Shown: piece after piece, positions 1 to 43,922 of the stretch | How the letters are laid out: the number at the start of each line of letters is the position of its first letter | How positions within the stretch are numbered: position 1 is the stretch's first letter | Source of the DNA: a bacterium | GTDB lineage: Bacteria; Elusimicrobiota; Elusimicrobia; Elusimicrobiales; UBA9959 | NCBI GenBank assembly: GCA_021811405.1 | Contig: JAJZOZ010000005.1 | Location: 1 to 43,922, forward strand | Direction of reading: 5' to 3' | Length of the DNA: 43,922 nucleotides | Made by a program: the position numbers and the translations under genes | The notes under the pieces: model-generated | What the model was told of the DNA's origin: nothing | Database searches by the model: none | What the model saw: only the letters and a program-made list of their open reading frames with translations

Positions 1-54
1 GTGATGAGCATCTTCATGCCGATATTCCAGCTGTCGCAGATCGGCGCGGGCTGA
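1..54 (+). CDS. C-terminal end of a probable PilC/GspF inner-membrane platform protein (partial)
   Basis: The first 17 codons read in frame 1 give a short hydrophobic tail containing the string FMPIFQLSQ and end in TGA at 52-54. PilC/GspF proteins usually finish with a last membrane helix followed by a similar PIF-type motif, and the next genes encode prepilins, so this is probably the end of the type IV pilus / type II secretion platform protein. Only the tail is in the window, so the call rests on a short motif plus context. The next gene starts 19 nt downstream behind a strong Shine-Dalgarno. Confidence 0.45.
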   Translation: MMSIFMPIFQLSQIGAG

Positions 55-73
55 CGCGGGAGGGGGAGGACAT

Positions 74-547
74 ATGAACGGTAACCGGAAGGGATTCACC
101 CTGATCGAGCTGGTCGTGGTGGTGATGATCATGGGCATACTGGCCTCCATAGGCGTGCCGTACTACTACAAGACCGTGGAGACCTCCAAGGCCACCGACT
201 CCGTGGCTATCGGGCATATGCTCGCCAACGCCTACCGGATGTTCCAGCTGGACAACCCGAGCACCAATTTGAGCGGGCAGGTGACCAATACCTGCAACGG
301 CGGGTCCTGCTCCACGGGCGACACCTCGGCCTGCAGGCTGGTCAGGTGCAACTATATCGCCAGGCAGGACTGGGGGGCTTCCGCGTACAACTTCTTCGTG
401 GGTTCCGGCAACTGCGGGGGCACCAACCTGGCCTGCACGCGCCGCGGCAGCGGCGCCAGCGCCAATTACTCGGGGTGGGGCTACAACTTCACCAATACCG
501 GCGGCTGTTCGCCGCTGGGCTCCTCGCCCGACTGCCCGAAGTTCTGA
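74..547 (+). CDS. Type IV prepilin-like protein (GspG/PilE type), cysteine-rich
   Basis: A 157-residue prepilin. The leader is seven residues ending in Gly, followed by the processing site and hydrophobic helix (FTLIELVVVVMIMGILASIG) with Glu at mature position +5. These are the features read by prepilin peptidase PilD/GspO. The globular part is rich in Cys, Gly, Ser and Asn, with about nine cysteines, which suggests disulfide stabilisation outside the cytoplasm. A purine-rich Shine-Dalgarno (GGGAGGGGGAGGA, about 58-70) lies just before the ATG. It heads a row of four prepilin-like genes and is likely the major-type subunit of that set. Whether it builds a pilus or a T2SS pseudopilus cannot be told from the sequence. 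Confidence 0.9.
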   Translation: MNGNRKGFTLIELVVVVMIMGILASIGVPYYYKTVETSKATDSVAIGHMLANAYRMFQLDNPSTNLSGQVTNTCNGGSCSTGDTSACRLVRCNYIARQDWGASAYNFFVGSGNCGGTNLACTRRGSGASANYSGWGYNFTNTGGCSPLGSSPDCPKF

Positions 548-551
548 CGAT

Positions 552-992
552 ATGAAACCGCGCGGAAGGCCCGGCCAGACCCTCGTAGAGGTGACGATGG
601 CCACGATGATAGCGGCCGTGACCACCACGGCCATCTTCTCCGTGGTCCTGTCCGGCTTCGTCTCCAGCGCCAAGGCCGACAAGCGCGACGCCGCCGCGAT
701 GGCCATGCGCCACGCGCAGGAAGTGCTGAAGAGCTACGTCAGCGTGGACCCCGGCAACGCGTCCTTCGTGCCGAATTCCGGGCGCTGGTCGGCCGAGAAC
801 CCGCCCACGGCCTGGGCGCTGGCCCCCGGCCCGCACTATATCTCGTCGTTGGTGGCCTCCCCGAACCCGCTTTCCCCTGCCGGCGTCGCGGCCGCCACGT
901 TCCAGTACACGGTCACTAACGTCGACTGCGGCTTCGGCGCCGGGGCCGGGGCCTGCAAGCAGGTGGTGTTCAGCCTGACTTATGCGGACTGA
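552..992 (+). CDS. Minor pseudopilin, PilV/GspI-like
   Basis: A 146-residue prepilin-like protein starting 4 nt after the previous stop. The leader MKPRGRPG is followed by QTLVEV, so the conserved Gly at -1 and Glu at +5 are present. The residue after the cleavage site is Gln instead of the usual Phe or Met. A hydrophobic, Thr/Ala-rich helix follows. Size, position second in the row, and a variable C-terminal domain fit the PilV/GspI minor subunits that help prime assembly at the tip. The domain after residue 40 has no motif I recognise. It is probably cotranscribed with its neighbours. Confidence 0.8.
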   Translation: MKPRGRPGQTLVEVTMATMIAAVTTTAIFSVVLSGFVSSAKADKRDAAAMAMRHAQEVLKSYVSVDPGNASFVPNSGRWSAENPPTAWALAPGPHYISSLVASPNPLSPAGVAAATFQYTVTNVDCGFGAGAGACKQVVFSLTYAD

Positions 993-995
993 TTT

Positions 996-1667
996 ATGAA
1001 GCACCGTACGGGGTTCACGCTGGTAGAGCTGATGATAGCCGTGTTCATATTCGGCTACATAGCGGCGTCGCTTTCCACCATCTACTCCACCAGCCACAGC
1101 TACCTGTTCCAGAACTACCGGAACAACATCATCAAGACCGGCGTGCTGCTCTCCATGCGAGCCATCCAGAACAACCTGCCGGCCGCCACCAGGGTGGACG
1201 CTCCGGCCGCCGGGGCCGCCGGCAGCGTGCTGGCCTTCGCGGTCAACGTGGACAAGGTCACCTCCTGCTACCCGGTAAACTCGCTGGCCACTACCTCCTG
1301 GCATTACTTCTGCCTGGCCAACGACGCCTCCACCCCGGGATACCGCTCCCTCTACTACCACACCGGCACCCTGGCCGGCGGCACTCCCTGCGGCAGCGCC
1401 GCTGCCACGATCTGGAACGGCGCCTACCCGGTCCCCACCTGCGGGGCCGCGCTGGCGGGCCAGACCGTCACCAAACTGATGCAGTACGCGGACACCTCCG
1501 CGGGCTACGTCTTCTCCCGCAGGGCCTCGGAGGGGATAGACGATAACGGCAGCGTAAGGGTGCTCCTGCGCTCCAGGTGGGACGCGGCGGCCCGCGGAAT
1601 GGGGCGGATACAACGTAACGTGGACTTCAACATGAACACCGTGATCCGTTCCAATTCCCCGCAGTAG
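996..1667 (+). CDS. Minor pseudopilin, PilW/GspJ-like
   Basis: A 223-residue prepilin with a six-residue leader (MKHRTG) and the mature start FTLVELMIAVFIFGYIAA, including Glu +5. It is the largest of the four prepilin-like proteins here. That is typical of GspJ/PilW subunits, which form a tip complex with GspI and GspK. It starts 3 nt after the previous stop. The globular region contains several Cys residues that could pair after export. The class is clear from the N-terminus; the J/W assignment rests on size and gene order. Confidence 0.82.
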   Translation: MKHRTGFTLVELMIAVFIFGYIAASLSTIYSTSHSYLFQNYRNNIIKTGVLLSMRAIQNNLPAATRVDAPAAGAAGSVLAFAVNVDKVTSCYPVNSLATTSWHYFCLANDASTPGYRSLYYHTGTLAGGTPCGSAAATIWNGAYPVPTCGAALAGQTVTKLMQYADTSAGYVFSRRASEGIDDNGSVRVLLRSRWDAAARGMGRIQRNVDFNMNTVIRSNSPQ

Positions 1668-1709
1668 GGCGCCTTGCCGACGGCGCTTTTCTCTGCTAGA
1701 CTATAATTT

Positions 1710-2036
1710 ATGAAACCGCGCCGGCGCAGAGGCATGGTCATGCTGCAGACCCTGGTCATGTCCGTGATCCTTTCCATGATCGCGGCCATGGTCATGAAAT
1801 GGGTGCTGTCCCGCTACGTCCTCGCGGCCAGGAACTACCGGGCCAACGAGGCGGCGGCCAGGGTGAAAGGCATAACCTCCAGCAAGATGTCCAATTTCTG
1901 GAACTACGCGAATCTCTCCGCCATACCCACTTCCGACTCCGTCACGGTGGACGGGAAGACGGTCAGCTATTCCCGCACCGGCCTCATGGGGCCGGGCACC
2001 ATGCGGTTCACCGTCACCCTCGACGAAGAACAGTAG
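1710..2036 (+). CDS. Pseudopilin-like protein lacking Glu+5, GspK/PilX-like
   Basis: A 108-residue protein with a very basic leader (MKPRRRRG) followed by MVMLQTLVMSVILSMIAAMV. Position +5 of the predicted mature form is Gln, not Glu. Loss of Glu+5 is a hallmark of GspK, the tip pseudopilin, which has no preceding subunit to neutralise. The protein is short for GspK (usually about 300 residues) and close to PilX-type subunits. It follows the GspJ-like gene by 42 nt and completes the I-J-K-like order. A TATAAT at 1702-1707 sits too near the ATG to be its promoter. Confidence 0.7.
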   Translation: MKPRRRRGMVMLQTLVMSVILSMIAAMVMKWVLSRYVLAARNYRANEAAARVKGITSSKMSNFWNYANLSAIPTSDSVTVDGKTVSYSRTGLMGPGTMRFTVTLDEEQ

Positions 2037-2050
2037 CCCGCGGGAACCGC

Positions 2051-2940
2051 ATGCTCCACGCCCTGCTTCTCCCGGCCCTGCTGTCCCTGCCCGCGGCCGC
2101 CGGGGACGGGGCTCCCGCCGCCATCGCCTGGCACAAGAAGGTCTCCCCGCATTTCATAGTCTTCCACGAATCGGCCTGGTCCCCCAACTCCACGTCGCTG
2201 GAGCTGGAGCGCATGTACGCCGCCATGCGCCTGAACCTGGCCATGTTCGCCCCGTGGATGGTCAAGGAGAAGACCAAGGTCTACATCTATTCCTCCCAGC
2301 AGTCCTACCTGGCGGGGGAGTTCGCGCCGCCGCGCTGGTCCAAGGGGCTGGCCTTCGTCTCGAAGAAGACCATTGTGGTCTACGACCCGGAGGACCAGGG
2401 CAAGCTGAAAGCGGTGATAGCCCACGAGCTGACCCACCTGTATTTCGAGGGCTACTTCGCCGAGAAGCTGAAGTACCCGCCGCAGTGGCTCAACGAGGGC
2501 CTGGCCGTCTACATGGAGGAATCCGTCTTCCCGGACGGGGGCGCCTGGAGCCGCGCGCTGGCCTATTTCCCGCGGGAGCGCCGCATCCCTTTCGACAGTT
2601 TCTTCGCCACCAGCCTCGACGGCATCACCGGGGATTCCCGGATAGCAGACTGGTACCTGCAGTCCTACGGCGTGGTGATGTACCTCTATCAGCCGCACAA
2701 GCGGGTGCAGTTCAAGGCCTTCTGCGACGAGGTGCGGGACGGGGAGACCGTGGATATGGCGCTCTGGAAGAACTACAGGGCCAGGGAGGGGGACGACTTC
2801 GGGGCCAAGTGGACCGCCTGGCTGGACTCCTGGACGGCCCCGTCAAAAGGCGGCCTCCAGCCGCGGGGGCCTTCGGCCAGCTTCAACTTCAAGCCGGTGC
2901 AGCTCTCGTCCTTCACTTTCACCGAATTCGGGAAGAAACG

Positions 2941-2944
<4 letters not shown>
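2051..2944 (+). CDS. Secreted HExxH zinc metalloprotease, peptidase MA-like
   Basis: A 297-residue protein with an N-terminal signal peptide (Leu/Ala-rich, ending near residue 18). The gluzincin-type zinc motif HELTH is at residues 125-129, and a third ligand is likely Glu149 in WLNEGLA. This HExxH...NEGLA arrangement is typical of peptidase MA-like / DUF1570-type domains. The start at 2051 is preceded by a GGGAA-type Shine-Dalgarno and gives the signal peptide; longer readings upstream overlap the pseudopilin gene out of frame. It lies 14 nt after the pseudopilin gene and may share its transcript. Its stop overlaps the convergent uvrA stop by 4 nt. The substrate is unknown; a periplasmic or surface role is inferred. 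Confidence 0.82.
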
Positions 2945-5769
<2,825 letters not shown>

Positions 5770-5811
5770 ACTCGTGTGCCGGTGAGCCTGTCGTCTTTCT
5801 CCGGGACAGGG

Positions 5812-7518
5812 TCAGAAAAACCGCCCCGGAAGCCGAGGCTTGCGCAAGCGCCGAGGCTGAGGGCCGGAAGCGCGCGCACGGTGTGCGCGACGCTGTTCTT
5901 TATGGCCCTGCCGCGGAGAAAGGCCGCTGGTATATCTGTCGGCGACGGTAGGCTTCAGGAATCGGCGCGAGGGGGCGGGGTAGTCCACGGTGTAGTGCAG
6001 GCCGCGGCTTTCCTTGCGCGAGCGCGCGGAGCGGATGATGACCTCCGCGAGGCACGCGATGTTCCTGAGCTCCAGCAGGTCGCGCGTAGGGAGGAAATCC
6101 CAGTAATACTTTATGATCTCGCCGGAGATCAGCTCCATGCGCGCCGCGGCCCTGGCCAGGCGCTTGTCGCTGCGGACTATGCCCACGTAGTTCCACATCA
6201 GCGTGCGGATCTCGTCCCAGTTGTGCTTGATGACCACGGCCTCGTCGGAGGGGCGCGCGTTGCCGGTGGTCCAGTGCGCCGGCTTCTCGCCCGCCGGCAG
6301 CGGCCGGTGCTCCGCGGCGGCGGCCGCGGCCGCCCTGTGCGCGAAGACGCAGGCCTCCAGCAGCGAGTTGGAGGCCAGGCGGTTGGCGCCGTGCAGCCCG
6401 GTATGGGAGACCTCGCCGATGGCGAAGAGGCCGGGCATCGCGGTGCGGCCGCGGTCGTCCACCCCCACGCCGCCGCAGAAGAAATGGGCCGCCGGGACCA
6501 CCGGGATGGGGGCCCGGGTGATGTCTATGCCCAGGCTCAGGCACTTGGCGTGGATGGTGGGGAAGCGCTTTTTGAGGAAAGCGGCCTTAAGATGCGTCAT
6601 GTCGAGGAAGACGCAGTCCTCCCCGGTGCGCTTGAGTTCGGAGTCTATCGCCCTGGCCACTATGTCGCGGGGGGCCAGCTCGCGGTGGCGCGAGTACCCG
6701 GCCATGAAGGCCTTGCCGTCGGCCCCGCGCAGTATCCCGCCTTCGCCGCGCAGCGCCTCGGAGATCAGGAAGGACTTGGCCTGCGGGTGGAAGAGGCAGG
6801 TGGGGTGGAACTGGACGAACTCCATGTTGACCAGCGGCAGGCCGGCCCGATAGGCCATGGCCATACCGTCCCCGGTGGTCACGTCGGGGTTGGAGGTGTA
6901 GAGGTACACCTTGCCCGCCCCGCCGGAGGCCAGCACGGTGGTACCGGCGAGGAAGCTGTGCACCCTGCCGGTGGCCTGCTCGAGGGCGTAGACGCCGAGG
7001 CAGCGGTTGGCCCCGGGCCTGGTCTTGGCCGGCCGGTGGCGGAGTATCAGGTCCACCGCGTGGAAATAGGGGAAGAAGGAGACGTTCCTCTCCGAGAGGC
7101 AGGCCTGCAGCAGCGCGCGCTCCATCTCCCGGCCGGTGGCGTCGGCGGCGTGCAGGATGCGGCGCCGGGAGTGCCCGCCCTCCAGGCCCAGCTCGAAGCC
7201 GGTCCCTTTCTTCGTGAACCTGGTCCCGAGGTCCACCAGCTCGCGTATCCGGGCCGGGGCCTCGCTTATGGTCATCCTTACTATTTCCGGGTCGGAAAGG
7301 CCGGCCCCGGTGCGCAGGGTGTCCGCGGCGTGCAGCGCGAAGCTGTCCTTCGGGTCGGTGACCGCGGCTATGCCGCCCTGGGCGAGGGCGCTGTTGGAGG
7401 TTTCCGGGGCCCGCTTGGTGATCACGGCCACCCGGCCGGACGCGGCCAGCTTAAGCGCGGCCGAAAGTCCGGCGGCCCCGCTCCCCACTACGATATAGTC
7501 GAATTTCAGCGCAGACAT
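5812..7518 (-). CDS. nadB: L-aspartate oxidase, with a repeat-derived C-terminal tail
   Basis: A 568-residue flavoenzyme that oxidises L-aspartate to iminoaspartate, the first step of NAD synthesis. The FAD-binding GSGAAG is at residues 12-17. The strings HAADATGREMERAL, EFVQFHPTCL and HGANRLASNSLLEA are typical of NadB. The ATG at 7518 has GGGGA just upstream; an alternative start 39 nt earlier has no Shine-Dalgarno. The last 30 or so residues are Arg/Pro/Ala-rich, unlike NadB, and are encoded by a degenerate copy of the palindromic repeat found elsewhere in the window. They are probably an acquired read-through tail. nadA and nadC are not nearby. It is divergent from the flippase-like gene across a 66-nt AT-rich gap. 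Confidence 0.96.
   Translation of the reverse strand: MSALKFDYIVVGSGAAGLSAALKLAASGRVAVITKRAPETSNSALAQGGIAAVTDPKDSFALHAADTLRTGAGLSDPEIVRMTISEAPARIRELVDLGTRFTKKGTGFELGLEGGHSRRRILHAADATGREMERALLQACLSERNVSFFPYFHAVDLILRHRPAKTRPGANRCLGVYALEQATGRVHSFLAGTTVLASGGAGKVYLYTSNPDVTTGDGMAMAYRAGLPLVNMEFVQFHPTCLFHPQAKSFLISEALRGEGGILRGADGKAFMAGYSRHRELAPRDIVARAIDSELKRTGEDCVFLDMTHLKAAFLKKRFPTIHAKCLSLGIDITRAPIPVVPAAHFFCGGVGVDDRGRTAMPGLFAIGEVSHTGLHGANRLASNSLLEACVFAHRAAAAAAAEHRPLPAGEKPAHWTTGNARPSDEAVVIKHNWDEIRTLMWNYVGIVRSDKRLARAAARMELISGEIIKYYWDFLPTRDLLELRNIACLAEVIIRSARSRKESRGLHYTVDYPAPSRRFLKPTVADRYTSGLSPRQGHKEQRRAHRARASGPQPRRLRKPRLPGRFF
5831..5891 (-). repeat. Degenerate copy of the palindromic repeat family, inside the 3' end of nadB
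   Basis: Two blocks match the full repeats in the same order. CGAGGCTTGCGCAAGCG at 5834-5850 corresponds to the complement of 36612-36628 with one extra A. GCACGGTGTGCGCGAC at 5876-5891 corresponds to the complement of the block near 36577-36592. A GGTGAGCCT at about 5781 may be a remnant of a stem arm. The piece lies in the reading frame of nadB and sets the sequence of its last residues. Confidence 0.6.
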
Positions 7519-7584
7519 GTTCCCCGCCAGAACGGCGGCCTTTTCTTCGGCCGCCATAAAAAGATAAACTAATTTTATCAAATT

Positions 7585-8646
7585 ATGAAAGAGCAGGTTT
7601 CCGCCAGGAAAAAGCTGGCACTCTACGCCCCCGTAGCCCTGTCCGTGGGGATCCTCGCCTGGCTGGTCTACCCCAACCTGGGGGCGATGGCCCACACGCT
7701 GCGCAACTCCAACCCGTGGTGGCTGCTGCTCTCCGTCTTCTTCTCCGTCTGCAGCTACACGCTGATGGGCTTCTCCCTGTGGGAGGTGCTGCGGATCCTG
7801 GGCATCAGCCTGCCTTTCCTGGAAGTGGCCGGCATAGCCTTCGTCTCCACCACGGTGAACTACTTCGTCTCCTCCGGCGGCATCAGCGGCTTCGCCACCA
7901 GGGCGCACCTGCTGGGCAAGCGCCGCGTCCCGTACGGAGCCAGCGTGACCTCGTCCGTGGTCATCACGGTGCTGATCTACCTGGCGCTGGCCTTCATAGT
8001 GGTGCAGGGCGCCGTGCTGCAGTTCCTGCACACCCCGGACGTGCACCGCAACACCACGGCCGCGATCGTAGGGGTGGTCGCCGTCCTGGCCTTCGCCTTC
8101 ACGCTGACGCTCCTCTTCTTCCACCACGAGCTGCGCACCGTCTGGGGCCGCAAGCTTTTCCTGGCCGTCAACCGCGTCATCTATCTCTTCTCGCGGCGCG
8201 AGATCCCGCGGGAGAACTTCGACAAGTTCGAGGCGCAGCTGGACGAGGGCATCCGCGCGATAGAGGTGCGCCGCTTCGAGCTTTCCAAGGTGCTGGCCTA
8301 CGTCTTCGCGGACTGGTTCAGCAACATCCTGATACTCTACTTCGCGTTCAGGGCCGTCGGGGTCTCGCTGGGCCCCAGCACCCTTGTCGCGGGCTTCGCT
8401 TTCGGCATGCTGATGACCATCATCCCAATACTGCCCGGAGGCCTCGGGGCGATGGAGGCCGCGATGACCGCCGCTTTCTCCGGCATGGGCGTGCCCGTGG
8501 CCGAGGCGCTCACCGCCAGCCTGATGTTCCGCCTGTTCTACTACCTGCTGCCGGCTTTCGCGAGCATCTTCATCTACTGGGCCCTGCACGCCACCGAGCC
8601 GCCTTCGACCGAGGATCATTCCAGGCACGGCAGGGGGAAGAGATGA
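7585..8646 (+). CDS. Flippase-like integral membrane protein (LPG synthase TM / UPF0104 family)
   Basis: A 353-residue multi-pass membrane protein with about eight hydrophobic segments. It includes the conserved stretches FVSSGGISGFATRAHLL and IPILPGGLGAMEA. These resemble the PF03706 family, the transmembrane domain of lysylphosphatidylglycerol synthase, also found alone in proteins thought to move lipids or lipid-linked sugars. No soluble transferase domain is present, so aminoacyl transfer is unlikely. Its stop overlaps the next gene by 4 nt (ATGA), which indicates translational coupling. The upstream 30 nt are AT-rich and probably hold the promoter. The substrate cannot be inferred. Confidence 0.85.
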   Translation: MKEQVSARKKLALYAPVALSVGILAWLVYPNLGAMAHTLRNSNPWWLLLSVFFSVCSYTLMGFSLWEVLRILGISLPFLEVAGIAFVSTTVNYFVSSGGISGFATRAHLLGKRRVPYGASVTSSVVITVLIYLALAFIVVQGAVLQFLHTPDVHRNTTAAIVGVVAVLAFAFTLTLLFFHHELRTVWGRKLFLAVNRVIYLFSRREIPRENFDKFEAQLDEGIRAIEVRRFELSKVLAYVFADWFSNILILYFAFRAVGVSLGPSTLVAGFAFGMLMTIIPILPGGLGAMEAAMTAAFSGMGVPVAEALTASLMFRLFYYLLPAFASIFIYWALHATEPPSTEDHSRHGRGKR

Positions 8647-9152
8647 TAGAGAAGTTCGGCGGCGCCGCCCCGGAGCTGGAAGCCTCCGCCTGGGTGCACA
8701 GGTCGGCCCAGGTGATAGGCCGGGTGAAAATCGGGGCGGATGCCTCCGTATGGCCCGGCGCGGTGGTCCGCGGCGACGTGGACAGGATAGAGATAGGCCG
8801 CGGCGCCAACGTCCAGGACCTGGCGGTCCTGCACCCCAATACCGGCAGCCCCGTGCTCGTGGGAGAGGGCGTGACCGTGGGGCACTCCGCCATAGTGCAC
8901 GGCTCGGCGGTCGGCGGCCACTCGCTGATAGGCATGGGCGCGGTGCTGATGGAATGCGAGATAGGCGAATACTGCCTGGTCGCAGCCGGCTCCCTGGTTA
9001 CGCCCGGCACGAAGATCCCTCCGCGCAGCATGGTCATGGGCGCCCCCGCGAAGGTGCGCCGCCGGCTCACGGATGAGGAATGCGAAGGGCTCAGAAAGTC
9101 GGAGCTTACCTATATCCGGCTCGCGGCGAAGTACCGGGAGGGGGGCGGATGA
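8643..9152 (+). CDS. Gamma-class carbonic anhydrase-like hexapeptide-repeat protein
   Basis: A 169-residue left-handed beta-helix protein of the YrdA/PaaY/CaiE group. The signature RGDVDRIEIGRGANVQD starts at residue 43. The metal-binding histidines fall at His64, His81 and His86 (LH...GHSAIVH), followed by LIGMGAVLM. All family zinc ligands appear present, so a metal site is likely. Whether it hydrates CO2 or acts on another substrate is not resolved, as for many members. It overlaps the genes on both sides by 4 nt (ATGA) and so sits in the middle of a coupled three-gene unit. Confidence 0.9.
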   Translation: MIEKFGGAAPELEASAWVHRSAQVIGRVKIGADASVWPGAVVRGDVDRIEIGRGANVQDLAVLHPNTGSPVLVGEGVTVGHSAIVHGSAVGGHSLIGMGAVLMECEIGEYCLVAAGSLVTPGTKIPPRSMVMGAPAKVRRRLTDEECEGLRKSELTYIRLAAKYREGGG

Positions 9153-9523
9153 CGCAGCGCAAGATAGTGATGATAGAGGACAGCAAGGCGGCGTCCGGCG
9201 TGCTGAAGGAAGTGCTCGCCGCGGAGGGCTATAACGTCCTCCACGCCACCGACGGCGTTTCCGGCCTGGCGCTGGCGCGCCGGGAGAAGCCCGACCTGAT
9301 ACTGCTCGACCTGCTGCTCCCCAAGCTCAACGGCTACGACGTCTGCAACGCGCTGATGCGCGACAACATGATGCGCCATACCCCTGTCCTGATAATCTCC
9401 ACGCTGGACACTCCGGAGAGCATAGAGAAGGCCAAACAATGCGGCGCTCGAAACTTCATGAAAAAGCCGTACAACCTGGACGACCTGCTCCGGGAGATAA
9501 AACGGCTGCTCCCCAAGGACTGA
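9149..9523 (+). CDS. CheY-like single-domain response regulator
   Basis: A 124-residue stand-alone receiver domain. The acidic pair is Glu10-Asp11, the phosphoacceptor is Asp54 in LLDLLLP, the Ser84/Thr85 switch position is in IISTLD, and the conserved Lys is in KKP at 105-107. No output domain follows. It likely signals by protein-protein contact, as CheY or pilus-motility regulators do. The partner kinase is not in the window. The start ATGA overlaps the carbonic anhydrase stop. Confidence 0.93.
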   Translation: MTQRKIVMIEDSKAASGVLKEVLAAEGYNVLHATDGVSGLALARREKPDLILLDLLLPKLNGYDVCNALMRDNMMRHTPVLIISTLDTPESIEKAKQCGARNFMKKPYNLDDLLREIKRLLPKD

Positions 9524-10245
9524 TAAGGCGCGTTTACGCCCGCCTGCTGGCGGCCTTCGGTCCCCAGGGCTGGTGGCCTGTCACCCCCGCGGGCAGGGGC
9601 GCCCCCGTCTACCTGCCGGGCTTTTACGGGTCCCTGACCGGGCGGGCGATGTTCGAGATCTGCGCCGGGGCCTTCCTCACCCAGAACACCGCGTGGACCA
9701 ACGTGGAGAAGGCTCTGGCGGCCCTGCACGGGGCCGGCCTGCTGGGCCCGCGGGAGATGGCCTCCTGTCCGCTGCCGCGGCTGGAGCGGGCCATACGCAG
9801 CAGCGGTTATTTCAGGCAGAAAGCCCGCCGGTTAAGGGAGTTCTGCCGCCGCGTCCTTCGGGACCATCCGGAGGGGATGGAGAAGTGGTTCGCGCGCGCC
9901 GACGCGCCCGGGCTGAGGGCGGAGCTGCTCTCGTACAGGGGCGTGGGCCCGGAAACCGCCGATTCCATGGTACTCTACGCCGCGGGGAAGCCCTCCTTCG
10001 TGATAGACGCCTATACGCGGCGCATCGGCGGGCGGGCCGGGCTGGCGCGGGGCCTCTCGTACGACGGCTGGAAGGCCCTGTTCGAGGCGGCGCTGCCGCC
10101 CGACGTAAAAGTGTATAATGAGTATCACGCCCTCCTGGTGAAGCTGGGCAAGGACTTCTGCAAAAAAGGAAGCCCCTCGTGCGGGCGGTGCCCGCTGGGC
10201 CGCATATGCGGGAAGCTTATTGAATCCCGCGGCCCGGGCCGGTGA
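9439..10245 (+). CDS. Endonuclease III-family (HhH-GPD) DNA glycosylase, MagIII-like
   Basis: A helix-hairpin-helix base-excision glycosylase with a [4Fe-4S] cluster. The hairpin is at about residues 165-180 (SYRGVGPETADSMVLYA), the catalytic Asp is Asp190 in FVIDAYTRRI, and the cluster ligands are Cys241, 248, 251 and 257 (C-x6-C-x2-C-x5-C). The position of the endonuclease III lyase lysine is Glu172. This fits monofunctional glycosylases such as H. pylori MagIII, which remove alkylated bases. Homology begins near residue 28. The only in-frame ATG before that (9439) lies 85 nt inside the receiver gene, with an AGAAGG 7 nt before it. A non-ATG start near 9520 is also possible, so the N-terminus is uncertain. 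Confidence 0.85.
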   Translation: MRRSKLHEKAVQPGRPAPGDKTAAPQGLIRRVYARLLAAFGPQGWWPVTPAGRGAPVYLPGFYGSLTGRAMFEICAGAFLTQNTAWTNVEKALAALHGAGLLGPREMASCPLPRLERAIRSSGYFRQKARRLREFCRRVLRDHPEGMEKWFARADAPGLRAELLSYRGVGPETADSMVLYAAGKPSFVIDAYTRRIGGRAGLARGLSYDGWKALFEAALPPDVKVYNEYHALLVKLGKDFCKKGSPSCGRCPLGRICGKLIESRGPGR

Positions 10246-10260
10246 TGTTGTACGGTTCTA

Positions 10261-10266
10261 TACAAT
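10261..10266 (+). promoter_or_regulatory. Putative -10 box of the TPR gene
   Basis: TACAAT lies 6 nt before the ATG at 10273. There is no Shine-Dalgarno, and no convincing -35 at 16-18 nt. If it is used, transcription would begin at or next to the start codon. Confidence 0.4.
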
Positions 10267-10272
10267 AGATCT

Positions 10273-11322
10273 ATGGAAAAGATAGAAAAATTACTCGATA
10301 ACGGTGAATTCGCCAGGGCGCTGACGGCGCTGAAACGCGCCGCGGCCGGACCGGGGCGGGCCCGGACGCTTTTCATGAAGGGCGAGGCTCTGCGCGGGCT
10401 GGGCCTGTTCGCTGCGGCGCTGAAGGAATACGCCGCTTCGAAGAAGGCGGGCAAAGGCGACGAGGAGCTGCTGTCGGAGGCGCTCTTGGGCGAGGCGCGC
10501 TGCTTCAGGGCCCTCGGTAACGAAAAGGGCGCCTTCTCTTCCGCCAAAAGGGCGCTGGTCCTTTCCCGCAAGCTGGGGATCTCCGGGGAGGACGCCAGGC
10601 TGGAGTGGGCACTGGCGCTGCGGCTGACGGGCCGGTTGACCGAGGCCGCGAAGCTGCTGGAAGGGCTTTATAAAGGTTATAAGAAGAGCGCGGACCTGTC
10701 CGGCCAGGCTTTCGCCTTGTGGGCGCTCGGCGGGCTGTACAGGCTGCAGGGGCGCTACGGTGAAGGCATAGCGGCTTTCGAGGGCTCGCTGAAGGCGGCC
10801 GGCAAGGATGGCGACGAGGCCGCGGCCGGCTACGCCCTGTTCGGCCTCGGCGGCATCCTGCGCGTCGCCGGACACATGGGCCGGGCGCTCGACTGCTATG
10901 TCAGGGCGCGCAGGCTCTTCGCCCGGACGGACGACGCTTTCGCCAAGGCCTACGCGGAATGCGGCACCTCTAACGTGCTGCGCCAGCTGGGACGCCTGGA
11001 GGAAGCCTACGCGGGCTATGCGCGCGCGCACAAGCTCTACTCGGCCCTGTCGGACTGGGCGGACCTGGGCTTCGTGGAATGGGGGATGGGGGAGATAAAC
11101 AGGAAGAACGGTGACTTCGGCGCCGCGCTGAAGAACTACCGCGAGGCGGCCAGGCTGTTCAAAGGCCGCTCCGAGCCGCGCGGCGAGGCGCTTACCCTGC
11201 TCTCGCTGGCCCAGCTCTATTACCTTACCGGCGAAACCTCGCGCGCCGAGGGTCAGCACGCCGCCGCGATGAAGCACATCCGCCGCCACGGCCTGCACAC
11301 CCACCTGGAAACGTTCACCTGA
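10273..11322 (+). CDS. Tetratricopeptide-repeat protein
   Basis: A 349-residue soluble protein with no signal peptide or membrane helix. It is almost entirely Ala/Leu/Gly-rich helical pairs with TPR spacing. Repeats are visible at roughly residues 33-66, 70-105, 110-145, 148-185, 190-225, 230-262 and 268-330, with recurring A-x-x-x-Y/F and G/A positions. TPR arrays are protein-binding scaffolds; the partner is unknown. The gene stands 27 nt after the glycosylase gene and has no Shine-Dalgarno. The palindromic repeat begins within a few bases of its stop codon. Confidence 0.8.
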   Translation: MEKIEKLLDNGEFARALTALKRAAAGPGRARTLFMKGEALRGLGLFAAALKEYAASKKAGKGDEELLSEALLGEARCFRALGNEKGAFSSAKRALVLSRKLGISGEDARLEWALALRLTGRLTEAAKLLEGLYKGYKKSADLSGQAFALWALGGLYRLQGRYGEGIAAFEGSLKAAGKDGDEAAAGYALFGLGGILRVAGHMGRALDCYVRARRLFARTDDAFAKAYAECGTSNVLRQLGRLEEAYAGYARAHKLYSALSDWADLGFVEWGMGEINRKNGDFGAALKNYREAARLFKGRSEPRGEALTLLSLAQLYYLTGETSRAEGQHAAAMKHIRRHGLHTHLETFT

Positions 11323-11323
11323 G

Positions 11324-11510
11324 TACAGGCCAGCAAGTTCGCAAGTCCTGTCGAGGTTCTTGCCTCGGCAGGCACGCGGTCGCGAACACCGTGCCCGCCC
11401 CTCGTCAAACTGCGGTGTCGCTTCGCTCCACTCAGTCGTCGCGCTTACGCGAGCTCCTCCCTCCGCGACGGCCTTCGAGGCAGAACCCTCGCCACCCGCT
11501 CCTGGTATTT
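11324..11510 (+). repeat. Palindromic repeat family, copy 1
   Basis: An imperfect long inverted repeat. The arm CGAGGTTCTTGCCTCG (11352-11367) pairs with CGAGGCAGAACCCTCG (11476-11491), 15 pairs with one bulge on each side. An outer TACAGG / CCTGGTA pair closes it. It shares CCCTCGCCACCCGCTCC (11486-11502) exactly with 36656-36672. It shares GTGTCGCTTCGCTCCAC (11415-11431) exactly, in inverse orientation, with copy 2. It starts about two bases after the TPR gene stop. No convincing coding sequence lies in it. Confidence 0.85.
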
Positions 11511-11565
11511 TGCCCGCCGCATGGAAGCGATCGCTAAGTGTAAGTAGTTATCAGGATCGGAGGGG
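11511..11565. other. Spacer between two repeat copies
   Basis: The 448-nt stretch between the TPR gene and lptB (11323-11770) holds no credible gene. It is made of repeat copies 1 and 2 in opposite orientation, separated by this 55-nt spacer, plus about 37 nt before the lptB stop. I see no promoter or terminator in the spacer. Confidence 0.6.
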
Positions 11566-11733
11566 AGACCGCGGGGCCAGGTTAGCAAAACCTTCGTGAG
11601 GGCGAGGCTTGCGTAGCGCCGCGTGGAGCGAAGCGACACTTTCTTGCCCGAATGATGAGCGAGGGCACGGTGTGTCCCGGATGGAGCGACAGCGACAGGT
11701 CCCCGCGCGTTTTGCGTTCTGGCCCCGCGGTAG
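11566..11733 (-). repeat. Palindromic repeat family, copy 2 (inverse orientation)
   Basis: Perfect 13-bp outer arms, ACCGCGGGGCCAG (11568-11580) and CTGGCCCCGCGGT (11719-11731), enclose a second 7-bp pair, GCAAAAC (11585-11591) and GTTTTGC (11709-11715). GTGGAGCGAAGCGACAC (11623-11639) is the exact complement of 11415-11431 in copy 1. GGGCGAGGCTTGCGTAGCG (11600-11618) matches the complement of 36612-36630 at 18 of 19 positions. It lies about 40 nt beyond the lptB stop codon. Confidence 0.85.
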
Positions 11734-11770
11734 GCCCCGCCTCCGCATCCCGCGGTTTATCGAATGCGGT

Positions 11771-12490
11771 TTACAGCTTGAAGTCCCAGCCGAGGTAGAG
11801 CTCGCGGGCCTTGGGGTCGTTGAGCAGCTTGTTCGCGTCGCCGTCTATCAGGATCTGCCCGCCGTAGATCAGGTAGGAACGGTCCGTGATGGAGAGCGTC
11901 TCGCGCACGTTGTGGTCCGTGATCAGCACGCCTATGCCCTTGTCCTTGAGGTGGGTGATGATCTTCTTGAGGTCGCTGACGGTGATGGGGTCTATGCCCA
12001 CGAAGGGTTCGTCGAGCAGGATGATCCTGGGGTCGTTTATCATCACCCTTGCCACCTCGAGGCGGCGCTTCTCGCCGCCGGACAGAGTCCAGGCCTTCTG
12101 CGCCCGGAGCTTCAGCAGGCCGAACTCGCCCAGCAGCGCTTCCACCCGGGCCATCATGGCCCGGCGGTCCGGAGTGGTGCGCTCCAGTATGGCCACCAGG
12201 TTCTCCTCTACCGTGAGGCCCCTGAACACCGTGGGCTCCTGGGCCAGGTAGCCTATCCCGCCGCGGGCCCGGGCGTACATGGGTTCCCTCGTGGCGTCGC
12301 GCCCGTCGAGGAATACCTGCCCGGAGTCCGGTTCCAGGAAGCCTACCAGCATATGGAAAGTGGTCGTCTTGCCGGCGCCGTTGGGGCCCAGCAGGCCGCA
12401 GACCTCGCCCGAGGAGATGCTGAGCGAGATGCCGTTGACCACCTTGCGGCGGCTGAAAGATTTCTCCAGCAGGCTGCATTCGAGTTTCAT
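11771..12490 (-). CDS. lptB: LPS export ABC transporter ATPase
   Basis: A 239-residue cytoplasmic ATPase that powers LPS extraction by LptFG and delivery through LptC and LptA. Walker A is GPNGAGKT at residues 35-42. The signature LSGGEKRRLEVARV, Walker B IILLDEPFVGIDP and the H-loop ITDHNVRETL are all present. Length matches E. coli LptB (241). The start ATG overlaps the lptA-like stop by 4 nt. It is the last gene of the LPS run; the repeat pair follows. lptF and lptG are not in the window. Confidence 0.97.
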   Translation of the reverse strand: MKLECSLLEKSFSRRKVVNGISLSISSGEVCGLLGPNGAGKTTTFHMLVGFLEPDSGQVFLDGRDATREPMYARARGGIGYLAQEPTVFRGLTVEENLVAILERTTPDRRAMMARVEALLGEFGLLKLRAQKAWTLSGGEKRRLEVARVMINDPRIILLDEPFVGIDPITVSDLKKIITHLKDKGIGVLITDHNVRETLSITDRSYLIYGGQILIDGDANKLLNDPKARELYLGWDFKL

Positions 12491-13170
12491 TTGCGCTCCG
12501 CGGCGGCCGGCGGCGGGGTATCCTTCACCCAGCCGGACACCTTGTCGTAGAACTTTATGTCTCTGCTGTCCTTGAAGAACTTTATCCTCTCGGCGTTGAT
12601 CGCGAAATCGTACCCCTGGCGGTTGCCGATGGCGGCGGGCCTGTCCCTGTACATCAGGAAGGTGCCCTCCCTGTTGTCGTAGAGCCCGGCGCCCGAGTAC
12701 ATGTCCAGGTTGTCCGTGGAGAGGGAGAAGAAATCGCCGAAGGTTATCAGCCCTTTCTTGTTCTCGGCGAGCGCCGCGCCGGATTTCCCGCGCAGCACCC
12801 TCCCGTCCGGCCCCGTATATTTCATGTCTATCGGCGCCGTACCGCGCTTCAGCCTCGCTTCTTCCTTCGCCTCCAGGTAGAAGGCCTGGTCGCTGTTGAC
12901 CTCCACCAGCGACTTGTCGTCGAAGCGCCGGAGCATGTAGACCGAACCCCGCATGTCCCAGGCCTGGGCGGGCCTGTTGTAGCGCGCGTTGTCGGCCTTC
13001 AGCGTGTACTTGGGATTGCGGAAGGAGACGTTGCCTTCGAAGATCTCCAGGTCCCTGGCCCGGTCCATCTTCCACTTGTCGCTCTTTACGACCGAGCCCC
13101 GCAGGAAGTCGTCCGCGGCCCTCAGCGGGCCGGAGGCGGCGAGCAGCAGCGACAGCAGCAATAGCCTCAT
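12487..13170 (-). CDS. lptA: LptA/OstA-like periplasmic LPS transport protein
   Basis: A 227-residue secreted protein with a signal peptide (MRLLLLSLLLAASGPLRA). A beta-jellyroll OstA-type repeat follows, with the pattern of short strands typical of the family (DLEIFEGNVSFRN, YTLKADNARYN, and a later AINAERIKFFKD). LptA forms the periplasmic bridge for LPS between the inner membrane and LptD. It lies between lptC and lptB and overlaps both by 4 nt. The divergent sequence makes position in the operon an important part of the call. Confidence 0.85.
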   Translation of the reverse strand: MRLLLLSLLLAASGPLRAADDFLRGSVVKSDKWKMDRARDLEIFEGNVSFRNPKYTLKADNARYNRPAQAWDMRGSVYMLRRFDDKSLVEVNSDQAFYLEAKEEARLKRGTAPIDMKYTGPDGRVLRGKSGAALAENKKGLITFGDFFSLSTDNLDMYSGAGLYDNREGTFLMYRDRPAAIGNRQGYDFAINAERIKFFKDSRDIKFYDKVSGWVKDTPPPAAAERK

Positions 13171-13666
13171 TCCTTGGCCAGCCTCGTTTCCTGGTGCTGG
13201 ATCTCTATCTCGGAGAGGTCCGGGTTGGCCGTGAAGCCGCGGCCCTGTATCACCGTCTTCCCCTTGTAGATCGTCAGCGGCTCCTCGGTCCAGATCTTCC
13301 CGCGGGCCGAGCTGTAGTAGAGCCTGGAGGTGGCCAGGCGCATGCCGTCCCTGCGGGAGTCCACCTCCACCTCGTCGCTCAGCACGGCGGACCTCTCCTG
13401 CATCTTGAGCGAGCCAGTGCGGGAGGTTATGGCGGAGGAGACCTTGCCCGCCTCGTAGAACTTCAGGCGCGGAGAGGTGAAGGTCATGACGGCGTTCTTC
13501 TCGTCCATCCGCCCCTTGGCGGCCTCCAGGCTCCAGCGGGCCCCGTCCGGGGAGGTCTCGGCCATGGTGAATCTCTCCAGCAGGCTACCCCCGGGAGCGC
13601 CGTGCCGGCGGCGCCGCCGCCGCAGCCGGCCGCAAGGAGCAGGAAAAGGGGCAGTATTTTCCTCAA
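13167..13666 (-). pseudogene. lptC: LptC-like protein split by an apparent one-base frameshift
   Basis: A TTG at 13666 overlaps the kdsD stop (TTGA) and opens a lipoprotein-type signal (LPLFLLLAAGC). The frame then runs off. From about 13588 a second frame reads SLLERFTMAETSPDGARW and continues to 13167 as an LptC-like beta domain. One extra base in the run of five C (13588-13592 on the plus strand) would join both halves into a single protein of about 166 residues. LptC is the bitopic membrane protein that passes LPS from LptBFG to LptA. The break is either a real mutation, a slippage site or a sequencing error. Starting at the internal ATG (13565) would give 132 residues without an anchor. 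Confidence 0.75.
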
Positions 13667-14640
13667 CCCAGGCCTTCCTTCAGCAGGTCCCGTTCGTCTA
13701 TGATGCCTACCGGCCGCCCCGTGCGGGCGTCGGTGACCGGCAGGTTGTCTATCTTGCGCTCGGAGATCAGCCGCGCGGCCTCCATGGCCGGGGTTTCCGG
13801 GTGCACGGTGAGCGGCCCGCGGGTCATGACGGCCCTGACGGGCACGGAGAGGTCCTGCAGGCCCTCCTGCAGGCGGCGGCGGAGGTCGCCGTCGGTGAAG
13901 TAGCCGGTCAGCCGGCCGCGGGGGCCGGTCACGGAGACCGCGCCGGCCCGGGTATCGGTCATGGCGCGCAGGGCCTTCGCGATGGTGTCGGATTCCCGGA
14001 CCACCGGGTTCTCCGCGCCGCTGCGCATCAGGTCGGCGACCTTTAGATTAAGGAGCTTGCCCAGGTTGCCGCCCGGATGGAGCCGCGCGAAATGGTTCTT
14101 GCCGAAGCCCTTGAGCTTCATCAGCGTCACGGCGAGCGCGTCGCCGAGGGCCAGCATGGCGGTGGTGGAGGAGGTGGGCACGATGCCGAAAGGGCAGGCC
14201 TCCGACTTCACGCGCAGGCGCAGGACCACGTCGGCGTTCCTGGCCATACGGGAGGCCGGGTTGTTGGTGATCGCGATCACGGGCAGTCCCTGCTTCCTGA
14301 GTATCGGCAGCAGCTTGGCCGTTTCCTCGGTCTCGCCGGAATAGGACAGCGCTATGGCCACGTCCTCCGAGGCTATCATGCCGAGGTCCCCGTGAAGGGA
14401 CTCCACCGGGTGCAGGTAGACGCTGCGCGTGCCGGTGGAGGCCAGCGTCGCGGCTATCTTGCGGGCTATCAGGCCGGACTTGCCCACGCCGAGCAGGACG
14501 GCCTTGCCCGGGCATTTCTCGAGCAGGCGCACGGCCCGGACGAAGGAAGTGTCTATGGCCGAGGCCAGGCCGGAAACGGCGCCGGCCTCCGACCTGATGA
14601 CCGCCCTGGCGGCGGAGATTATCAGCGAGTCCTTGTGCAT
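13663..14640 (-). CDS. kdsD: D-arabinose 5-phosphate isomerase
   Basis: A 325-residue enzyme that converts ribulose 5-phosphate to arabinose 5-phosphate, the first step to Kdo. The N-terminal SIS domain contains GVGKSGLIARKIAATLASTG and HGDLGMI. Two CBS domains follow, at about residues 205-260 and 270-325, ending in GIIDERDLLKEGL. Length matches KdsD (about 328). It overlaps lptC by 4 nt and follows the zinc-ribbon gene by 1 nt. The usual neighbour kdsC, often between kdsD and lptC, is missing here. Confidence 0.96.
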   Translation of the reverse strand: MHKDSLIISAARAVIRSEAGAVSGLASAIDTSFVRAVRLLEKCPGKAVLLGVGKSGLIARKIAATLASTGTRSVYLHPVESLHGDLGMIASEDVAIALSYSGETEETAKLLPILRKQGLPVIAITNNPASRMARNADVVLRLRVKSEACPFGIVPTSSTTAMLALGDALAVTLMKLKGFGKNHFARLHPGGNLGKLLNLKVADLMRSGAENPVVRESDTIAKALRAMTDTRAGAVSVTGPRGRLTGYFTDGDLRRRLQEGLQDLSVPVRAVMTRGPLTVHPETPAMEAARLISERKIDNLPVTDARTGRPVGIIDERDLLKEGLG

Positions 14641-14641
14641 G

Positions 14642-14905
14642 CTATTCGGCCGGCACCTTGTGGGGGTTGAGCCACGGCGTCATCTCCGGCGGCAGGTGCC
14701 GCTGGTCGTAGGGAGGGGGGAGCTTATGCAGCAGGTAGCTGACCAGGAAGAAGCCCGCGGTCAGCGTCAGATAGATCCACGAGAGCGTCTTCAGGTGCCA
14801 TTTCCAGCCGGGGAACCAGGCCGGAGGCAGGGTCAGGTCGCTGCCGCATTTCCTGCAGAACTTGAGAGTCGGGCGGTTGTCCTGCCCGCAGTTGGTGCAT
14901 TTCAT
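14642..14905 (-). CDS. Small zinc-ribbon membrane protein
   Basis: An 87-residue protein. The N-terminal zinc ribbon has Cys3, Cys6, Cys17 and Cys20 (CTNC...CRKC). One membrane helix spans about residues 40-59, and a Pro-rich tail follows. Such proteins are widespread with no fixed role. It sits between kdsA and kdsD with gaps of 12 nt and 1 nt, so it is part of the LPS operon. A link to Kdo or LPS work is only inferred from position. Confidence 0.8.
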   Translation of the reverse strand: MKCTNCGQDNRPTLKFCRKCGSDLTLPPAWFPGWKWHLKTLSWIYLTLTAGFFLVSYLLHKLPPPYDQRHLPPEMTPWLNPHKVPAE

Positions 14906-14917
14906 CTGTTCACCTCG

Positions 14918-15766
14918 TCACTTTGAATTAACGCCCGCCAGCTGCGCGGCCAGCCTGTCCACCCTGTTCAGGGCCGACACCACCTCTTTCACCGAGGACA
15001 GCTTAAGCGAGTTGGGCCCGTCGGAGAGGGCGCGCGCCGGGTTGGGGTGCGCCTCGAAGAAGAGGCCCGCTATCTTCAACGCGGCCGCGGCCTTGGCCAG
15101 CGGCACCGCGAAACGGCGGTCGCCGCCCGTGGCGGCGCCTAGGGCGCCCGGCCGCTGCACGGAGTGGGTGCAGTCGAAGATGACCGGGCAGCCGAAATCC
15201 TTCATGATCTCGAGCGCGCGCATGTCCACCACCAGGTTGCCGTAGCCGAAAGTGGAGCCGCGCTCGGTAAGCATGATACCGGCCGCCTTGCGGCTTTCCA
15301 GTTTCCTGACGATGTTCTCGGCCTCCCAGGGGGAGAGGAACTGGCCCTTTTTCACGTTCACCGGCAGGCCGGTGTCGGCGCAGGCGAAGAGCAGGTCCGT
15401 CTGCCGGCACAGGAAGGCCGGGACCTGCAGCAGGTCGGCCGCCTCGGCCACCGGACCGGCCTGGGAAGGCTCGTGGACGTCGACGACCAGCGGCACGCCG
15501 AGGCGGGTCTTCAGCTCGCGCAGGAAATCCAGCGCTGTCTGCATGCCTATGCCGCGGAACGAGCTGTGCGAGCTGCGGTTGGCCTTGTCGAAGGACGCCT
15601 TCAGCACGAAAGGGGTCCTGAGGGCGTCGAAGACGGCCTTGAGGCCGGCCGCGGCGGCCGCGTAGGACCTGGTGGTCTCTATGACGCAGGGGCCGGCTAT
15701 GTAGGCCAGCGGCCTGTCGTTGGAGAAGACCACGCCGCCGACTTTAACTTCCTTCTGTCTGACCAT
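14918..15766 (-). CDS. kdsA: 3-deoxy-8-phosphooctulonate synthase (Kdo-8-P synthase)
   Basis: A 282-residue TIM-barrel enzyme that condenses phosphoenolpyruvate with arabinose 5-phosphate. Family strings are present: IAGPCVIE, KASFDKANRSS, VVDVHEP, LCRQTDLL, VKKGQF and FDCTHSVQ. The Cys in GPCVIE is the metal-ligand position of metal-dependent KdsA enzymes, which supports that class. It lies 10 nt downstream of pyrG and 12 nt upstream of the zinc-ribbon gene. Confidence 0.97.
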   Translation of the reverse strand: MVRQKEVKVGGVVFSNDRPLAYIAGPCVIETTRSYAAAAAGLKAVFDALRTPFVLKASFDKANRSSHSSFRGIGMQTALDFLRELKTRLGVPLVVDVHEPSQAGPVAEAADLLQVPAFLCRQTDLLFACADTGLPVNVKKGQFLSPWEAENIVRKLESRKAAGIMLTERGSTFGYGNLVVDMRALEIMKDFGCPVIFDCTHSVQRPGALGAATGGDRRFAVPLAKAAAALKIAGLFFEAHPNPARALSDGPNSLKLSSVKEVVSALNRVDRLAAQLAGVNSK

Positions 15767-15776
15767 GCTGCTCCTT

Positions 15777-17402
15777 TCAGGCGGCCTGCGCCGCCTCGCA
15801 CTTGCTGGAATTCGCCCTGTTCTTGACGGCGGCCGCCACGAAGCTGAAGAACAGCGGGTGGGGCATCAGCGGCCGGGACTTGAACTCGGGGTGGAACTGT
15901 ACGCCGACGAACCACGGGTGCGACTTGATCTCCACTATCTCCGGGAGGTTCAGTTTCTTGTGGAAGCCGCTTATCGCCATGCCTTTCTTCGCGTACTGGG
16001 CGGCGTACCTGCCGTTGAACTCGTAACGGTGGCGGTGCCTCTCGGAGATGGCCGAGGCCCCGTAGATGCGGTGGGCCAGCGTGCCCTTCTTTATCTCGCA
16101 GGCGTAGGCGCCGAGGCGCATCGTGCCGCCCTTGTCCTTCACGCCCTTCTGCGCGGCCATCAGGTCCACCACCGGGTGGGGGGTCTTCGGGTCGAACTCG
16201 GAGGAATGCGCGCGCCTGAGGCCCAGCACGTTGCGGGCGAACTCGATAGCGGCGCACTGCATGCCGAGGCAGATGCCGAGGAACGGGAGCTTGTGCTCGC
16301 GGGCGTAGCGCACGGCCTCTATCTTGCCCTCGATGCCGCGGTCCCCGAAACCGCCCGGTACTATCAGGCCGTCGGCCTTGCCGAGGCGCTCCTTGAAGTC
16401 AGGGGCCTCCACGTCCACGTAATCGAACTCGGCCTTTACGCCGTTGGCTATCGCGCCGTGGTGTATCGCCTCGGCGAGCGACTTGTAGGAATCCTTGAGC
16501 TTGGTGTACTTGCCGGCTATGGCTATGCGCACCGGCTGGGCGGAAGCGGCGCTCTTGAGGCGCTGTACGAAGTCGGTCCATTCGTCGAAATCCCACTTGC
16601 CGCTGCGCAGGCGCAGCAGCATCATGATCTGCTCGTCGAGGCCCTGCTTCTTGAGCATGAAGGGCACGTCGTAGATGGACGGCGCGTCGGCCGCGTCCAC
16701 CACGGCCTCGCGCGGCACGCTGGTGAAGAGGGCTATCTTGTTCTTGATGTCGCGGGCCAGCGGCTTGTCGGCCCGGCAGACGATGATGTCCGGGTCTATG
16801 CCTATCTCGCGCAGCTTGTTGACCGAGTGCTGGGTGGGCTTGGTCTTCAGCTCGTCGGAGGCGGTCAGGTAGGGGACCAGCGTCACGTGCAGGTAGAGCA
16901 CGTCGTTGCGCATGCGGTCGGGGCGCATCTGGCGCGCGGCCTCCAGGAACGGGAGGCTCTCGATGTCGCCGACGGTGCCGCCGATCTCTATGATGGCGAT
17001 GTCGAAGCCCTCGCCGGCCTTTATGAAGCGGCGCTTGATCTCGTCGGTGATGTGGGGGATGACCTGGACGGTCTGGCCCAGGTAGCCGCCCTCGCGCTCC
17101 TTGGCGATGACGGTCTGGTACACCTGGCCCGCGGTCATGATGTTGACGCGGCCGGTGTCGATGCCGAGGAAGCGCTCGTAGTAGCCCAGGTCCAGGTCGG
17201 TCTCGGCGCCGTCGTCGGTGACGAAGACCTCGCCGTGCTGGAACGGGGCCATCGTGCCGGCGTCCACGTTGATGTACGGGTCGCACTTCATGATGGTGAC
17301 GGAGAGGCCGTGGGCCTTCAGCAGCCTGCCTATGGAGGCCGCGGTGATGCCTTTGCCGAGAGAGCTGACTACGCCGCCGGTCACGAAAATATATCTGGTC
17401 AT
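15777..17402 (-). CDS. pyrG: CTP synthase
   Basis: A 541-residue enzyme that aminates UTP to CTP using glutamine. The synthetase domain starts with TRYIFVTGGVVSSLGKG and includes MKCDPYINVDAGTM. The class I glutamine amidotransferase domain has the nucleophile Cys in GICLGMQ and the His-Glu pair in QFHPEF. The ATG at 17402 follows GGGGA by about 6 nt; an 8-residue longer reading has no better signal. Its placement between kdsB and kdsA makes sense because KdsB consumes CTP. A perfect 8-bp hairpin lies just upstream. Confidence 0.98.
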   Translation of the reverse strand: MTRYIFVTGGVVSSLGKGITAASIGRLLKAHGLSVTIMKCDPYINVDAGTMAPFQHGEVFVTDDGAETDLDLGYYERFLGIDTGRVNIMTAGQVYQTVIAKEREGGYLGQTVQVIPHITDEIKRRFIKAGEGFDIAIIEIGGTVGDIESLPFLEAARQMRPDRMRNDVLYLHVTLVPYLTASDELKTKPTQHSVNKLREIGIDPDIIVCRADKPLARDIKNKIALFTSVPREAVVDAADAPSIYDVPFMLKKQGLDEQIMMLLRLRSGKWDFDEWTDFVQRLKSAASAQPVRIAIAGKYTKLKDSYKSLAEAIHHGAIANGVKAEFDYVDVEAPDFKERLGKADGLIVPGGFGDRGIEGKIEAVRYAREHKLPFLGICLGMQCAAIEFARNVLGLRRAHSSEFDPKTPHPVVDLMAAQKGVKDKGGTMRLGAYACEIKKGTLAHRIYGASAISERHRHRYEFNGRYAAQYAKKGMAISGFHKKLNLPEIVEIKSHPWFVGVQFHPEFKSRPLMPHPLFFSFVAAAVKNRANSSKCEAAQAA

Positions 17403-17439
17403 TGTTGTCCCCGCGCTCGCGCGCAACCGACACCGACAA

Positions 17440-17458
17440 GGGCCGCCAGCGGCGGCCC
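17440..17458 (-). other. Perfect GC-rich hairpin between kdsB and pyrG
   Basis: GGGCCGCC-AGC-GGCGGCCC gives an 8-bp stem with a 3-nt loop in the 70-nt gap before pyrG. On the coding strand it is followed by only two T residues, so it is not a clear intrinsic terminator. It could slow transcription or protect the mRNA. Confidence 0.45.
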
Positions 17459-17472
17459 GGCCCGCCGGCCTC

Positions 17473-18213
17473 CTAACGCCGGGCTTTCTTGATGTATCTC
17501 GCGGCGGCCCCGAGGTCGGCCGGCACGTCTATCGCCGGCCCGAGGGCCGGCACTTCCGCCACCGCGATGCGCATGCCGTTCTCCAGCGCGCGCAGCTGCT
17601 CCAGCCGCTCGAGGCGCTCCAGCGGGCTGGGTTTAAGTTCTACGAAACGTTCCAGAGCTTCCCTGCGGTAGATATAGAAGCCGTAATGCCGGTAGTACGG
17701 CAGGTGCCGCAGCTCGGAGAGCTCGTGGTGGAAAGGTATGGGACAGCGCGAGAAATAGATCGCGCGGCCGCGGCCATCCATCGCCACCTTAACGCAGTTG
17801 GGGTTCGAGACGTCCGCCTTGTCCGTGATGCGGGTGCACGCGGTGCCGATGTGGCAGTCCGGAGAGCTCTTGAGCTTCAGGAAGGCCTTCTTCAGCACCG
17901 CCGGCCTCATGAACGGCTCGTCGCCCTGGATATTTATGACGAACTCGGCCCGGGTGCCGCGGGAGGCCTCGTGGACGCGGTCCGTGCCCGACTGGCACCG
18001 GGGGCTGGTGAGCACCGCCCTGGCGCCGAAGGCCCGGCAGGCCTGCAGCACCTTCTCGTGCTCAGTGGCTATCACCACGTCGCCGAGGCCGGACCTTACG
18101 GCCGCCTCCCAGCACCACCGCACCACCGGCTTGCCGGCCAGGGGCGCCAGCACCTTCCCGGGGAAGCGCTGGGACCCGTAGCGGGCCGGTATCACTATCA
18201 GGCAGTTATCCAT
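17473..18213 (-). CDS. kdsB: CMP-Kdo synthetase (3-deoxy-manno-octulosonate cytidylyltransferase)
   Basis: A 246-residue enzyme that activates Kdo with CTP. The N-terminal nucleotide-binding motif is IPARYGSQRFPGKVL. QGDEPF, YFSRCPIPF and a late PSPLERLERLEQLRALE segment are characteristic. Length is standard for KdsB (about 248). It overlaps the upstream heptose kinase gene by 16 nt and precedes pyrG by 70 nt. Confidence 0.97.
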   Translation of the reverse strand: MDNCLIVIPARYGSQRFPGKVLAPLAGKPVVRWCWEAAVRSGLGDVVIATEHEKVLQACRAFGARAVLTSPRCQSGTDRVHEASRGTRAEFVINIQGDEPFMRPAVLKKAFLKLKSSPDCHIGTACTRITDKADVSNPNCVKVAMDGRGRAIYFSRCPIPFHHELSELRHLPYYRHYGFYIYRREALERFVELKPSPLERLERLEQLRALENGMRIAVAEVPALGPAIDVPADLGAAARYIKKARR

Positions 18214-19211
18214 GACCTCGCGCTTTCCAGCAGCTCTTCCACGGTGACCGAGGCGGTGCCCAGCTTGGCCACCACCACGCCCGCGGCGAAATTGGCGGCC
18301 AGCGCCGCTTCCTCGGGGGAGCCGCCGGCCGCCCAGGCGAGGGCCAGCGTGGAGATCACGGTGTCCCCGGCCCCGGTGACGTCGAATACCTCGCGGGCCC
18401 GGGTGGGTATGTGCACGGAATCCACCGCGGCGCCGCGGCGGGTGAAAAGGGTCATGCCGTGCTCGCCCTGCGTTATCAGCAGGGAGCGGCAGGCCAGCTT
18501 CCGGACGATAGTCCTGCCCAGCTGCTCGGCGGCCGGCTGGCCGTCGCGCTGTGTGAGGCGCATCCCGCCGAAGGCCTCGCTGGTGTTGGGCGTTATGCAG
18601 GCCACGCCGCGGTAGAGCTGGAAATGCTCCACCTTGGGGTCTACGAAGACCGGGACGTTCCTGCGGGCGGCCAGGGCGACCGCGGCCTTTATCGTGGCCG
18701 GCTCGAGCAGGCCCTTGCCGTAGTCGGAAAGGATCAGCGCGCCGCAGCCGCCGGAGAGGGCCTCGTCCAGGGAGGCCAGCGCCGCCTTCTTGGCGGCCGG
18801 GCCCAGCAGGGCCGGGTGCTCCCTGTCGAAGCGCACCACCTGCTGGTGCTCGGCGATCACGCGGGTCTTCTCGATGGTGCGGAAGGACGGGTCCTGGACC
18901 AGGTGGGTGGGCGGGACGCCGGCGGCTGAAAGCAGCGAGGTCAGCTCCTCGGCGGCCGAGTCCCTGCCCGCCACCGAGACCAGCGCCGGGGCCGCTCCCA
19001 GCGTGGCGAGGTTGACCGCGACGTTGGCGGCGCCGCCGCAGACGGAGGATTCAGAGGTTACGCGGACCACCGGGACGGGGGCTTCCGGGGAGATGCGCTT
19101 TACGGACCCCTTCACGTAGCGGTCCAGCATCAGGTCGCCGAATACCGTTATCTTCCGGCCGCGGAAGCCGGACGCGAGCGAGGAAAGCCGCTTGAGGACA
19201 GCCTTTGTCAT
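18198..19211 (-). CDS. rfaE1: D-glycero-beta-D-manno-heptose-7-phosphate kinase (RfaE1/HldA type)
   Basis: A 337-residue PfkB-family sugar kinase that phosphorylates heptose 7-phosphate at C1. Family features are the start ITVFGDLMLDRYVKG, CGGAANVAVNLATLG, and the catalytic anion-hole motif DVTGAGDTVIS near residue 280. The nucleotidyltransferase domain found fused in E. coli HldE is missing. A separate adenylyltransferase (HldC) would be needed and is not in the window. A TATAAT box 9 nt upstream with no Shine-Dalgarno suggests a leaderless start of the Kdo/Lpt operon. Confidence 0.93.
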   Translation of the reverse strand: MTKAVLKRLSSLASGFRGRKITVFGDLMLDRYVKGSVKRISPEAPVPVVRVTSESSVCGGAANVAVNLATLGAAPALVSVAGRDSAAEELTSLLSAAGVPPTHLVQDPSFRTIEKTRVIAEHQQVVRFDREHPALLGPAAKKAALASLDEALSGGCGALILSDYGKGLLEPATIKAAVALAARRNVPVFVDPKVEHFQLYRGVACITPNTSEAFGGMRLTQRDGQPAAEQLGRTIVRKLACRSLLITQGEHGMTLFTRRGAAVDSVHIPTRAREVFDVTGAGDTVISTLALAWAAGGSPEEAALAANFAAGVVVAKLGTASVTVEELLESARSWITA

Positions 19212-19220
19212 AATATAGAT

Positions 19221-19226
19221 ATTATA
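19221..19226 (-). promoter_or_regulatory. Putative -10 box for the heptose kinase-kdsB-pyrG-kdsA-lpt operon
   Basis: A perfect TATAAT on the minus strand ends 9 nt before the ATG at 19211, in the 48-nt gap after the DUF3108 gene. The -35 region is poor (TTCCGT at a spacing of 18). Any transcript starting here would have a leader of at most a few bases. Confidence 0.5.
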
Positions 19227-19259
19227 CTAAGCAACCGGAGGGGAACGGAAGCGGAGGCG

Positions 19260-20069
19260 TCAGGGGGTCACGGTGCGGCGGACGAGCTTGGCGGTGACCG
19301 AGCCTATGAAGATCTCGGCCTTCAGCATCATGGGCAGTTTCAGCTCGTCGTCCGTGATCCAGATAAGCATGCGCCTGCCGGCCTTGGAGACGAAGAGGCT
19401 CTCCTCGCCGGTCTTGGGCTCCAGCAGCACGCACTTCCTCTTGCCGTAGGGCGTGGAGATCTTCTCCCGCTTGCCGGCGGTGACGGTGAGGCGCCAGTTC
19501 TTCTTGCTGTTCACGTCCAGCTCGAGCTTCTCTCCGGGCGCAATGCGCATCAGGCGCAGGCGGAACACGGCGGACAGGTAGTCGCTGACCGGGCGGTCGA
19601 GCGGCCCCTCGAAAGAGGAAGTCTCCCGCTTGCGGTTCATCTTCTGTCCGTAGAAACGCCGGCCGGGCAGGTCGAAGACCGCCCACTCGTTGTAGAAGTA
19701 ATGGCCCTCGGAGAGCTTGCGGTAATAGCCGTGGGAACTGAAATCCCCGGTGTCCATCCAGGACTCGTTCCGGTCGTCCACCTTGTAGACGGCGTTCAGG
19801 ACGGAGGCGGACTTCGCCTCGGAAACTATATGCCAGGCCGTGCGGGAGGCTATGGCCACCTCGGAGTCCACCCGGATGAAGGATTTACCCACGTAGAGCA
19901 GGCCCCAGTAGATGTCGTACTCCAGCGTTTCCCCGGTCGTTATGCCGTTGACGGGGGCGGTGGACCCTACGACGGGCCTGGCCTCCGTCCAGTAGGGGTG
20001 GCGCAGCAGCTCTTCGGCGCCAGCCGGGGCGGCGAGGAGCAGCGCGAGCAGAAGTCCCTTAGAACCCAT
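19260..20069 (-). CDS. DUF3108-family periplasmic protein
   Basis: A 269-residue protein with a signal peptide (ending near residue 18). A beta-rich domain begins GETLEYDIYWGLLYVGKS, the characteristic start of DUF3108 (PF11306) proteins. Members are found in envelope operons of many Gram-negatives, with no settled function. It overlaps the ICMT-like gene upstream by 11 nt and is last in the proximal half of the LPS locus. A role in the periplasm or outer membrane is inferred from the signal peptide and context. Confidence 0.82.
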   Translation of the reverse strand: MGSKGLLLALLLAAPAGAEELLRHPYWTEARPVVGSTAPVNGITTGETLEYDIYWGLLYVGKSFIRVDSEVAIASRTAWHIVSEAKSASVLNAVYKVDDRNESWMDTGDFSSHGYYRKLSEGHYFYNEWAVFDLPGRRFYGQKMNRKRETSSFEGPLDRPVSDYLSAVFRLRLMRIAPGEKLELDVNSKKNWRLTVTAGKREKISTPYGKRKCVLLEPKTGEESLFVSKAGRRMLIWITDDELKLPMMLKAEIFIGSVTAKLVRRTVTP

Positions 20070-20610
20070 ACCTGATGCGGGCGGCTACCAGCAGCGCGAG
20101 CGCGGCGGCGGCGCTGAGGCCGCGCCATTCCTTGTTCTTGCGGAACACCTCGGCCGAGTAGGCGGAAAGTTCGAAGAACCCGGCCAGGCCCGAAGGCGTG
20201 GGCAGCAGGGCCGGGGCCGCGCGCTTGTATTTCTCGAATTCCTCGCCGTAGGTCGCGGAGAGGAATTGTTCCTCCGCTTTTATCGTGACGTAGTAGATCC
20301 AGCCGAAAGAGGCCGAGGCGAAGGCCCAGACCGCGGCGGTCAGGACCGGGCGGGAAGGGGCGGAAAGCATGACCAGCAGGCCCGCCGTCATCAGCATCGT
20401 GCCGAGGTAGAGCGGGTTCCTAACCGCCGAGTAGGGGCCGGTGGTGGTGAGCGTCCTGGACTTCACTATCGCCGCGCTGGCCGCCAGGCGCACTGCCTGG
20501 CCGAGGGCCATGACCGCCAGGCCGGACCAGAAAAGGGGCCAGCTCTCGGGCCTGGACGCCAGCAGCAGGACCAGGGTAACTATCTGGGATACGAGTATTC
20601 TTTTTTTCAC
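20059..20610 (-). CDS. Membrane methyltransferase of the ICMT/PEMT family
   Basis: A 183-residue protein with about four membrane helices. It carries the family pattern GPYSAVRNPLYLG followed by EEQFLSATYGEEFEKYK, which forms the SAM-binding and catalytic site of isoprenylcysteine carboxyl methyltransferase-like enzymes. In bacteria these proteins probably methylate lipids or isoprenoids; the substrate here is unknown. It overlaps gmhB by 4 nt and the DUF3108 gene by 11 nt. Confidence 0.85.
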   Translation of the reverse strand: MKKRILVSQIVTLVLLLASRPESWPLFWSGLAVMALGQAVRLAASAAIVKSRTLTTTGPYSAVRNPLYLGTMLMTAGLLVMLSAPSRPVLTAAVWAFASASFGWIYYVTIKAEEQFLSATYGEEFEKYKRAAPALLPTPSGLAGFFELSAYSAEVFRKNKEWRGLSAAAALALLVAARIRYGF

Positions 20611-21191
20611 TTTCTTTTCCTTTTCCGTGTTTCGGCCGCGGCCGGAAGAGCGCGGGCCAGCGCCGGCAGGTCCCGGAAAGAGCCGGGCGCCTTGGCGGAA
20701 CGCGCGTGGCCGGTGCGCACCAGGTAGCCTTTCAACCCGGCGTTGGCGGCCATCCGCAGGTCGGAATCCTTGTCTCCCGCCATGAAGGAGCCGGGGAGGT
20801 CGGCGGGGCAGTCCTTGACCGCCTCGTCGATAAGCCCGGTGCGGGGCTTGCGGCAGGAGCAGGCGGCTTCCGGGGCGTGGGGGCAGAAATAGACGGCGTC
20901 CACCCGGGCGCCGGCGCGGCGCAGCTCCCGGACCAGCTTCCGGTTCACGGCCAGCGAGGCCTCCATGGTCATGTAGCCGCGCCCCACGGCGGACTGGTTG
21001 GTCAGCACCACTACGCGGTAGCCTTTGGCGTTCAGCAGCCTTACCGCTTCCGGCGCGGCGGCGTAGAGGCGCAGGCGGCCGGGGCCGGTCACGTAGAAGC
21101 CGGGGCGGTCCCAGTTCAGGGTGCCGTCGCGGTCGAGGAAGGCCGTCGGGCGGGGGGCGGTCCTGCGGACCCGTTCCGGCCAGGCGCGCAT
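20607..21191 (-). CDS. gmhB: D-glycero-beta-D-manno-heptose-1,7-bisphosphate 7-phosphatase
   Basis: A 194-residue HAD phosphatase. The catalytic pair is Asp20 and Asp22 in FLDRDGTLN, followed by VVLTNQSAVGRGY. The CPHAPEAACSCRKP segment supplies the Cys/His zinc site typical of GmhB, and GDKDSDLRMAANAG is motif IV. It removes the 7-phosphate after the kinase encoded at 18198-19211. A basic C-terminal tail (RKRKRK) is an oddity. It overlaps its neighbours by 4 nt and 1 nt. Confidence 0.93.
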   Translation of the reverse strand: MRAWPERVRRTAPRPTAFLDRDGTLNWDRPGFYVTGPGRLRLYAAAPEAVRLLNAKGYRVVVLTNQSAVGRGYMTMEASLAVNRKLVRELRRAGARVDAVYFCPHAPEAACSCRKPRTGLIDEAVKDCPADLPGSFMAGDKDSDLRMAANAGLKGYLVRTGHARSAKAPGSFRDLPALARALPAAAETRKRKRK

Positions 21192-22294
21192 CAGTCCTCG
21201 CCCTTCCCGGCGGAATCCACTATCCGCATCAGCTTCTTCCAGCCGTCGAGCAGGAAGACTATCTTGACGGAGAGTATCAGCACGCCCGGCCCGAGCAGCT
21301 GCTGCCAGCCGTCCGGGAAGCGGGCGAAGTCCTTGTAGGTGGTGATTATCGGGAGCCCGCCGGCGGCCCGCGACGCCGCGGCCAGGTCGTCCGGAGTGAA
21401 GCGGTGGTGGTCCGGGTAGCGCCAGATCTGCTCCAGCCGGATCTTCATCTTCGTCAGGGAATTCTCGAAAGAGGCCGGGTCGCCTATGCCGCAGAGAGAA
21501 GCTGCGGCTTTGCCCTTGAGGGAGTTCAGGTCCACCCTTTCGCCGGTGGCCGGATCGAGGAAGGTATCCGGCGTGTGCATGCTCTCGACCACGACGGCGC
21601 GCGGGGCGGCCTTGGAGATCTCCGCCCTCAGAGCGTCGATGGCCTCCTGCTGCACCTGCTCGCAGTGCGTTATTACCACGGCGCCGGCCCTGGCAAGGCC
21701 CGACGGGGGCTCGCGGAGGTTGCCGGCGGGCAGCACGCGGTCGGAGTAGAAAGGCTCGGTGGCGTTGACCAGGACTATGTCCGCGTCCCGGCGGAGGGCG
21801 AAGTGCTGGAAGCCGTCGTCCATCAGGATGATGTCGGCGCCGAGCTCGGAAGCCGCCAGCGAGCCGGAGGCGAAGCGGTCCGCGGAGACCACCACCGGTA
21901 TCCCGGCCGGCTCGAGCAGGCGGTAAAGCATTATGGCCTCGTCGCCGGCCTCGTCCAGGCTGAGCGGGCGGCCCTTCGCGAGCACGGTGATCTTCTTCGG
22001 GGGTACGCGGCGCTTATAGCCGCGCAGCAGCACGGCCGGCCGGCGGCCGGCCCGGGCGAGTTCCAGGGCCACCGTCACCACGGTGGAGGTCTTCCCGGTG
22101 CCGCCGGAGGAGATGTTCCCGAAGCATACCACCGGGACCGGGAGGCTGCGCGAGCGGAGCAGGCCGCGGGCGAAGAGCAGCCTCCTGCCGGCTATGCCGG
22201 CCCTGTAGGCCAGGGAGAGCGCCGAGAGCAGCAGCCTGCCCGCCGGGCCTGACTTCAGGGAGTCGCGGGTCTTTTCCGGGGAGAAGGCGCTCAT
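21191..22294 (-). CDS. lpxK: Tetraacyldisaccharide 4'-kinase
   Basis: A 367-residue inner-membrane-associated kinase that phosphorylates the 4' position of the lipid A precursor before Kdo addition. The N-terminal hydrophobic helix is at about residues 20-45. The P-loop is GGTGKTS at residues 64-70. LLRGYKRR and ILMDDGFQHFALRRD, with the catalytic Asp pair, are family hallmarks. The length is slightly above E. coli LpxK (328). It overlaps the GT9 gene stop by 4 nt. Confidence 0.96.
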   Translation of the reverse strand: MSAFSPEKTRDSLKSGPAGRLLLSALSLAYRAGIAGRRLLFARGLLRSRSLPVPVVCFGNISSGGTGKTSTVVTVALELARAGRRPAVLLRGYKRRVPPKKITVLAKGRPLSLDEAGDEAIMLYRLLEPAGIPVVVSADRFASGSLAASELGADIILMDDGFQHFALRRDADIVLVNATEPFYSDRVLPAGNLREPPSGLARAGAVVITHCEQVQQEAIDALRAEISKAAPRAVVVESMHTPDTFLDPATGERVDLNSLKGKAAASLCGIGDPASFENSLTKMKIRLEQIWRYPDHHRFTPDDLAAASRAAGGLPIITTYKDFARFPDGWQQLLGPGVLILSVKIVFLLDGWKKLMRIVDSAGKGED

Positions 22295-23235
22295 TTTTTC
22301 GCTCCCGGACCGGAGATATGGGTCTCAAGGCGTTCGAGCACCGCCGAGAAAGGGAGCGCGGAAAGCTCGCCCTGGGCCCAGCCGTGTTCAGGCCCGGGTG
22401 GGGACCAGCTCCGCGGCGAGTTCTGCGGCGCGTACACGGTGAAGGTCGGCGTGCCCTGGCTGACGGCGATGTGCATAGGGGCGGAGCTGGTGCCTACGTG
22501 CAGGGAGGCGCGCTTCAGCAGGGCAGCCAGGTCGAGCAGGCCGAAATCCGGGCAGAGCAGGTGCTTGCGCCCGGCGGCGGCCATCGCCGCCTTTACATAG
22601 TCCAGTTCGCCCGGTCCCCAGAGGAAGACCACCCTGGCGCCCCTGGACTCCGCCAGGGAGTCGGCCAGCTTCGCGAAATTTCCGGGCGCCCAGCGCCGGT
22701 GGTCGCGCGGGCTGGTGATGTCCATAGTTACCAGCATCTCGCCCGGCTTTACGCCGGCGGCGGCCAGGAAGGCGTCCGCCTTGTCCGAGCAGGCGGGGGG
22801 GATGGCAAGATCGAGAGAGTGCCCGTCCGGGCGCACTCCGAGCGGTTCTATCAGCTGGAGGCGGTCGTAAACGGTGTAGCCGCCGCCGGGACGCTGCTCC
22901 GGCATGACGTTGTAGAACAGCCGGCCGCCGCGGTAGCTGAAGGCGAGGCGTTTGCCGGCGCCGGAGAAAAGGGCGTAGAAGCCGGAGGACGCCGAGCGCA
23001 TGAAGTCCACCGCTATGTCTATGCCCGCGGCGCGGATGGCCAGGAGCGGCTTGTCCTCGCGGCAGAAGACGCCGGCGAGGTTGGGGTTGCCCTCCAGTAT
23101 AGGGCGGGAGGGGCGGCGGGTGAGAAAATAGACGCGGGAGCCGGGAAGGCCTTTCTTCAGGGCCCTGAGCAGCGGCGTGGTCAGCAGTACGTCGCCGATG
23201 CCCTTGTAGACTATTACGAGGATGCCGGGGCCCAT
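22291..23235 (-). CDS. GT9 glycosyltransferase (heptosyltransferase-like)
   Basis: A 314-residue GT-B enzyme of the ADP-heptose:LPS heptosyltransferase family. The N-terminal domain starts ILVIVYKGIGDVLLTTPLLRAL with the catalytic Asp in GIGD. The C-terminal nucleotide-sugar site includes LHVGTSSAPMHIAVSQGTP. It probably adds heptose or a related sugar to the LPS core; the exact acceptor cannot be told. It is packed between lpxK and the DUF4254 genes, touching both. Confidence 0.9.
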   Translation of the reverse strand: MGPGILVIVYKGIGDVLLTTPLLRALKKGLPGSRVYFLTRRPSRPILEGNPNLAGVFCREDKPLLAIRAAGIDIAVDFMRSASSGFYALFSGAGKRLAFSYRGGRLFYNVMPEQRPGGGYTVYDRLQLIEPLGVRPDGHSLDLAIPPACSDKADAFLAAAGVKPGEMLVTMDITSPRDHRRWAPGNFAKLADSLAESRGARVVFLWGPGELDYVKAAMAAAGRKHLLCPDFGLLDLAALLKRASLHVGTSSAPMHIAVSQGTPTFTVYAPQNSPRSWSPPGPEHGWAQGELSALPFSAVLERLETHISGPGAKK

Positions 23236-23510
23236 TACTGCGCTGTCTTCGCGCGGTAGCGCGGGTCGTTGTACATCTTGAACTGGCGGTAGACCTTGAG
23301 CCTGGTCCTGCCGGAGATCACGTCCGAGACGAGCTGCGAGAGCTCCTCCTCGAGGTCCTTCAGCTGGACCGCCATCACGTCCAGCCTTGCCTGGCAGGAG
23401 GCCTTGTGCTCGTCGGAGGCGTCCTTGCGCTGCAGCTGCTCGCGCATGTGGAAGATCTTCAGCTGGATGATGCTGATCTTGTCCGCGAGGCTGCCTACGG
23501 TCTCAGCCAT
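23235..23510 (-). CDS. C-terminal part of a split DUF4254 protein
   Basis: A 91-residue helical protein. Strings such as [25 protein letters not shown] (shown here only to its key features: LKIFHM and [14 protein letters not shown]) match the second half of DUF4254 proteins, which are found next to LPS and glycosyltransferase genes and have no known function. Its ATG overlaps the stop of the preceding ORF by 8 nt, and the codon just before it in this frame is TAA. Removing one A from the AAA at 23510-23512 (TTT on the plus strand) would join it to that ORF. Translational coupling of a genuinely split protein is the alternative. Confidence 0.7.
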
Positions 23511-23703
23511 TTATGGCCTCCAGCACCTTCTCGTCGATGCGCTCTATCAGGTCGTTGCGCTTCTGGTTGAGCTTGTCGATGTTCTTCTTGGCGGCCGCTA
23601 TGGCGGGCACGTCCCCGACCCTGGCCTTGTCTTCCTCGTGCCAGAGCTCCGTGTTGGTCATCGCCAGCTCGCTTACCAGTTTTCCTATGCCGAGATCTTT
23701 CAT
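23503..23703 (-). CDS. N-terminal part of a split DUF4254 protein
   Basis: A 66-residue ORF starting at the ATG at 23703, behind a GAGGTG Shine-Dalgarno. The segment [16 protein letters not shown] followed by [18 protein letters not shown] resembles the first half of DUF4254 (LWH, then a KxxIDxxNQxRNDLIExID pattern). A TTG at 23736 in the same frame lies inside a TATAAT and is less likely as the start. Together with the next ORF it would give about 157 residues, shorter than the usual 190-200 for the family. Confidence 0.68.
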
Positions 23704-23727
23704 GGTTATGCGCACCTCAGGGGTAAT

Positions 23728-23733
23728 ATTATA
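23728..23733 (-). promoter_or_regulatory. Putative -10 box upstream of the DUF4254 gene
   Basis: A TATAAT on the minus strand 24 nt before the ATG at 23703, leaving room for a short leader with the GAGGTG Shine-Dalgarno. It lies between the deacetylase stop and the DUF4254 start. No good -35 is visible, so it may only be an internal or weak promoter. Confidence 0.35.
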
Positions 23734-23745
23734 CAAAAACGGCGG

Positions 23746-24555
23746 TCAGAGCCTCGAAGCCCCCCTCGAGAGCTGAAGGGCCAGGTCCCAGTTGTTGTCC
23801 CGGCCGCGTATGAAGAGACGGTCTAGCGGGCCGGCCTTCCTGTCCCAGGGCCAGGGAGTTTTGCCCTGGGTGAAGCTGAAATCGAACAGATAGCCCGTTT
23901 CGAGGGCCTTCTCCCTCACGGCCGGCGCGTACGCCCCGTCGCCGTAGGGGTAGGCGAACGCGAACATTTCCCGGCCCAGCGCGGCCTCGAGCTGCCGCTT
24001 GGATTCCGCCAGCTCCCACGCGGCGTTCTCCGGCTCCAGGGAGGAGAGGCGCGGGTGGCTCATGGTATGCGAGCCGAACTCGATGACGCCGCTCTCCTGC
24101 ATCTCCCTGAGCTGCTCCAGCGTCGCCATGTTGACCCACGGCTCGGAGGCAGGGCTGTGCCAGAGGTTGGCCTTGCCGATGGTGTTGAAGACGACGAAGA
24201 TGTTGCCCTTGGCGCCGAGCTCCTTCAGTATGGGCCAGGCTATGGAATAATTGTTCTCGTAGCCGTCGTCGAAGGTGATCAGCACGGACTTTTCGGGCAG
24301 GTCTGCGCCTGTCTCATGGGCCTTCCTGAGGTCGGAGAAAGTGAGGGTGGCGTAGCCGTTGTCGAGGAGATACTTCACCTGCGACCTGAACTTCCGGGGG
24401 CTGACCCAGAGGTCCTTGAGCCGGGAACCCGGCGGGGGAACGCCCACCTTGTGATAGCAGAGCACCTTCAGTCCGGGCTTGGAGGCCCGCCACCAGGTCC
24501 AGCGGGCGCTCGCGCCCAGGGCTATAAGCAGCAACGCCGCCGCGGCAATGGTCAT
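23746..24555 (-). CDS. Polysaccharide deacetylase (NodB homology domain)
   Basis: A 269-residue carbohydrate esterase family 4 protein anchored by an N-terminal hydrophobic helix (residues 2-18). The metal and catalytic motifs are TFDDGYEN (Asp96, Asp97) and SHTMSHPRL (His163, His167). FAYPYGDG is the later conserved motif. It probably removes acetyl groups from an amino sugar in LPS, peptidoglycan or a surface glycan. The start at 24555 overlaps the GT9 fusion stop (ATGA). Longer readings upstream are out-of-family. Confidence 0.92.
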   Translation of the reverse strand: MTIAAAALLLIALGASARWTWWRASKPGLKVLCYHKVGVPPPGSRLKDLWVSPRKFRSQVKYLLDNGYATLTFSDLRKAHETGADLPEKSVLITFDDGYENNYSIAWPILKELGAKGNIFVVFNTIGKANLWHSPASEPWVNMATLEQLREMQESGVIEFGSHTMSHPRLSSLEPENAAWELAESKRQLEAALGREMFAFAYPYGDGAYAPAVREKALETGYLFDFSFTQGKTPWPWDRKAGPLDRLFIRGRDNNWDLALQLSRGASRL

Positions 24556-26078
24556 TTCTGCGCCTCCGTAGCTTTCCTGTGTCCTTTCCTGCATTCCTCG
24601 GCCGCCCTGAAGACCTCCCCGACGGTGAGCAGCCTCATGCAGAGGAAATGCCCCCGCGGGCATCTCTTCGAACCGTGCAGGGCGCACGGGCGGCATTCCA
24701 GCGGCGTCTCGACGACCCTGTTGGAGGGTCCGTAGGGGAAGAAGCCGAGCTCCCTGGTGGTCGGTCCGAATATCCCTACCGCCGGCACGCCCAGGGCGGC
24801 GGCGATATGCATCGGGCCGGAATCGTTGGAGACGAAGACCTTGAGCGGCCGGATGGCCTCCATCAGCCCGGTCATAGAGGTCTTGCCGGTCAGGTTCAGG
24901 CAGTTCTCCGGGCCGGCCTGGGCCTCTATCGCCGCGTTCCAGTCCTTCTCGCCGGGGCCGCCCACTATCAGCACCCGTCCGCCGTGGGCTGCGGCGAGCT
25001 TCCTTATCAGCCTGGCCCAGCGCTCCGGCGGCCAGCGCTTGGTGGGCCAGGCGGAACCGGGATTAACGCCGGCTATCACCCGGTCCTCCTTGGAGTACGG
25101 GGCGCCGGCGTCGCGCTTCAGGCCGGGGAAGACCGCGGCCAGGTCCCCCGCGATGGGGGACAGGAGGGACAGGTTGCGCTCCACGTCGTGCAGCAGCCAG
25201 GAGAACTGCACCTTGTGGGTCAGCAGCGCGCGGCCCGCGCTCGTGGAGAAGCCCACCCGCACCGGGATGCCGGCCCGCCAGGCCATCAGCGCGCTGCGCA
25301 GAGAGCGGTGGGGGATTATGGCCGCGTCGAAGTTCCTGGAACGGAGCTCAGAGACCAGCCGCCCGAACTCGGCGAAGCGGGAGGAGGCCGTCTTTTTCCT
25401 GTCCTCGATAATTTCCGCGGCCAGGCCGGAGGCGGAGAAGACTCCGGCGGTCTCGGGCCTGGTGACCACCGTGACCGACGCGTGGCGGAAAACCTCCTTG
25501 ATCTTCTTGAGCAGGGGAAGGGTAAGGACGCAGTCGCCCAGGAAAGCCGTCTGCAGCAGGCATATCTTCAGCGGGCCCGGCTTCAGCCCGGCGCGGTCGC
25601 CCGACGGCGGCCAGTCCCCCAGTTCGGGGCCGGAATGGAACACCGGGACGCCGATCTCCTTGAGCGGTTCCAGGTAGCGGTCGAGCGTGTGCTTCTCCAG
25701 CACCGGGCTGGGGATGCGCAGCCCGACGAAGAGCCTCCGCGCGAGGGAGGCCTTGCGGTAGCGCAGTTTCACCGGCGCGCCGGCCATAAGGGAGATGAAG
25801 CGGCTGCGCGGGGTGTCGTGCAGGTCGATTATCGCGTCGTAGGCCGCGGCGTTCACCTCCGCCAGGGTGGGCAGCAGGCCTTTGAAGGGCACCACCCGGT
25901 CTATGAAGGCGTTCCTGGAGACTGCGCCGGCGAACTGCGGCTTTACGAGGATCTCCAGCTTGGCCGCCGGCCATTTGGCCTTGAGGTTGCGGAAAACCGG
26001 CGCGGTCAGGATGATGTCGCCGAGGGACGACATGCGTATCACGAGTATCTTCGGGTCCGGGCGCGTTATTTCCGCCAT
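24552..26078 (-). CDS. Fused GT9 protein: extra N-terminal Rossmann half plus a full heptosyltransferase
   Basis: A 508-residue protein. Residues 10-155 repeat the N-terminal half of a GT9 enzyme (KILVIRMSSLGDIILTAPVF, Asp21) without its nucleotide-sugar half. Residues 170-500 form a complete GT9 enzyme: KICLLQTAFLGDCVLTLPLL with Asp182, then NPGSAWPTKRWPPERWA, NDSGPMHIAAALGVPAVGIF, and a Cys-rich end CRPCALHGSKRCPRGHFLCM as in heptosyltransferase II. Known members have about 330-350 residues, so this is 1.5 units. It probably adds heptose to the LPS core; the extra half may bind acceptor or be inactive. It is first in the minus-strand envelope locus. Confidence 0.88.
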   Translation of the reverse strand: MAEITRPDPKILVIRMSSLGDIILTAPVFRNLKAKWPAAKLEILVKPQFAGAVSRNAFIDRVVPFKGLLPTLAEVNAAAYDAIIDLHDTPRSRFISLMAGAPVKLRYRKASLARRLFVGLRIPSPVLEKHTLDRYLEPLKEIGVPVFHSGPELGDWPPSGDRAGLKPGPLKICLLQTAFLGDCVLTLPLLKKIKEVFRHASVTVVTRPETAGVFSASGLAAEIIEDRKKTASSRFAEFGRLVSELRSRNFDAAIIPHRSLRSALMAWRAGIPVRVGFSTSAGRALLTHKVQFSWLLHDVERNLSLLSPIAGDLAAVFPGLKRDAGAPYSKEDRVIAGVNPGSAWPTKRWPPERWARLIRKLAAAHGGRVLIVGGPGEKDWNAAIEAQAGPENCLNLTGKTSMTGLMEAIRPLKVFVSNDSGPMHIAAALGVPAVGIFGPTTRELGFFPYGPSNRVVETPLECRPCALHGSKRCPRGHFLCMRLLTVGEVFRAAEECRKGHRKATEAQK

Positions 26079-26087
26079 GAATAAAAA

Positions 26088-26093
26088 ATTATA
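26088..26093 (-). promoter_or_regulatory. Putative -10 box of the envelope locus
   Basis: TATAAT on the minus strand ends 9 nt before the ATG of the GT9 fusion at 26078. The spacing is identical to the box before the heptose kinase gene. There is no Shine-Dalgarno before this ATG, so a near-leaderless transcript is likely. The -35 region is GC-rich and unconvincing. Confidence 0.5.
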
Positions 26094-26152
26094 TCATTTA
26101 CGGGTCCCGGCGCAGGCAGACGCGCCGTAACAAAAAGTTAACTTATTTGTCA

Positions 26153-26187
26153 TTGACACGGTCACAGTTTTCATATATCTATATATT
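26153..26187 (+). promoter_or_regulatory. Promoter of the surface-protein pair
   Basis: A perfect TTGACA (26153-26158) is followed, 17 nt later, by TATCTA (26176-26181) in an AT-rich stretch running into the ATG at 26188. Initiation about 7 nt beyond the -10 would fall at the start codon itself, again implying a leaderless mRNA. Confidence 0.6.
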
Positions 26188-26721
26188 ATGCGTCCCAGGA
26201 TCGCGCGCCTTACAGCTGTAGCCCTGCTCGGGGCCGCCGGCCTTTACGTCTCCGCCTACGCGCTGATGAGCGCCGGCGTGTTCCGCATGCTGATAAGCGA
26301 GCAGACCACCGTGGGCAACAGCATGCCGAAGACGGGGGGGGCGTATTCCCTGCTTGGCAGCACGGGCCAGCTCGGCTACGGCAAACTTACCGGCGGCCAC
26401 TATTCGGTGACGTGGGGCGCGGTCAATTCCTGGCGGCCGCCGCAGGCCGACGTCTCCACCTCCCACGCCTATCCCAACCCCTGCAAGCTCTCGGCAGGCT
26501 GCACCGGGGTCACGTTCACCCGCCTCACGCTGCGGGCGACCATCAGCATCTTCACGATCTCCGGCGAGAAGGTCGCCACGGTGGAAAAGAACAGCAATAT
26601 AGACAGCGTCGGCTGGGACCTCCGGAACAGCGCCGGCGCCAAAGTGGCCAGCGGGCTTTACCTCTACGTGGTGAAGGGGGAAGGCTCCACGAAGAAAGGC
26701 CGGCTGGTCGTGGTCAGGTAA
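26188..26721 (+). CDS. Secreted protein with a C-terminal FlgD/T9SS-type Ig-like domain
   Basis: A 177-residue protein with a signal or anchor segment (about residues 8-26). A short motif region follows (YSLLGSTGQLGYGKLTGGHY), of a kind common in large extracellular proteins. The C-terminal domain runs from AYPNPC through ISIFTISGEKVATV to SGLYLYVVKGEG, matching the FlgD_ig / type A sorting-domain fold seen in secreted proteins of several phyla. It may be displayed or exported. It precedes the large tail-fibre-like gene by 10 nt and shares its promoter. Confidence 0.75.
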   Translation: MRPRIARLTAVALLGAAGLYVSAYALMSAGVFRMLISEQTTVGNSMPKTGGAYSLLGSTGQLGYGKLTGGHYSVTWGAVNSWRPPQADVSTSHAYPNPCKLSAGCTGVTFTRLTLRATISIFTISGEKVATVEKNSNIDSVGWDLRNSAGAKVASGLYLYVVKGEGSTKKGRLVVVR

Positions 26722-26731
26722 GGTGCCAACT

Positions 26732-29700
26732 ATGAAAAAATTCATGCTAACTCTCGCGGCTGCGCTCGCGCTCCCGCTGCCCTCGAGCGGAGGGGAGATA
26801 TCCGCCGGCAGCGTTCCGGGCACGCTGAACTACCAGGGGCGCCTGGAGCGCGACAACGCCCCGATAACCGGCCCGGTGCATCTCTATTTCCGGGTCTTCA
26901 ACTCCGCCACCGCCAATAACGCCCCCGGCGGGTCCTGCGGGGGCGCCTTCCAGCCCTGCCTCTGGCAGAGCTCCGAGATAACCGCCCAGGCCACCCAGGG
27001 CATCTTCAGCGCGGACCTCACTCCCCCGATAACCGTGCTCGCCGGCGCGCAGCAGCTTTACCTCGAGGTGCAGGTGGAAAGCGACGTCCTGGCGCCGCGC
27101 GAGCCGCTCAACAGCGTGGCCTACGCCCTGATCGCCAAGCGCCTGGAGGACGGCGCCGACGTCGGCGTCTCCACGCTGACGGCCCTGAACAACGTCTACC
27201 TCTCTACCGCCGCCGGCGCCCAGGCCGCGGTCGGCACCGACATCCCTTACGCCGGGGCCAGGCTGACCGTGGACGGATCGGTGCGTCTCCTGTCGGGGAG
27301 CCTGTTCTTCCCGAACGGCACGTCCATGAACACCGCCGGGGTGGGCTCCGCCAGCAACATAGCCAGCGTTTCCGACGGCGACGTGCTCGCCGACTCGGAC
27401 AGCGACGGCAACGGCGACGTGGTAATGCACAAGCCTACGCTGCAGTTCATGCGCATAACCAATTCCGGCAAGGTCGGCATAGGCCCGTCCTTCACTTCGG
27501 ACTCCGGCGGCGCCCCGCCCAACGGCCTGCTGGACGTGGACGGCGCGCTCTACGTGGGCAACGAGGGGATCTACGACCGCGACGACAGCACCGTCAACGT
27601 AAGGGAGAACCTCGGGGTCGACAGCGGGATCATCTACGGCAAGAGCGACGAGTCCATCAACCTCGGCGTGACCAACAACGTCATTTCCCTTATTTCGGGG
27701 GGGGCCGAGCGCATGAGGGTGCATTCCAACGGCTATCTGGGCGTCGGTCTGACTTCCCCGGCCTCCATGATACACTCCGCCGCCGACGTCGCGGCGGATT
27801 CCGGCCTGCGCGGCGGCCGGGTCTCGGCCGGCGCCTACACCGGCTGGGCCAGCCAGGCCAACGAAGTCCGCGCCCAGGACGGCTACGACCTCCTGCTGCA
27901 GCAGAGCAGCCCGTACAACGTCGGCATAGGCACCGCCACCCCGCGCGAGAAGCTGCACGTCCGCGGCAGCGTCCGCTCGGATTACGGCATAATCGCCGCC
28001 ACCGCGGCGTTCTCCTCCGGGGTGCAGGTGGACGGCGACCTGGACGCCAACTCGTCCAAGGGGAACATGGTCTACCTCTCCACCACGGTGATCTACGGCA
28101 CGCTTCAGGTCACCGGCGGCATCGGCTCGCAGGCCGGCATACCGGTCTATCTAAATTCCACCCAGACGCTTACCGGCCAGAACACCTTCCTCAACCAGGT
28201 GGTGGTCTCCAGCGACATCCTGACGGTCAACCGGCTCGGCGCCGGGGTCAGCGACTTCGATTTCGCCGGAGCCCGGTACCTGCAGGTGGGCGACAACAAG
28301 CCCGAATACGCCAACGACGACGCCAGGGCCTACCTGGTGGGCGGCTCGAACGCCAACGCCGGGCTGTCCTTTTACCGCGGGGCCTCCGAGGCGGCGCGCC
28401 TGCAGACCCAGGGAGGTTCCAACCTGGTCCTGGCCATCGGCGGCAGCACCAAGACCATCACCGACGCCACCTACCACCGCATCCAGAACAGCGTCGTCTG
28501 GATATCCACGGCCTACAACACCACGCCGGCCATCTACGTCAGCTCCTACATGGGCAACGTGGGCATGGGCACCAGCGTCATGGACCCGAACTGGAAGCTC
28601 ACCGTGGCGGGCAACCTCCGCCTTTCCGGGGCGGGCAGCGCCATCATCTTCGCCGACGGCACCAGCATGACCACCAGCAGCGCCACCTCGGCCAACAACA
28701 TCTCCGCGAACGGAGACGCCGTGGTCCAGTCCAACGCGGACCTCAGCGGCGGCGGCGACGTCATACTGCGGGCCGGTTCCCTGGACGGCCTTATCCTCAA
28801 CACGGGCGGCAACGTCGGCATAGGCACGTTGAACCCCGTCTCCCGGCTCAACCTGCGCGGCGGCGACCTGGTGCTGGGCACCCCGTATAATCCCTACGCC
28901 TCCGATTCCACCGAGGACCTGGTGGTGGGCGGGAACATCGCCTTCGACGGCGAGCTCGTCCAGCGCTCGGTCCTGCCGGTCCAGTTGTCCGCGCTGATAG
29001 TGGCCGGCGACGTCTATCTCTCCACGACCGCCGCCGCGAGGACCGGCGTCGGCACCCGTAGCCCCTATACCACCTTCGACGTGAACGGCGACGCCCAGTT
29101 CGGCCCCGGAACGGTAAAGTCCACGTTCACCTCTTCCGGCTATCTTTACCTGGCCAATCCCCTCGGGGTGGCCTACGGCGGCGCCGGGGCAAGCCTGTCG
29201 GGCGTGGCCACGGGCGGGATACTTTACAAGAGCGCCGCGGCTACGGTCGGCGGGACCGCGGCCCTTACCGGCATGCTTAAGGGCAACGGCGCCGCGGCGC
29301 CGGGCGCCGTTAACGGCACCGCCAACTACATAACCTACTGGTCCGACGCCAATACCATAGCCGCGGAGCAGTACGCGGCGCTCACGCGTGGCGGCACCAA
29401 CGCCGACCTCTCCGCGGCCGCGCAGGGAGGGCTGGTCTACAAGGGCGCCTCCGCCCTCGCCGCCACCGGGGCCCTGACCGGCGTCCTCAAGGGGAACGGT
29501 TCTTCCGCCCCGACCGCCATGACGGGGACCGCCTCCCGCGTCACGCGGTGGTCCGACGCCAACACCATAGCCGCCAGCTCGATACTCTCCGACGACGGCT
29601 CGCGCTTCACGGTGGCCGCTTCCGCCGACGTCACCGGCTCCCTGACCGCGACGTCGAGCGCCACTTTCCGGGCCAGCGGCGCCTCGCAGTACAGCGTAGA

Positions 29701-30691
29701 GACCGCCTCCGGCATTCTCGTCAATAACGGCGTCATAAATATGACCGGCGGCAAGATCACCAACCTCGCGTCGCCGGGCGCTTCCGGGGACGCCGCCAAC
29801 AAGTCCTACGTCGACAGCGCTACCGGCGGCGGCGCGGCGTGGGGCCTTTCGGGCAACAGTCTCGGGGGGCTCGGAGGGCTTACCCCGTACTATTTCGGCT
29901 CGAACTCCAACGACGATCTGGTCTTCAAGACCAACGCCACCGAAAAGGCGCGCATCACCGCAGGCGGACAGCTGCAGCTGCAGAACGCTCTGACAGTGCC
30001 GTACGGCGGCACCGGCGCCGCCACGCTGACCGGCGTAGTGCACGGCAACGGCGCTGCCGCTTTCACCGCCGGGAACGTGGCCTTGGGCTCGGAAGTCTCC
30101 GGTACGCTTCCCATCGGCAACGGCGGCACCGGCGCCGCCGCGTTCACGGCCAGCCAGCTGGTCAGGATGAACTCCGGCGGCACCGCCCTGGAAAGCTCTG
30201 GCCAGGCCCTTCCAACCGGCGCCCTCGTGGGCACCAGCGACAGCCAGACCTTGACGAACAAGACCATGGGGGCGAGCTCCGCCTGGCAGGGCAACACCGT
30301 GACCGTCCCTTATGGCGGCACCGGCGCTGCCACGCTGACCGGCGTAGTGCACGGCAACGGCGCCGCCGCCATGAGCGCGGGCAACGTGGCGCTTGGGTCC
30401 GAGGTATCCGGCACCCTGCCCGTCGGCAACGGCGGCACCGGCTCGGGCACCGCCGCCGGCGCGAGGACCAGTCTGGGCGCGGCGGCCAGCGGAGCCAACT
30501 CGGATATAACGGCGCTTTCCGGACTTACAGGAGCGGTACGGCTCGCCAGCAAGACCAAGCTCACGCTGCAGGGTATGACCCCGGCGGCAGCCGGCGAGGA
30601 ATATTATTGCCCGGATTGTTCTGCGCCGCTCGTGATATCCACCGGTACCGCGATCGGGGCTTACGCTACGGCCGCAGGGGGAGCGATCTGA
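26732..30691 (+). CDS. Very large secreted surface protein with phage-tail-fibre-like GGTG repeats
   Basis: A 1319-residue protein with a signal peptide (MKKFMLTLAAALALPLPSSG). The ATG at 26732 follows AAGGTG; a GTG 9 nt earlier is less likely. The N-terminal domain begins GTLNYQGRL. The centre has many short GVGIGT-type and YLSTT segments like those of trimeric tail fibres. Residues from about 800 contain two imperfect duplications (see the repeat entries). The end is unusual: EEYYCPDCSAPLVISTGTA, a CxxC next to ISTGTA. No other phage gene is nearby, so it is a chromosomal surface fibre or adhesin rather than a prophage remnant. Function is unknown. Its stop lies 2 nt from the convergent waaA stop. 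Confidence 0.8.
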   Translation: MKKFMLTLAAALALPLPSSGGEISAGSVPGTLNYQGRLERDNAPITGPVHLYFRVFNSATANNAPGGSCGGAFQPCLWQSSEITAQATQGIFSADLTPPITVLAGAQQLYLEVQVESDVLAPREPLNSVAYALIAKRLEDGADVGVSTLTALNNVYLSTAAGAQAAVGTDIPYAGARLTVDGSVRLLSGSLFFPNGTSMNTAGVGSASNIASVSDGDVLADSDSDGNGDVVMHKPTLQFMRITNSGKVGIGPSFTSDSGGAPPNGLLDVDGALYVGNEGIYDRDDSTVNVRENLGVDSGIIYGKSDESINLGVTNNVISLISGGAERMRVHSNGYLGVGLTSPASMIHSAADVAADSGLRGGRVSAGAYTGWASQANEVRAQDGYDLLLQQSSPYNVGIGTATPREKLHVRGSVRSDYGIIAATAAFSSGVQVDGDLDANSSKGNMVYLSTTVIYGTLQVTGGIGSQAGIPVYLNSTQTLTGQNTFLNQVVVSSDILTVNRLGAGVSDFDFAGARYLQVGDNKPEYANDDARAYLVGGSNANAGLSFYRGASEAARLQTQGGSNLVLAIGGSTKTITDATYHRIQNSVVWISTAYNTTPAIYVSSYMGNVGMGTSVMDPNWKLTVAGNLRLSGAGSAIIFADGTSMTTSSATSANNISANGDAVVQSNADLSGGGDVILRAGSLDGLILNTGGNVGIGTLNPVSRLNLRGGDLVLGTPYNPYASDSTEDLVVGGNIAFDGELVQRSVLPVQLSALIVAGDVYLSTTAAARTGVGTRSPYTTFDVNGDAQFGPGTVKSTFTSSGYLYLANPLGVAYGGAGASLSGVATGGILYKSAAATVGGTAALTGMLKGNGAAAPGAVNGTANYITYWSDANTIAAEQYAALTRGGTNADLSAAAQGGLVYKGASALAATGALTGVLKGNGSSAPTAMTGTASRVTRWSDANTIAASSILSDDGSRFTVAASADVTGSLTATSSATFRASGASQYSVETASGILVNNGVINMTGGKITNLASPGASGDAANKSYVDSATGGGAAWGLSGNSLGGLGGLTPYYFGSNSNDDLVFKTNATEKARITAGGQLQLQNALTVPYGGTGAATLTGVVHGNGAAAFTAGNVALGSEVSGTLPIGNGGTGAAAFTASQLVRMNSGGTALESSGQALPTGALVGTSDSQTLTNKTMGASSAWQGNTVTVPYGGTGAATLTGVVHGNGAAAMSAGNVALGSEVSGTLPVGNGGTGSGTAAGARTSLGAAASGANSDITALSGLTGAVRLASKTKLTLQGMTPAAAGEEYYCPDCSAPLVISTGTAIGAYATAAGGAI
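29213..29575 (+). repeat. Imperfect direct duplication inside the surface-fibre gene (LYK...WSDANTIAA unit)
   Basis: Two units of about 51 and 50 residues (29213-29365 and 29426-29575) each begin GG-[I/L]-[L/V]-YK. Each contains LTG[M/V]LKGNG, and each ends WSDANTIAA. The DNA has drifted more than the protein ends, which suggests an old duplication under selection. Confidence 0.8.
29996..30448 (+). repeat. Direct duplication inside the surface-fibre gene (VPYGGTGAATLTGVVHGNG unit)
   Basis: Two 48-residue units (29996-30139 and 30305-30448) share VPYGGTGAATLTGVVHGNGA and then GNVALGSEVSGTLP with GNGGTG. DNA identity is high over long stretches, so the copy is younger than the neighbouring one. 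Such GGTG units are common in tail-fibre shafts. Confidence 0.85.
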
Positions 30692-30693
30692 TG

Positions 30694-31977
30694 TCAGGGC
30701 AGGATGGCGTTAACGGTCAGTTCCGTGGCGCCTTTCAGCGACGCCAGGGTCGCTGAGGCGTTGTCGGAGGCGGCTTTCATGGCCGCCTCGTCGGTGAGAA
30801 GTGTGGAAAGTATCCCGGCCATTTCAGGGGCGGTTTCCGCGAGGAAGCCGCCCTTGTGCTTTAGCAGGGCGTCTCCGGCCAGCCTGGCGGTCCTGTAATT
30901 CGGGCCGAACAGCACCGGCTTTCCGAAAGTGGCCGGCTCCAGCAGGTTGTGGCCGCCGGTCTCGTCCAGCGTGCCTCCCACGAAGCAGACGGCGGATGCG
31001 GCATAGAAAGCCGTAAGTACGCCCATTTTATCCACCAGCAGACAGGGTTCCGAACTTTCAGCGGTACCCTGCGTCCAGCGTACATACTTCACGCCGCGGC
31101 CCTTCAGCAGCTCTTCGGTCTCGCCTATCCGTTCCAGGTGGCGGGGAACGAGCACTAGCTTCAGGGCGGGGACCTTTTTGAGGGTTTCCTTCCAGGCGTC
31201 GATAATGACCGGCTCCTCCGGGGGATGGGTGCTGCCTGCGGTGAAGAGCGGGTCCTTGCCCCAGGCCCCGGGCAGGAACTGCTCCCGGACCGCCTCTTCG
31301 GGGACAGCGCTTCCGGCGGAGATCAGGTCGTGCTTGAGGTTGCCGGTGACGGAAACCTTCCCGGCCAGGCCGGGCAGGCGCTCAAAGCGCTCCGCGTCTT
31401 CCGCGCTCTGCGCCAGCACCTTCTTCACGCCGGTGAAGGCCAGCCTGGTGAAAGGGCCCAGCCAGCGGTAAAGGCGCGCCGTCGCCGGGGAGATGCGGGC
31501 GTTGACCATGTATACGGGCACGCCCGTGTTGGCCGCGGCGTACAGCGTGGCGGGCCAGATCTCTGTCTCCACCACGACCAGCAGACGCGGGCGGACGGCG
31601 TCTATGAACCGGGCGACGAGGGGATAGAAGTCCAGCGGGGCGATGACCGCCTTGTTCACGTAGTTCCTGAAGCCGCCCAGCGTGGAGGCCTGCTGCCGGC
31701 CTGCCGCGCTGGAGGATGTTATAAGCAGCGGCGCGTCTAATTTGACCGCCAGTTCCGGGGCCAGGACGGTTAGGGCCTTGACCTCACCCATGGAGGCGGC
31801 GTGCAGCCAGACGGGGGGGCGGTCAAAGGAAGGGGGGTGCAGAGCCAAGCGCTCGTCCAGCTCTCCGCTGAGCGCCTTCATCAGCGCCCGGCGCGGGGAG
31901 AACAGGAAGAACAGCGCGTAAAGCGCGGCTATGGCCGGCGCCAGCAGGCTGTAGAGTAGCAGTAGCAGGTGTCCCAT
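30694..31977 (-). CDS. waaA: Kdo transferase (3-deoxy-D-manno-octulosonic acid transferase)
   Basis: A 427-residue inner-membrane GT-B enzyme that adds Kdo from CMP-Kdo to the lipid A precursor. An N-terminal hydrophobic segment (residues 3-27) anchors it. WLHAASMGEVKAL contains the catalytic Glu. LVVVETEIWP, TAGSTHPPEE and GGHNLLEPATFGKPVLFGP are family motifs. It lies 8 nt after the hypothetical gene at 31986-32618 and ends the minus-strand secDF cluster, apart from the main LPS locus. Confidence 0.96.
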   Translation of the reverse strand: MGHLLLLLYSLLAPAIAALYALFFLFSPRRALMKALSGELDERLALHPPSFDRPPVWLHAASMGEVKALTVLAPELAVKLDAPLLITSSSAAGRQQASTLGGFRNYVNKAVIAPLDFYPLVARFIDAVRPRLLVVVETEIWPATLYAAANTGVPVYMVNARISPATARLYRWLGPFTRLAFTGVKKVLAQSAEDAERFERLPGLAGKVSVTGNLKHDLISAGSAVPEEAVREQFLPGAWGKDPLFTAGSTHPPEEPVIIDAWKETLKKVPALKLVLVPRHLERIGETEELLKGRGVKYVRWTQGTAESSEPCLLVDKMGVLTAFYAASAVCFVGGTLDETGGHNLLEPATFGKPVLFGPNYRTARLAGDALLKHKGGFLAETAPEMAGILSTLLTDEAAMKAASDNASATLASLKGATELTVNAILP

Positions 31978-31985
31978 CAGGGAGC

Positions 31986-32618
31986 TTACTTCTTGGAGGA
32001 GGCCGCGGCCTTCTTTTTCTTCTTGGATACCCAGGGCAGGGCGAAGACGGCGGAATACTTAGGGGAGAAGGCCCCGGTGTCGAACGAGACGCCGATCTTG
32101 GAGGCCTCGAGGCGCTCGCAGAGGGCCTTTATCAGCTCGTTCTCGAAAAGCGGGACGGCCGTGGCCTCCTGAGGGGGGGGGTCCGGCTCGGGGCAGGAGG
32201 CTATATAGATGGCGGGGCCCAGCTCGAAGCCCTCCGGCTCCGCTTCGCGGGCGGCCAGCTCGGCCGTTACGCTGACCGCGGTCTGCAGGAAGACCTGGGC
32301 GGCTATGCGGGCCAGCCTCTTGTGCGTGTCGTCGGACGGCGCCGAGAGCTTCTCCTCGAATTTCGCGCCGAGCGTGAGTATGCCGGCCGTAAGGGCGCGC
32401 CGGGAGTCGCCGTTGATGCGGGCGGCGGTCTCGTCCTCGGCCGGGAAGTACTCGAAGACCACCGCGGGCTCCAGCGACGAGGCCAGCGAGGCGGCGTGCT
32501 CGCGCACCGCCGCCTCGTCCGCCAGCCCGGCGGAGGCGAGGTCGAGCTTGTGCTTGCGCGCCTTGCGCAGCACCTCGTAGGAGTAGACCGGTATTTTGAA
32601 CTTCTTGATCTTTCTCAC
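31986..32618 (-). CDS. Hypothetical protein with a Lys-rich C-terminus
   Basis: A 210-residue protein that I do not recognise. It opens with a basic stretch (KIKKFKIPVYSYEVLRKARK) and has a largely helical, Ala/Glu-rich middle. It ends in Ser/Lys (WVSKKKKKAAASSKK). It has no signal peptide or membrane helix. The GTG at 32618 lies 26 nt after secF, with GAGG close before it. An ATG at 32669 would overlap secF by 25 nt. A distant likeness of the middle part to a vitamin B12-dependent methionine synthase activation domain is too weak to rely on. It sits between secF and waaA, probably in the same transcript. Confidence 0.7.
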   Translation of the reverse strand: MRKIKKFKIPVYSYEVLRKARKHKLDLASAGLADEAAVREHAASLASSLEPAVVFEYFPAEDETAARINGDSRRALTAGILTLGAKFEEKLSAPSDDTHKRLARIAAQVFLQTAVSVTAELAAREAEPEGFELGPAIYIASCPEPDPPPQEATAVPLFENELIKALCERLEASKIGVSFDTGAFSPKYSAVFALPWVSKKKKKAAASSKK

Positions 32619-32644
32619 TCGCCTCGTCCCCGCTGTTGCCGGAC

Positions 32645-33535
32645 TTACTTGTGCCCCTTGCGCTCCCACTGGTAGACCATCGGGGTGCAGAGGGCAACGG
32701 TGGAGTAGACGCCGGTCAGCGTGCCGACCAGCATGCAGAACGCGAAATTGTTGATCGCGCTGCCGCCGAACAGGAACAGCATCAGCACCGCCAGGAAGAC
32801 CGTCATCGTGGTTATCACCGTGCGGGAGATGGTCTCGTTGATGCTTGCGTTGATCAGCTGGGCCAGCGCCATCTTGGGGAACATCCTCATGTTCTCGCGC
32901 ATGCGGTCGAAGATGACGATGGTGTCGTTGATGGAATAGCCGGCGATCGTGAGGAAGGCGGCCACTATGACCAGGTCCACCTCGCGGTTGGTGAGCGACA
33001 TGGCTGTTATCGCCACGAAGACGTCGTGCAGCAGGCCGACCACGCCGGCCGTGCCCCAGACCGGGTTGGAGAACCTGAAGGCCACGTAGACGATGATGCC
33101 GAACATCGACAGCACTATCGCGAAGAGCGCCTTCTTGGCCAGGTCGCGTCCCACGACGGGGCCCACGTAGTCGCGCTTTTCCTCGCTGAACGAGGCGCCC
33201 TGGATGGCCTTCATCGCGCCGAGGATGCTTTCGGCCGTGGCGTTCACGCTGTCCTGGGAGCCCTTCACCTTGACGGCGTAGGAACTGTCGCCGGGGAAGC
33301 TCTGGAGGCCGGCCTCTACGCCGGCTTTATTCAGGGCGGCCCGCACGTCCGCTATCGGCACCGGCTTCTCGAACTTGACCTGCACCAGCGTGCCGCCGGT
33401 GAAGTCCAGGCCGAGGTTTAGGCCCTTGACCGAGAGGGAAACGATACCGGCCAGGACCACGATCCCGGAAAGGGCGAAGAAGTTGTAGCGAAGCTTGATG
33501 AAGTCTATGTTGGTCTTGTGAAGCAGCCTTATCAT
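32645..33535 (-). CDS. secF: Protein translocase subunit SecF
   Basis: A 296-residue six-helix membrane protein that works with SecD to use the proton-motive force for late stages of Sec export. LGLDFTGGTLVQVKF is the periplasmic P1 start. The conserved SINDTIVIFDRMREN and NETISRTVITT segments are in the membrane domain. Its ATG overlaps the secD stop by 4 nt. Confidence 0.98.
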   Translation of the reverse strand: MIRLLHKTNIDFIKLRYNFFALSGIVVLAGIVSLSVKGLNLGLDFTGGTLVQVKFEKPVPIADVRAALNKAGVEAGLQSFPGDSSYAVKVKGSQDSVNATAESILGAMKAIQGASFSEEKRDYVGPVVGRDLAKKALFAIVLSMFGIIVYVAFRFSNPVWGTAGVVGLLHDVFVAITAMSLTNREVDLVIVAAFLTIAGYSINDTIVIFDRMRENMRMFPKMALAQLINASINETISRTVITTMTVFLAVLMLFLFGGSAINNFAFCMLVGTLTGVYSTVALCTPMVYQWERKGHK

Positions 33536-34965
33536 ATGCTGAGCTCCTTGGGGTTGGAAGTGAGCCAGAACTCGTAGACGGCCCTGGTGACGAAGACCGA
33601 AGTGAACATACCGATCACCAGGCCGATCGTCAGCGTAACTGCGAAGCCCTTGACGGGGCCCGAGCCGAACTGGAACAGGAAGACCGACGCGATCCAGGTG
33701 GTCACGTTGGAGTCCAGGATGGCGCTCCAGGCCTTGTCGTAGCCGGTCGGTATCGTCATCGCTACCGGCTTGCCCAGGTCCAGCTCCTCGCGCATGCGCT
33801 CCAGGATCAGCACGTTGGCGTCGATGGCCATCGCCAGCGAGAGGATCACGCCGGCTATGCCGGGCAGGGTCAGCGTGGCGTTGAAGTAGCTCATAGCGGC
33901 TATCAGGAACACGAAGTTCAGGCCGAGGGCCAGGTCGGCTATGAACCCGCCGGCCTTGTAATAGACCAGCATGAACAGCACGACCAGCAGGAAGCCGGCG
34001 GCGGAGGCGCCGAGGCCCTTCTTGATCGAGTCCTCGCCGAGGCCGGGGCCCACGACGCGCTTCTCGATGATGTTGACCGGGGCCGGCAGGGCGCCCGCGC
34101 GCAGGATGATGGCCAGGTTGCGGGCCTCCTCCATGGTGAACTGGCCTTCTATGACGCCCGAGCCGCCGCCGATGCGGGTCTTGATGACCGGCGCGGAGTG
34201 GACTACACCGTCCAGGACTATGGCCAGGTATTTGCCCACGTTGGCGCCGGTGAAGTTCTCGAACAGCCTGCCGCCCTCGCGGTTGAAGGTGAAGCCTATG
34301 GTCGGGGTGCCGAACTGCCTGTCGGTCTCAACGCGCGCGCCCTCCAGGTAGGCTCCGGTAACCGGGACCGTGTCCTCGAGGACATAATAGCGGGCCCTCT
34401 CGCCCTCGGCGCCGGGGGCCGCCTTGCAGAGGATGGTGCCCTTGGGCATCAGCTTGGCTATCTCGGGGACGAGCTTCCCGTCCTTGTCGAAGGGCGGCTC
34501 GTCCAGGCCGTCCACCTTGGACAGGACCGACTGGGCCTCGTTGGAGGTGTCGACCAGGCGGAACTCGAGCAGCGCCGTCTTGCCTATCAGGTTCTCGGCC
34601 TCCTCGGTGTTGGAGATGCCGGGGAGGTCCACGGAGATCCAGCGCTCGCCCTGGCGGGAGATCGGGGTCTCTCCGACGCCGTACTGGTCTATGCGGTTGC
34701 GGAGGATCTCGATGGCGCGGGACATCGCGTCGTTGATGTTCTCCTTCTTGTCGAGCTTGGTGACGTCGAGCTCCAGCAGCAGGTGCGTGCCGCCGCGAAG
34801 GTCGAGGCCCAGGTTAAGTATGCGCTTGGGGCGCATACGCACGGCCTCCAGCTTGGCGCGCTCGTCGGGAGTCTTCGTGTACCATTCGGCCGTAGGGTAC
34901 AGCAGCCAGATGGAAAGGATCAGGAGGCCCAGGATGGTGCCTATCTTCCAGTGTAATTTGTTCAT
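33532..34965 (-). CDS. secD: Protein translocase subunit SecD
   Basis: A 477-residue partner of SecF. The N-terminal helix is followed by LGLDLRGGTHLLLELD. A P1 periplasmic domain comes next, then a six-helix membrane domain with LPGIAGVILSLAMAIDANVLI and ERMREEL. It is compact compared with E. coli SecD (615), as in many phyla. It follows yajC by 25 nt and overlaps secF by 4 nt. Confidence 0.98.
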   Translation of the reverse strand: MNKLHWKIGTILGLLILSIWLLYPTAEWYTKTPDERAKLEAVRMRPKRILNLGLDLRGGTHLLLELDVTKLDKKENINDAMSRAIEILRNRIDQYGVGETPISRQGERWISVDLPGISNTEEAENLIGKTALLEFRLVDTSNEAQSVLSKVDGLDEPPFDKDGKLVPEIAKLMPKGTILCKAAPGAEGERARYYVLEDTVPVTGAYLEGARVETDRQFGTPTIGFTFNREGGRLFENFTGANVGKYLAIVLDGVVHSAPVIKTRIGGGSGVIEGQFTMEEARNLAIILRAGALPAPVNIIEKRVVGPGLGEDSIKKGLGASAAGFLLVVLFMLVYYKAGGFIADLALGLNFVFLIAAMSYFNATLTLPGIAGVILSLAMAIDANVLILERMREELDLGKPVAMTIPTGYDKAWSAILDSNVTTWIASVFLFQFGSGPVKGFAVTLTIGLVIGMFTSVFVTRAVYEFWLTSNPKELSI

Positions 34966-34990
34966 TTCCTATTATCGCTCCTTGCAGAGT

Positions 34991-35266
34991 TTACTTCGGC
35001 TGGTTCAGGACCGCGCCCACGGCGTTGCGGGCGAAAAGCGCCTTCACGCCCTTGGCTATCTCTATTTCCAGCTCCTCGTCCTTGACCGCGGTTATCACGC
35101 CGATAAGCCCGCCGCGGGTGAGAACCTTGTCGCCGGTCTTTAGGGCGTCAAGCATGGCCTTGGTATCTTTTATCTGCTTCTGCTGCGGGCGGATAAGCAG
35201 GAAATAGAAGATGACGGCTACCGCTATGAAAGGGACTATCTGCATGAATGCCGCGTTCTGGTTCAT
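34991..35266 (-). CDS. yajC: SecDF-associated protein YajC
   Basis: A 91-residue single-pass membrane protein. The membrane segment FIAVAVIFYFLLIRPQQKQ ends in the family motif RPQQK. A small beta domain with LKTGDKVLTRGGLIGVI follows. It forms part of the holo-translocon with SecDF. It has a GGAGG Shine-Dalgarno and a stable hairpin in its leader. Confidence 0.95.
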   Translation of the reverse strand: MNQNAAFMQIVPFIAVAVIFYFLLIRPQQKQIKDTKAMLDALKTGDKVLTRGGLIGVITAVKDEELEIEIAKGVKALFARNAVGAVLNQPK

Positions 35267-35277
35267 CTGTCCTCCGT

Positions 35278-35293
35278 CGGCCCGCTCGGGCCG
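35278..35293 (-). other. Hairpin directly upstream of the yajC Shine-Dalgarno
   Basis: CGGCCCG-CT-CGGGCCG on the plus strand is a perfect 7-bp stem with a 2-nt loop. It sits a couple of bases from the GGAGG of yajC and within the predicted 5' leader. It could act as an mRNA-stabilising stem or influence translation. Confidence 0.5.
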
Positions 35294-35299
35294 GCAAAT

Positions 35300-35328
35300 A
35301 TTCTAACAAATTTACTTATAGTTAGAAA
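35300..35328 (-). promoter_or_regulatory. Promoter of the yajC-secD-secF-waaA group
   Basis: On the minus strand, TTTCTA (35323-35328) and TAGAAT (35300-35305) are separated by exactly 17 nt in the only AT-rich part of the 77-nt gap between tgt and yajC. The -10 matches consensus at 5 of 6 positions and the -35 at 3 of 6. Confidence 0.5.
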
Positions 35329-35343
35329 CCGCCCCGTAAAAGC

Positions 35344-36483
35344 TCACTTGGCGGGTAGGTAGGCGTCCATGAAGGCCTTCCTGGCCTGGGGGAAGGTGCC
35401 CGAGGCGGCCGCCTGCCGCATCAGGCGTGTCTGGTTCATCAGGAAGCGCAGGTTGTGGACGGAGATCAACTGGCTGGCCAGGATCTCCCCGGCCTTAAAG
35501 AGATGCGACAGGTAGGCCTTGCTGTAGTTGCGGCAGCAGGAGCAGTCGCAGTCCGGGTCCAGCGGGGACTCGTCGTTCTTGAACGGGGCGTTCTTGATGT
35601 AGAGCTTGCCGCTGCTGGTCAGGGCCTGGCCGTTGCGGGCGTTGCGGGTGGGCAGCACGCAGTCGAACATGTCCACTCCGAGCTCCACCGAGTTCCAAAT
35701 GTCCTCCGGCGTGCCGAGGCCCATGAAATAGACCGGCTTGTCCTTCGGCAGGTTCTCCATCACGGCGGCGAGGGACTCCATCATCTGGGCCTTGCTCTCG
35801 CCCACGGACAGCCCGCCTACCGCGAAACCGTCAACGCCCAGGTCGGCCATATGCCTGGCCGCTTCCGCGCGCAGGTCGGTGTAGACCGAGCCCTGGATTA
35901 TGCCGAAGAGCTTAGGGCGCTTCTCTTGGGGGATGTGGCGCACTTTCTCGGTAAAATGCGCCTTCGCGCGCTCGGCCCACTTTTTCGTCTTTTTCAGCGC
36001 GTCCAGGGCGTCGGCGCGGGAGGCTGGGTTCTTGACGCAGACGTCGAGGCAGGTCCAGATGGAGGATCCGATGGAGGCCTGGAAATCTATCACCTTCTCC
36101 GGCGTGAAGAAATGCGGGCTGCCGTCGATGTGCGACTGGAAGTGGACGCCGTTGTCGGTGATCTTGCGCAGGCGGCTCAGGCTGTAGACCTGGAAGCCGC
36201 CGGAGTCGGTGAGCACGGAGCCCGGGTGGTTCATGAAGCCGTTGAGGCCGCCGAACTTCTCCAGCGTGGGCAGGCCCGGGCGCAGGTAGAGGTGGTAGGT
36301 GTTCGAGAGCATGCACTCGGTGCCTATCTCGACGAGGTCGCGCTCGTTGACGGCCTTCACGGTGCCCTGCGTGGCCACCGGCATGAAGACCGGCGTATGC
36401 ACGAGGCCCCTGTTGGTGGTCAGCACGGCCGCCCTTGCCCGGGTCTCCTTGTCGTTGTGCAGTACCTTGAAATGATGTTCCAT
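35344..36483 (-). CDS. tgt: tRNA-guanine transglycosylase
   Basis: A 379-residue enzyme that exchanges guanine 34 for preQ1 in tRNAs with GUN anticodons. LTDSGGFQVYSL contains the catalytic general-acid region, and FDCVLPTRNARNG holds the nucleophile Asp region. The zinc site is the CDCSCC cluster plus a His about 30 residues later (LISVHN). Length is typical. It follows queA across a 229-nt gap filled by repeat copy 3. Confidence 0.98.
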   Translation of the reverse strand: MEHHFKVLHNDKETRARAAVLTTNRGLVHTPVFMPVATQGTVKAVNERDLVEIGTECMLSNTYHLYLRPGLPTLEKFGGLNGFMNHPGSVLTDSGGFQVYSLSRLRKITDNGVHFQSHIDGSPHFFTPEKVIDFQASIGSSIWTCLDVCVKNPASRADALDALKKTKKWAERAKAHFTEKVRHIPQEKRPKLFGIIQGSVYTDLRAEAARHMADLGVDGFAVGGLSVGESKAQMMESLAAVMENLPKDKPVYFMGLGTPEDIWNSVELGVDMFDCVLPTRNARNGQALTSSGKLYIKNAPFKNDESPLDPDCDCSCCRNYSKAYLSHLFKAGEILASQLISVHNLRFLMNQTRLMRQAAASGTFPQARKAFMDAYLPAK

Positions 36484-36514
36484 GAGTTAATTCCTCGAAA
36501 ATATAGTCCAAGTA

Positions 36515-36691
36515 TCCGGCAGGCCTGCAGGTTCGCGGGGTCTGTCGAGGGTGAGCCTTCGTCGGGCCGGTGTCTCGCACACCGTGCTCGCACCTTGACA
36601 CTCGGGCTCGTCGCTGCGCAAGCCTCGCCCTGCGCGACATCCCTCCAAAGGCTCACCCTCGCCACCCGCTCCGGTCATTCAGCCTGCCGGA
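36515..36691 (+). repeat. Palindromic repeat family, copy 3
   Basis: The best-formed copy. Outer arms TCCGGCAGGC (36515-36524) and GCCTGCCGGA (36682-36691) pair perfectly. Inner arms CGAGGGTGAGCCTT (36546-36559) and AAGGCTCACCCTCG (36648-36661) pair perfectly over 14 bp. The interior shares CCCTCGCCACCCGCTCC exactly with copy 1. CGCTGCGCAAGCCTCGCCC (36612-36630) matches copy 2 at 18 of 19 positions, inverted. CACACCGTGC is common to all copies with small changes. It fills most of the queA-tgt gap and contains no credible ORF. Confidence 0.9.
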
Positions 36692-36712
36692 CTTCTGCTC
36701 CGTATCCTGCCG

Positions 36713-37759
36713 CTAAAAGACCAGCATCGAATCGCCGTAGGAGTAGAAGCGGTACTTCTCCTTCACGGCCTCGGCGTACGCTTTGAAAAGGAGCTCCCGG
36801 CCGGCGAAGGCGGCCGTCATGTAGAGCGGGGCGGAATCCGGCACGTGCAGGTTGGTGATGAAGCCGCCCGCCACCTTGAACCTGTGGCCCGGCATTATGA
36901 AGAGGCCGGCCTTGCCGCTGCCGGCGCGGACCGTGCCGTTATCTTCGGAGAAGGTCTCGAGGGTGCGCATCGAGGACGTTCCTACCGCTATCACGCGTCC
37001 GCCTGCCGCGCGGTGGGCGTTAACGGCCTCCGCCGTCCCGGCGGGTACCTCGCAGGCCTCCTCCATCATCACGTGGGAAGAGGGGTCCTCGGAGCGCACC
37101 GGCTTGAAGGTGCCCCAGCCTATGTGCAGCGTCACGAAGGCGCGCCTGACCCCGGCCGAGTCCAGCCGCGCGAAGAGCTCCGGGGTGAAATGGAAACCGG
37201 CGGTGTGCGCCGCTATGGAGCCGGCCTGCTGCGCGTAGACGGTCTGGTAGCGGTCTTCGTCGGCGGGGGCTTCCGCCCCGCGGCGCTTCCTGGCGTTCAG
37301 TATGTACTGCGGCAGCGGCACCTCGCCGTTGGCGGCCAGGTAGGCCTCGTCCACGGGCTGCGAAAAGCGGAAGGAGTAGCTGCCGTCGGGGTTGCGGGCC
37401 AGGCATTCCGCGCAAGCCCCTCCGGCGCAGTTCAGGCGCTGGCCGGGCTGGATCTTCCGGCAGAGGGCCGTCCAGAGCAGGCCGCCGGGCCCGGCGGGGG
37501 CCATCAGCAGCAGCTCGGACTTCCCGCCGGTGGGCTTTGCCGCCGCCAGCCGCGCCTTCCAGACCTTGCTGCGGTTCAGCACCAGCAGGTCTTTCGGCCC
37601 CAGTATTTCCGCCAGGTCCCTGAAGGAACGGTTGGCCGTGGTCCCTGCCGCCCTGTCCACCAGCATCAGGCGGGACGAGTCGCGCGGCTCCGCGGGCCGG
37701 TCGGCTATGAGCGGCTCTATCTCCAGCGAGGAGAACTCCGTAAGGGACCCGGAGCTCAT
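36713..37759 (-). CDS. queA: S-adenosylmethionine:tRNA ribosyltransferase-isomerase
   Basis: A 348-residue enzyme that adds the cyclopentane ring of queuosine from SAM. The N-terminus includes IADRPAEPRDSSRLMLVDR, and VLNRSKVWKARL is the early motif. AHTAGFHFTPEL, HIGWGTFKPVR, GTSSMRTLE and NLHVPDSAPLYMTAAFAG are family segments. The ATG at 37759 overlaps the spoIID stop by 4 nt. It is separated from tgt, its pathway partner, only by repeat copy 3. Confidence 0.97.
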   Translation of the reverse strand: MSSGSLTEFSSLEIEPLIADRPAEPRDSSRLMLVDRAAGTTANRSFRDLAEILGPKDLLVLNRSKVWKARLAAAKPTGGKSELLLMAPAGPGGLLWTALCRKIQPGQRLNCAGGACAECLARNPDGSYSFRFSQPVDEAYLAANGEVPLPQYILNARKRRGAEAPADEDRYQTVYAQQAGSIAAHTAGFHFTPELFARLDSAGVRRAFVTLHIGWGTFKPVRSEDPSSHVMMEEACEVPAGTAEAVNAHRAAGGRVIAVGTSSMRTLETFSEDNGTVRAGSGKAGLFIMPGHRFKVAGGFITNLHVPDSAPLYMTAAFAGRELLFKAYAEAVKEKYRFYSYGDSMLVF

Positions 37760-38880
37760 ATATCCGTTATCGCCGCGCCGGGGTAATACTGGCGCAGGAT
37801 CCTCTTGAAAGGGCGCCCCTTCAGCGCCATGTATTTGGCCCCGTCCTGGCACATGCCCACGCCGTGCCCCCAGCCGCGGCCCGCGAACTCGTAGCCGCCC
37901 TTGACCGCGCTGATGGAGGTTATATAGGTGCTCCTGAACTCGAAGGTGCCGAGCACGTTGCGCAGGTCGGAGGCCGGGACCGAGCCGGAGCCGCTGTCCG
38001 ACCTGACCCGGATGGTGAGCGCGCGCCCCGAGCGGTCGGTGCTGCCCACTTTGACGCTCTTTATCTTCAGTGCGGTGGAGCCGAGGGACTGCACCGCCTT
38101 CAGGAGGTCCTGCGCGGGCACGAAGAGCCTCCAGCGATAATGGGAGGAGGGTTTGCAATAGGGGTCCGTCACTCCGTAGAGCGGCTTAACCACCTCCTCG
38201 CCCCAGGCCGCCTTGGCGCTGGCGGTGTGCCCGCCGCAGCAGGCGTGGAAGAAAGCGGTGATCAGCCTGCCCTTGTACTTCAGCACCAGCCCTTTGGTGG
38301 AGTCCACCGCCTCCTTGACCCGGGGGCTGATGTTGTGCGTGCCGTTGTACGCCTGTTTCTCGGTGCCGTTGCTGACGTCGTAATCGCGGTTGGGGCTGAT
38401 ATGCTTGAGCGCGTACGTGCGCGAGGCCACGGCCTGCGCTTTCAGGGCCTCCATGGGCCAGTCCGGGCTCATCTCTGCTGGCAGCACGCCGTAGAGATAC
38501 TCCTCCAGGCCTAGATGCTCCACGATGTCGAGTTTCCTGTCCTCGGTCAGGTCGATGTAGATATCGCCCTGGTAGAGATGCTTGCCCAGGCGCACCTTCT
38601 CCTGCCCTTCGCCGGGCAGCAGGCGTATAGGGGAGGAGAGATGCTGTCCCGCGATCGCGATGCCGGAGCCCTGCGGCCTGACCTCGTAGGAGGAGTTCTC
38701 GAGGAGCATGAACTTCTGTCCGCCGTCCACCTCTAACACGTACAGGCGGGCGGAGGTCTTCAGGTTAAGGGAGGACGCGCCGCGGGAGATGGCCACCCGG
38801 ATGACGGGCTCTCCCGCCGTGGCGGAAGCCGCCTGGACGGTGCAAAGCAATGCGAGGAGAGGCGGTAGGAAGCGTCTCAT
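37756..38880 (-). CDS. SpoIID/LytB-domain cell-wall protein
   Basis: A 374-residue secreted protein with a signal peptide ending near residue 22. The SpoIID domain includes LEEYLYGVLPAEMSPDWP with the catalytic Glu, ALKAQAVASRTYALKH, FFHACCGGHTASA, and the end motif GRGWGHGVGMCQDGA. SpoIID is a lytic transglycosylase acting on denuded glycan; LytB versions enhance amidases. The organism need not sporulate, since many non-sporing bacteria carry it. It lies 6 nt after ruvB and overlaps queA. Confidence 0.92.
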   Translation of the reverse strand: MRRFLPPLLALLCTVQAASATAGEPVIRVAISRGASSLNLKTSARLYVLEVDGGQKFMLLENSSYEVRPQGSGIAIAGQHLSSPIRLLPGEGQEKVRLGKHLYQGDIYIDLTEDRKLDIVEHLGLEEYLYGVLPAEMSPDWPMEALKAQAVASRTYALKHISPNRDYDVSNGTEKQAYNGTHNISPRVKEAVDSTKGLVLKYKGRLITAFFHACCGGHTASAKAAWGEEVVKPLYGVTDPYCKPSSHYRWRLFVPAQDLLKAVQSLGSTALKIKSVKVGSTDRSGRALTIRVRSDSGSGSVPASDLRNVLGTFEFRSTYITSISAVKGGYEFAGRGWGHGVGMCQDGAKYMALKGRPFKRILRQYYPGAAITDI

Positions 38881-38886
38881 TAAGGC

Positions 38887-39912
38887 TCAGAGAAGGTCGG
38901 GCTGGCCTGGAAGCTTGAAGCCTAGGTGTGACGCGGCCTTGGCGGTGAGCACCCGGCCGCGCGTAGTGCGCTTCAGGAAGCCGGACTGCATCAGGAAGGG
39001 CTCGATGACGTCGGTGAGGGTGTCGGGCTCCTCGGAAACGGCGACGGCCAGGGTCTCGATGCCCACGGGACCGCCGCCGAACTTCTCGGCGATGGTCGTC
39101 AGTATCCTGCGGTCCAGGTTGTCCAGCCCTTCCGGGTCTATCTCGAGCGCGGTCATGGCGGCCTCGGTGACGGACCTGGTCACCACCCCCGCGGCCCTGA
39201 CGTCCGCGAAGTCCCGGACGCGGCGCAACAGGCGGTTGGCTATGCGGGGAGTGCCGCGGGAGCGGCGGGCTATCAGGGCCAGGGCCTCTTTCTCGGCCCT
39301 GCTGCCGAGTATGGAGGCCGACCTGGCCAGGATGCTGCAGATCTCCTCTTCGCCGTAGAAGCCGAGGTTGAAGACTATGCCGAAGCGGTCGCGCAGCGGG
39401 CCGGTCAGCAGGCCGCTCCGGGTGGTGGCCCCGACTAGGGTGAAGCGGGGGACGGCGAGCTTGAGCGTGGTGGCCCCGGGCCCCTGGCCGGTATTGATGA
39501 AGAAGAGGAAATCCTCCATCACCGGGTAGAGCGCCTCCTCGACCGCCGCGTTGAGGCGGTGTATCTCGTCGATGAACAGGATGTCGCCCTCCGAAAGCTC
39601 TGTGGTCAGCATGGCCGCCAGGTCGCCCGGCTTGGAGAGGACCGGCCCCGAGGTGACCTTGATGTTGACGCCCATCTCCCGGGCCAGGATATGGGAAAGG
39701 GTGGTCTTGCCGAGGCCGGGGGGCGAATAGAAGAGGCAGTGGTCCAGCGGCTCCCGGCGCCCCTTGGCCGCCTGGATGAAGACCTTGAGGTTCTCCTTAA
39801 GCTTGCGCTGCCCCACGAATTCGTCGAGGGTGTTGGGACGCAGCGCGGTCTCCAGCCTCGAGGAATCCTCGGGGCCGGTGCGGGGGGAAAGAACGTCCTC
39901 TTTGTCTGCCAT
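38887..39912 (-). CDS. ruvB: Holliday junction branch migration helicase RuvB
   Basis: A 341-residue AAA+ motor. It has LRPNTLDEFVGQRKLKENL at the start, Walker A PPGLGKTT, Walker B LFIDEIHRLN and sensor 1 VGATTRSGLLTGPLRDRFG. A C-terminal winged helix ends near TTRGRVLT. Length and motifs match the family closely. It lies 2 nt after ruvA. Confidence 0.98.
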   Translation of the reverse strand: MADKEDVLSPRTGPEDSSRLETALRPNTLDEFVGQRKLKENLKVFIQAAKGRREPLDHCLFYSPPGLGKTTLSHILAREMGVNIKVTSGPVLSKPGDLAAMLTTELSEGDILFIDEIHRLNAAVEEALYPVMEDFLFFINTGQGPGATTLKLAVPRFTLVGATTRSGLLTGPLRDRFGIVFNLGFYGEEEICSILARSASILGSRAEKEALALIARRSRGTPRIANRLLRRVRDFADVRAAGVVTRSVTEAAMTALEIDPEGLDNLDRRILTTIAEKFGGGPVGIETLAVAVSEEPDTLTDVIEPFLMQSGFLKRTTRGRVLTAKAASHLGFKLPGQPDLL

Positions 39913-39914
39913 CT

Positions 39915-40526
39915 TTATTTGGGCGAAAGGCGCTTCAGCGCCAGGCGTATGATGACTTCGGCGGCGGCCCCGGAGGGGGCTTCGGCCGCGGCTTCCTCCA
40001 GGGCCGACCTGGCTTCCGAGGCCCTGAAGCCAAGCGCGGCAAGGGCGCTCATGGCCTGCGCATAGGCCCCTGAAGCGGCCTGGGCGCGGGGGCCGGCGTA
40101 GGCGGGCAGGGCGTCCGGCAGCTTGTCCTTCAGGGCGGCTATCAGCTTGTCGGCCGTCTTCGCGGTGAAGCCGAAGATCCCCGTCAGGCGCTTAGGGTCC
40201 CTGGCCGCCACGGCGGCGGCGAATTCAGGCATGGAACGGACGGCTTTTCCGAGGTAATCGAGGGCCTTCTTCGCGCCGGTGTTCGGGACGGCGTCGCGGA
40301 GCAGGTCGAACAGCAGCTTCTCCTCGCGCGTGCGGAAGCCGTAAAGGGCGGTGCCGCCGTACATGCTGATGGATTCCGCCAGGAAGACCTCCGCGGAGGA
40401 ACCCTCCGGGCCAAGGTCCTCGAGCGAGGGGACGCAGAGAAAGACCTCGTAGCCCAGCCCGTTGACCTCTATCACCGCGCTCTCCCCGCCTTTGGAAACT
40501 ATCCTGCCGCGCAGGTACGCTAGCAT
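39915..40526 (-). CDS. ruvA: Holliday junction DNA-binding protein RuvA
   Basis: A 203-residue protein that holds the four-way junction as a tetramer. An N-terminal OB fold starts with MLAYLRGRI. The middle has the helix-hairpin-helix domains (KRLTGIFGFTAKTADKLI). The C-terminal domain III contacts RuvB (ALAALGFRASEARSALEEA). It overlaps ruvC by 7 nt. Confidence 0.95.
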   Translation of the reverse strand: MLAYLRGRIVSKGGESAVIEVNGLGYEVFLCVPSLEDLGPEGSSAEVFLAESISMYGGTALYGFRTREEKLLFDLLRDAVPNTGAKKALDYLGKAVRSMPEFAAAVAARDPKRLTGIFGFTAKTADKLIAALKDKLPDALPAYAGPRAQAASGAYAQAMSALAALGFRASEARSALEEAAAEAPSGAAAEVIIRLALKRLSPK

Positions 40527-41032
40527 GCGCTCCTCCTTGCGGCGGCGACGGCCCTCGCGAAGGGCGCCAGGCGCAGGTGGCAGAGCCCGGCGGCCATGGC
40601 GTCGGCGACGTCGTCGGGCTCCGGGGCCGAGGCCAGGTTCAGCGTGAGCTGCACCACGCGCTGCATCTGGCGCTTTTCGGCGGTGCCGCTGCCCGAAACG
40701 GTCTTCTTGATGACCTTGGGGTTGTACGGATAGATCCGGATGCCGGCTTTCGCGCAGGCGAGGAGTATGACGCCCCTGGCATGGGTGGTGTTAGCCTGCG
40801 TGTCGGCCCTTTTCGAGAAGAAGACCTCCTCTATCGCGGCTTCCTCCGCCCCGTGCTCCTTGATAAGGGCGCTGAAGGCGTCGTAGATCGCCACCAGGCG
40901 CTCCTCCAGCGGGGCTTGCTTGGGCGTGTGGACAAGACCCGAGGCGGACAACGACGGGGCCGCCGGGCCCCGTTTCTCCAGGACGGCCCAGCCGGTCCTG
41001 TCCAGCCCCGGGTCTATGCCAAGTATCCTCAC
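40520..41032 (-). CDS. ruvC: Holliday junction resolvase RuvC
   Basis: A 170-residue RNase H-fold nuclease that cuts junctions symmetrically. The acidic active-site residues are visible: Asp7 in GIDPGLDRTG, Glu68 in AAIEEVFFSK, and Asp141 and Asp144 in DDVADAMAAG. It completes a ruvC-ruvA-ruvB set and lies 3 nt after yebC. Confidence 0.97.
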   Translation of the reverse strand: MRILGIDPGLDRTGWAVLEKRGPAAPSLSASGLVHTPKQAPLEERLVAIYDAFSALIKEHGAEEAAIEEVFFSKRADTQANTTHARGVILLACAKAGIRIYPYNPKVIKKTVSGSGTAEKRQMQRVVQLTLNLASAPEPDDVADAMAAGLCHLRLAPFARAVAAARRSAC

Positions 41033-41035
41033 GTT

Positions 41036-41788
41036 CTATTTGCCCAGCCTGGCTATGATGTCGTCGGGGATGTTGAAGTTGGAATAGACCTTCTGCACGT
41101 CGTCGTGGTCCTCCAGCTCCTCCATCAGGTCCAGGACCTGCTGCGCCTTGTCCTCGCCCACGTTGACCTCGTTCTTCGGGAGCATCGTCACCTCGGCGGT
41201 GGCGAGGACGATCTTCTTCTCCTCCAGCTTGGCCTTGACGGCGTCGAAATCCTGCGGGGCGGTGATGATCTCGAACTCGTCGCCCTCGGGGGAGCGGAAG
41301 TCCTCGGCGCCCAGCTCCAGCGCGAGGTTCATCAACTCGTCCTCGTTCGCGCCTTCCTTGGCGACGGCAATATAGCCCTTCTGCTCGAACATCCAGCCCA
41401 CGCAGCCGGCCGAGCCCATGTTGCCGCCGTGGTTGTCGAGGATCTTGCGGATCTCGCTGGCGGCGCGGTTCTTGCTGTCGGTGGTCACGTTGATGATGAT
41501 GGCGATGCCGTTGGGGCCGTAGCCCTCGTAGGTGATCTCCTCGTAGGTGACGCCGGGCTCCTGGCCGGTGCCGCGCATGATGGCGCGCTTGACGTTGTCG
41601 AGCGGCATGTTGGCGGCCTTCGCGTCCTCGACGGCCTTGCGCAGGCGGGGGTTGTCCTCGGGCTTGCCGCCGCCGGTGCGGGCGGCTATGGAGATCTCCT
41701 TGATTATCTTGGTCCAGACCTTGCCTCTTTTTGCGTCGGTGATCGCTTTCTTGTGCTTTATGCCCGCCCAGTGAGAATGTCCGCCCAT
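41036..41788 (-). CDS. yebC: YebC/PmpR-family protein (TACO1-like)
   Basis: A 250-residue protein with the characteristic start GGHSHWAGIKHKKAITDAKRGK. NMPLDNVKRAIMRGTG and YEGYGPNGIAIII follow. The family was described as transcriptional regulators and more recently linked to translation of difficult motifs such as polyproline. It has an AAGGAG Shine-Dalgarno and heads the yebC-ruvCAB operon. Confidence 0.97.
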   Translation of the reverse strand: MGGHSHWAGIKHKKAITDAKRGKVWTKIIKEISIAARTGGGKPEDNPRLRKAVEDAKAANMPLDNVKRAIMRGTGQEPGVTYEEITYEGYGPNGIAIIINVTTDSKNRAASEIRKILDNHGGNMGSAGCVGWMFEQKGYIAVAKEGANEDELMNLALELGAEDFRSPEGDEFEIITAPQDFDAVKAKLEEKKIVLATAEVTMLPKNEVNVGEDKAQQVLDLMEELEDHDDVQKVYSNFNIPDDIIARLGK

Positions 41789-41839
41789 GGTGAACTCCTT
41801 GCCCGCTAATGGTATTTCTTGAGATAGACCGCGGCTTTT

Positions 41840-41888
41840 TTACGCACGCGATAAATAAATTATATAATAACGCGGCTGCTTTACTCAA
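41840..41888. promoter_or_regulatory. Bidirectional AT-rich promoter between yebC and tRNA-Arg
   Basis: A shared ATTATATAAT core gives TATAAT on both strands (41863-41868 plus; 41859-41864 minus). For yebC, TTGAGT (41883-41888) lies 18 nt upstream of the minus box, giving a leader of about 64 nt. For the tRNA, TTACGC (41840-41845) lies 17 nt before the plus box. The yebC direction is the stronger match. Confidence 0.55.
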
Positions 41889-41923
41889 CCGCGCCGCGCC
41901 CGCTGCGGCTCAGCGCGGCAACG

Positions 41924-42000
41924 GCCCCCTTAGCTCAACTGGATAGAGCGGCTGCCTTCGAAGCAGTAGGTTAGAGGTTCGAGTCCTCTAGGGGGCGCCA
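41924..42000 (+). tRNA. tRNA-Arg, anticodon TCG
   Basis: A complete 77-nt cloverleaf. The acceptor is GCCCCCT paired with AGGGGGC, the D stem is GCTC/GAGC, and the anticodon stem is GCTGC/GCAGT. The loop CTTCGAA has TCG at 34-36. The T arm is AGAGG-TTCGAGT-CCTCT. The discriminator is G and CCA is encoded. TCG reads Arg codons CGA/CGG. A 6-bp GC-rich inverted repeat (41889-41918) lies between the promoter and the tRNA. Confidence 0.95.
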
Positions 42001-42075
42001 GTTTCGGCATGGGCCCCGCGTCCGCGTGTAACTATTTTGTAATCAAAACTTAACCATACCGAAAACAACGAAGAT

Positions 42076-42081
42076 TACAAT
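42076..42081 (+). promoter_or_regulatory. Putative -10 box of the HEAT-repeat gene
   Basis: TACAAT ends 6 nt before the ATG at 42088, at the same distance as the box before the TPR gene. The upstream 50 nt are AT-rich compared with the rest of the window, and there is no Shine-Dalgarno. A leaderless start is likely. Confidence 0.45.
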
Positions 42082-42087
42082 TTATAC

Positions 42088-43179
42088 ATGGTTCCACTGC
42101 TCCTGCCCGTTCTGGTGACTCTGGCCGCCCTCCCCGGGCAGGCCCAGACCCCGTCGAAGAAGGAACTAGGCCATAAGGCGCTGCAGTCGGTGGTCGATTT
42201 CCTCAAGAGCGACGACTCCGAGGTCCGCGGTCTTGCCGTGCAGGTGCTGGGGGAGGCGGGCAACAAGGCCGCCTCGGGAATGCTGCGCAAGATGCTCCAG
42301 GACCGCGATAAGCACGTGCGCATAGCGGCGGCCCGCGCCCTCTGGCAGATCGGCAGCCCGGCCGGACTCAAGACCCTCCAGGACATAATAGACGACGTCC
42401 CCGCCCAGGGCCCCGTCGCGGTCACCAATACCCCGCTGGTGGAGCTCAAGATCATTTCCCAGAACAGGATACGCGAGAAGGCGATGGAGACTTACGCCTG
42501 GATGCGGGGGGAGAAGGCCGCCGACCTGCTTTACAAGCTCAAGAACGACAATTACGGCACCATAAGGGACGCGGCCGGCAAGGAGCTGGCGCGCCTGGGG
42601 CACGAGGACGAGCTGGCCCCTTTCCTGGAGGCCCTGTCGGACCCGGACGAGGGGATACGCTACAACGCCGCGGGGCTGTTCTCCAGCATCTGCGCCAAGG
42701 CCGCCGTCGGGCCTCTGGCCAGGCTCGCCTCAGGCGGGGATTCCGTCCGCGTGCGCATGGCCGCGCTGGACGCGCTGGCCTGCTCTCCCGGCAAGAAGGA
42801 CGCGGCCGCGGAGCTGCTCAAGCTGACCTCGGACGAGAACCCGACGATACGCTACAAGGCGGTCTCTGCCCTGGGAGGCATAAAGGAAGACAAGGTCCTG
42901 GCGCGGCTCAAAGAGATCTCCTCCGCGGACAAGGACGTGCGCCTGCGCATAGCGGCCCAGAAGGCGCTTATGGGTTCCGGCGTCCCGGCGGACTTCTCCG
43001 TTGCGGGGGACGCACTGACGGCCGCCAGCCCCGATATCAGGCTGGAGGCGCTGGAGGTCGCGGCGGCTTTTCCCGAGGACAAGTCCCTGCCGCTGCTGGC
43101 CTCGGCGCTGGACGACCCGGATACGAAGGTGAAACTTTACGCCGCCCTGTACATACTGAGGACGGCCGAGCGCAAGTGA
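42088..43179 (+). CDS. Exported HEAT-repeat protein
   Basis: A 363-residue protein with a signal peptide (VPLLLPVLVTLAALPGQAQ). About nine HEAT/PBS-lyase-type helical repeats follow, recognisable by D-x-x-V-R-x-x-A-A/V-x-A-L spacing, for example DDSEVRGLAVQVLGEAG, DKHVRIAAARALWQIG, NPTIRYKAVSALGGI and DKDVRLRIAAQKAL. Such arrays bind proteins; the partner is unknown. The next gene starts 1 nt after its stop, suggesting that both are expressed together. Confidence 0.85.
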   Translation: MVPLLLPVLVTLAALPGQAQTPSKKELGHKALQSVVDFLKSDDSEVRGLAVQVLGEAGNKAASGMLRKMLQDRDKHVRIAAARALWQIGSPAGLKTLQDIIDDVPAQGPVAVTNTPLVELKIISQNRIREKAMETYAWMRGEKAADLLYKLKNDNYGTIRDAAGKELARLGHEDELAPFLEALSDPDEGIRYNAAGLFSSICAKAAVGPLARLASGGDSVRVRMAALDALACSPGKKDAAAELLKLTSDENPTIRYKAVSALGGIKEDKVLARLKEISSADKDVRLRIAAQKALMGSGVPADFSVAGDALTAASPDIRLEALEVAAAFPEDKSLPLLASALDDPDTKVKLYAALYILRTAERK

Positions 43180-43180
43180 T

Positions 43181-43922
43181 ATGCTGAGACGAACCCTGCT
43201 TATCTCCGCCGCCCTGCTCTGCGCGTGGGCCTGGCCTTCCGCGGCCCGCCCCGCCAAGGAGAGGACCCCGTCGCCGCTAGCGGATTCCATGCGCAAAGTG
43301 CGCAAGACCCCTTCCCCGGCGGCAAGGCAGGCCTTCCGTGAATTCTCGAGGAGGAACGGCGGCCGCTGGAAGGTGCGCTATAATCCGCGCACCGCGCTGC
43401 CGGAGGCTATAACGGGCGGCCGCACGCCGCGCTACGCCGGCACTCCGGAGCAGGCGGCCGCAGCCTTCTTTACAGATAATAAAGAACTCCTTAAGACCGA
43501 TCCCGCCTCGCTGCGCCTCGTGCTGAAGCGCGAGTTCATGGGCGTTACCCATCTGCAGTACCAGCAGTACAAGGACGGCATCCCGGTGGAATTCTCCTAT
43601 GCCCGCGTGCATATCTCCCCGGCGGGGGAGGTTTCCGGCTACCAGGGCAGGATAGAGCCGGAACTGCCCGCGAACACCACGCCGCTCATCTCCGAGCAGG
43701 GGGCGGCCATCGCCGCGGCCGCCAGCTACGGCGCTCCGCTGCGGGTCTCCCGCGCGGAACTGGTGATCTACCCGGACGAGGCTTCCGGCAGGCTCCGGCT
43801 GGCCTGGAAGATAAGGGGCCGCGCCAGGGGGCTCTGGGTCTATTACATCGACGCGACGGACGGCTCCGTGCTGTACCGCTACGACGACCTCCGCTATTTC
43901 TGCAACGGCACCGCTTATACCA
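43181..43922 (+). CDS. Secreted protein with FTP/PepSY-type propeptide, likely a metalloprotease (partial)
   Basis: An open frame of at least 247 residues that runs off the window. A signal peptide (LLISAALLCAWAWPSAA) comes first. A propeptide-like domain with THLQYQQYKDGIPVEFSYA and ISPAGEVSGYQG follows, resembling the FTP domain of fungalysin/thermolysin precursors. A PepSY-like stretch (RLAWKIRG...YYIDATDGSVLYRYDD) is next. These domains usually precede an M4 or M36 zinc protease. The catalytic domain is not in the window, so that is inference. Confidence 0.75.
   Translation, partial: MLRRTLLISAALLCAWAWPSAARPAKERTPSPLADSMRKVRKTPSPAARQAFREFSRRNGGRWKVRYNPRTALPEAITGGRTPRYAGTPEQAAAAFFTDNKELLKTDPASLRLVLKREFMGVTHLQYQQYKDGIPVEFSYARVHISPAGEVSGYQGRIEPELPANTTPLISEQGAAIAAAASYGAPLRVSRAELVIYPDEASGRLRLAWKIRGRARGLWVYYIDATDGSVLYRYDDLRYFCNGTAYT

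Follow-up and report, generated by a model that had tools for sequence, protein, structure and literature searches.

The window, by which we mean the whole 43,922-nt stretch of DNA analysed here, comes from an Elusimicrobiota MAG and carries long palindromic repeats beside its genes. The question raised by these repeats is whether they are mobile elements, structured RNAs, terminator or 3'-end units, or something else. An initial annotation, made from the letters alone, had described three copies (copies 1 to 3 below), and all three were confirmed where it had placed them. Among the blocks it had reported as shared, CCCTCGCCACCCGCTCC was seen by eye in copies 1 and 3, and copy 2 carries two others in inverted form, GTGTCGCTTCGCTCCAC of copy 1 (17/17 match) and GCAAGCCTCGCCC of copy 3. 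The perfect arms of 10 and 14 bp in copy 3 were recovered, the latter inside a 24-nt pair at 83%; of the 13- and 7-bp arms given for copy 2, the perfect arm of 13 bp was confirmed. The window holds four copies rather than three, the fourth having been overlooked, as had the orientation of copy 2, which is opposite to that of copies 1 and 3. The features are as follows, with scores from the covariance model R1 described below.

36515-36691, plus strand: entire copy 3 including its outer arms, in the queA-tgt gap
36546-36667, plus strand: model core of copy 3 (R1 102.1 bits, E 4.3e-24)
36515-36524, plus strand: outermost left arm of copy 3, TCCGGCAGGC, pairing with 36682-36691 (10/10 complementary)
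36682-36691, plus strand: outermost right arm of copy 3, pairing with 36515-36524
36545-36558, plus strand: second arm of copy 3, pairing with 36647-36660 (ends set by eye)
36569-36594, plus strand: hairpin P2 of copy 3, from the structure counted on own-genome copies
36604-36630, plus strand: hairpin P3 of copy 3, with a tandem TC/TC mismatch, from the same counted structure
11324-11510, plus strand: copy 1, core 11352-11496 (46.3 bits, E 6.3e-9)
11415-11431, plus strand: nested hairpin module of copy 1, whose complement includes d(GCGAAGC)
11566-11733, minus strand: copy 2, core 11564-11730 (40.3 bits, E 2.8e-7)
11568-11580 and 11719-11731: arms of copy 2
11623-11639, plus strand: nested module GTGGAGCGAAGCGACAC of copy 2
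5794-5917, minus strand: copy 4 (R1 92.1 bits, E 2.2e-21)

Copy 3 is flanked by the minus-strand genes queA and tgt, which were identified by Pfam. Copies 1 and 2 form a convergent pair in which copy 1 is on the left. The P2 hairpin of copy 3 has the triloop ACC, a bulged T and a tandem TC/TC mismatch. When RNA folding was compared with 200 dinucleotide shuffles, copy 3 gave z -4.3 (0/200 as good), copy 2 gave z -2.5 (2/200) and copy 1 gave z -1.9 (6/200); the predicted folding energy of copy 1 would not convince by itself.

Both blastn and covariance-model searches found many further copies in the genome of the window. With copies 1, 2 and 3 as queries, blastn returned 43, 29 and 42 matches at E <= 0.001, the queries themselves included, and these merged into 69 clusters, of which 65 were inspected; 45 copies passed a spacing filter. 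R1 was built on 40 own-genome copies without inserts, copies with inserted modules being omitted on purpose, and gave 70 matches at E <= 0.1 in the own genome (2.83 Mb, 234 contigs), four of them in the window. Copies had no ORF of their own, as had been noted. R1 matches were present in all 25 genus genomes searched, at 9 to at least 87 per genome, and in none of 16 genomes from another family of the same order. Across the phylum, 39 of 294 genomes matched at E <= 1e-6 under strict filters, with at most 12 places scored per genome: 23 belonged to the own genus, 12 to other members of the same family, 3 to a different family within the class and 1 lay elsewhere; 12 further genomes of the same family had no match at this threshold and these filters. 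A scan of a genome collection with an exact pattern, which catches about a fifth of own copies (13/65) and so indicates hosts rather than copy numbers, found 44 stretches. Forty were titled Elusimicrobia or Elusimicrobiales, and the remaining four comprised two titled only bacterium, one Pseudomonas and one Mycolicibacterium. As far as searched, the repeats are therefore intergenic elements of 120-200 nt restricted to Elusimicrobiota, nearly all in one family.

Searches for a known relative were negative. Rfam at gathering thresholds found only a tRNA across the window, and Rfam 15 had no match for copies 1-3 even at E up to 1. Phages, plasmids and viral contigs gave no match to one copy or one exact pattern used as query, and literature searches on Elusimicrobia and repeats turned up no title on this folding repeat family. 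The claim of a new-looking palindromic family is thus supported by the 70 model matches, the genus-wide occurrence and the lack of an Rfam match. Chance GC-rich similarity has a practically negligible probability of explaining the matches: the copies are indeed about 70% GC, but this explanation was refuted by E-values down to 1e-98 and 6.8e-31, by the absence of matches from the 16 same-order genomes and by the hosts of the 44 pattern stretches. Contigs ended inside copies in G005 (C8, C20, C30, C36, C37) and in the own genome (C68, C176). The repeats therefore probably break short-read assemblies, and the copy counts are lower bounds.

Each copy is predicted to form a three-way junction of outer arms (P1), an inner stem (P1b) and two hairpins (P2 and P3). 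In the R1 orientation, the order is the variable arm P1, P1b, P2, P3 and then the second halves of P1b and P1. The P2 consensus, NNNNAC-ACC-GTNNNN, includes a bulged T and has another stem beneath it. In the 40 own copies, 83.8% of cells paired, compared with 68.2% when shuffled, and the covariation score was 0.380 versus 0.144, with 0/500 shuffles as high. An alignment of 119 copies (G005, G015 and the window), fitted to the R1 model, gave similar values: 84.9% of 3,627 cells paired versus 66.1% shuffled, and covariation was 0.403 versus 0.145 (0/500 shuffles as high). None of the slid registers tested on these 119 copies approached the pairing or covariation of the drawn structure.

The two sides of a stem were tightly linked in sequence. 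P1b, the outer P2 stem and P3 showed moderate mutual linkage. Linkage was absent between the inner P2 stem and all others (z -1.2 to 1.9) and nearly absent between the outer arm and the core hairpins. Outer arms vary between loci yet remain complementary, and cores within one genome resemble one another. An optional module reads GTG-GA-GCGAAGC-GA-CAC on the strand opposite R1; in its available text, PMC4686876 describes d(GCGAAGC) as an extraordinarily stable DNA mini-hairpin. Another nested module, CACTGGCCTATGGCCGTGCCGCATCAGG...CATCAAGCGGCCACCGTG, replaces or extends P2 in own copies C120:10705, C75:20406, C151:12127, C125:4921 and C12:8581.

Wobble pairs and A-C mismatches were counted in the stems. 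The 3,627 cells of the drawn structure held 77 G-T and 101 A-C, and the own copies held 31 and 26, respectively. RNase P from 29 genus members (RNAalifold) had 450 G-U and 10 A-C in 3,569 cells, and 11 tRNAs had 11 wobble pairs and no A-C in 257 cells. As wobble in the repeats was no commoner than A-C, against 450 to 10 in RNase P, pairing seems to be kept at the DNA level, and the earlier suggestion of a structured RNA is disfavoured. By RNAalifold, the R1 strand had wobble to A-C counts of 56:42 and 33:32; the opposite (GA) strand had 87:53 (45-copy alignment) and 72:34 (A1), a modest excess far below that of RNase P. Mismatches were lopsided, with 321 TC and 14 GA on the R1 strand among the 3,627 cells, and the tandem TC/TC steps of the R1 strand are tandem GA on the other. 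The GA strand folded lower in 116/119 copies with RNA parameters and in 112/119 with DNA parameters. We infer that any role of the fold is played by the GA strand as single-stranded DNA. The alternative is selection for pairing on both strands, which would likewise purge wobble.

Placement relative to genes was assessed for 173 of the 178 copies given (70 own plus 108 of 120 others) with a purpose-written small gene finder, and 172 of the 173 fell outside gene calls. Contexts were 111 tandem-gene gaps, 41 convergent, 9 divergent and 11 at edges, while all gene neighbours in the fetched tiles were 959 tandem, 112 convergent and 115 divergent. The R1 strand was co-directional with tandem genes 75 to 36 (p 0.0003), and in convergent gaps it was sense to the nearer gene in 32 cases against 9 (p 0.0004). 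These p-values carry the reservation that sites common to sister species do not give independent copies. Such biases would not be required of a purely DNA element. Copies less than 300 bp apart were convergent in 23 of 23 neighbours, at spacings of 8-112 bp (some of these pairs are common to sister species and thus not independent), and neighbours 300 bp to 10 kb apart (n=21) had mixed orientations. At queA-tgt, the site of copy 3, 13 of 28 loci had a match, some with two copies. A terminator or 3'-end unit, another of the earlier suggestions, is disfavoured by copies lying between genes that look cotranscribed, such as queA-tgt and cydA-cydB, and by the occurrence of both orientations; copies nonetheless favour gene 3' ends.

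Turnover was followed in 78 stretches of two sister species, G005 and G015, in which 31 G005 sites could be matched to G015. Twenty sites had one copy in each species, three had a pair in both, four had unequal numbers and four had no G015 match. Orientation was kept at 12 of the 20 single-copy sites and inverted at 8. In 23 of 26 comparisons the core was nearer to an own-genome paralogue (up to 1.00) than to its same-site counterpart, identities being taken from an alignment fitted to the model, where values are depressed by inserted modules. For the arms, the counterpart was nearer than every paralogue in 7 of the 26, and in 5 the arms matched the counterpart while the core matched a paralogue. 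At C34:51699 and C53:8007, the outer arms were conserved around an inverted, different core; at C20:16115 and C22:84529, the arms differed between the two species as well. Occupancy of own sites in relatives (22/30 and 24/30) is biased towards occupied sites, as tiles were centred on copies, and 25 of the 70 own sites had no syntenic tile and 4 lay at contig edges.

The cydA-cydB gap holds a copy in 10 of 24 species, seven in one orientation and three in the other. Its arms, GGCATGACATGGGACCGG and complement, are recognisably the same across the genus, with paired changes (by eye). Among the species without a match, the genes nearly abut in seven, a short gap is left in four, and three have another insert or masked sequence; in the short gap of G010, the beginning of the left arm is still present (by eye). 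On the strength of this occupancy, the common arms and the states of the gap, including the arm remnant in G010, cydA-cydB is an old site with repeated loss.

Copy 4 presents a different history. It lies at the end of nadB, upstream of uvrA (both identified by NCBIfam), and replaces the region of the nadB stop codon. This junction had a match in the window only, one of 25 species loci; the site was empty in the 23 other species with full flank, and the upstream part in G004 is only 75 nt. Other matches in nadB-uvrA loci lie past the 3' end of uvrA. The comparison of these loci shows a gain in the lineage of the window, in 1 of 24 species. The predicted NadB of the window (5812-7557, minus strand) reads through the element for 37 residues after VADRYTS, near which NadB of the relatives stops (by eye). 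Opposite the copies found only in G000, at C50, C7:7182, C27:6739 and C209:11436, the relatives have compact gaps; as these relatives are sisters, loss on their side is possible. Direct repeats around 171 copies were no commoner than in shuffled partners, the lone exception being a 14-nt exact repeat around C7:7182. The proposal of a non-autonomous mobile element therefore holds in part: one gain and the lack of an ORF agree with it, but the analysis found neither a mover nor a conspicuous target duplication.

On balance, we consider it probable that the repeats are REP/REPIN-like intergenic DNA that template switching and gene conversion rework while it is single-stranded and folded. The fold would act as single-stranded DNA, the strand with tandem G-A being the better folder. 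Polymerase template switching between the inverted arms would keep the arms complementary without wobble intermediates, and the same switching could flip the core. In the portions available, PMC8604942 reports that template switching homogenises arms and inverts the spacer, and PMC8794818 that it yields multibase compensatory changes. Gene conversion or copying between dispersed copies may homogenise the cores, and new copies would be made in trans by some enzyme, as REPINs are by RAYTs; a search for a mover, which covered Y1_Tnp, found none. The wobble excess on the GA strand, the gene-strand bias, the scarcity of target duplications and the negative outcome of the mover search count against this reading.

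A cis-acting structured RNA at gene 3' ends, serving in stability, processing or attenuation as BIMEs can, is unlikely. It would require both strands to be transcribed often enough for wobble pairs to be purged. Placement speaks for it, in the near-complete avoidance of gene calls (172/173), the share of convergent gaps (41/161 copies compared with 112/1,186 of all gene neighbours) and the sense biases of 75:36 (tandem) and 32:9 (convergent), as do the modest GU excess over AC on the GA strand by RNAalifold and long-lasting sites such as cydA-cydB. Against it, orientation flips at conserved positions and loss is frequent, with 14 of 24 cydA-cydB gaps lacking a model match; moreover, GU did not exceed AC in the drawn structure, against a 45-fold excess in RNase P, and Rfam had no match even at E 1. 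Rather improbable, too, is a DNA-level arrangement in which a core of about 90 nt is exchanged and flipped among inherited, locus-specific palindromic sockets by a dedicated single-stranded DNA activity; if true, each genome would hold one homogenised pool of cores able to act on many gene boundaries. We regard as distinctly unlikely a dedicated site-specific cassette system in which cores are cut out, inverted and traded among fixed arm sockets by a recombinase that works on folded single strands. Conserved arms with inverted or different cores, the strand asymmetry of the fold and the non-random geometry of pairs would suit it, but general template switching accounts for the flips and arm repair without a recombinase, and empty sites had lost, or never had, the arms too.

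Mobilisation as a REP/REPIN family by resident Y1 (RAYT-type) transposases is very doubtful. Y1_Tnp genes occur in 27 of 32 genus genomes, the copies are short, gene-less, folding repeats in gaps, and the convergence of all 23 near pairs recalls the inverted REPIN doublets described in the accessible part of PMC3116915. Nevertheless, no R1 match lay within 1.5 kb of the 12 tested of about 86 Y1 loci, and copy number was uncorrelated with Y1 genes over 25 genomes (rho -0.20, p 0.33). G003, G016 and G023, MAGs that are 93, 91 and 90% complete, had no Y1 match yet carried 61, 45 and 32 copies. REP and REPIN sequences have a GTAG or GTGG tetranucleotide 5' to the hairpin foot, according to the available text of PMC6006769; with the foot placed roughly, by the model boundary, GT[AG]G was found in 20 and 22 of 110 copies against a background of 19.8%. 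This candidate is thus weakened by Y1 neighbourhood, correlation and foot alike.

Covariation is usually read as proof of structured RNA. The present family combines very strong covariation with hardly any wobble, orientation flips and core swaps between sites, which suggests that DNA events can keep pairing. Covariation in MAGs should accordingly not be taken as RNA function. With its hundreds of natural loci, the family offers a means of telling selection for folded DNA apart from template switching and from gene conversion, in a phylum that lacks good genetics.

Several known systems share parts of this behaviour. The integron attC site is a folded single-stranded DNA recombination site, conserved more in structure than in sequence and active on one strand, on which the integrase acts as a folded single strand; the present repeats differ in their fold and form no gene-cassette arrays. 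Rickettsia palindromic elements are palindromic repeats of about 100-150 nt that may run into coding ends, as copy 4 runs into that of nadB, whereas here 172 of 173 copies lie outside genes. DDE-type MITEs have constant terminal inverted repeats and a target duplication; in the present family, arms differ between loci and direct repeats were not above shuffles in 171 copies. Quasipalindromes, as presented in the accessible text of PMC8604942 and PMC8794818, share arm homogenisation, spacer inversion and multibase compensatory changes, but each is a lone locus whose spacer is a few bases long, while here a conserved core of about 90 nt is common to dozens of loci.

Other folding repeats were observed in the same genomes. 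One group (L219, L230, L228, L221 and L238/L254, in G015/G005) consists of intergenic inverted repeats, roughly 60-130 nt long, whose ends are of the GGGG or AGGGACAGCGCC type; they are present in one sister species and absent from the other, where the empty sites are nearly clean. In appearance they resemble the TIRYT repeats described in PMC6006769; these inverted-repeat insertions with GGGG ends are a separate family from the one studied here. Blocks of the form CGACTTTGGGGAAGG...GAACCGTTGCGCGGTTCCC mark another large palindromic repeat, which occurs in L303, L304, L316 (cydA-cydB), L189 and L188 (queA-tgt) and in L286 near 3330-3750, and once adjoins the left arm of the main folding family (G024). 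A third type of similar style, with GGCCTATCA(C/T)TA and GCACTGTGTGC blocks, was seen in L186 (the queA-tgt gap of G042) and in L267 near 2090-2350 (G005).

REP, BIME and REPIN sequences differ from the present family in being hairpins of 20-40 nt, compared with a three-way junction of 120-200 nt here. The family also has locus-specific arms and mostly single copies, with no GT[AG]G foot and no Y1 gene near the 12 loci, and because this foot and a RAYT neighbourhood were not found we do not file it under REPINs. The likeness lies in the many short, gene-less, folding intergenic copies, their persistence across the genus and the convergent doublets (23/23), and by this analogy REPINs, as portrayed in the available parts of PMC3116915 and PMC8049555, are the closest in habit.
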